DNA of 34,098 bases from a virus, in IMG/VR virus record IMGVR_UViG_3300042565_001978, positions 1 to 34,098 of that record. The stretch is one strand, 5' to 3'. The notes under the pieces were generated by a model. It was given only the letters and a program-made list of their open reading frames with translations. It was not told where the DNA came from and made no database searches. Of this stretch, positions 1 to 34,098 are shown one piece after another. Each line of letters begins with the position of its first letter. The first letter of the stretch is position 1. The position numbers were made by a program, and so were the translations under genes.

Positions 1-31
1 CGCAAAACGCGGCGCGTACGGGTTTGGGATT

Positions 32-42
32 TTACATTGTAA
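32..42. promoter_or_regulatory. small inverted repeat before the terminase operon
   Basis: TTAC-ATT-GTAA palindrome 25 bases before the terS start. It could be an operator or part of a promoter region. No convincing -35/-10 pair is seen in the 66 bases available, and the window edge hides further upstream sequence. A good ribosome binding site (taggag) precedes the ATG at 67. Confidence 0.2.
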
Positions 43-66
43 CGCAAATCACATTTTAGGAGAAAC

Positions 67-516
67 ATGTCAGGCAAAGGCCCAGCGCCGAAAGACGCGG
101 AGCAACGCAGACGCAGGAATGCGGACCCTGTGCCCACTCAGGTGGTGATACAAGATGGCGTTTTGCGTGGTCCAGACTTGCCAGCTGGTTACCCTTGGCA
201 CACTCAGACCTTCACTTGGTGGGATACTTGGCGCAAATCAGCACAAGCTGCCACATTTACAGATACTGACTGGGATTTTTTAGTAGATACGGCCTTGTTG
301 CACTCATCCTTTTGGAACGGTGACAATGTAGGTGCAGAATTGCGGCTCCGAGTCGCGAAGTTTGGCGCAACACCAGAAGACAGAATGCGGCTTCGGCTGC
401 AGGTCGATGGTGAGGCAGAGGGGGCCAAATCTAACAAGACCCTATCTGACCAGCGACGAACTCGTTTGTTGAGAGTGGTGGGGGAACTTGACAAAGAAGA
501 AACGGCCACAGAGTAG
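67..516 (+). CDS. terS: terminase small subunit
   Basis: 149 aa protein, probably the DNA-recognition subunit of the packaging terminase. A basic N-terminus (KDAEQRRRR, about residues 9-17) is followed by a helical segment with WWDTWRKSAQA (about 51-61) and DTDWDFLVDTALLHSSFW (about 67-84), the pattern of actinophage small terminases in which a tryptophan-rich 'x-TWR-S' segment precedes the first helix. It starts at an ATG with a strong taggag ribosome binding site. It overlaps the large subunit gene by 29 bases, which suggests translational coupling. The family assignment rests on position and overall pattern rather than a catalytic motif. Confidence 0.75.
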   Translation: MSGKGPAPKDAEQRRRRNADPVPTQVVIQDGVLRGPDLPAGYPWHTQTFTWWDTWRKSAQAATFTDTDWDFLVDTALLHSSFWNGDNVGAELRLRVAKFGATPEDRMRLRLQVDGEAEGAKSNKTLSDQRRTRLLRVVGELDKEETATE

Positions 517-2047
517 CTTCATCTCGCTCGGCTGGGACGCAATTGACTGGATTGAGACTTACTTAGTCCACGGCCCAGGCGATGTGCAGGGCGAAGCAAT
601 CACTCTGGATGATGAACAAGCAGCTTTCATACTGAAGGCATACGAACTGGACAAAAATGGACGACGCATTACAAGACGAGCTTTTTTCTCGCGCCCCAAA
701 GGTCGTGCGAAATCCGAGCTGGCTGGAATGCTCGTTTGCTTTGAGGCTCTCGGCCCTGCTCGTTTTGACTTTTGGGACCAACGCGGCAACCCAGTCGGCA
801 AGCCAGTTCAGTACCCGTTCATCCGATGTCTAGCAACTGAAGAGTCGCAGTCTGGCAATACGTACGACAACGTGCGCTACATGCTGGAGCACATCAAAAC
901 GAACTTTGGCACTGAGTACCCAGGCATTGATGTTGGGTTGACTCGAACTTTTTTAAAGGGTGGCGGCGAAATCGTGCCATCAACGGCAGCTTCTGCATCA
1001 AAAGACGGTGGTAAAGAGTCTTTTGCTGTTGCTGACGAAACGCACCTGTATTCGAGCCAAGAGCTCAAGCGAATGCACGAAACCGTTCGGCGTAACTTAG
1101 CCAAGCGAAAGGCTGCAGACCCTTGGATGCTTGAAACCTCGACAATGTATTCGGTCGGCGAAGAATCAATCGCCGAACAAACGCACCGCTTATGGATTTC
1201 GATACAAGAAGGCCGCACAAAAAATCAAGGCCTGTTATTCGACCACAAGCAAGCGCCCGATGTTCCAGACCTGCACGATAGCGAGAAGCTGCGAAAAGCG
1301 CTCGCTTTCGTGTACGGTCCTGCATTTAAGTGGCTAGACGCCGACCGTTTAATGGCTGAAATACAAGACCCGATGACCAAAGCATCAGACGCACGCCGTT
1401 ACTTTTTGAACCAGCCGTCGACAGACACTGACCGTTACATGGACATCACAGCTTGGAACGCTGCGGCAGAGCCTGAAGAACTGCTTGAAGGCACCGAAAT
1501 CGTTCTTGGCTATGACGGTTCGAGAAAAGACGACGCGACTGTTTTGGTTGCGTGCCGTGTTGAAGACGGCAAGATTTTTCAACTCGAGTGTTGGGAGCGA
1601 CCACCAGGACCTGCGGGTTACGGGTGGGAAGTTCCAAGAGTCGAAGTTGATGAAGCAGTACGAATCGCTTTTGCGAAGTACAAAGTCCACAAAATATGGG
1701 CTGACCCTTCGGGTTGGCAGTCCTACTTGGACGCTTGGAACTCCACTTTTGCAGATAAAGTGGTCGCGGTTTACCCTTCCAGCCAGCGAAAGTTGATGGC
1801 GCAGGGTTTAGACCGCTTTCTCGAGGACATCCTCGAAGGTCGCTTAAAACACAGCGGCAAACCAGAGCTTACACGGCACGTGACGAATGCAGTACCAACA
1901 CGGTACGGCCAAGTCATGAAGCCATCACAAAGTCACAAGATTGACGGTTTGATTGCCGCCGTTCTTGCCTACTTGGGGCGCACAGACGCTCTTATAAACC
2001 CCGAGCCCGTGGCGCCGAAAGTCGCTTACCGCACGATTCAAGTCTAG
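488..2047 (+). CDS. terL: terminase large subunit (ATPase and nuclease)
   Basis: 519 aa packaging motor that cuts concatemeric DNA and translocates it into the prohead. The ATP-binding loop is SRPKGRAKSE (68-77), a degenerate Walker A of the phage terminase type. Walker B is VADETH (181-186). The C-terminal RNase H-like nuclease begins with VLGYDGSRKDD (339-349), where Asp343 is the likely metal ligand. A TTG start at 488 is chosen because it follows gtgggggaac and overlaps terS; there is no better ATG downstream. Length is normal for the family. Confidence 0.92.
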   Translation: MTKKKRPQSSFISLGWDAIDWIETYLVHGPGDVQGEAITLDDEQAAFILKAYELDKNGRRITRRAFFSRPKGRAKSELAGMLVCFEALGPARFDFWDQRGNPVGKPVQYPFIRCLATEESQSGNTYDNVRYMLEHIKTNFGTEYPGIDVGLTRTFLKGGGEIVPSTAASASKDGGKESFAVADETHLYSSQELKRMHETVRRNLAKRKAADPWMLETSTMYSVGEESIAEQTHRLWISIQEGRTKNQGLLFDHKQAPDVPDLHDSEKLRKALAFVYGPAFKWLDADRLMAEIQDPMTKASDARRYFLNQPSTDTDRYMDITAWNAAAEPEELLEGTEIVLGYDGSRKDDATVLVACRVEDGKIFQLECWERPPGPAGYGWEVPRVEVDEAVRIAFAKYKVHKIWADPSGWQSYLDAWNSTFADKVVAVYPSSQRKLMAQGLDRFLEDILEGRLKHSGKPELTRHVTNAVPTRYGQVMKPSQSHKIDGLIAAVLAYLGRTDALINPEPVAPKVAYRTIQV

Positions 2048-2054
2048 GAGCAAT

Positions 2055-2195
2055 ATGAAACGCATCGATGCCAGTCTTGTAATTGAAGTCGTCGGAGTTG
2101 CACTCGCAACTGTTGGATTGGCTTTGTTCTCACCGCCGATTGCGCTCATAGCTCTCGGCTCCTTCCTCGTTTGGGCTACAGAAAAGGCTAATTGA
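2055..2195 (+). CDS. small two-segment membrane protein
   Basis: 46 aa, too short for most gene callers. MKRIDASLVIEV is followed by two hydrophobic stretches (about residues 8-24 and 26-42) separated by SPP, ending in TEKAN. It has an ATG with tctaggagcaat ahead of it, and its TGA overlaps the next gene's ATG (TGATG), so it is very likely translated. A holin-like or virion membrane role is possible, but nothing here identifies function. Confidence 0.7.
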   Translation: MKRIDASLVIEVVGVALATVGLALFSPPIALIALGSFLVWATEKAN

Positions 2196-2545
2196 TGACA
2201 GCTGGCATTTACAATGCGACTATCGACCAGGGTGCAACCTGGAGTGTTACAGTTACGTACAAGGATTCCAACGGTACACCAATCAACTTGACTGGTTATA
2301 CCGCTGCGATGCAGGTGCGTCAACAGTATAACTCTGAGACCGCGGACTTGACTTTGACTAGCCCAAGTGGTGGCATCGTTATTACGCCGTTGACTGGCGT
2401 CGTTGTTATCACAATGACCGCTGTGCAAACTGGTGCTCTTGAAGAGGGCTACTACGTTTACGATGTTGAGCTTACTTCTGGTGCGTTCAAAGAACGTTTG
2501 ATTCAGGGCCAACTAACCGTAGACCCAGAGGTCACGCGTGTCTGA
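2195..2545 (+). CDS. fibre-associated beta-sandwich protein
   Basis: 116 aa, rich in Thr and Val, with the sequence [20 protein letters not shown] (about 11-30) and [13 protein letters not shown], a pattern common in small Ig-like or BppU-like modules next to phage fibre genes. The ATG at 2195 is preferred over the TTG at 2192 because it couples to the preceding stop. The 3' end overlaps the collagen-like fibre gene by 8 bases, so it may help assemble or anchor that fibre. Function is inferred from fold-like pattern and position only. Confidence 0.6.
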
Positions 2546-4190
2546 CCAAAATCAGGTTACCGTAGTCAAGGATATTAACACCGTTGAAGTAATCAAGGAC
2601 ATCAACAGCGTTGAAATCGTGTCGCCTGGTACCCAAGGTCCAGTCGGAGCTACAGGTGCAACAGGGCCCACAGGTTCAACAGGACCAACGGGGGCAGGCG
2701 TAACAGGCGCTACAGGACCCGTTGGTGTTACTGGCGCAACAGGACCGACAGGACCGACAGGACCGACTGGTGCTACAGGTGCAGCTTCAACAGTTCCTGG
2801 CCCAACAGGTGTAACAGGTGTAACTGGACCTCAAGGTATTCAAGGCGTGGTTGGCGCCACAGGTGCAACTGGACCTGTTGGTGCAACTGGCGCCGTAGGT
2901 GTAACAGGTGTAACTGGACCTCAAGGTGTTCAAGGCGTGGTTGGCGATACAGGTGCAACTGGACCTGTCGGTGCAACTGGTGCCGTAGGTGTAACAGGTG
3001 CAACTGGTCCGCAAGGTGTAGTTGGTGCAACAGGTGCAACTGGCCCACAAGGTATCCAAGGTATCCAAGGTATTCAAGGCGTAATTGGTGCAACAGGGCC
3101 ACAAGGTATTCAAGGCGATGTTGGTGCAACAGGTCCAGTCGGTACAACAGGGCCAACAGGCGCAGTCGGTCCAACAGGCGTTGTCGGTCCAACGGGTGCG
3201 ACAGGGCCAATCGGTGCGACAGGTGCCACTGGCCTAGTTGGTGCAACAGGTGCCACAGGTGCCACGGGTGCCGATGGTGGCAGTGCAAATTATTACGATT
3301 ACAGAGCAGATACAACAATCACAACAGGAAACCCTGGCAATGGTGATTTGATTTGGAACAATGCAACGCAAGCATCTGCCACACAAATCAACATCAGCCA
3401 CATTAACTCAGATGGCGTAGATGTTGACATTTTTTTAGCTCTTATCAAAACAAACGATGTAATCATTGTTCAGGATAAGAATAATTCTACCAATTTCCAA
3501 AAGTTTACAGTATCTGCAACACCGACCCTTCAAACAGGTTATGTTGAAATTCCTGTAACGCTCACATCATCAGGCGGCACTGGCACAACAAACTTTGCAA
3601 ACAACCATCAACTCATTGTTGCGATTGTTTCAACGGGTGTTGTTGGTCCTACAGGTCCAATCGGTGCCACAGGTGCTACTGGTCCAGTCGGTGCCACTGG
3701 TGTTGCTGGTGCCACTGGAGCTACAGGTCCAGTCGGTGCTACAGGTGCAGTTGGTGCAACAGGTTCTACTGGCGTAGTCGGAGCAACGGGAGCAGTTGGC
3801 GCTACAGGTGCAACTGGACCGCAAGGTGTTCAAGGTATTCAAGGCGATGTAGGCGTTACTGGACCCATTGGAGCCACTGGCCCAGTTGGTGCAACTGGTG
3901 CAAGTGGTGCTGATTCAACAGTTCCTGGACCGACAGGTGCTACTGGACCTGCAGGGTCAAATGGCGCAGTCGGAGCAACGGGTGCTACTGGACCTGCTGG
4001 TGCTACTGGACCAACAGGTGCTACTGGACCTGCAGGAACAAATGGTGTCACATCCATTGTTGCTGGCACTAACATTACAATCAGCCCAATTAGCGGATTA
4101 GGTGATGTCACAATCAACTCATCAGGCGGCGGTGGCGGTGGACCAACAGATGATGACCAAAACATTTTAGCAAACCAAGTGTTCGGATAG
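2538..4190 (+). CDS. collagen-like tail fibre
   Basis: 550 aa fibre. An N-terminal leader (about 1-33, with repeated VKDINxVEV units) is followed by a long Gly-X-Y collagen-like domain of GATGPTG/GPQGIQG units to about residue 250. A globular, non-repetitive beta-rich domain follows (about 251-370, starting [10 protein letters not shown]), then a second collagen-like run (about 371-510). The C-terminus ([20 protein letters not shown], then a Gly run and [13 protein letters not shown]) resembles fibre tips in other actinophages. It has a GTG start overlapping the previous gene. It likely binds the host surface or extends an adhesin. The codon-level repeats make this region prone to slippage and length change. 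Confidence 0.85.
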
Positions 4191-4199
4191 GATAAGACA

Positions 4200-4562
4200 A
4201 TGGCAACTTTTACAAAGGTACTTCTTAGCGGTTCAACTCAAGGCCAGCCAATTACAGTTGTTGCAACAGCATCTACTGGTACAACTATCCACGCAACAGG
4301 CACTTCATCAACAACACTTGATGAGGTTTGGCTATATGCAAACAACACTTCATCTTCACCTGTTTTATTGACGGTTCAATTTGGTGGCACTGGCGCAGTT
4401 CAACACGCAAAGCCAATTACCCTTGCACCACAATCAGGTGATGTTTTGATTGTTGCAGGCTTGCCACTTACAGGCACTGGCGCTGCAGCAAACACAATCG
4501 CAGCTTTTGCAGCAACTGCATCAGTAATCACAATTTCAGGTTATGTGAACAGGATTTCCTAA
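4200..4562 (+). CDS. small fibre or adhesin accessory protein (cassette copy 1)
   Basis: 120 aa, Thr/Ser/Ala-rich and all-beta in character, with no Cys. LDEVWLYANNTSSSPVLLTVQF lies at about residues 40-61. The same pattern (an attached 'NTSxxxxxxxxL' beta strand in a 100-120 aa protein) occurs in the gene at 18620, which also stands directly before a glycine-rich protein. The two look like analogous members of a duplicated cassette. It probably decorates or trimerises the adhesin; this is inference. Confidence 0.6.
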   Translation: MATFTKVLLSGSTQGQPITVVATASTGTTIHATGTSSTTLDEVWLYANNTSSSPVLLTVQFGGTGAVQHAKPITLAPQSGDVLIVAGLPLTGTGAAANTIAAFAATASVITISGYVNRIS

Positions 4563-5456
4563 GTGGCAAATCCAAACCGTAGAGGTCAGGCAGGTTCACC
4601 AGTTTCAACTGGTTCAACAGGTTCAAGTGCAACACCTTTTGCAAACACATCTTTTATTTTGCCTTACGGCTTGCGATTGCAACAAACAATCAATGCTGGC
4701 ACAACCTCAGTAACAATTCCCGCTGGCATTACTTTTGTTTATGCAATCTGCGTTGGTGGCGGTGGTAGTAGCTGTGGCGGTGGCGGTGGTGTTGCTTGGG
4801 GTTGGACTTTAGCAAATAGCACTTGTGTAGTTGGATCTGGTGGTAGCAATGCAAATCCTGGCGGCTACACACGGTATGGAAATGTAATCGCTGCTGGTGG
4901 TGGTGGTAATTCTGACACTGGCTCATTGGGTAGCGGCGCTGGGGGTGGTGCAGCCGTGTCAGGTGGCACAAATTATTGGGGTACGCCAGGTGGTTCAGGC
5001 ACCACCGCAGCCAAAGGGAATACTGGCGCTGGCGGTTCAGGTGGCTCTAGAACTACAGTGGCAGGTGCAACAGGTGCAAGCGGTGGTGATGGCATTTCAG
5101 GCGGCGGCGGGGGTAACAGCGACGGAACAGGTGCATCAAATCAAACTGGTGGCAATGGCGGTTCAGGTTTTGTCGGCGGCGGCGGTGGCGCCGCAAATAA
5201 TACAAGTGGTGTGCGTACAGGTGGCAATGGTGGCAATGGAATAAACATTTTTACTGGCGCAATTTATACAGGTGGAACAGGAACAACTGGTACAGGAACA
5301 AATGGCGCTAGTGGCGGCGGGGGCGGTATTGCAGGTAATGGCTCAAATGCTTCAGGGGCTACTGGCGGTAACGGTGGACTTGGCGGCGGTGGTGGTGGTG
5401 CGGGTAGTACTGCTTCAGGCGCAGGTGGCGCAGGAATTCTTTACCTATTCTACTAA
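4563..5456 (+). CDS. glycine-rich tail adhesin, paralogue 1
   Basis: 297 aa. The N-terminal domain carries LPYGLRLQQTINAG and SVTIPAGITFVYAICVGGGG (about 35-75). The rest is very glycine-rich with GGGGG blocks (about 71-290), and the chain ends in the aromatic tail GAGILYLFY. Polyglycine loops of this kind are known from phage adhesins such as T-even gp38, where they form polyglycine-helix bundles bearing receptor-binding loops. It has a GTG start directly after the preceding stop. Two paralogues are present (5466 and 18925), and all three share the LQQT...TIPxGI...VGGGG head and an aromatic C-terminus. Confidence 0.75.
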   Translation: MANPNRRGQAGSPVSTGSTGSSATPFANTSFILPYGLRLQQTINAGTTSVTIPAGITFVYAICVGGGGSSCGGGGGVAWGWTLANSTCVVGSGGSNANPGGYTRYGNVIAAGGGGNSDTGSLGSGAGGGAAVSGGTNYWGTPGGSGTTAAKGNTGAGGSGGSRTTVAGATGASGGDGISGGGGGNSDGTGASNQTGGNGGSGFVGGGGGAANNTSGVRTGGNGGNGINIFTGAIYTGGTGTTGTGTNGASGGGGGIAGNGSNASGATGGNGGLGGGGGGAGSTASGAGGAGILYLFY

Positions 5457-5465
5457 GGAGCAACT

Positions 5466-6365
5466 ATGAGCGTATCCATTTATAACAATTCATTATTTAC
5501 TGATACCCCTTATGGATTAAAGTTGCAACAAACATTTTCTGCAACAGGAACAACATCAGTCACAATTCCAACTGGTATTCAAAGAGTTTATGCAGTTTGC
5601 ATTGGCGGTGGCGGGGCGGGTGCTTCAAGTGCATCAGGTGCAAGCGGCGGTGGTGCAGGTGGTTATTCTGCTGGTTGGACTTTTATTGCAAACACAGTAA
5701 CCGTTGGAAGTGGTGGAACGGGTTCATCATCTGCTGCAAATGGAGCAAATGGAGTATCTTCACAATATGGAATGGTTTTCGCTGGTGGCGGTAGTGGTGG
5801 ATTGACTGGTTACTTTGGTGGTGGCGCAGCAGCAGGTGCCACCTCTGTAAACAATTCAGTAACTGCCACAGTTTCTTACACTGGTGCTCCTGCGGGAAGT
5901 AGTTCAACTCTTATTGGCTATGCCTCTAATGGTGGCAGCACTACTTCTGGTGCAACTTCAGCATTTTCTGCTAGCCCTTCGGGTGCTGGTGTAAGCACTG
6001 GCGGTGGTGGCGTAGCAAGAAACACAAACGCCGCAAATTCTGCAACTGGCGGTTCAAGCGGTCGCGGTTTGATTACTGGTGGCGGTGGCGGTGCTATGAA
6101 TACAGGCGCTTCACCAACTGGAAACATAACTGGCGGTAATGGTGGTACTGGCGATTTATTTGCAGGTGGAACTGGAACAACTGGAACTTTGCCAACACCT
6201 ACAGGCGGTGGCGCAGGCGGCGGCGCAGGTTACACAGGCGCAGGTGCCAATGCTTCAGGTCTTAATGGTGGCAACGGTGGTTCAGGTGGTGGCGGGGGTG
6301 GCGCTGGCGTTTATGGCGGAACCGCTGGTTCAGGCGGCGATGGCGTTGTTTATCTTTACTACTAA
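5466..6365 (+). CDS. glycine-rich tail adhesin, paralogue 2
   Basis: 299 aa, with the same architecture as the gene before it: PYGLKLQQTFSATGTTSVTI (about 16-35), then RVYAVCIGGGG, a glycine-rich body, and the end GDGVVYLYY. It has a strong aaggagcaact ribosome binding site. The head and tail are well conserved between paralogues while the glycine-rich body differs, which is what would be expected if the body sets receptor specificity. Confidence 0.75.
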   Translation: MSVSIYNNSLFTDTPYGLKLQQTFSATGTTSVTIPTGIQRVYAVCIGGGGAGASSASGASGGGAGGYSAGWTFIANTVTVGSGGTGSSSAANGANGVSSQYGMVFAGGGSGGLTGYFGGGAAAGATSVNNSVTATVSYTGAPAGSSSTLIGYASNGGSTTSGATSAFSASPSGAGVSTGGGGVARNTNAANSATGGSSGRGLITGGGGGAMNTGASPTGNITGGNGGTGDLFAGGTGTTGTLPTPTGGGAGGGAGYTGAGANASGLNGGNGGSGGGGGGAGVYGGTAGSGGDGVVYLYY

Positions 6366-6374
6366 GGAGTAAAA

Positions 6375-6587
6375 ATGGCTATCAGATACGAATACAACTC
6401 AACTTGTTGCGCTCATCTTTATATGGAAACACGCAACGCAGATACTGCTCCAATCGTGACCCAGTGTAATGTCTGCGGTCAGGGCGAGTATGTAGAAATA
6501 AATCAGACAGAGATTGAAACAATTGCCGAGCCTGTTTATCAGGTGCCAGTTGAAGCTGAAGTTGAACAGGTAGAGCCAACAGAATAA
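6375..6587 (+). CDS. small Cys-pair protein after adhesin (cassette copy 1)
   Basis: 70 aa. YEYNSTCCAHLYMETRNAD is followed by TQCNVCGQGEYVEIN, giving a CC pair (14-15) and CNVC (35-38) that could bind one zinc ion, then an acidic Glu/Pro/Val tail. A clear relative lies at 19833 (YKCDKCDANYLEQRKDA, FTNCNACDAGTYVEIS), also directly after a glycine-rich adhesin. It has an aaggagtaaaa ribosome binding site. It may be a chaperone or capping factor for the adhesin; this is inferred only from conserved pairing. Confidence 0.6.
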   Translation: MAIRYEYNSTCCAHLYMETRNADTAPIVTQCNVCGQGEYVEINQTEIETIAEPVYQVPVEAEVEQVEPTE

Positions 6588-6608
6588 ATAAAGATTCGGG
6601 GGAATCAA

Positions 6609-7682
6609 TTGCGTTTTCATATTGTGGCACTGCCACACACACAGGTGACAAAAGAGTTCGCAACGTGCGCTTTCACAGAGAAGGTGCGCCGCTTCTGTAT
6701 TATGATGACAGACCTTGGGCATGAAGTCATTCTCTACGCTGGCGAAAAAAACGAAGCGCCAGTAAGCGAGCACGTGGTTTGCATCAGCGAGGACCTGCGG
6801 TCTGCGGCTGTTGGTAAGAGCCACTACACCACGACTTCATTTGACACCAACTTGCCACACTGGCAAGTGTTTAATGCAACGGTTATCAACAAAATGCGCG
6901 AGCGTTTAGAGCCGCAAGACTTCATTTGTGTAATCGGTGGCACTGCACACAAGCCAATCGCAGACGCTTTCCCGCAACACACGACAGTCGAGTTTGGAGT
7001 GGGGTACGGCGGCACATTTGCCAAGTATCGCGTTTTCGAATCTTATGCGTGGATGCACTCAATCTACGCAGGTTGGAAGAACCCAACAACGACAGACGGC
7101 AATTTCTTTGATGCTGTAATACCTGGATATCTTGAGCCTGAGATGTTTCCAGCAGGCAACGGCGACGGAGACTACTACTTTTACATCGGGCGCATCATCG
7201 ACCGAAAAGGCTACAGAATCGCTCAAGAAGTCTGTGAGCGTCTCGGCAAGCGTCTTATTCTCGCGGGTCCTGGCGAAGGCACAGGATATGGTGAATTCAT
7301 CGGCAACGTCGGGCCAGAGCAAAGAGCTGAGCTTATGGGCGGCGCGATTGCGCTGTTCGCACCCACTCTTTACATCGAACCATTCGGCAACATCGCGGTC
7401 GAAGCTCAGACTTGCGGCACTCCAACAATCACTACCGACTGGGGCGCATTCGTAGAAACAAACATAAACGGAGTGACTGGCTACAGATGCCGCACACTAG
7501 CAGATTTCGTTCGTGCAGCCGAGGACGTCAAGTCACTCGACCGTGCAGCGATTAGACAGCAAGCAATCGAGAAATACTCTCTCGCCACTGTCGGGAAAAT
7601 GTACGAAGAATACTTTGAAAGGCTGCTTACCCTTTGGGACGACGGCTGGTACCAACTCGAGACAGAAAAGGCCACTAAATGA
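6609..7682 (+). CDS. glycosyltransferase, GT-B fold (GT4-like)
   Basis: 357 aa. The N-terminal half is a Rossmann-like acceptor domain (MRFHIVALPHTQVTKEFATC). The C-terminal donor-binding half contains FYIGRIIDRKGY (191-202), ILAGPGEG (217-224) and EPFGNIAVE (257-265), the E-x7-E motif of retaining GT4 enzymes, followed by CGTPTITTDWGAF. It starts at a TTG preceded by cgggggaatcaa and overlaps the portal gene (ATGA). It may glycosylate virion proteins or nucleotides; its place between adhesins and portal favours a virion protein substrate. Confidence 0.82.
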   Translation: MRFHIVALPHTQVTKEFATCAFTEKVRRFCIMMTDLGHEVILYAGEKNEAPVSEHVVCISEDLRSAAVGKSHYTTTSFDTNLPHWQVFNATVINKMRERLEPQDFICVIGGTAHKPIADAFPQHTTVEFGVGYGGTFAKYRVFESYAWMHSIYAGWKNPTTTDGNFFDAVIPGYLEPEMFPAGNGDGDYYFYIGRIIDRKGYRIAQEVCERLGKRLILAGPGEGTGYGEFIGNVGPEQRAELMGGAIALFAPTLYIEPFGNIAVEAQTCGTPTITTDWGAFVETNINGVTGYRCRTLADFVRAAEDVKSLDRAAIRQQAIEKYSLATVGKMYEEYFERLLTLWDDGWYQLETEKATK

Positions 7683-9109
7683 GCTTATCGAACAGACTGC
7701 GCAAGGCCAGCGAACAACGAGCACAAAATCAATTCGTTGAACCGCTAGTGCCAGGCCGCCCTGCATACTCATCTCCAGCTGGAGTTGATGTAAATGCCGA
7801 CACGGCCATACGCATGTCCACCGTTTATGCGTGCGTGCGCCTTTTGGGTGATACAATTGGGTCCTTGCCCCTTTCTGCCTACGTGCGGAGAGGACGCCAG
7901 CGCATTTCGTACGCTGCGGTCTACGGCTCGCAGCCAGACTGGGTAAGCCGCCCGAATCCAGACACCACGCGCTTAGAGTTCTACGAGCAAATCATAACTT
8001 CACTGAACCTTCATGGCAACGCTTTCATTTTGACCGTCCGCGACGAGCTGGGCGATGTTATGGAACTTTATTGTATTAACCCACAAAATGTGCGCATCCG
8101 CCGCCCAAGTGCAGATGCAGAAATCTACTACGAAGTGACAATCGGCACCAACAGTCAGAACAGCTTGTACGACGGGCTGCAATCTGCAGAGGGCGCCACA
8201 AAGACGATGGTTCTCACCAAGCGCGAGATGCTTCACATTCCGTTGTTTAGACTTCCAGGCCAGCTGCTTGGGCTCGGTCCAATCGGTGCAGCCCGCATCA
8301 CTTTGGGCTCCGCGATGGCGGCAGAAGTGTACGCAGCATCTTACTTTGGTAACGCAGCCAACCCAGGCGGCGTTATCGAATCGCCAGGCGAATTGACTGA
8401 AGAGCAAATCACAGACATCGCACGCAACTGGAATCTTTCACACACTGGCCCTTACCGTGCGGGCAAACTCGGTGTTTTAACTGGTGGCGCTTCATTCAAG
8501 CCATTAACACTAAACGCCGCGGATGCACAACTTCTCGAAGTTCGCCGTTTTGGAGTCGAAGAAATCGCTCGTTTGTTCCGAGTCCCGATTTCGCTGCTTG
8601 GCCACCCTGTGGCTGGAGCAATGTCCTTTGCTTCCGTTGAGGCCCAGAACTTATCCTTCGTGCAACACTCGCTGCGTCCGCTTTTGGAGCGTATCGAGCA
8701 AGCACTCTCACCATTGTTGCCAGAGCCTGATGGTTTCATCAAGTTCAATCTTGATGCATTGCTTCGTGGTACAACACTTGAGCGTTATGAGGCTTACACC
8801 AAGGGTCTGAATGAGGGCTTTTTGTCAGTAAACGACGTCCACGCATCAGAGGACATGGCACCAGTCGCAGACGGCGACCAATACAGAGTTCCACTGCAGA
8901 ACATCGACTTGACAGACGCAAAAGAGGTCGGTATGAAGCTAAGGGCAGAAATCGCTACCAACTTGATTCAAGTCGGATTCGAGCCAAAGGCGGTCCTCGA
9001 GGCCGTTGGCCTGCCGCCAATGGGTCACACTGGAGTTCCAACAGGTCAATTGCAGCAAGTCTCAACGATTGACCCTGAAAATCCATCGTCCGTTTATGAG
9101 GTTAATTAA
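7679..9109 (+). CDS. portal protein (HK97 family)
   Basis: 476 aa dodecameric portal subunit through which DNA enters and leaves the head. The N-terminus has AIRMSTVYACVRLLGDTIGS (about 45-64) and PLSAYVRRG, with INPQNVRIRR further on and a clip/stem region FRVPISLLGHPVAGAM (about 301-316), all typical of HK97-like portals. The gene lies between glycosyltransferase and protease with ATGA and TAATG junctions. Length is normal. Confidence 0.92.
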   Translation: MSLSNRLRKASEQRAQNQFVEPLVPGRPAYSSPAGVDVNADTAIRMSTVYACVRLLGDTIGSLPLSAYVRRGRQRISYAAVYGSQPDWVSRPNPDTTRLEFYEQIITSLNLHGNAFILTVRDELGDVMELYCINPQNVRIRRPSADAEIYYEVTIGTNSQNSLYDGLQSAEGATKTMVLTKREMLHIPLFRLPGQLLGLGPIGAARITLGSAMAAEVYAASYFGNAANPGGVIESPGELTEEQITDIARNWNLSHTGPYRAGKLGVLTGGASFKPLTLNAADAQLLEVRRFGVEEIARLFRVPISLLGHPVAGAMSFASVEAQNLSFVQHSLRPLLERIEQALSPLLPEPDGFIKFNLDALLRGTTLERYEAYTKGLNEGFLSVNDVHASEDMAPVADGDQYRVPLQNIDLTDAKEVGMKLRAEIATNLIQVGFEPKAVLEAVGLPPMGHTGVPTGQLQQVSTIDPENPSSVYEVN

Positions 9110-10065
9110 TGCCATACTACATTTCCGACCAGCAAGGCGACTGTTCAGGCTGGGCCACAGTTAAGCAAGAGTCAGACGGCAGCTACACCACAGTAGGTTG
9201 CCACGACACCAAGCAAGATGCTATTGACCAAATGGTTGCAGTGTCCATCTCAGAGGACTTAGAGCCAGGCGGCGAAGTTCTGCGCGATTCCGTGGGGGAA
9301 GACAGGAGCAAGATGAAAGAAATCGAGCGTCGCACTTTTACAGTGCGCAACATCGAAACACGTGAGGCAGAGGACGGCGCAATGCGTCTGTCTGGATACG
9401 CTGCAGTTTTTAACGACGCAAGCGTGCCGCTTCCATTCAGCGAGCGCATCGCTCCTGGCGCATTTCGCAAAACCCTCAGCGAGACACCAGACGTGAGGCT
9501 CTTAATCAACCATGAAGGATTGCCTTTGGCAAGAACCAAGAATGGCACACTGACTCTATCAGAGGACGAGGTCGGTTTGCGTTTTGACGCGGACTTGCCA
9601 GATACTACAGAAGCCCGCGATTTGTGGACTCTAATCCAACGCGGCGACGTTGACCAGATGAGCTTCGCGTTTCGTGTCATTCGCCAAAAGTGGAGTGCAG
9701 ACCGCACAGAGCGCACACTCACTGAGGTGTCATTGGCCGACGGCGATGTTTCGGTCGTCACCTACCCAGCTTATCCGACTACCACAGTCGAAGCACGGGA
9801 GCACCTCGCAAATGCGATTCAAGCCGTAAAAGAAGGCCGCGAGGTCTCAGGCGAATCACTAATCGTTTTGCAGACCGTCTTTGAGAAGATGTCTGAAGGA
9901 CATGAATACGTCATGGAAGCTGTCGAGATGATGGCCGCATTGATGGGCGCACAAGAGGCGCCGATGGAAGACGTAGCCACGATGGATGAAGAAGAGGACA
10001 AAGCCGCACAGCCACGTTCAATCTCACTTCGTCTAGCCAAGGCTATCATAAACAGCACAAAATAA
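9109..10065 (+). CDS. prohead protease with N-terminal extension
   Basis: 318 aa. A 60-residue N-terminal module (YYISDQQGDCSGWATVKQES) is not part of the classical protease. It precedes a U35-type caudoviral prohead protease core starting near residue 66 (EIERRTFTVRNIETREAEDG) and containing LSGYAAVFNDAS, RLLINHEGLPLARTKNGTL (His at about 137) and QMSFAFRVIRQKW (Ser at about 186). The protein ends in an acidic helical tail that could act as scaffold. It processes the capsid protein and its scaffold during head maturation. Confidence 0.88.
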   Translation: MPYYISDQQGDCSGWATVKQESDGSYTTVGCHDTKQDAIDQMVAVSISEDLEPGGEVLRDSVGEDRSKMKEIERRTFTVRNIETREAEDGAMRLSGYAAVFNDASVPLPFSERIAPGAFRKTLSETPDVRLLINHEGLPLARTKNGTLTLSEDEVGLRFDADLPDTTEARDLWTLIQRGDVDQMSFAFRVIRQKWSADRTERTLTEVSLADGDVSVVTYPAYPTTTVEAREHLANAIQAVKEGREVSGESLIVLQTVFEKMSEGHEYVMEAVEMMAALMGAQEAPMEDVATMDEEEDKAAQPRSISLRLAKAIINSTK

Positions 10066-10179
10066 CATTCTGCTGGCAAATCGCCACCAGATACCGAAGT
10101 CGGAGCGACTCTCACACCCTTCAAGCGCCGTGAGCCCAATCGCCACCACCTCGAATCCAAACTCATAAGGAGCCATGCA
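10066..10179. other. intergenic stretch between protease and capsid
   Basis: 114 bases with no credible gene. It contains a repeated word (aatcgccacca near 10079 and again near 10139) and ends in the capsid gene's strong ataaggag ribosome binding site. No clear promoter or terminator is seen. Confidence 0.4.
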
Positions 10180-11529
10180 ATGTCATTTCTTGACAAAGTA
10201 ATCGAGCGCCGTGATGCAGTTAAGGCAGAAATGGACGCAGTTCTCGAAGCAGTAGCAGAAGAGAACCGCACCGACCTTACTGTAGAGGAGACCGAGAAGG
10301 TTGACGCTCTTGTAGAAGAGTCACGTTCACTTGATTCAAAAATCGAAAAGCTAAAGACACAAGCAGATGCAGACAACAGAGCTGCAGAAGCACGTGCATC
10401 AGTTGCACCAGTTGCAACACCTGCATCAGTTGGTGGCGCTCGCGTCATCTCAGAAGCACGCACATACACAGCAGAATCTGAGAACTCGTTCATCAAGGAC
10501 GCGTTCAATGCTCAGTTCCGCAACGATTACTCTGCGAATGAGCGTCTTGCTCGCCACATGAAGGAAGAATCAGTCGAGCGTCGTGACGGCGGTACTTCAA
10601 ACTTCGTTGGTCTCGTAGTACCTCAATATCTCACAGAGCTAGCTGCTCCTCTTGCTCGCGCAGGACGCCCAACAGCGGACTTCGCCACAAACAAGATGGC
10701 GCTTCCGCCAAGTGGTATGACACTTGAAATATCCCGTATGACCACAGGTACTTCGACTGCAGTTCAGGAAACACAGAACACAGCAGTTTCTGAAACTGAC
10801 GCTGACGACACACTACTAACTGTTAACGTGCGTACAATCGCAGGACAGCAGGACCTAAGTCGCCAGGCCATCGAGCGCGGTACAGGCATCGACTCATTTG
10901 TCGTTGCAGACCTCATTCGTTCATGGCACACAACACTCGATGCACAGGTTCTGAACGGTTCTGGCTCAAACGGCCAGATGCTCGGTATCCGCAACTCAAG
11001 TGGTAACGCTATCACATTCACAGCGACAACACCAACAGTCGCACTCTTGTACCCAAAGCTAGCAGACGCTTTGCAGCAGGTACAGAGCAACGTCTTCACA
11101 ACACCAACTCACTGGATTATGCATCCACGTCGCCTTGCGTTCCTTTTGGCCGCAACAGACACTGCAGGTCGTCCAGTAGTAGTACCAACAGCTAACGGCG
11201 TAATGAACGCAGTTGCAACTGGTGCGGGAGTTGCACAATACGCAAACTCTGGCTACCAGCTACTTGGCCTGCCAATCATCACAGATGCAAACGTGGGCAC
11301 AACCTACGGCGCAGCAACAAACCAGGACGAAATCTACTTGGTCGATGCTCGTGAAATGCACCTTTGGGAACAACCAGGTTCACCGTTCTCACTTCGCTTC
11401 GATGCAACATCTCCAGGCAGCTTGACAATCAAGACTGTCGTTTACGGATTTAGCGCATTTACAGCGGGACGTTACCCAGCAGCTGCCTCGATTATTTCGG
11501 GCACTGGTTTGGTAGCACCTTCTTTCTAA
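10180..11529 (+). CDS. major capsid protein (HK97 fold)
   Basis: 449 aa. A predicted coiled-coil scaffold-like delta domain covers about residues 1-95 (VIERRDAVKAEMDAVLEAVA and LDSKIEKLKTQADADNRAAE). The capsid fold follows, with FVGLVVPQYLTELAAPLARA, QDLSRQAIERG, HWIMHPRRLAFLLAATDTAG and LLGLPIITDANV, all typical of HK97-family shells. The N-terminal domain is presumably removed by the protease encoded just upstream. It has a strong ribosome binding site and uses frequent codons, as expected for the most abundant virion protein. Confidence 0.93.
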   Translation: MSFLDKVIERRDAVKAEMDAVLEAVAEENRTDLTVEETEKVDALVEESRSLDSKIEKLKTQADADNRAAEARASVAPVATPASVGGARVISEARTYTAESENSFIKDAFNAQFRNDYSANERLARHMKEESVERRDGGTSNFVGLVVPQYLTELAAPLARAGRPTADFATNKMALPPSGMTLEISRMTTGTSTAVQETQNTAVSETDADDTLLTVNVRTIAGQQDLSRQAIERGTGIDSFVVADLIRSWHTTLDAQVLNGSGSNGQMLGIRNSSGNAITFTATTPTVALLYPKLADALQQVQSNVFTTPTHWIMHPRRLAFLLAATDTAGRPVVVPTANGVMNAVATGAGVAQYANSGYQLLGLPIITDANVGTTYGAATNQDEIYLVDAREMHLWEQPGSPFSLRFDATSPGSLTIKTVVYGFSAFTAGRYPAAASIISGTGLVAPSF

Positions 11530-11549
11530 TCTGAAAGAATCTAGTACAA

Positions 11550-11603
11550 GTGCAGTGCAGGTGAGACTCCCCCGACTCATCTGCACTGCACCTCTCGGGG
11601 GAG
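11550..11603 (+). promoter_or_regulatory. hairpin with loop complementary to the next ribosome binding site
   Basis: A 16-bp stem pairs 11550-11565 (gtgcagtgcaggtgag) with 11576-11591, with one G-U pair and a 10-base loop. The loop bases ctcccccga (11567-11575) are exactly complementary to tcgggggag (11595-11603), the ribosome binding region of the glycosyltransferase gene starting at 11608. An H-type pseudoknot would therefore hide that ribosome binding site. There is no T-run after the stem, so it is not a simple terminator. Confidence 0.65.
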
Positions 11604-11607
11604 ACAA

Positions 11608-12300
11608 ATGAAAACTGCACACAAAGTATCAATCGGCGTCTGTGACCCAGGCACCGTAAATGGCGAGTTCGCCTTCAAGCTCATTCAACTTGCACAGGTC
11701 AGAAGCGCAAAGCTCGGTCCGTTTGTTCGCGTCAAAGGTAATGGGCTTCTCAGCAAGTTGCGCAACAGGGTGGTCAAGACTTTCTTGGACAGCACAGACT
11801 CTGATTGGCTGTTGTTAATAGACTCTGATGAACAGCTGTCAGTTGCAGCATTTGACCAGTTGATAAACACCGCGCATCATTTAGAGCGCCCCGTGGTTGC
11901 GGGTTTAGTATTCGCAGCATTCAAAGACGAAGGCATCTACCCAAAGCCAGTCCCCGCGATTTTTCAAGACACCCCCGAGGGGTTTCTGCCATTATTTAAG
12001 TACGACCGCAACGCCGTTTTCGAGATAGATGCTTGTGGAACTGGCTGCATTCTAATCCACAGAAGCGTTCTCGAAAAGATGCGAGAAACCGCAGACCCAC
12101 ACCAAGGCCCAAACTGGTGCTGGTTTTGGGACGGTCCGCTTAACGGCGAGTGGATTAGTGAAGATTTGCTATTCAGCCGCAGGGTTCGCCAGCTTGGCTT
12201 TCCAATCTACGTGAACACCGCGGCTATCCTGCCGCACCAAAAGAGTTACTGGCTCGACGAGAAACACCACATAGCTTGGCAACTCAACGAGAACAGCTAG
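11608..12300 (+). CDS. glycosyltransferase, GT-A type
   Basis: 230 aa. DSDWLLLIDSDEQL (about 64-77) includes the metal-binding DSD at 72-74 of GT-A enzymes, and the N-terminus KVSIGVCDPGTVNGEFA fits a GT2-like nucleotide-sugar fold. DACGTGCILIHRSVLEKM and WISEDLLFSRRVRQLGFPI (about residues 184-202) match the acceptor-side 'ED..f..r....G' motif. It follows the capsid gene and is controlled by a putative pseudoknot leader. It could modify capsid or tail proteins. It is the second glycosyltransferase in the genome. Confidence 0.78.
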   Translation: MKTAHKVSIGVCDPGTVNGEFAFKLIQLAQVRSAKLGPFVRVKGNGLLSKLRNRVVKTFLDSTDSDWLLLIDSDEQLSVAAFDQLINTAHHLERPVVAGLVFAAFKDEGIYPKPVPAIFQDTPEGFLPLFKYDRNAVFEIDACGTGCILIHRSVLEKMRETADPHQGPNWCWFWDGPLNGEWISEDLLFSRRVRQLGFPIYVNTAAILPHQKSYWLDEKHHIAWQLNENS

Positions 12301-12315
12301 AGAAAAGGACCAAGC

Positions 12316-12924
12316 GTGGCTCTAACAAACGCATACTGCACACTGTCTGACCTAAAGACGAGCCTCGCTATCGAGGATACCACAGACGACACTGCGCTCG
12401 AGGCTGCTATTTTGACCTCCAGTCGCATGATTGATGATTATACTGGCCGATTCTTCTATAGGGACGGCACCACAGCTGCGCCTGTCGTGCGTTATTATAC
12501 CGCTCAAGACTGGTATACTTGCAACGTTGACGATTTTGTTTCTTTTACACAGCTTGCAACCGACGACAATTTCGACCAGCTGTACACCACGATTTGGGCT
12601 GCTGGCGATTACATGCTCGAGCCAATCAACAACCCACGCCGTGGCTGGCCGTATTCTCGCTTTCTAGCAATCGGCTCTTACATTTTCCCATATAACCTGC
12701 CGCAGTCTGTCAAAGTGACCGCTGTGTGGGGTTGGCCGTCTGTTCCAGCCGAAATCCAAATGGCCGCCAAACTTCAGGCTTCTCGTCTCTTCATCCGCCG
12801 CCAATCTCCATTCGGTATCGCGGGCACGCCAGACCTTGGCACAGTTCGCCTTTCATCTCGCCTTGACCCAGACGTTGAGGCTTTGATTCGCCCATTTCGC
12901 AAGATGAACGGGCTTGTCGCGTGA
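12316..12924 (+). CDS. head-tail connector protein
   Basis: 202 aa. The N-terminus AYCTLSDLKTSLAIEDTTDD (about 5-24), then ILTSSRMIDDYTGRFFY, is the usual opening of head-tail connector (gp6-like or adaptor) proteins, and VKVTAVWGWPSVPAEIQMAA (about 135-154) is a conserved central segment of the same family. A GTG start follows agaaaaggaccaagc. It probably forms the ring below the portal. Confidence 0.8.
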   Translation: MALTNAYCTLSDLKTSLAIEDTTDDTALEAAILTSSRMIDDYTGRFFYRDGTTAAPVVRYYTAQDWYTCNVDDFVSFTQLATDDNFDQLYTTIWAAGDYMLEPINNPRRGWPYSRFLAIGSYIFPYNLPQSVKVTAVWGWPSVPAEIQMAAKLQASRLFIRRQSPFGIAGTPDLGTVRLSSRLDPDVEALIRPFRKMNGLVA

Positions 12925-13328
12925 TTATCTCTGACGTTCGTGAAGGCATCAAAAAGAACCTTTCGTCTATCGACGGTTTGCGCACCTACGACCAAGTTCC
13001 AGATGTCATCGTGCCACCGTGTGTAGTGGTAGGCCAGCTCGATTTTACATTCGACTTGAACAACGCTCGCGGTTTAGACCAAGCAAATCTTGATGTGTTC
13101 GTTATCGTGCAGCGCTTCTCAGAGCGTACTGGACAGGACAAGCTAGACAAGTACCTAGCAGGTTCAGGTGACAGCTCAATCAAGGCGGCCATCGAATCTG
13201 ACCGCACACTTGGTGGCGCTTGCGACACGTTGCGAATCACTTCTGCAGAGTCTGGCACCTACCAAGTGGGCGACATCGATTACCTTTCTTATCGCTACCG
13301 ACTAACCGTATGGGGTCAAGGAGACTAA
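12921..13328 (+). CDS. neck or tail-completion protein
   Basis: 135 aa. It begins IISDVREGIKKNLSSIDGLR and continues with VPPCVVVGQLDF, a pattern of small neck/tail-completion proteins encoded between connector and tail tube genes. GTG start overlaps the previous stop by 4 bases. Identification is by position and general pattern, with no catalytic motif expected. Confidence 0.65.
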   Translation: MIISDVREGIKKNLSSIDGLRTYDQVPDVIVPPCVVVGQLDFTFDLNNARGLDQANLDVFVIVQRFSERTGQDKLDKYLAGSGDSSIKAAIESDRTLGGACDTLRITSAESGTYQVGDIDYLSYRYRLTVWGQGD

Positions 13329-13329
13329 T

Positions 13330-13497
13330 ATGCTATACACAATCATCTCGGACAACTTCGAGGCAAAAGAAAAGGGTGAGTCAATCACCGAAAAAGAATT
13401 GCTTGAACTTGGGCTGGATGCTGAAGCACTCGTTGCTGGCAACCACCTCAAGAGCAATGCAACAATCAAACCAGCAACAGTAGAGGAAACAAAATAA
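13330..13497 (+). CDS. small conserved-type protein before the tail tube
   Basis: 55 aa, ATG with ggagactaat ahead of it. LYTIISDNFEAKEKGESITE is followed by KELLELGLDAEALVAGNHLK, an arrangement seen in small proteins beside phage neck genes. It ends immediately before the first tail-tube gene. Function is unknown. Confidence 0.6.
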   Translation: MLYTIISDNFEAKEKGESITEKELLELGLDAEALVAGNHLKSNATIKPATVEETK

Positions 13498-13905
13498 ATG
13501 GCCCGTATAGTCTTAACAGACGCAAAGATAACAATCAATGGTGTCAACTTAAGCAATTATTGCACAAGCGTGACACTTAATACCACCACAGACGTTGTTG
13601 AAACTACTGCTTTTTCTTCAACTGCTGCCAAGACTCGCGTCGCAGGATTGCAAGACAATTCCGTTTCGCTTGAATTCGCCCAGGATTATGGAACTTCACT
13701 TGTTGAAGCGACAATCTATCCTCTGCTTGGGAATACAACGAGCGTCGTTGTGTCACCTACTTCAACAACAAGTGCTACATCGCCTTCGTACACCTTCACT
13801 GCGGTGGTTTCCGAGTGGCAACCGCTTTCAGGCGGCGTGGGAGAGTTAGCGACCGCATCCGTCACCTGGCCAATCTCAGGTGCTATCACAAAGGCAACCT
13901 CATAA
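13498..13905 (+). CDS. tail tube protein, copy 1
   Basis: 135 aa, beta-rich, without Trp-rich or catalytic motifs. GLQDNSVSLEFAQDYGTS (about 51-68), YPLLGNTTSVVV and EWQPLSGGVGELATASVTWP (about 106-125) are typical of phage major tail proteins. The next gene is a paralogue of equal length, so the tube may be made from two related subunits, or one copy may serve as a terminator or decoration. It starts right after the preceding TAA. Confidence 0.75.
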   Translation: MARIVLTDAKITINGVNLSNYCTSVTLNTTTDVVETTAFSSTAAKTRVAGLQDNSVSLEFAQDYGTSLVEATIYPLLGNTTSVVVSPTSTTSATSPSYTFTAVVSEWQPLSGGVGELATASVTWPISGAITKATS

Positions 13906-13906
13906 T

Positions 13907-14314
13907 ATGGCACGCATCGTATTAACAAACGCGTCAGTTGTATTCGGTACAACCGACTTGTCATCATACTGCACTAGTATCGCCTTAAACACGACTTATG
14001 ATATCGTTGAAACCACAGGCTTTGGCGATACCGCAAAGAAGCGCATTGCGGGCTTGCAGGATAATTCAGTTTCTTTTGAATGGAATCAGGATTATGCAAC
14101 AAGCGCACTAGAGGCAACAATCTATCCACTCCTTGGAACTGCAGTAACAGTAGTCATCAAGCCAGTTGCAACTGCAGTTGGCCCAACGAATCCGAGTTAC
14201 TCATTTTCAGCGCTAATCTCTGAGTGGCAACCACTCTCAGGTGGCGTCGGAGAGCTTGCAACCGCAAGCACTACATTCCCGATTTCGGGCGTAATCACAA
14301 AAGCAACCGCATAA
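13907..14314 (+). CDS. tail tube protein, copy 2
   Basis: 135 aa, starting at the ATG at 13907 (a longer open frame begins at 13880 but lies inside copy 1). It shares MARIVLTxA, YCTSxxLNTT, GLQDNSVS, ATIYPLLG and EWQPLSGGVGELATAS with copy 1. The nucleotide sequences have diverged throughout, so the duplication is not recent. Confidence 0.75.
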   Translation: MARIVLTNASVVFGTTDLSSYCTSIALNTTYDIVETTGFGDTAKKRIAGLQDNSVSFEWNQDYATSALEATIYPLLGTAVTVVIKPVATAVGPTNPSYSFSALISEWQPLSGGVGELATASTTFPISGVITKATA

Positions 14315-14333
14315 CTAACTTAGGGGGAAACAA

Positions 14334-14612
14334 ATGGACGGATTATCAGTCAAGGTCAAGACGAAGGACGGGTTTGAAGGCACTTATTCACTAACGCCAA
14401 GAATCATCGTTGCTTTTGAACAAAAGTACGGCAAGGGTTTTGCAAAGCTGCTGGGTGAAGAACAGAAACTAGAGCACATTTACTTTCTAGGCCACGAAAT
14501 TCTCAAAGCCAACGGTAAAGTCGTAAAACCTTTTGGTCCCGAATTCTTGGATGACCTGATTTCAGTTGAGTTGGTGGCAAACGATTCTTTCGAATCCACC
14601 GAGATAGCCTAA
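14334..14612 (+). CDS. tail assembly chaperone, short form
   Basis: 92 aa. It begins MDGLSVKVKTKDGFEGTYSL and continues TPRIIVAFEQKYGKGFAKLL, the usual layout of the gpG-like first chaperone encoded between tail tube and tape measure. It has a strong tagggggaaacaa ribosome binding site. The frame continues in -1 to 14740 (see next entry), so a longer fused chaperone is expected, as in most siphoviruses. Confidence 0.8.
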   Translation: MDGLSVKVKTKDGFEGTYSLTPRIIVAFEQKYGKGFAKLLGEEQKLEHIYFLGHEILKANGKVVKPFGPEFLDDLISVELVANDSFESTEIA

Positions 14613-14740
14613 CTTATTCATTGGCGGCTATTTCGGTGGAAACGGGGATTTCACCCATTGATTTAATGGATGCCCCAGACGGCATCTTAGAAGCGATGAT
14701 TATATTCCTGAAGGAACGAAACAAAGCGCGGAGCAGATAA
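14570..14740 (+). CDS. tail assembly chaperone extension reached by -1 frameshift
   Basis: The -1 frame is open from 14570 to the TAA at 14738-14740 and has no good start codon or ribosome binding site. It encodes ISPIDLMDAPDGILEAMI and then IFLKERNKARSR, typical of the gpGT-like C-terminal part. The slip must fall between 14570 and 14612. The best site is ttctttc (14585-14591), and ggcaaac (14576-14582) is weaker. The fused product would be about 135 aa. Confidence 0.65.
   Translation, partial: VGGKRFFRIHRDSLTYSLAAISVETGISPIDLMDAPDGILEAMIIFLKERNKARSR
14595..14640 (+). promoter_or_regulatory. frameshift-stimulating stem-loop
   Basis: Bases 14595-14609 (tccaccgagatagcc) pair with 14626-14640 (ggctatttcggtgga) over 15 bp with a single G-U. 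The 16-base loop holds the zero-frame stop codon. It lies just downstream of the possible slip sites, as expected for a frameshift stimulator. Confidence 0.6.
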
Positions 14741-15298
14741 ATGGCAGACGAAGTTATTGTTCTTAGTGGCATCAAAGAGACTCTAGACGCCTTAAAAGAA
14801 TTCGACGCAGATGCCGTAAAGCGTTTTAACAAAGTTATCAACACCGAGCTTGCTGGCGCTGAACGCGACGCAAGGGGGTTGATTGATGAAGACCCGCCGA
14901 TGAGTGGCTGGCGTAAGGCAGATGCTGCCAAGGGCCGCACTCGCGGTGGTGAAGGTTGGCCTGGCTGGAACGCCAACCACATCAAGGGCAAGATTGTTAA
15001 GACAAAAGCGCAAGGCAAGGTTCGTAAGGGCAATTACACAACCAGTGCGGGTGCTTTATTGAATAAGTCTGCAGCTGGTGCGATTTTCGAAGTTGCAGGC
15101 CGAAAAACCAAGCCAGGTTTTGGCGGCGGTTCAAGTGCACAGTTCCTGCGAACCATTGGCAACAGATTTGGCAAGGCTTCGCGTGTGGTATGGCGCGTGG
15201 TTGACAAAGATAGAACAAAGATTGAAGCGAATGTAAATCGTGCCTTGGAACAAGCAAAGGCAGAATTACAGAAACACCTTAACAGAGAGCGGGCATAG
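14741..15298 (+). CDS. tail/neck structural protein (gp10-like)
   Basis: 185 aa. VLSGIKETLDALKEFDADAV (about 7-26) followed by a basic body and GAIFEVAGRK (about 113-122) and ending in a helical EANVNRALEQAKAELQKHL resembles HK97-gp10-like minor structural proteins. The position between chaperone and tape measure is unusual for gp10, which normally precedes the tail tube. ATG starts directly after the chaperone extension stop. Confidence 0.5.
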   Translation: MADEVIVLSGIKETLDALKEFDADAVKRFNKVINTELAGAERDARGLIDEDPPMSGWRKADAAKGRTRGGEGWPGWNANHIKGKIVKTKAQGKVRKGNYTTSAGALLNKSAAGAIFEVAGRKTKPGFGGGSSAQFLRTIGNRFGKASRVVWRVVDKDRTKIEANVNRALEQAKAELQKHLNRERA

Positions 15299-15301
15299 CA
15301 A

Positions 15302-17314
15302 ATGGCAGTAGGCGCAGTTGTTGCCCGCATTCTCACCCAGTATTCTGACAAAGGCTCAAAAGCTGCAGCAAAAGACATCAGGAATCTGGGCAAAGGGTTC
15401 GACACTTTTGCACGCAAAGCGAAGATGGCATTTGGGGTGGCAGCGGCCGCATCGGCAGCCTTTGCAGTTAAAATGGGCGTTGACTCGGTTAAAGCGGCCC
15501 TTGAGGACCAAAAATCTCAGGTCGTACTTGCCAACTCACTACGCAACACAGTCGGTGCTACGGACGCAGCTATTGCTGCCGTTGAAGAGTACATCTCAAA
15601 ACAACAGTTGCTGGTCAATGTTTCAGACAGCGCCCTTCGCCCATCACTATCAGCGCTTTTGGTTGCCACAAATGATTTGACTCAGGCACAAGCGCTTCAA
15701 GCAATTGCTCTAGACACTAGCGCGGCCACTGGTAAGGATTTGCAAACTGTCAGCATCGCGATTGCAAAGGCCACAACTGGCAATGTCGGTGCACTCAAAA
15801 AACTCGGAATTCCACTTAGCGACAACATTGTAAAGACCAAAGACTTTGCAGGCGCGATGGACGTCCTCAGAGATGCTTACGGTGGAGCAGCAGGCGCTTT
15901 AGCGAAAACTGACCCACTGACGACCTTGAACTTAGCTTTTGGCGAAGTCCAGGAGACTTTGGGCTTTGCGTTGTTGCCAGTTGTTAAAGAGTTCGCCAAT
16001 TACATCATTACTGACGTTTTGCCAGTCGTTCAATCTTGGATTGATTTAAACAAGGATAAATTGACCAGCGGGTTAGCCACCGTCACTGAAAATGTGGTTG
16101 CCTTAGGCAAAGCCGTGTTTGGTTTTATTGACTACATCTCACGGAATTTGACAGTAATTAAAATCTTTGCGTCTCTCATCGCTGGCATCTTTGTTGCATC
16201 AAAAGTATACGCCTTTGCAACTGCCATCGGTTTGTTAATCCCAATACTTACTACATTTACTGCGGCAGCGGGGTCGGCTGGTATCGCTACCGCATTATTG
16301 ACGGCAGGAGTTTCAGCAGGCGCCGCCACTGCAGCCCTCGGTGCATTTTTAATTACCGCTGGTGCTATTGGTGTTTCGTTTGCTGCGTCTAGCAAGAATG
16401 CAGATAAAGCAACAAAATCATACAAAGGTGTTCAAGACATATCCTCAAAACTTGGGGCCACAACAAACGGCTTAAACAAAGTTGTAAAGACAAACACAAT
16501 CGTCACAACGAATAATGCCACCGCGGTCACAAAGCTCACCGCTGCCCAGCTGTTGTCAGAAAAAGTCCAAAAGCAATTACAAAAACTTGGTGCCAAGCCA
16601 ACATCTGAGACTGACCCAATCCAACTTGAAGCTGCACGCCTGAACTTGATTAAGCAACAAAACCTTGCAATCCAGGCAGTCGATGCCTCATACCTTGCCT
16701 TTATTGAAAAGCAAATGATGGCCAACGCAGAGGCTCAGCGTTACGCCGACATCCTCGCAGTAATCAAAGACGGCAAGATTACAACGGATGAAGTTGACAA
16801 CCTTGCAAACGCTTGGGGAATCCCACGCGAGGCAGTAGCTGCCTATATTTCAAAGGTTACTGGCATTTCACAAACCGCATTCTCAGGTTTAGACACACCA
16901 GGGTTGACAGCCGCAAGCGGTTGGAATTCTGCTAAAGCTGCAGTTGATGCTTACTATGCAGCAATCGGTAGTTTCTCAGCGGTTACACCGCCACCTCTTA
17001 CTAGCAAAGAAGTAACTGCCATCGTAGAGTCTGGTGGTTTTGCGCCCATCGTGCCTGGAGCTGGTGGCGTTTTCGGCGGTTCGTCGAGTGCTGGCAATTA
17101 CGCATCTTCAGGTTTCCCAGGCTCAGACATGTCGTACTCTGGCACTGGTGGTTATGGTGGCGGAAGCAACACCACAGTCATCAACAACTACATAACAACC
17201 AACGGCGACCCAACAAAGGCTGGCGATTCAGTAGTTGATGCAATCAACAGCAGCACCAACATCCGCGGCGGCTACCAAGGAATCGGCGTAAGTCGAGCTG
17301 TAACGCTGCTATGA
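15302..17314 (+). CDS. tape measure protein
   Basis: 670 aa. It has an N-terminal helical region with KAAAKDIRNLGKGFDTFARK (about 19-38), hydrophobic segments rich in Ala, Gly and Val near residues 290-360 (IFASLIAGIFVASKVYAFAT; LGAFLITAGAIGVSFAAS), and a glycine/serine-rich C-terminus with NNTTVINNYITTN-like sequence. This long, helical, partly hydrophobic protein directly after the chaperones fits the tape measure. At roughly 0.15 nm per residue (known for this family) it predicts a tail near 100 nm. Confidence 0.88.
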   Translation: MAVGAVVARILTQYSDKGSKAAAKDIRNLGKGFDTFARKAKMAFGVAAAASAAFAVKMGVDSVKAALEDQKSQVVLANSLRNTVGATDAAIAAVEEYISKQQLLVNVSDSALRPSLSALLVATNDLTQAQALQAIALDTSAATGKDLQTVSIAIAKATTGNVGALKKLGIPLSDNIVKTKDFAGAMDVLRDAYGGAAGALAKTDPLTTLNLAFGEVQETLGFALLPVVKEFANYIITDVLPVVQSWIDLNKDKLTSGLATVTENVVALGKAVFGFIDYISRNLTVIKIFASLIAGIFVASKVYAFATAIGLLIPILTTFTAAAGSAGIATALLTAGVSAGAATAALGAFLITAGAIGVSFAASSKNADKATKSYKGVQDISSKLGATTNGLNKVVKTNTIVTTNNATAVTKLTAAQLLSEKVQKQLQKLGAKPTSETDPIQLEAARLNLIKQQNLAIQAVDASYLAFIEKQMMANAEAQRYADILAVIKDGKITTDEVDNLANAWGIPREAVAAYISKVTGISQTAFSGLDTPGLTAASGWNSAKAAVDAYYAAIGSFSAVTPPPLTSKEVTAIVESGGFAPIVPGAGGVFGGSSSAGNYASSGFPGSDMSYSGTGGYGGGSNTTVINNYITTNGDPTKAGDSVVDAINSSTNIRGGYQGIGVSRAVTLL

Positions 17315-18462
17315 CCTGGAACATTGTCGCTTCTGTCACGATTGATGGTATCGCCTATACAAACGATGCCATTGGTGCACTTACCGTGGATTTCGGCCGA
17401 AACAACGTGTGGGACCAGCAAAGAGCGTCAGTTGCGACTGTCAGACTCATTGACACTGCTAACACTGGCTTTCCCATTGACATCAATGACCCCGTGGTCA
17501 TCAAGATTCAAAATGCAACCAACACCGCAGACATTACCGTTTTCACAGGAACGGTCAGCCAAGTAGCAGGCTCAATGCGTGTTGCAACGGCCGCGACAGA
17601 TGTAGCCACCGTGACAGTAACCTCAGTTGGTCCTTTTGCAAGTCTTTCTCGTTCGCCAGTTGGAACATCTGTTTATCCATCTGAAAATGAAGGCCAACGC
17701 ATCGAGCGCATCTTGATTGAATCAAATGCCAACCTTGATGTGGTCGATGAGGGCATTTACACCCTTATGGAACGGCCAATCAACCCAAACGATGCCTTAA
17801 CCCTTGTGAACCAATATGCGGCAATGGCAACTGGCGCGGTGTACGAGACAACAGTAAACACAATCGGCTACGCCAATGAACAGCGCAGAAACAAGGATGT
17901 TGACCTCAACGGCTACTTTGCCATTGACCCTGCCTACATCAGCGTGAACAACATCCAAAGCCAGCGCAATCTTTCAGATGTGATTAACCTAATCAACATC
18001 GGCTACAACAGTTCGTTTTATGCGGGTCAAAGCAACACCTCATCAATTGCAACCTATGGCACCATTGGTGGTACCTACGCAACAGAGATTGCAACTTTGG
18101 CAGATGCAACTGCCCTTGCTGGCGTTTACCTTGGCATGCGCTCCTATCCGAAAACCTCGATTTCAGCTTTCGATGTGCGCCTAGACAATCCAAGTCTTGA
18201 TGCCACAACTTTAAACGAGATGCTCAACATGTACTTTGGGCTACCGATTTCGATTACGGGCTTGCCAGTATCCATCACCGACACTGCCTATGAAGGCTTT
18301 GTTGAAGGCTGGAACATTTCATTTGATTCTGTGATGGCAAAGATTACAATCCGCAGTTCGGACAAAACTTACTCTTACCGCCCATCCCGCTGGATGGACA
18401 CATTGGCAACCCTACAATGGAACGCGGTAAACGCTGCACTTACTTGGGCAACTTATGACTAG
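17311..18462 (+). CDS. minor tail protein (tail tip or hub)
   Basis: 383 aa. It begins WNIVASVTIDGIAYTNDAIG and TVDFGRNNVWDQQRAS (about 28-43), followed by VFTGTVSQVAGSM, a hub-like beta barrel opening, and ends in SFDSVMAKITIRSSDKTYSY (about 335-354). ATGA overlap with the tape measure gene. Its location indicates a distal tail or baseplate hub role. No peptidase motif is seen. Confidence 0.65.
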   Translation: MTWNIVASVTIDGIAYTNDAIGALTVDFGRNNVWDQQRASVATVRLIDTANTGFPIDINDPVVIKIQNATNTADITVFTGTVSQVAGSMRVATAATDVATVTVTSVGPFASLSRSPVGTSVYPSENEGQRIERILIESNANLDVVDEGIYTLMERPINPNDALTLVNQYAAMATGAVYETTVNTIGYANEQRRNKDVDLNGYFAIDPAYISVNNIQSQRNLSDVINLINIGYNSSFYAGQSNTSSIATYGTIGGTYATEIATLADATALAGVYLGMRSYPKTSISAFDVRLDNPSLDATTLNEMLNMYFGLPISITGLPVSITDTAYEGFVEGWNISFDSVMAKITIRSSDKTYSYRPSRWMDTLATLQWNAVNAALTWATYD

Positions 18463-18472
18463 GAGCAATTAA

Positions 18473-18619
18473 ATGGCAACAACCACGAACTTTAACTGGC
18501 CAACGCCCGATGATACGGCCCTTGTTAAGAATGGTGCAAGTGCAATTCGCACCCTCGGTTCATCTGCAGATTCAACAGTTCAAGACCAGTTCATCGCATC
18601 AACTATGGGAGCATACTAA
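18473..18619 (+). CDS. short protein resembling the N-terminus of actinophage tail fibres
   Basis: 48 aa, ATG with taggagcaattaa ahead of it. It reads MATTTNFNWPTPDDTALVKN then GASAIRTLGSS, the widely shared opening of actinophage tail fibre proteins, but stops after 48 residues. It could be a stand-alone docking peptide or the remnant of a longer fibre whose tip has been replaced by the cassette that follows. It is immediately followed by the ATG at 18620. Confidence 0.7.
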   Translation: MATTTNFNWPTPDDTALVKNGASAIRTLGSSADSTVQDQFIASTMGAY

Positions 18620-18925
18620 ATGGCAAATACGGCAAAGGCACTCTTTCGCGGAGCTGCAACGACTACAACGACAACGCTGCTTTACACGGTGCCAGCAAGC
18701 ACAAGCACAGTTGTGACAAACATTGTTGTGACCAATACATCTGCAACAGCGTATACATTCACACTTAGCCTTGATGATGTTGCCATTCACACAACAACCG
18801 CCATTGCGGCCAATTCGACAATCTACATTGACTGCAAGCAGGTTTTAGCAACAACCAAGACCATTAAAGGTGGCGCTTCAAACGCTGCAGTTAACTTTCA
18901 CATCTCAGGAATGGAAATAGCGTAA
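18620..18925 (+). CDS. small fibre or adhesin accessory protein (cassette copy 2)
   Basis: 101 aa. LFRGAATTTTTTLLYTVPAS and TNIVVTNTSATAYTFTLSLD suggest a compact beta-sandwich like those that cap or decorate fibres. Counterpart of the gene at 4200 by position and pattern. TAATG coupling to the next gene. Confidence 0.6.
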   Translation: MANTAKALFRGAATTTTTTLLYTVPASTSTVVTNIVVTNTSATAYTFTLSLDDVAIHTTTAIAANSTIYIDCKQVLATTKTIKGGASNAAVNFHISGMEIA

Positions 18926-19818
18926 TGGGTTCCTCAATAATTCCAGCGGCCTCATCATCTGTAGTCGCTCCACGCGATTTAACACTTCAACAAACAATTA
19001 CATCAGGAACAACTGTCACTATCCCAGCAGGTATTAACTATGTTTGGGCAGTCATTGTTGGTGGTGGCGGTGGTGGCGCTGCCGCTAGTTCAAGTGCTAC
19101 TGGTGGTGGTGGTGGCGGTGGAGCAGGTGGTTTTTATCAAGGCTGGGTGCCAGTCAAAACTTCAAACCCTTGTACAATTGGTGCTGGCGGTTCAGGTGGA
19201 GTTCCAGGAGGTGCCGCCGCAACTAGAGGCGGCACAACATTTTTTAGTGGTTTTTCATCAGGTGGCGGCGGTACTGGAAATGTAAGCGCCAACCCTGGTG
19301 GTTCAGGAACATTGGGTGGCGCAGGCGGTGGCGGCGGTAGCAGTAGTAGTTTTGACGGATTAGGCGGCGCAGGTTCGGTGGGTCTAATGGGTGGAGCCGC
19401 TGGCGCTGGCGGTACAAGTTCAACTGGAAATGACGGCGCTGGTGCAGGTGGTGCAGGTGTCGGAACAGGCCAGAACGGATACACAGGCGGCAATGGTTTT
19501 TCAGGCGGTGGTGGTTCAGGTGGAATCACTACTGGCGGCAATGGTGGTTTTGGAATGATTGGTGGCGGCGCAGGTGGCGGTGCATCCGTTAGCCCTGGCG
19601 GCGTGGGCGGCAAAAGTTCTTCTTTTACTGGTGGTGCATCAGGTAATTCGGGTGGTGGTGGTGGTGCTGGATTATTGGCCAACGGTACTGCTGCAGTAAA
19701 TGATGTAGGTGGAGCAGGTGGCTCAGGCGGCGGCGGTGGCGGCGGCGCTGGTCGAGAATCAGGTCTTGGCTTTGCTGGCGGCGCTGGTGGCGCTGGTTGC
19801 ATCCTTATTTACTACTAA
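18925..19818 (+). CDS. glycine-rich tail adhesin, paralogue 3
   Basis: 297 aa. RDLTLQQTITSGTTVTIPAG (about 17-36) and INYVWAVIVGGGGGG match the heads of the two paralogues at 4563 and 5466. The long glycine-rich body has GGGGG runs, and the C-terminus GGAGCILIYY again ends in aromatics. It is likely a receptor-binding adhesin at the tail tip. A proline-rich open frame on the opposite strand is only its shadow. Confidence 0.75.
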   Translation: MGSSIIPAASSSVVAPRDLTLQQTITSGTTVTIPAGINYVWAVIVGGGGGGAAASSSATGGGGGGGAGGFYQGWVPVKTSNPCTIGAGGSGGVPGGAAATRGGTTFFSGFSSGGGGTGNVSANPGGSGTLGGAGGGGGSSSSFDGLGGAGSVGLMGGAAGAGGTSSTGNDGAGAGGAGVGTGQNGYTGGNGFSGGGGSGGITTGGNGGFGMIGGGAGGGASVSPGGVGGKSSSFTGGASGNSGGGGGAGLLANGTAAVNDVGGAGGSGGGGGGGAGRESGLGFAGGAGGAGCILIYY

Positions 19819-19832
19819 AATTGGAGAATAAA

Positions 19833-20042
19833 TTGACAACACAATTCAAATACAAATGCGACAAATGCGATGCCAACTATCTTGAGCAACGCAAAGATGC
19901 AGAATCTCAGTTTTTTACAAATTGCAATGCTTGTGATGCTGGCACCTATGTGGAAATTTCATCTACATTTTTGGAACCTGATGAACTGCCAGTTGAAGCA
20001 ACCACTGAAGCTATACTTGAAACAACACCTGAAGAAATCTAA
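19833..20042 (+). CDS. small zinc-ribbon protein after adhesin (cassette copy 2)
   Basis: 69 aa starting at TTG with ttggagaataaa ahead of it. YKCDKCDANYLEQRKDAE and FTNCNACDAGTYVEIS give two CxxC pairs, a classic zinc ribbon. The acidic tail resembles that of the gene at 6375. Here both CxxC pairs are intact, whereas copy 1 has CC in place of the first CxxC. Confidence 0.7.
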   Translation: MTTQFKYKCDKCDANYLEQRKDAESQFFTNCNACDAGTYVEISSTFLEPDELPVEATTEAILETTPEEI

Positions 20043-20072
20043 TCACTAACACATAACGGGAGAACCGCGCAA

Positions 20073-20273
20073 ATGACACCAGCAAACTGGGCAGGCTTAA
20101 TCGTATCTATCATCGCAATCGTAAGTGGATTTGCAGGTGGAGTACGGTGGCTTGTGAAACATTACCTCAATGAACTCAAGCCCAATGGCGGTTCAAGTCT
20201 CCGAGACTCGGTGAACAGACTCGAGACTCAAATGGAATTAGTCATCAAGATGCTAACAAAGGAGAACAAATGA
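20073..20273 (+). CDS. holin-like protein, one membrane segment
   Basis: 66 aa. A hydrophobic span (AGLIVSIIAIVSGFAGGVRW, 7-26) is followed by a basic/helical cytoplasmic tail (RLETQMELVIKMLTKENK). It lies directly upstream of a second membrane protein and the endolysin. The ribosome binding site is cgggagaa. Its role as holin or antiholin is inferred from position. Confidence 0.65.
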   Translation: MTPANWAGLIVSIIAIVSGFAGGVRWLVKHYLNELKPNGGSSLRDSVNRLETQMELVIKMLTKENK

Positions 20274-20509
20274 CCAACATCAAAAACCTCGCTGTCCGCA
20301 CAGGTGCAGTTTTCGTTTCTAGCGCACTCGCCACAATCGGCGTCGGCTCCATTTTCGGCATCAATGCTGCAATCGCAGCTGGTATGGCTGGAGTCCTGGC
20401 AGTTGCAAAGGTGACAAAAGACCTCGCAGATGCGATGATTGACGGCAAACTCACAAAAGCCGAAATCGATGCAGCATTCGCGAAGGCGGACCCAAAGGGC
20501 AAGAAATGA
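20270..20509 (+). CDS. holin-like protein, two membrane segments
   Basis: 79 aa. Hydrophobic segments AVFVSSALATIGVGSIFGI (13-31) and AAIAAGMAGVLAV (33-45) are followed by a helical charged tail (DLADAMIDGKLTKAEIDAAF). It overlaps its neighbours on both sides by 4 bases (ATGA junctions). With the preceding gene it probably forms the membrane part of the lysis system. Confidence 0.65.
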   Translation: MTNIKNLAVRTGAVFVSSALATIGVGSIFGINAAIAAGMAGVLAVAKVTKDLADAMIDGKLTKAEIDAAFAKADPKGKK

Positions 20510-20967
20510 CTCTAACTGAGATTGCAGACGGCTACGTCGGTTATACAGAGGGTGCAAACAACGACACCGAGTTCGGCAAGTGGTACAAGCTCAACCACCA
20601 GCCATGGTGTGCGATGGCGGTGTCCAAGATTTACCACGAAGCGGGTCTGATAAAATCTGTCGCACCAAAGACCAAGCCCAAGGGTTTTGCGTCTTGTGAC
20701 GAGTGGCTCAAGTATCTAGCAGCTAACGGTCAGCTGGTGCCAATCGGTGAAGCCAAGCGCGGCGACCTGGTTTTTTTCCAGTTCGACGATGACAAGCAAC
20801 CCGACCACATTGGTATCGTGCGATATCACAACACACGGCTGAAGTACATGAATGTCTGGGAAGGCAACACAAGCGCCGACTCTAAGGGCAGCCAATCAAA
20901 CGGGGATGGCTTCTACATCAAGAAGCGCAAGTACCCGTTCATCATGGCGGTCGCACGACCTTTATAA
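20506..20967 (+). CDS. endolysin, CHAP-type peptidoglycan hydrolase
   Basis: 153 aa. Catalytic Cys35 in PWCAMAVSKIY (33-43) and His101 in PDHIGIV (99-105), with GDLVFFQF before the His and NVWEGNTS after it, define an NlpC/P60-type CHAP domain that cuts peptide bonds or amide links in the cell wall. No separate wall-binding domain is present. It is the last gene of the late operon. Confidence 0.85.
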   Translation: MTLTEIADGYVGYTEGANNDTEFGKWYKLNHQPWCAMAVSKIYHEAGLIKSVAPKTKPKGFASCDEWLKYLAANGQLVPIGEAKRGDLVFFQFDDDKQPDHIGIVRYHNTRLKYMNVWEGNTSADSKGSQSNGDGFYIKKRKYPFIMAVARPL

Positions 20968-20980
20968 CTTAAATACAAAG

Positions 20981-21022
20981 AAACCCCCGACACCTGCGCA
21001 AACCAGGTGTCGGGGGTTTTTT
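20981..21022. terminator. strong bidirectional intrinsic terminator
   Basis: A perfect 16-bp stem (aaacccccgacacctg at 20981-20996 with 21004-21019) with a 7-base loop is followed by six T on the plus strand. Read from the minus strand the stem is followed by TTTCTTT. It separates the late operon from the convergent minus-strand operon. Confidence 0.92.
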
Positions 21023-21158
21023 ACTTTGCGGTGAAGTCGCGCAGAGCCTGAATGATTACTTCAGACACTGTCGTTTCACTGCGTTTCGCTTGGATTTTGG
21101 CTGCCTTCCACAGCTTGTTGTCCACGCGAACACTACGGACTGGCGTTGTATTGCTCAT
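21021..21158 (-). CDS. ribbon-helix-helix DNA-binding protein
   Basis: 45 aa. RSVRVDNKLWKAAKIQAKRS and ETTVSEVIIQALRDF form one beta strand plus two helices, the ribbon-helix-helix fold of Arc/CopG-like regulators. The ATG at 21158 follows a gggggg stretch and overlaps the upstream stop (TAATG); an upstream-extended frame is less likely. It is last in the minus operon and could repress the early promoters at 22352 and 23501. Confidence 0.75.
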   Translation of the reverse strand: MSNTTPVRSVRVDNKLWKAAKIQAKRSETTVSEVIIQALRDFTAK

Positions 21159-21307
21159 TATCTGCCCCCCAAGAAGCACTCTGTCATCGTGCCCCAGCAG
21201 TAGCCGTCGCCGACCCACCACAAGTGCCCCGAAATCTGCCAAATGGCTAAAACAGCCAAAAGGATTGCCACTGCACGGACTCGTTTGCCGCGTTTTGTCA
21301 ATTTCAT
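21158..21307 (-). CDS. small membrane protein
   Basis: 49 aa. A basic N-terminus MKLTKRGKRVRA precedes one membrane span (about 12-27, AVAILLAVLAIW), then a Trp/Gly/Cys-rich end (HLWWVGDGYCW). Ribosome binding site agggagata. Overlaps neighbours by ATGA and TAATG. Function unknown. Confidence 0.65.
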   Translation of the reverse strand: MKLTKRGKRVRAVAILLAVLAIWQISGHLWWVGDGYCWGTMTECFLGGR

Positions 21308-21444
21308 CGTATCTCCCTAATCAGTGAAATGAGCGTAGCTGCCCAAATGTGGAAATCGCGCATGTCTGCGCCTTTGTTTGCTTGCTGAAGGTGCCAGTCC
21401 ATCAGGCGCTTCAAATCTTTATTCTCGTTTTCGCGGATTGTCAT
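21304..21444 (-). CDS. small protein, unknown function
   Basis: 46 aa, helical and charged: MTIRENENKDLKRLMDWHLQ then QANKGADMRDFHIW. Both ends overlap neighbours by 4 bases (ATGA), so it belongs to the operon. No recognisable domain. Confidence 0.55.
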   Translation of the reverse strand: MTIRENENKDLKRLMDWHLQQANKGADMRDFHIWAATLISLIREIR

Positions 21445-21608
21445 AGCACTGGCTCCCAACCCATAGACCAAACCGCACTGTAGAAGCTAGCAACGGCTTG
21501 CTTCTCGTCGATGCCGTAAAAAGTCCGTATCTCGACCCAAGTGTCGTGTCCGTTAGATACTGGCGCCGACACCTGCCAAGCGCCTTTTGCCGTCTTAGAT
21601 ATTTGCAT
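21441..21608 (-). CDS. small protein, unknown function
   Basis: 55 aa with Trp and aromatic residues: GAWQVSAPVSNGHDTWVEIR then YGIDEKQAVASFYS. Likely a small alpha/beta domain. It has a good aaggagacaagca ribosome binding site and starts inside the 3' end of the upstream gene (14-base overlap). Confidence 0.55.
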   Translation of the reverse strand: MQISKTAKGAWQVSAPVSNGHDTWVEIRTFYGIDEKQAVASFYSAVWSMGWEPVL

Positions 21609-21831
21609 TGCTTGTCTCCTTCATAACGTCCCAGGTAGAACCGACACCAAGCAGCATCACACCGATGCCGCCGTGATTAAAGCGAATATGCACATTGCGC
21701 GACTGCGGGCGACCTTGAATCTTTTCGACTGCAGCTACCGTGGCGTATTCAAATCCGTCAAACACATTGCCGAATCGAACAGTGTCACCAACTGTGAGCG
21801 CGATTGTGCGAACTGGAGTTGTGCGTGTCAT
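21595..21831 (-). CDS. small beta-rich protein, unknown function
   Basis: 78 aa from the ATG at 21831. TIALTVGDTVRFGNVFDGFE and YATVAAVEKIQG suggest a small beta barrel (SH3/KOW-like); this is pattern only. Its ATG overlaps the upstream TAA in the recurring junction GGTGCATAATGAC. Confidence 0.55.
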   Translation of the reverse strand: MTRTTPVRTIALTVGDTVRFGNVFDGFEYATVAAVEKIQGRPQSRNVHIRFNHGGIGVMLLGVGSTWDVMKETSNANI

Positions 21832-22061
21832 TATGCACCAATCGTAACGCGGTCGTTGATGCGGCATTCCTCGCACCAGTCTGACACTTCATCAGCATTG
21901 CCCCAAAGGCGACGGTAATTCGAACCCTGAATGATAAAGCCGTGGTCCTCGCACATCAAAAGCCACTTGCCGCCATCTTCAATGCAGAGACCTTCATCTT
22001 CAGTCAAGCAGATTGTGACTGTGACGCCGTCAATTAGCTTGCTCTTAGCTGTTAGCGCCAT
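21831..22061 (-). CDS. small Cys-rich protein, unknown function
   Basis: 76 aa from the ATG at 22061. VTVTICLTEDEGLCIEDGGK and WLLMCEDHGFIIQG precede DWCEECRINDRVTIGA; four to five cysteines, with CEEC near the end, could bind zinc. The upstream gene ends with KVGA and this one ends with TIGA; both use the same TAATG junction. Confidence 0.55.
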   Translation of the reverse strand: MALTAKSKLIDGVTVTICLTEDEGLCIEDGGKWLLMCEDHGFIIQGSNYRRLWGNADEVSDWCEECRINDRVTIGA

Positions 22062-22318
22062 TATGCACCGACCTTTTCGCACTCGGTGATGATGTCTAGC
22101 ATGCGCATTGTGTGGATGTGTGCCATTTGCTCTTTACAATCAGCTAATGTCGCGTAACGGATTAGAACTGAGCTGCCATCTGCATTCGTAATGTACCAAC
22201 CGCTGGAATTAGGCAGACCAAACTCCTTTGATGTGTAAAACTCTGCGATGTGCCCGCAGCAAGACTTGTAGATGCGTGCTTGCTGCTTTGTAGTATTGAA
22301 CTTGTGTGCTGATGTCAT
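22061..22318 (-). CDS. small protein, first gene of minus operon A
   Basis: 85 aa from the ATG at 22318, chosen because of gaaggagtccaaa ahead of it and a promoter just upstream. KQQARIYKSCCGHIAEFYTS and GWYITNADGSSVLIRYATLA (about 41-60) look like a small alpha/beta protein. Longer in-frame starts (22435, 22552) would run through the promoter and leader and are rejected. Confidence 0.6.
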   Translation of the reverse strand: MTSAHKFNTTKQQARIYKSCCGHIAEFYTSKEFGLPNSSGWYITNADGSSVLIRYATLADCKEQMAHIHTMRMLDIITECEKVGA

Positions 22319-22334
22319 TTTGGACTCCTTCTTT

Positions 22335-22349
22335 CGGGGAGCTTCCCCG
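22335..22349 (-). promoter_or_regulatory. leader hairpin A
   Basis: CGGGGA-gct-TCCCCG hairpin in the predicted 5' leader between transcription start and ribosome binding site. Its counterpart at 23484 keeps the stem although bases differ (compensating G-C to A-T change). Confidence 0.6.
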
Positions 22350-22351
22350 TC

Positions 22352-22396
22352 CTTATGAGATAAGTGTACCAGTTCTGTCAATACGCTGTCAATACG
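22352..22396 (-). promoter_or_regulatory. early promoter A with operator and tandem repeats
   Basis: Read on the minus strand: tandem 11-bp repeats (CTGTCAATACG twice on the plus strand, 22375-22396) each carry TTGACA. TTGACA at 22387-22392 has an 18-base spacer to TACACT at 22363-22368. The palindrome CTTAT-GAG-ATAAG (22352-22364) overlaps the -10 edge and start site and could be an operator. Confidence 0.7.
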
Positions 22397-22439
22397 AGAA
22401 TATCCTCGAGCATGCGCGTGTCGTGTTAGCTTCATCACA

Positions 22440-22568
22440 TCAGTCCGCGTATTTCTCTTCCAGCGTGTCGAAGTCTGAACAAACGCACTCGTCCACCAAG
22501 CAGTCGCACCCGCCGCAGACTTCGTCCAGACCGCGGGCGACTGTGTCGTCAAGTTCTGGCTCGCTCAT
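22440..22568 (-). CDS. small acidic Cys-rich protein
   Basis: 42 aa. MSEPELDDTVARGLDEVCGG then CDCLVDECVCSDFD carries five Cys in a short span, suggesting a metal site. The protein is strongly acidic. Its ATG overlaps the upstream stop by 4 bases (ATGA). It is the last gene of operon B, ending just before promoter A. Confidence 0.55.
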   Translation of the reverse strand: MSEPELDDTVARGLDEVCGGCDCLVDECVCSDFDTLEEKYAD

Positions 22569-22678
22569 ACCTTGTGCCAGCCTTTCTCCTTGTAGATGGT
22601 CGTCTCGCACTTGATGCAGCTATAGAAGGTGACACCGCCCAAGTCTGCCGTCACCCATTCGTGCGCCTCGCAACTCAT
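22565..22678 (-). CDS. tiny zinc-finger-like protein
   Basis: 37 aa: MSCEAHEWVTADLGGVTF then YSCIKCETTIYKEKGWHKV. Cys3, His6, Cys21 and Cys24 could coordinate one zinc ion. ATGA overlaps at both ends. The type occurs commonly as small phage accessory proteins; no function is known to me. Confidence 0.55.
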   Translation of the reverse strand: MSCEAHEWVTADLGGVTFYSCIKCETTIYKEKGWHKV

Positions 22679-22851
22679 TTCGACCACATGCTGTGGTAGC
22701 GGCGGGTGACCACTGCCAGCTTTGCCGTGCATTCGATTAAAGTGTCGTAAATCAACTCTGGGTCTCCGTCGTCTGTCGCCGCATTCAACTGGCGAGCCAC
22801 TGCATTCATCTCGTCCTGCATATCTATGAATAGCTCCTTAACTGCTCCCAT
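22675..22851 (-). CDS. small helical protein, unknown function
   Basis: 58 aa, mostly helical: MGAVKELFIDMQDEMNAVAR followed by QLNAATDDGDPELIYD and TAKLAVVTRRYHSMW. ATG preceded by ggggagaaataaa. Its 3' end overlaps the tiny zinc-finger gene. Confidence 0.55.
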   Translation of the reverse strand: MGAVKELFIDMQDEMNAVARQLNAATDDGDPELIYDTLIECTAKLAVVTRRYHSMWSK

Positions 22852-22852
22852 T

Positions 22853-23002
22853 TTATTTCTCCCCTTCCGTTAAATGCCAGAGTCTCTGGCTTAACTTCTG
22901 CGCGTCCCACTGGCGGTTAGCGCTGAATCGTCTGTCTTGCATCATCGAACCCAGCCCAGACTGGACCAGCTCGAACTCCTCGGGTGTCAGCTCTAGCATC
23001 AT
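22853..23002 (-). CDS. small helical protein, unknown function
   Basis: 49 aa: MMLELTPEEFELVQSGLGSM then MQDRRFSANRQWDAQKLSQR. Resembles small actinophage proteins with 'LT.eE...v...L' helices. ATGA overlap with upstream gene in a variant of the repeated junction (GGTGCAAAATGATG). Confidence 0.55.
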   Translation of the reverse strand: MMLELTPEEFELVQSGLGSMMQDRRFSANRQWDAQKLSQRLWHLTEGEK

Positions 23003-23172
23003 TTTGCACCTGTTGCCGCTAAGAAAAGCTGTTCATTAAAGCTCTTATTAGTCATCGCAAGAGCAGTCGCAAGCTCACCAGCCACCACATCAAGAGAGAC
23101 GGGACCGTCTTGGAAATCCTCGCGAATCACGCGAATCACTGTGGCGATTAGCTCGAAGTCTTTGCGTGTCAT
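22999..23172 (-). CDS. small protein of the actinophage 'TRKDFELIA' type
   Basis: 57 aa: MTRKDFELIATVIRVIRED, then VVAGELATALAMTNKSFNEQ and FLAATGAK. This arrangement (TRKDFExIA... LAxxLxxxNxxFxxxxFLxAxG) is common in actinophage genomes, though unnamed. ATG coupled to the upstream stop through GGTGCATAATGAC. Confidence 0.65.
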   Translation of the reverse strand: MTRKDFELIATVIRVIREDFQDGPVSLDVVAGELATALAMTNKSFNEQLFLAATGAK

Positions 23173-23465
23173 TATGCACCCACCTTCTGGAAATGGCTGT
23201 CTTTTAGCTCGGCAGTCATGAAATGCTTAACGCAGCTGTTGCCAATGCGTCGAATCTCTCCACCCTCTGAATCGAATGGAAGAATGATATCCTTGCTCCA
23301 CTCCCAGCGAATTAGCCAACCAGTGCCTTCTTGCATGCCTTGTGCACAGTGGGCGCAAGGCTCAAGACCATCGCGGTTTGCCTTCTTCAGATTACGGTCC
23401 CAGTTGTCATGAGCTCCAAGACCACCACACTGGATTACTGCCTGTCCTTCGATTGTCTGTGTCAT
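23172..23465 (-). CDS. small Cys/His protein, first gene of minus operon B
   Basis: 97 aa. EPCAHCAQGMQEGTGWLIRW holds a CxxC (about 37-40), and CGGLGAHDNWDRN and GNSCVKHF offer further Cys/His ligands, so a zinc-binding fold is plausible. It has a gcgaaggagcaagaaa ribosome binding site behind promoter B. Ends in KVGA at the recurring TAATG junction. Confidence 0.6.
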   Translation of the reverse strand: MTQTIEGQAVIQCGGLGAHDNWDRNLKKANRDGLEPCAHCAQGMQEGTGWLIRWEWSKDIILPFDSEGGEIRRIGNSCVKHFMTAELKDSHFQKVGA

Positions 23466-23483
23466 TTTCTTGCTCCTTCGCTT

Positions 23484-23498
23484 CGGGAACCTTTCCCG
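23484..23498 (-). promoter_or_regulatory. leader hairpin B
   Basis: CGGGAA-cct-TTCCCG hairpin in the predicted leader of operon B, in the same place as hairpin A and with covarying stem bases. Confidence 0.6.
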
Positions 23499-23500
23499 TT

Positions 23501-23545
23501 CTTATGAGATAAGTAAACCACGCCTGTCAATACGGTGTCAATACG
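23501..23545 (-). promoter_or_regulatory. early promoter B with operator and tandem repeats
   Basis: On the minus strand TTGACA (23536-23541) has an 18-base spacer to TTTACT (23512-23517). Tandem repeats CTGTCAATACG and GTGTCAATACG (23524-23545) and palindrome CTTAT-GAG-ATAAG (23501-23513) match promoter A. A further shared stretch (tgtcgtgtta..ttcatcacatc) lies upstream in both. Confidence 0.7.
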
Positions 23546-23617
23546 GAAGCATAGTCGAGTATGCGGTGTGTCGTGTTACGTTCATCACATCGACACGCCC
23601 ACTTTCGGGCGTTTGTG

Positions 23618-23654
23618 TTGACACTACGGGATGTGCCGTGCTGTACTTCTCCAA
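23618..23654 (+). promoter_or_regulatory. promoter for a leaderless purB transcript
   Basis: TTGACA (23618-23623), an 18-base spacer, and an extended -10 (TGC plus TGTACT at 23642-23647). The expected start site, seven bases after the -10, is the A of the purB ATG at 23654. No ribosome binding site is present before that ATG, consistent with a leaderless mRNA, a common arrangement in actinobacteria. Confidence 0.7.
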
Positions 23655-24892
23655 TGATAAACCGATACACAACGCCCGAAATGGTGGCGGTTTGGTCAGA
23701 CGACAACAAGTTAGTGACCTGGGGGCAAGTAGAACTCGAGGTTATGAAGGCCCAAGGACGGCGCGGGATACTCGACCGCGACCTATGGCGGGCCCTCGAG
23801 CTTGTGTTGCTGCCTACCACCGCAGAAATCGAGCACCAAGAGCAAACACTCAAGCACGACGTTATGGCCTTTTTAGAGGCCTGGCGCCAAAACACGGACA
23901 ACGAAGACCTGCACAGATTCTTGCACTACGGGCTGACCAGCTCTGACGTGGTCGAAACCGCACAGGCAGTTTTGTTGGCCGAAGCCAACTGGCTCATCTC
24001 TCGGGCGGGCTACGACCTGCTCGAGGCTCTAATCGCCCACGCCTTCAAGTACAAGGACACCCGCAGAATCGGACGCACTCACGGTCAGGCCGCCGAGCCG
24101 ACGACTTGGGGTTACAGGGTCGCAGACATCACCTTCGCGTTGGACCGAAGCCTAGACAGGTTCGCACAAGCCGCAAACGGAGTGCAGACTGCCCATGTCT
24201 CGGGACCGCTTGGCAACAACGCCCACGTGCCCAGAAGCGTCGAACTTGATGTCGCCAAAGATTTGGGCTTGAACGCACCAGACAGTGCCACTCAGGTGCT
24301 GATGCGAGACAACCTCGGAGCCTGGGCCTATAGTCTGGCGAATCTGGTCTCTATTTGTGAGGCTTTCGCACTCGAAGTGCGCCACGGCCAGCGCACAGAG
24401 GTCAGCGAGCTGTTCGAGGGCCGCAGTGCTGGCCAAGAGGGCTCGTCCTCAATGCCACATAAAGAGAACCCAATCACCTCGGAGAAGATATGTGGCCTTG
24501 CCAAAATGGCCAGGGCTTATGTCATGCCGATAACTGAGGGCATCGCTCTGTGGCACGAACGCGACATCAGTCACTCGTCTGTCGAGCGAATCGCAGTTCC
24601 AGACCTTTGTGCAATCACTGAACACGTGCTGAAGGCGACGGGAGATTTGGTGCGCAACTTGCGTGTGAACGCCGCCAAAATGCATTACAACGTCGTCACT
24701 GAAGGCAGCACCACAATGCTCAATCAGTACATCCAAGAGGGCTTGACTCGCAACGAAGCCTACCAAGCTGCAAAGAACGGGGCTCGCCAGCGCTGTCCAG
24801 AGCCTGGAAACCAACACACTTGGGACAGCCTGACAACGCTTAAACTCGCACTCGATGAGGCGCGAATGATGAACGGCGTGTCGTCTCTATGA
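23654..24892 (+). CDS. purB: adenylosuccinate lyase (PurB)
   Basis: 412 aa, Gram-positive PurB type. It opens MINRYTTPEMVAVWSDDNKL. TSSD (95-98), RTHGQ (141-145, with the catalytic-type His143) and the superfamily signature GSSSMPHKENP (263-273) in the flexible catalytic loop are all intact. Known reaction: removal of fumarate from adenylosuccinate (or SAICAR). In Z-DNA phages the host PurB converts 2-amino-dAMP-succinate to dZMP; here the phage brings its own. The ATG at 23654 is chosen over an upstream-extended frame because the extension crosses the promoter. It is transcribed divergently from the small-gene operon. Confidence 0.9.
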   Translation: MINRYTTPEMVAVWSDDNKLVTWGQVELEVMKAQGRRGILDRDLWRALELVLLPTTAEIEHQEQTLKHDVMAFLEAWRQNTDNEDLHRFLHYGLTSSDVVETAQAVLLAEANWLISRAGYDLLEALIAHAFKYKDTRRIGRTHGQAAEPTTWGYRVADITFALDRSLDRFAQAANGVQTAHVSGPLGNNAHVPRSVELDVAKDLGLNAPDSATQVLMRDNLGAWAYSLANLVSICEAFALEVRHGQRTEVSELFEGRSAGQEGSSSMPHKENPITSEKICGLAKMARAYVMPITEGIALWHERDISHSSVERIAVPDLCAITEHVLKATGDLVRNLRVNAAKMHYNVVTEGSTTMLNQYIQEGLTRNEAYQAAKNGARQRCPEPGNQHTWDSLTTLKLALDEARMMNGVSSL

Positions 24893-24906
24893 TGACGCGA
24901 AACTTG

Positions 24907-24915
24907 TGCTACACT
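24907..24915 (+). promoter_or_regulatory. extended -10 promoter
   Basis: TGCTACACT in the short gap after purB; no good -35 in place. The predicted start near 24922 gives a leader of about 22 bases with a gggggaagg ribosome binding site for the gene at 24944. Confidence 0.5.
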
Positions 24916-24943
24916 AAATCTCACAACGGGGGAAGGAACCTAC

Positions 24944-25219
24944 ATGTACATCTTTAAAACCGCGCTTCGCGTGGAGACCAACAACAACCCAGCGAAACAG
25001 CTGGGTGCGATTCTCAAGGAGCCACTACCAGCTCAGGCCGCTTTTGCGGGCTCTGACAAGCACGGGGATTGGTACAGAGTCGCATTGCCCGCAAGTGTTT
25101 GGGCCATAGCTATCAAATCAGACGACGACATCACCGTGGGGTATTACCACTCTCCTGCTTCAGCAGACGAAGAACTGAAAGAGGCACTCAATGTCAAGAC
25201 CAAGCGACGCTCAGTATAA
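24944..25219 (+). CDS. small protein, unknown function
   Basis: 91 aa: MYIFKTALRVETNNNPAKQL (1-20), then HGDWYRVALPASVWAIAIKS and YYHSPASADEELKEAL. Probably a compact alpha/beta protein, with a basic C-terminus (KTKRRSV). It is the first gene of the early plus-strand operon after the extended -10 promoter and has a gggggaaggaac ribosome binding site. No domain recognised. Confidence 0.6.
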   Translation: MYIFKTALRVETNNNPAKQLGAILKEPLPAQAAFAGSDKHGDWYRVALPASVWAIAIKSDDDITVGYYHSPASADEELKEALNVKTKRRSV

Positions 25220-25250
25220 CTCATGTCAACTCTTGTTTTTGGGGGAACAC

Positions 25251-25308
25251 CTCACCCTCGACTCCGCTTCCGTCGGGCATATAGAGGCCCAGCGGAGTCT
25301 TGGGTGAG
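25251..25308 (+). promoter_or_regulatory. long hairpin covering the resolvase start
   Basis: CTCACCC (25251-25257) pairs with GGGTGAG (25302-25308). After a 3x3 internal loop ACTCCGCT (25261-25268) pairs with AGCGGAGT (25291-25298), and an inner GGGC/GCCC closes the top. The right arm contains both the GGAG ribosome binding site and the GTG start at 25304, so translation could be held back. No T-run follows. Confidence 0.5.
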
Positions 25309-25654
25309 TTCTCACTCTAGAGTTGCTCGCGGACTCAAATCACAGGATATCGTGGCGAAGTATTTCGCAGCCAATGGTTGGCCGTACGCGCTTTCTGCGG
25401 GTTCTGGTCGCCAAGGCACAGATGTCACTGGAGTGCCTGGGGTGGATATCGAAGTTAAAGCCAGACGCGGCATCAACGTCGCCATGGCCATGAAACAACT
25501 CAGAGACCGTCACCAAGAGGGGCTGTTGCCAGTGGCAGTGCTCCGTTTGGACGGCCAGGGGGAATCCCATATCGCCGATTGGCCAGCTATTGTGCCTCTC
25601 GGCGTATTCCTCGACCTATTGAAAGCGGCAGGGTATGACAAGCCTAAGTTCTGA
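25304..25654 (+). CDS. Holliday junction resolvase-like PD-(D/E)XK nuclease
   Basis: 116 aa from the GTG at 25304, which has gGGAGtcttg ahead of it; an upstream ATG at 25223 would add 27 residues that look non-domain. GRQGTDVTGVPGVDIEVKAR (about 36-55) provides Asp40, Glu50 and Lys52, the PD-(D/E)XK active site of Hjc-like or VRR-type nucleases. It probably resolves branched replication or recombination intermediates before packaging. The upstream stretch 25220-25303 is occupied by a strong hairpin. Confidence 0.72.
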   Translation: MSSHSRVARGLKSQDIVAKYFAANGWPYALSAGSGRQGTDVTGVPGVDIEVKARRGINVAMAMKQLRDRHQEGLLPVAVLRLDGQGESHIADWPAIVPLGVFLDLLKAAGYDKPKF

Positions 25655-25674
25655 CCTGCCCGAAGGGAGCGCAA

Positions 25675-26085
25675 ATGCGCCCAGCAACAAAGTTTCTCGT
25701 ACGATACGCCGTCGTGGCAGTATCATTAGCAGTCGCACTCGACGCATTACAAGCAAGACCAGCAGCACCGATTCCAGTTCAGCAGAGCCTGATGCAGGCG
25801 GACGCGAAGGACGTGGCTCGGGAGTTGCTGACCAAAGAGCAGTTCAAGTGCTTCCGCCTTCTTATCGGCAAGGAAAGCGCTTGGAATGAGAAGGCGCAAA
25901 ACCCCACCAGTAGCGCGGCGGGGCTTGGACAGCTTCTCAGCGGCACTTATAAGAATCTCGGAATGAAGCACTCGACAGAGGCAGTGCCACAGTTGGTGGC
26001 AGCACTCGCTTACATCGGGCGCAAGTACGGCTCAGCTGGACCCTGCGGGGCTTGGCAGCATTTTAAACGAAAGAACTGGTACTAG
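25675..26085 (+). CDS. membrane-anchored or secreted lytic transglycosylase
   Basis: 136 aa. An N-terminal basic stretch and hydrophobic segment (FLVRYAVVAVSLAVALDALQ, 7-26) is a signal peptide or anchor. The SLT-like domain has GKESAWNEKAQNPTSSAAG (65-83) with catalytic Glu67, then LGQLLSGTYKNLG. It would cleave glycan strands of the cell wall. The gene lies among replication genes, far from the endolysin, so it could serve another time or place, such as help in wall opening or superinfection control. Confidence 0.75.
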   Translation: MRPATKFLVRYAVVAVSLAVALDALQARPAAPIPVQQSLMQADAKDVARELLTKEQFKCFRLLIGKESAWNEKAQNPTSSAAGLGQLLSGTYKNLGMKHSTEAVPQLVAALAYIGRKYGSAGPCGAWQHFKRKNWY

Positions 26086-26094
26086 GGGGGACAA

Positions 26095-26412
26095 ATGGAA
26101 GAAACAAGAAGCAGCGTCGAGTTGCCCGTCGATATGGCGGGGTGGCTCGAATTATACAAAAAGACTCAGGCAGAGATAAAACTGCTTGAGGAGAAGGCGG
26201 CCACCGCCAAAGAGAAGATTCAAGAGGCACTCGGCGAAAACGAGGTCGGTCTGATTGACGGCTCTGTTGTGGTGCGCTGGACCAAAGTGACTAGCACACG
26301 CCTGGACTTGCAGAAGGCCCGCAAGGTCCTGGCCCCAGCGATTTTGGCTTTCTTATCCAGCGAAAGCACCTCTCGCAGGTTTACTCTGGTGGACACTGAT
26401 GAGCTTCGTTGA
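26095..26412 (+). CDS. helical protein preceding the exonuclease
   Basis: 105 aa. A long predicted helix or coiled coil (YKKTQAEIKLLEEKAATAKE, about 22-41) is followed by a small beta domain (VGLIDGSVVVRWTKV, about 50-64) and an Arg-rich end (SRRFTLVDTDELR). Genes of this type often precede phage Cas4/RecB-like exonucleases. Ribosome binding site aggggggacaa. Function unknown. Confidence 0.6.
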   Translation: MEETRSSVELPVDMAGWLELYKKTQAEIKLLEEKAATAKEKIQEALGENEVGLIDGSVVVRWTKVTSTRLDLQKARKVLAPAILAFLSSESTSRRFTLVDTDELR

Positions 26413-26497
26413 GCCGATTGTGCCTGCACCCGACTGGGGGCGGCAACCAAATGTCCCAGACCACGTGGTTTATGAGGATGAGGATGATGAAGAATGA
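26399..26497 (+). CDS. tiny acidic protein
   Basis: 32 aa (MSFVEPIVPAPDWGRQPNVP then DHVVYEDEDDEE). It overlaps the previous gene by 14 bases and the exonuclease start by 4 bases (ATGA), fitting a real coupled gene. The acidic tail resembles that of the product at 33538. Confidence 0.5.
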   Translation: MSFVEPIVPAPDWGRQPNVPDHVVYEDEDDEE

Positions 26498-27228
26498 CCT
26501 ACGCCAGGCTGTTCAGCGACCAAGAAGAGTATGCTAATGCAGTCCGCGACGTTGTCGTCCAAGCTGGAGTCTGGAGCCCCAGAAGCGGACAAGTTGCAAT
26601 CGGTCCTTCTGAAGTTGGGCACAAATGCACTCGCCGTCTCGCGTACAAGCTCCTCGACTGGGAGAAGCCGAACGAGATGCAAGGCGGGTCTTGGGCAGCT
26701 CAAGTCGGCACAGCAATCCACGCATACTTGGCTGAAGTATTCGCAAAACGTGAAGGATTCCTCATCGAGCAGCGAGTGCAAATCCGCGGAAACCTTGCAG
26801 GTACAGTGGACCTCTACGACGTCAAGAACGGTGTGGTGCTCGATTGGAAAACGACGGGCGCAACTAAACTGGCCAACTATAAAAAGTTTGGTGCAGACAA
26901 GCAACAGATTATTCAAGTCCAGCTCTACGCCTATGGACTCGCTCAGCAAGGCGCTGATGTCAAGAAAGTTGCACTCTGCTACCTTCCAACATCAGGCTCA
27001 CTTGCAGACATGGTCTTGGTCATGCACGACTACGACGAACAAGTGGCGCTTGACGCGCTTGCACGCCTCGATTCGATTCACGCGCTTCTTGCCGCGGTGG
27101 ATGTCGAGTCTAATCCAGAGATTTGGAGTCAGATACCTGCGGAGTCAGATAGGCTTTGCAGTTGGTGTCCGTACTTCAAACCATTCAGCAAGTCTCTCGT
27201 TGAGGGGTGTCCTGGTGAAACTGCCTGA
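26494..27228 (+). CDS. Cas4/RecB-family exonuclease with iron-sulphur cysteines
   Basis: 244 aa. GTAIH (72-76, His76), TVDLYD (Asp106), LDWKT (Asp117, Lys119) and QVQLYAYG (141-148) are the active-site motifs of RecB-type nucleases. Cys45, Cys222, Cys225 and Cys239 are placed as in Cas4, where four cysteines hold a 4Fe-4S cluster. It probably degrades DNA ends for recombination with the SSB-like protein encoded two genes downstream. Confidence 0.85.
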   Translation: MTYARLFSDQEEYANAVRDVVVQAGVWSPRSGQVAIGPSEVGHKCTRRLAYKLLDWEKPNEMQGGSWAAQVGTAIHAYLAEVFAKREGFLIEQRVQIRGNLAGTVDLYDVKNGVVLDWKTTGATKLANYKKFGADKQQIIQVQLYAYGLAQQGADVKKVALCYLPTSGSLADMVLVMHDYDEQVALDALARLDSIHALLAAVDVESNPEIWSQIPAESDRLCSWCPYFKPFSKSLVEGCPGETA

Positions 27229-27319
27229 GAAAACCATCAACGACGTCATCAAAGAGATGGCAGAGTCTGCTGAATGCGACCCAACCACCACAACCAACCA
27301 AACGAAAGTAGGGGAATAA
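27215..27319 (+). CDS. tiny protein, unknown function
   Basis: 34 aa from GTG (MKLPEKTINDVIKEMAESAE then CDPTTTTNQTKVGE). It overlaps the exonuclease by 14 bases and its TAA overlaps the next ATG (TAATG). A gaggggt sequence precedes the start. Plausible as a coupled gene. Confidence 0.5.
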   Translation: MKLPEKTINDVIKEMAESAECDPTTTTNQTKVGE

Positions 27320-27777
27320 TGGAAGCATTCGCTTCACCAGCCGCGTCTAGCGCGGGCCCAAAGGCGGCAGACCTCGCAGGTCAGCTGCTCATTTTCAAAC
27401 CAGTCGAATACCGCACAGGTATTGAGACTGTGAACGGCCCAGCGGACGCAATTAGCTGCGACCTCATCAATCTGGACACTGGCGAGGAACACAACGACGT
27501 TCTGTTTTTCAACGTCGCACTTCGCTCCTCACTCCGCCCACTCATCGGGCAACGCGTACTCGGACGAATTAAGCAAGGCGTAGCAAAACCTGGAAAGACC
27601 GCGCCGTGGATTCTGGAAGACGCATCACAAGACCCGATTGCACTTGCAAAGGCTCAAGGCCATAAGCCTGGGCCGCAGGCGCACGTACCTGGGCCAACCG
27701 CGGCCCCAGCAGCAGCAGGCGAAATCACGCCTGAGGTTGCGGCACTGCTCGCACAACTCGGAGCAAAGCCTCTATAG
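27319..27777 (+). CDS. single-stranded DNA-binding-like protein
   Basis: 152 aa from the ATG at 27319. The core LLIFKPVEYRTGIETVNGPA (about 23-42), AISCDLINLDTGEEHNDVLF and GQRVLGRIKQG suggests an OB-fold. The tail is rich in Pro, Ala and Gly (HVPGPTAAPAAAG), as in SSB linkers. It lies between exonuclease and primase-helicase. This type is common in actinophage replication modules. No acidic SSB tip is present. Confidence 0.6.
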   Translation: MEAFASPAASSAGPKAADLAGQLLIFKPVEYRTGIETVNGPADAISCDLINLDTGEEHNDVLFFNVALRSSLRPLIGQRVLGRIKQGVAKPGKTAPWILEDASQDPIALAKAQGHKPGPQAHVPGPTAAPAAAGEITPEVAALLAQLGAKPL

Positions 27778-27796
27778 AGCTTCCACAGGGGAGTAT

Positions 27797-27890
27797 CCTT
27801 CCACTCATCTGAGGAAGGCGCGGCGTTGTAAGGTTCGTACTTGGGGAAGAGCGAATCAGGCAACACTGGGTGCAAGTCCCAGCGTCGCAC
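27797..27890 (+). ncRNA. structured RNA upstream of the primase-helicase
   Basis: Nested pairings: CCTTCC/GGAAGG (27797-27802 with 27813-27818); cgcggcg/cgtcgca (27819-27825 with 27883-27889, one mismatch); gttg/caac (27825-27828 with 27861-27864); ggttcg/cgaatc (27832-27837 with 27852-27857); and a 5-bp arm ctggg/cccag (27866-27870 with 27878-27882) carrying a 7-base loop tgcaagt that looks like a T-loop. The gene at 27913 starts 23 bases later. The box GGTGCAAGTCC recalls tRNA T-arms and cobalamin riboswitch cores, but neither full model fits. It may be a cis-acting RNA. Confidence 0.5.
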
Positions 27891-27912
27891 GTATTAAACG
27901 AACGGGGGAATA

Positions 27913-29988
27913 GTGTCACTAGATGTCTTCACTGCCGCTTTAAGATTCGCGGCCGTCGGGTGCTCGGTTGTGCCAGTGATGGCAGACGGCTCCAAGCGTC
28001 CTGGCATCGGCCAGTGGAAAGAGTACCAACACAAGCTGCCGACGACCGATGAACTGCAGGCTTGGTTCAAGGACGCGCAGGGTGTCGGCCTTATCACGGG
28101 CAAGATATCGGGCTCACTCGAAATGATGGAACTCGAAGGCCGCGCAGTAGCCGACGGCATACACACCCAAATCAAAGAGATGGCCCACGAAATGGGATTG
28201 GATGAACTTTGGGACAGACTGAACGCTGGCTATTGCGAAATGACACCCTCTGGCGGTCTGCACTGGCTTTATCGCTTAGATGGTGATGTCCCAGGCAACA
28301 CAAAGTTGGCTCGCAGGCCAGGCCAAGGTGACACTGTCGATGTGCTTGCCGAAACCCGCGGCGAGGGTGGTTTTGTGGTCGTGGCGCCCACGGGCGGCAC
28401 CTGCCATCCTTCAGGTGGGGTCTGGCAGTTGATTTCGGGCTCGATTGAGACAATACCGCTTCTGAGCCTTGACGAGCGCGAGACGATTCACTCCTTGTTC
28501 AAATACTTCGACCAACTTCCAAAGGCCGCGGTGATAGCTTCGGAGGTCTCGGCAGGTACTCGGGACGAGAACCGCGAACTTCCAGGAGACGACTACAACG
28601 CACGGACGACTTGGGACGAGCTTCTCTTGCCACTGGGCTGGAGCAAAGTCTTCACAAACCGCGGCACTACCGCGTGGCGCAGACCTGGCAAGTCCGAGGG
28701 CATCAGCGCGACCACGGGGTTTGACGGTACCGACTTTTTCTACTGCTTCAGCACCAGCACCATCTTTGACGCCGAGCGTGCCTATTCCAAGTTCGCGGTG
28801 TACACGCTGGTCGAGCACGGTGGCGACTTTCACAAGTCCGCGGCGGCTCTGAAAGCTAAAGGCTTTGGCACGGGCGGTGGCAGTTCGCTGCAGCCGATTG
28901 ACCTGAGTTCTTGGCTCGAGGCGCCAGAGCCTGCGCCAGACCAAGACTTTAAAGAGGTGCCCGCGACAGAGCCAGACACCAGCTGGCTGCCAAGAAATGT
29001 AGATTTTGAGGACGAGACCTCGGAGCCTGGACCGAGTGTGCTCTACCGCACCGACGGTCAGTGTTTGCTCTACGCGGGAAAGATTAACGCGATATTTGGA
29101 GAGTCCGAGTCTGGCAAGACTTGGGTGGCACTGGAAGCTGTGCGTCAGCAGTTGGTGCAGGGCAACAAGGTCTTTTACATTGACTTTGAGGACTCCAAGC
29201 GCGGCATTCGTGGACGTCTGAAGGCACTCGGGGTCTTGCGCGAGCACTTTGACCGCTTCAAGTACGCGAACCCAGATGGGGCTTACAACGAAATCGCTCA
29301 GCAAGCACTCCTCGGCTCGATTCGCGATTTTACACCCGACCTGATTGTCATGGACGGTGTCAACGCCGCCATGAACCTACTCGGACTCGACCTTGAGAAG
29401 AACAAAGACGCGACACAGTTCTCACAGGTTGTGCTGCGCCCGCTCCGTCTTTGGGGTGCGGCCGTCCTGACGATTGACCACGTAACCAAGTCGAAAGACA
29501 ACCGCGGCAATTACGCCATCGGTGCACAGGCCAAGCGTGCCGACATTGACGGCGTCGCAATCTCGGTTGATGTCTCCATGCCATTCGGCCGCGGCTCCAA
29601 CGGCAAGCTCAATCTTAAAGTCACCAAAGACCGCCCAGGCTTCGTGCGTGGTATGGCGCAAGAGGCATCCTTCATTGGTTCTGTGGACTTGATATCCAAG
29701 GCCGATGACGGCATCGAAATTTCAATCGTCGGTGGACAGACTGGTTTCTCGCCCCACGAGTATCTGATGCGGAAGCTGTCAGAGTTCATGGAGAAGCACG
29801 GAGCAGAATTGTCCACCAACCAAATCGTCCAAGCACTCGAGGGTGGAACCGACCAAATCAAAAAAGCGATTTCACAGCTGGAGAATACTGGGCACCTGTC
29901 AGTCCGAGCATCTGGCCAGGGGCGCTACTACAGCCACTCAAAACCCTACGTGCTTGGAGCACCACTACCATTCGAGGGGGTTATCTAA
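27913..29988 (+). CDS. primase-polymerase fused to RepA-like replicative helicase
   Basis: 691 aa. The N-terminal PrimPol domain (about 1-180) has GLITGKISGSLEMMELEG (59-76) with Glu73 and Glu75 where many members have Asp-x-Asp, then TPSGGLH (111-117) and ETRGEGGFVVVAPT (147-160). A primase C-terminal-like segment follows (YSKFAVYTLVEHGGDF, 291-306). The AAA ATPase has Walker A GESESGKT (396-403), Walker B LIVMDG (477-482) and His523 in TIDHVTK. A winged-helix-like C-terminus follows. It has a GTG start with aacgggggaata. This is the only polymerase-like gene in the window. Length is normal for actinophage primase-helicases. Confidence 0.87.
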   Translation: MSLDVFTAALRFAAVGCSVVPVMADGSKRPGIGQWKEYQHKLPTTDELQAWFKDAQGVGLITGKISGSLEMMELEGRAVADGIHTQIKEMAHEMGLDELWDRLNAGYCEMTPSGGLHWLYRLDGDVPGNTKLARRPGQGDTVDVLAETRGEGGFVVVAPTGGTCHPSGGVWQLISGSIETIPLLSLDERETIHSLFKYFDQLPKAAVIASEVSAGTRDENRELPGDDYNARTTWDELLLPLGWSKVFTNRGTTAWRRPGKSEGISATTGFDGTDFFYCFSTSTIFDAERAYSKFAVYTLVEHGGDFHKSAAALKAKGFGTGGGSSLQPIDLSSWLEAPEPAPDQDFKEVPATEPDTSWLPRNVDFEDETSEPGPSVLYRTDGQCLLYAGKINAIFGESESGKTWVALEAVRQQLVQGNKVFYIDFEDSKRGIRGRLKALGVLREHFDRFKYANPDGAYNEIAQQALLGSIRDFTPDLIVMDGVNAAMNLLGLDLEKNKDATQFSQVVLRPLRLWGAAVLTIDHVTKSKDNRGNYAIGAQAKRADIDGVAISVDVSMPFGRGSNGKLNLKVTKDRPGFVRGMAQEASFIGSVDLISKADDGIEISIVGGQTGFSPHEYLMRKLSEFMEKHGAELSTNQIVQALEGGTDQIKKAISQLENTGHLSVRASGQGRYYSHSKPYVLGAPLPFEGVI

Positions 29989-30155
29989 TGCCGATTTATG
30001 AATTTCGCTGCGGGATATGCAGCATGTCCCTGACTGTGGATGGGTCTGTGCATGGTGAGACCGTGGCGCCCTTGTGTTGTGGCCAGCTGGCTGATAGAGT
30101 TTGGTCCTCTCCAGGGGTCGTTTTCAAGGGCTCTGGCTGGGGATTTCAGGGGTGA
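29988..30155 (+). CDS. FmdB-like zinc ribbon protein
   Basis: 55 aa. MPIYEFRCGICSMSLTVDGS, then LCCGQLADRVWSSPGVVFKG and SGWGFQG: CxxC plus CC and the MPIYEFRC opening and 'VFKGSGW' ending are typical of FmdB-type regulatory proteins. It overlaps the helicase stop (TAATG). A DNA-binding or transcription role is possible. Confidence 0.8.
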   Translation: MPIYEFRCGICSMSLTVDGSVHGETVAPLCCGQLADRVWSSPGVVFKGSGWGFQG

Positions 30156-30305
30156 TGATGAACTTGACCGACTTGACCGATATTGACCGTCGTAGTATCG
30201 GTCAATTAACGGCCTACGCGTACCGAAACTTGACCGACTTCGCCCCCCCCTATAAGGGGGGGCGGTCGGTGAAGTCGGTGGGCACACCAACAGTCAGGTT
30301 CCAAA
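30156..30305. other. putative replication origin: iteron-like repeats and G/C hairpin
   Basis: Noncoding 150 bases. Repeats of TTGACCGA: CTTGACCGA at 30163-30171, 30172-30180 and 30229-30237, ATTGACCGT at 30182-30190, and the inverted form TCGGTCAAT at 30198-30206. TTGACCGATA (30173-30182) and TATCGGTCAA make a perfect 10-bp hairpin. Next comes CGCCCCCCC-loop-GGGGGGGCG (30241-30264, 9-bp stem), flanked by CCGACTT and GAAGTCGG arms. There is no T-run, so it is not a simple terminator. It sits beside the primase-helicase and is the best origin candidate. Confidence 0.55.
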
Positions 30306-30635
30306 ATGCAAGATAAAAAAGCCCAAGTTGGGGTGTGTTTGTCCTGTTTTGACTTTATTTGGAAGGGGCAATGGTGCGGGTTCCGCTTTGAGTGTGACCC
30401 GATTCCAGTGGACTTGCTGACCGAGGCCAAGTGCCTGTTCAACAAGCGACAGACATATGGAGTTTCTAAGTGGCGGCCAGGCTTCTACTTAGAGCGGCGT
30501 TCGATGTTGAACATCGCAAAGCAATACGAGTTCGTACTGGCTAAGCACCAGTGCCGCTCTGCACAGAGTAGTCGGCAAGAGCCAGACTACTGGAACGAAA
30601 AAACGGCAGTGTCGAGTGACACTCCGAACTTCTAA
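30306..30635 (+). CDS. small Cys-containing protein, unknown function
   Basis: 109 aa. GVCLSCFDFIWKGQWCGFRF (about 9-28) carries CxxC and a further Cys, with a later ECD (about 29-31) that could complete a metal site. The rest is basic and aromatic (KWRPGFYLERRSMLN), suggesting nucleic acid binding. It lies between the putative origin and the purZ-like gene. No named family recognised. Confidence 0.6.
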   Translation: MQDKKAQVGVCLSCFDFIWKGQWCGFRFECDPIPVDLLTEAKCLFNKRQTYGVSKWRPGFYLERRSMLNIAKQYEFVLAKHQCRSAQSSRQEPDYWNEKTAVSSDTPNF

Positions 30636-30647
30636 AAGGGGGAACAA

Positions 30648-31682
30648 ATGGCAGGACGCTTAATTGCCGTTGTCGGCGGACAATACGGCAGCGAAGGCAA
30701 GGGAGCAGTAGCAGGTTACCTATCTGCGACATCTGATGCACCATTCATGGGCATCCGAGTTGCAGGACCAAACGCTGGCCACACAGTCATCGGCAAGGGG
30801 CCAGATGGGGAAGAGTCATACGCATGGCGCCTTCGCTCAATCCCAGTGAATGCAGTGACTGCACCAGAATCTGACCTCATCATCGCTGCAGGTTCTGAGA
30901 TTGACATGGAAGTCTTCAATCGCGAGTTGTCAGAGCTAGACAAGGCTGGATATGAAGCCAGTTCACGCATCATTGTGGACGACCAAGCGACAATCTTGGA
31001 GCCTATGCACCACGACATCGAGACTGCAGATAACATCCAAGCCCGAATCGGTTCGACAAGCAAAGGAATCGGTGCTGCACGTGCGGACCGAATCATGCGC
31101 AAGGCGACCTTGTTCGGTGGCGGGGTAGATACTTCAAAAGTTATTCGCGAGCACCTTCGCATGGGTGGCACTGCACTAATCGAAGGCACGCAGGGTTACG
31201 GCCTTGGCTTGCACGCAGGTCAGTATCCATTCTGCACCAGCCAAGACTGCCGAGCCATTGACTTTTTGTCACAGGCTGGTGTTTCACCTTGGGACAGTGC
31301 AGTAGATATCTTTGACGTCTGGGTGACTGCACGCACTTACCCGATTCGTGTGGCAGGCAATTCTGGCCCACTAGAGAGTGAGACCAGTTGGGAAGAACTC
31401 GGACTCGAAGCCGAGCGCACAACAGTGACTCAAAAGATTCGCCGTGTTGGCCATTTTGATGCAGCGCTGGTTCGCGACGCAGTTGTTGCAAACGGTGGAG
31501 CACCAAACGTTAAAATCGCACTCACAATGTTTGACTACATCTTTCCAGAACTGAAAGACCAGTCACAGATAGACATTTTATCTGATGACCAAGCCAAGTA
31601 CATCGCAGATATCGAGAAAGCAGTCAATGCTCGAGTTGCACTTGTTGGCACAGGTCCATCAACGATGGCTTGGGTGAAGTAA
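30648..31682 (+). CDS. purZ: PurZ-like 2-amino-dAMP-succinate synthetase (PurA family)
   Basis: 344 aa, much shorter than cellular PurA (about 430). The P-loop region reads GSEGKG (14-19): Ser15 replaces the catalytic Asp of PurA's GDEGKG, the change known in phage PurZ that makes room for the 2-amino group of dGMP. His45 (NAGHT) is kept. Other PurZ-like segments are GSTSKGIGAARADR (135-148), EGTQGYGLGLHAGQYP (179-194), CTSQDCRAIDFLSQAGVSP (196-214), TYPIRVAG (230-237) and GTGPSTM (334-340). Inferred reaction: dGMP + Asp + nucleotide triphosphate to 2-amino-dAMP-succinate. Strong aagggggaacaa ribosome binding site. Confidence 0.85.
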   Translation: MAGRLIAVVGGQYGSEGKGAVAGYLSATSDAPFMGIRVAGPNAGHTVIGKGPDGEESYAWRLRSIPVNAVTAPESDLIIAAGSEIDMEVFNRELSELDKAGYEASSRIIVDDQATILEPMHHDIETADNIQARIGSTSKGIGAARADRIMRKATLFGGGVDTSKVIREHLRMGGTALIEGTQGYGLGLHAGQYPFCTSQDCRAIDFLSQAGVSPWDSAVDIFDVWVTARTYPIRVAGNSGPLESETSWEELGLEAERTTVTQKIRRVGHFDAALVRDAVVANGGAPNVKIALTMFDYIFPELKDQSQIDILSDDQAKYIADIEKAVNARVALVGTGPSTMAWVK

Positions 31683-32077
31683 TGGCGTTCGAAAAATGGG
31701 AAGACCTGGCCGCGGCTCTTGGCAAGCTGCCACTCGAGGGCGACACTGCACCAGATGGTGTAAAGCAGCTGGCTGAGTGGTGGCTGGATGAGACTCGCAA
31801 CGAACTCGACTCTGTAATTCCAAAAGCCTTAGAGTACGGCAGCGCCGACCTCAAAGTGATTGGCTTTGCACTCAGTCAAATGATTGGCGAGCCAAAGGAC
31901 GTCTCAAACGACGAACTCGGCATCGCCTTCTACGTGCTGGGCAAGGTGGCCCGTCTTGTGGGCGGTTACGCAGACGGACGCAAGCCAAGCGACGACACGT
32001 GGCACGACATCGCTATCTACACCAAGATGGCGCAATACGCACGTCACAATGGTGAGTGGGGCGGGTTTGCAAAATGA
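31682..32077 (+). CDS. mazZ: MazZ-like nucleotide pyrophosphohydrolase
   Basis: 131 aa from the ATG at 31682, coupled to purZ by TAATG. WWLDETRNELDSVIPKALEY (33-52) gives the E-x3-E helix (Glu37, Glu41), then YGSADLKVIGFALSQ and SDDTWHDIAIYTKMAQYA (103-120) with Asp residues for the second metal-binding helix: the all-alpha MazG-type fold. Phage MazZ converts dGTP to dGMP, the PurZ substrate. The assignment is by motif pattern plus position next to purZ. Confidence 0.75.
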   Translation: MAFEKWEDLAAALGKLPLEGDTAPDGVKQLAEWWLDETRNELDSVIPKALEYGSADLKVIGFALSQMIGEPKDVSNDELGIAFYVLGKVARLVGGYADGRKPSDDTWHDIAIYTKMAQYARHNGEWGGFAK

Positions 32078-32502
32078 TTGTGTACCTTGCCGCACCGATT
32101 GACTTCGACGAAGGCTCTCGCATCACACAACTAAAAAACGAAATCAAGGCTCACTTCAAAGAGCAAGAGTGCGTTTGGGTGTATGACCCAGCTGGCGCGT
32201 GGAATGCACCGAATGATTTAGTGCCCGATGAGTTTGTGCATTGGTCAAATCTTAAAGTGCTAGCAAACGCAGACCTTGTCGTGGCCGTGTTGCTGCGCAG
32301 CGTCTTTACAATCGGCACGACAATCGAAATACAACACGCAGTTGATGCAGAGATTCCAGTCATCGTGATTGGCGATGTTGGCCTCAACAGCGTCGTGCTC
32401 ACAGCACTTGAAACCCAAGTATACGAGTCTATTAAGGAATGGAGTGACCATGGCAGCCCTATTGTACCGCGTTCTGAGTCCTACGGGTTTAGCACCGACT
32501 AA
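32074..32502 (+). CDS. nucleoside 2-deoxyribosyltransferase-like protein
   Basis: 142 aa from the ATG at 32074 (ATGA overlap with mazZ). MIVYLAAPIDF (1-11), WVYDPAGAWNAP (35-46), NLKVLANADLVVAVLL (59-74) and GTTIEIQHAV (81-90), with Glu85 as the probable nucleophile, match the deoxyribosyltransferase / deoxynucleotide N-glycosidase superfamily. Such enzymes swap bases on or cut bases from deoxynucleosides or their monophosphates. Placed among the Z-pathway genes, it may shape the dAMP or dGMP pool; substrate unknown. Confidence 0.7.
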   Translation: MIVYLAAPIDFDEGSRITQLKNEIKAHFKEQECVWVYDPAGAWNAPNDLVPDEFVHWSNLKVLANADLVVAVLLRSVFTIGTTIEIQHAVDAEIPVIVIGDVGLNSVVLTALETQVYESIKEWSDHGSPIVPRSESYGFSTD

Positions 32503-32881
32503 AGCGTACGCAGATGATGCAGGGTTCGACCTGTACTGCGATGCAGAAATGGTGATTGAACCAAGCACATTCGTGGACGTCCCGCTGGGAGTTGCAATCA
32601 AAGTGCCTGAGGGCACTTGGGGCTTGCTCACAGCTCGTTCTAGCACACTGCGCAAGCACGGTCTCATGGTTGCGCAAGGCATTATCGATTGCGGTTACAC
32701 TGGCCCACTTTTTGCGGGTGTTTGGAACATGACCGACAAGCCAGTCAAGATTGAACCTGGCATGCGCTTGGTGCAATACATCCTCATGACCAATGCCTCT
32801 CTTGATGTAGAGGCGCAGCAGGTTGACGAACTCCCCAAAACCGACCGTGGCGCTTCGGGTTTTGGGAGTTCTGGTGTCTGA
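32450..32881 (+). CDS. dut: dUTPase
   Basis: 143 aa, ATG with ggagtgacc ahead of it, overlapping the previous gene by 53 bases. All five trimeric dUTPase motifs are seen: DDAGFDLY (22-29), ARSSTLRKHG (62-71), GIIDCGYTGPL (77-87, Asp80), GMRLVQYIL (104-112) and DRGASGFGSSG (132-142). Known reaction: dUTP to dUMP and pyrophosphate, keeping uracil out of DNA and feeding dTMP synthesis. Motif 3 has CGY where many have ADY. Confidence 0.88.
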   Translation: MAALLYRVLSPTGLAPTKAYADDAGFDLYCDAEMVIEPSTFVDVPLGVAIKVPEGTWGLLTARSSTLRKHGLMVAQGIIDCGYTGPLFAGVWNMTDKPVKIEPGMRLVQYILMTNASLDVEAQQVDELPKTDRGASGFGSSGV

Positions 32882-33458
32882 TAAGCCACTCATCGAAATT
32901 GCTCAGGAGCTCAGGGACTTGGCCACTTGGTACAAGGACCTGAGCGCCGAGCTCGAGCCTGGACGCACAGGCGAGCGCACAACCCGTTCAGTCCCAGGAC
33001 CTAGACTGCCACTTCGTGTCGATGTGCTTGATGCGATTCTTGACATTCGGACTGATACACTTCTCTGGGAAGCCGAACTCAGATATGAGCTTAAGCAACC
33101 AGCAGTCCCAAACACACAGGCTGAACGCTCGCTGTTTTGGGTTGCCGACGCGATAGAAAAATGGCCGACTGACAATCGTATTCAGTTAATCGAAGAGATT
33201 AGCTATTCGACTAGCAAGCGGCACTACCAAGTCAAGATTCTACTAGGATTGGAGCAGAGGCCCTTGTCAGCAAGACTAAGATGTCCGTATTGTACAAAGT
33301 CGTTAGTTATCAAGCTAGACCAAGGGCTTCTGCTCTGCCGTAATCACAGTTGTAGGTGCGCGGCTGAAGGCTGTGCTTGTCTTAATGGAAAGGGGCACTC
33401 ATGGAACGAGACCGAATGGCCGCGCCTTGGGCTCATGCTCGACACGCCAGCCGTGTGA
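32874..33458 (+). CDS. zinc-binding protein, unknown function
   Basis: 194 aa from the GTG at 32874 (tgggagttctg ahead; an ATG at 32823 would lie deep in dut). The N-terminal two thirds are helical (EIAQELRDLATWYKDLSAEL and VDVLDAILDIRTDTLLWEAE). The C-terminus has CPYCTK, then LLCRNHSCRCAAEGCACLN, a cluster of Cys and His suggesting two zinc sites. Actinophages often have such a protein near HNH and terminase genes. A DNA-binding role is plausible. Confidence 0.65.
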   Translation: MSDKPLIEIAQELRDLATWYKDLSAELEPGRTGERTTRSVPGPRLPLRVDVLDAILDIRTDTLLWEAELRYELKQPAVPNTQAERSLFWVADAIEKWPTDNRIQLIEEISYSTSKRHYQVKILLGLEQRPLSARLRCPYCTKSLVIKLDQGLLLCRNHSCRCAAEGCACLNGKGHSWNETEWPRLGLMLDTPAV

Positions 33459-33470
33459 TGCGTGCGACGT

Positions 33471-33500
33471 TTGCGCACTTGGCGTTTCGTGTGTTAGACT
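33471..33500 (+). promoter_or_regulatory. promoter before the small acidic protein and HNH
   Basis: TTGCGC (33471-33476), an 18-base spacer, then TAGACT (33495-33500). Predicted start near 33507; gggggcgaa ribosome binding site before the ATG at 33538. It could also drive terminase genes if the ends join. Confidence 0.6.
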
Positions 33501-33537
33501 TGTCCTCTTGGGGTAGATTTGTATTTGTGGGGGCGAA

Positions 33538-33747
33538 ATGAGCAATCTATCTATCTCCATTTCTATTGGTGCTATTGAGACCAACTTGATTACGGACGCA
33601 CCCCTCAGCTTCGATGCGATAGAGACCCTGCTTACAAGGGTCGTCACTTCCACGTTAAACGTTTATATGGCGCTCCCACAAGAGGAGCGCATGCGTGTTA
33701 TTTACGACGTCTTTAGTGGAGACGATGACGATGATGAGGATGATTAA
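33538..33747 (+). CDS. small protein with acidic tail
   Basis: 69 aa: SNLSISISIGAIETNLITDA, then TLLTRVVTSTLNVYMALPQE and a GDDDDDEDD end. A mixed alpha/beta body with an extreme acidic C-terminus, comparable to tiny proteins at 22440 and 26399. It overlaps the HNH gene. Function unknown. Confidence 0.65.
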   Translation: MSNLSISISIGAIETNLITDAPLSFDAIETLLTRVVTSTLNVYMALPQEERMRVIYDVFSGDDDDDEDD

Positions 33748-34030
33748 ACCTTGCACGAATTGTGGCGTCCTTATTAAGGCAGCTGCACAATGCAACAAAT
33801 GTAAATCAGCTCCAAAAAGCAACAGGTTGTCTGCCTCACAACGTGGTTACAACAGCGAGTGGCGTAGGGTGTCCAGGCTGATGCGACAAGCACAGCCGTG
33901 GTGTTCGTTTTGCGGTTTGACTTTTGACCTCACCGTTGACCACATCACCCCCCTATCCATGGGTGGCAGCAACGACACCAGCAACTTGCGCGTGCTTTGC
34001 CGCAGTTGCAATTCAGCACGCAGGCAATAA
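33731..34030 (+). CDS. HNH endonuclease
   Basis: About 99 aa; start uncertain among in-frame ATGs at 33725, 33731, 33734 and 33740. PCTNCGVLIKAAAQCNKCKS is an N-terminal zinc knuckle. WCSFCGLTFDLTVDHITPLS and MGGSNDTSNLRVLCRSCNSA contain the DH...N...H/C HNH core with two CxxC zinc pairs. In HK97-like phages an HNH enzyme beside terminase helps cut DNA for packaging; here it lies just before the terminase if the window ends are joined. Confidence 0.88.
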   Translation: MMRMIKPCTNCGVLIKAAAQCNKCKSAPKSNRLSASQRGYNSEWRRVSRLMRQAQPWCSFCGLTFDLTVDHITPLSMGGSNDTSNLRVLCRSCNSARRQ

Positions 34031-34098
34031 AACTTAAATACCCCCCTCTGGCATTTTCCCACCCCCCCTCAAGCTTCAAGATTCACGCGGACAGAGAC
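34031..34098. other. terminal noncoding stretch
   Basis: 68 bases with C-runs (cccccc, ccccccc) and no gene. If the genome is circularly permuted this connects to the 66 bases before terS, where a cos or pac site might lie. No repeat of the window start is seen here. Confidence 0.3.

Follow-up and report, generated by a model that had tools for sequence, protein, structure and literature searches.

A PurZ0-type gene module in an uncultivated tailed phage that probably carries 2-aminoadenine in place of adenine and has no recognisable Pol I

In the phages described so far as carrying 2-aminoadenine (Z) in place of adenine, the step from dSMP to dZMP is said to depend on host enzymes (PMC8342488, PMC12884076); according to the first of these studies, enzymes for the step had not been found on phage genomes, and the second assigned it to the host. 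Nearly all described Z-phages depend on Pol I, in the form of the Z-preferring DpoZ. The exception is cyanophage S-2L, which has a primase-polymerase and no other polymerase (PMC8065100) and reaches full Z replacement with this non-selective enzyme through depletion of dATP (PMC8065100, PMC8342488). DmtZ and DutZ have been assayed in phages Ghobes and Wayne, the only two in which hydrolysis of dATP and dGTP by DutZ has been assayed (PMC12884076).

Here, a stretch of viral DNA of 34,098 nucleotides (the window) was analysed. It was compared gene by gene with five large relatives, whose contig ends were found to differ. In four of them (G001, G003, G004 and G005) the last gene of the window, which encodes an HNH protein, lies directly upstream of its first gene, a small gene before the terminase, with about 160 bases between them. 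The window is therefore a nearly complete genome, of about 34.1 kb, of an uncultivated tailed phage, with an end gap of some 135-160 bases. Its G+C content is 52%, Rfam and tRNA scans gave no matches, and it belongs to a metagenomic clade of 36 related contigs defined by a close PurZ match; the relatives of its module are actinophage-like. Two glycosyltransferase-family genes (6609-7682 and 11608-12300) are found among the head genes. Four consecutive genes downstream of a tail-fibre-like gene (4200-6587) have no match in the five large relatives; they form a variable segment and possibly encode host-recognition proteins.

It is probable, at roughly 85%, that adenine in this phage is replaced by Z via the PurZ0 route. 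This reading draws on the genes present, the families in which they fall, retained catalytic residues, the order and conservation of the module and the absence of Pol I; what the enzymes do is predicted by homology, and Z in virion DNA is likewise a prediction. A probable Z genome based on PurZ-type chemistry had been proposed in a preliminary description, and a PurZ model score above cutoff, placement in the PurZ0 clade and the retained dGMP-pocket residues bear this out. The resistance to host restriction enzymes that this description attached to a Z genome is a point known from the literature. The PurZ of the module described there also stands; the subtype and the MazZ partner assigned to it do not, and DmtZ, DutZ and PurB were absent from that account. 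Together with the missing Pol I, these are four added features that alter the earlier picture.

The purZ0 gene (30648-31682, plus strand) is preceded by a strong Shine-Dalgarno sequence, AAAAGGGGG, and encodes a 344-aa protein of the PurA superfamily, a putative succino-2-amino-deoxyadenylate synthetase of the PurZ0 type. The GQYGSEGKG motif with Ser15, His45 and the CTSQDCRAIDF segment reported earlier were all confirmed in this frame. The protein scores 343.7 bits against the NCBIfam model amino_Aden_PurZ (cutoff 300), and PurA models score well below their own cutoffs. Its top PDB relative is 7vf6 (E 1e-86), with the phiVC8 and S-2L PurZ structures at about 1e-28. Aligned to nine named PurZ0 proteins, together with five PurZ and two PurA sequences, it shows the PurZ0 features GSE instead of GST, [AG]GPNAGH, PIRVAGNSG and RRVG, and has T-M-F-D at the T-M-x-D segment found in most of the PurZ0 proteins. 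In a 62-row tree, built by a quick method with SH-aLRT support and without bootstrap, the clade of the window is nested inside PurZ0 with a support of 100, apart from PurZ and cellular PurA. The phylogeny suggested earlier as a check thus shows no branching within cellular PurA and leaves the Z reading unrefuted. The call of a PurZ-like enzyme holds, with the subtype changed from the S-2L type to PurZ0.

The dGMP pocket of S-2L PurZ, whose residues are listed in PMC8342488, was mapped onto the window protein, and every listed residue was found to be identical, except for Tyr203, which is Phe195 in the window. PurZ-type S136 and T258-T261 are also present, and the catalytic Asp is replaced by Ser. 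The protein neither branches with the S-2L/VP5 PurZ nor keeps the S-2L ATP-base residues N305, F306 and Q308, which are likewise not kept in other PurZ0 proteins. The predicted activity is probably the conversion of dGMP and aspartate to dSMP with GTP as the donor. PurZ0 enzymes reportedly use GTP. One sentence in a recent study reverses the donor preferences of PurZ and PurZ0, in conflict with the introduction of the same paper (PMC12884076).

Ser15 had been taken as a mark of PurZ. The residue itself is real, and it is less specific than claimed: when genomes were scanned using the PurZ0 alignment, many PurA-like proteins encoded on chromosomes were recovered whose residue here is Ser or Gly, and GSEGKG occurs in dozens of them. 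In the tree, these chromosomal Ser/Gly-type proteins group with PurZ0 and PurZ, apart from the Asp-type archaeal PurA. Ser15 was rejected as a diagnostic of Z, and Ser alone is no proof of Z-DNA because chromosomal relatives also carry it. The chromosomal proteins (L174-L246, e.g. L176:2947-6843 and L198:3127-6972) come from many bacteria and some archaea. At 51 of 58 chromosomal loci they are accompanied by both an RNase_H_2+DUF429+AAA_18 fusion and a DCD/dUTPase-fold protein; as a rule the former adjoins on the upstream side and the latter on the downstream side. It is possible that these loci are related, on the cellular side, to the PurZ-DutZ pair of phages; a literature search found no paper on them.

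The gene that follows purZ0 (31682-32077, plus strand) encodes a 131-aa all-helical protein of an uncharacterised family linked to PurZ0. Its coupling to purZ0, described earlier, is confirmed, with the start moved from a TTG at 31670 to the likely ATG at 31682, in a TAATG overlap. The proposal that it is a MazG-fold, MazZ-like protein found no credible support from sequence, profiles or PDB structures. The protein has no match in Pfam or NCBIfam and no credible one among PDB sequences, and hhalign detected no profile similarity to MazZ-1 (E 0.36) or to DUF5664-1, the Wayne/Makoto protein (E 0.44). The MazG-HisE fold and the motif of the E35, E38, E50, D53 type that mark MazZ-1 are not seen in it. 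An AlphaFold2 model (pLDDT 81) is all-helical, and Foldseek on the PDB returned nothing significant and no MazG structure. A MazG identity was rejected on these searches, in which the hhalign profiles covered MazZ-1 and DUF5664. Against viral structures, the model matches its own family, then weakly DUF6378 and Nmad1 proteins, and profile comparison likewise gave a weak resemblance to a DUF6378-like pair (E 7e-4, probability only 26%). Acidic residues are conserved in the family.

The association of this family with PurZ was examined in 63 IMG/VR loci obtained by a pattern search built on the 131-aa family alone, in which PurZ was not used. Of the 63, 62 also hold PurZ; the one exception, L148, has a contig end just upstream of the family gene, and in L137 PurZ is relocated. 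Among isolates, the family occurs in Microbacterium, Gordonia, Streptomyces, Curtobacterium and Micrococcus phages, and its counts of 18, 6 and 5 in the first three equal the PurZ counts there. Within the data examined, it was found only in PurZ0 phages. Arthrobacter PurZ0 phages carry in its slot a gene identified as DUF5664-1 (PMC12884076).

The next gene, dmtZ (32074-32502, plus strand), overlaps the preceding one by four bases and encodes a 142-aa protein of the NDT family, a predicted dAMP hydrolase and deoxyribose-phosphate transferase. By alignment, its Y4, D10, P39, N59 and E85 correspond to Y6, D12, P57, N77 and E103 of Ghobes DmtZ, and all five of these tested catalytic or specificity residues, the Tyr-Asn-Glu triad among them, are invariant in 17 relatives. 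Structure prediction gave an NDT fold. The lid residue Trp124, a model-only proposal (PMC12884076), is absent from the window protein, which has Val107 there. The dutZ gene (32450-32881, plus strand) encodes a 143-aa protein of the trimeric dUTPase family, a predicted dATP/dGTP/dUTP diphosphatase, which scores above the TIGR00576 cutoff. Among 1,621 phage records, its best 30 matches all come from PurZ0-phage genera at 50-55% identity, with a steep drop to 40% or less in the sampled phages of other genera. We infer from sequence that it would hydrolyse dATP and dGTP. A conserved gene at 32823-33458 overlaps the end of dutZ; it is present in all five large relatives at 75-90% identity and has weak matches only, to phrog_1467 and DUF7340/DUF7341.

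Apart from these neighbours, the phage encodes its own adenylosuccinate lyase. The purB gene (23654-24892, plus strand; open frame from 23561) gives a 412-aa protein from the likely ATG, which scores 344 bits against TIGR00928 (cutoff 326) and has intact active-site motifs GLTSSD, GRTHGQ and GSSSMPHKENP. The better-covered members of the clade also encode a PurB, as do the named PurZ0 phages Galactica, Keanu, Hiyaa, Spocter, Archimedes, Sapo, Frizzle and Ghobes, and in seven metagenomic PurZ0 contigs (L146, L151-L156) purB adjoins purZ in divergent orientation. A literature search of partial coverage found no paper on phage PurB in Z synthesis. The whole module is retained across the clade and also in L173, whose PurZ is 53% identical. 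In this contig (CAIOKD010000330.1, binned as a Verrucomicrobia MAG), PurB, PurZ0, the 131-aa gene, DmtZ and DutZ occur in the order of the window, and beyond these five none of the window's genes was matched; it is probably a misbinned phage contig.

No match to family A DNA polymerase (PF00476) was found in the window genome or in any of 11 clade contigs, four of them of 33-35.5 kb, whereas all five isolated PurZ0 phages searched (Archimedes, Galactica, Parvaparticeps, Makoto and Wayne) have one. A second PurB-bearing group (G017, G021-G026; 37-45 kb) is also without a PF00476 match. The end gap is too small for Pol I, and an unrecognised polymerase could still be encoded in the genome. PurB and Pol I are nearly mutually exclusive among the PurZ0 phage records (G000-G031, W01-W10), strikingly so by count. 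As a rule this was rejected, and we attach no statistics to it: on the tree it amounts to only two to three changes and one to two independent pairs, too few for a test, and there are four exceptions that carry both genes (Galactica, Keanu, Archimedes and Ghobes).

The sole DNA polymerase candidate found is a 691-aa primase-polymerase/helicase (27913-29988, plus strand), with PF09250 and AAA_25 above their cutoffs; a Prim-Pol domain was present in 28 of 31 records searched. It resembles that of phage Peas; Pol I was not matched in the Peas record, and no purZ is present in the part of that record examined. Read by eye from the alignment, its first motif appears to be MELEG (ExE), compared with DxD in Makoto and Goodman, and Peas gp60 also has ExE. 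The polymerase activity of the window protein is uncertain because of this ExE.

A pathway can be proposed from these genes. DutZ, possibly aided by the 131-aa protein, would cleave dATP and dGTP with release of pyrophosphate, and PurZ0 would join dGMP and aspartate to give dSMP, probably with GTP. Phage PurB, alongside host PurB, would convert dSMP to dZMP, which host kinases would raise to dZTP. DmtZ would destroy dAMP and could pass the deoxyribose-phosphate of dAMP on to Z. Once dATP is depleted, Z would be inserted at A positions by a polymerase that does not favour it, whether the primase-polymerase of the phage or the replicase of the host; by analogy with S-2L, such a non-selective polymerase is the most likely arrangement. 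There is an even chance, in our view, that the phage represents a second independent Z-phage line, after S-2L, in which base choice would be made wholly by pool cleaning, with its own dSMP lyase and a new enzyme family dedicated to PurZ0, the 131-aa family. The clade draws attention to this protein family, which is tied to PurZ0 and has no assigned function, and its small genomes without Pol I are a natural setting in which to ask whether removing dATP is by itself sufficient for full Z replacement.

Other readings of the locus were weighed against replacement of adenine via PurZ0. The PurZ-MazZ pair of the S-2L/phiVC8 type, in which an ATP-using PurZ works with an adjoining MazG-fold dGTPase, was the system named in the preliminary description, and the position of the 131-aa gene directly after purZ, where mazZ would lie, and its all-helical product with conserved acidic residues would suit it. 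This is nevertheless very unlikely, as the enzyme falls in PurZ0 and is without the ATP-base residues, the neighbour showed neither a MazZ-1/DUF5664 profile match nor MazG among its Foldseek matches, and no DatZ turned up in the window genes that were scanned. An S-2L-type pair is therefore not upheld: the enzyme is PurZ0, its neighbour is not demonstrably of MazG fold, and the pool cleaners are DmtZ and DutZ.

The absence of DpoZ bears on the remaining readings. It would fit ordinary purine auxiliary metabolism, where a PurA-like protein and PurB encoded in one genome raise the output of AMP in a phage with normal DNA, but the Ser in place of the catalytic Asp, the PurZ-type S136 and T258-T261, the position outside the PurA clade and the linkage to DmtZ and DutZ, which in relatives act against dATP (PMC12884076), make this highly improbable. 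The lack of a Z-selective polymerase across the clade could also point to partial or regulated substitution, with phage DNA a mixture of A and Z. We hold such a mixture to be unlikely, given that S-2L is fully replaced despite a non-selective primase-polymerase (PMC8065100, PMC8342488) and that DutZ and DmtZ would deplete dATP here.

Several known systems are close to that of the window. The Gordonia phages Ghobes and Archimedes have PurZ0, a homolog of the 131-aa protein, a separate DmtZ and DutZ in the order of the window, with a PurB-like gene elsewhere; they differ in having DNA polymerase I, extra small genes inside the module and a more divergent PurB-like protein. The closest named PurZ0 proteins are those of the Streptomyces phages Galactica and Keanu (55% and 52% identity), which also have a domain of the 131-aa family and a PurB at 41%. 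Unlike the window, these phages have 80-kb genomes and DNA polymerase I, their 131-aa domain sits at the end of a longer protein, and the length of their DutZ gene allows a DmtZ-DutZ fusion. Wayne, an Arthrobacter phage, shares the PurZ0 module, and its DmtZ and DutZ have been assayed (PMC12884076), whereas it has DUF5664-1 in the 131-aa slot, a fused DmtZ-DutZ, Pol I and no PurB. S-2L differs in having an ATP-type PurZ, a true MazG-fold MazZ, DatZ in place of DutZ and DmtZ, no PurB, and a PrimPol without detectable similarity to that of the window. Yet it is a Z-DNA phage with a primase-polymerase only (PMC8065100), and it is like the window in having no Pol I.
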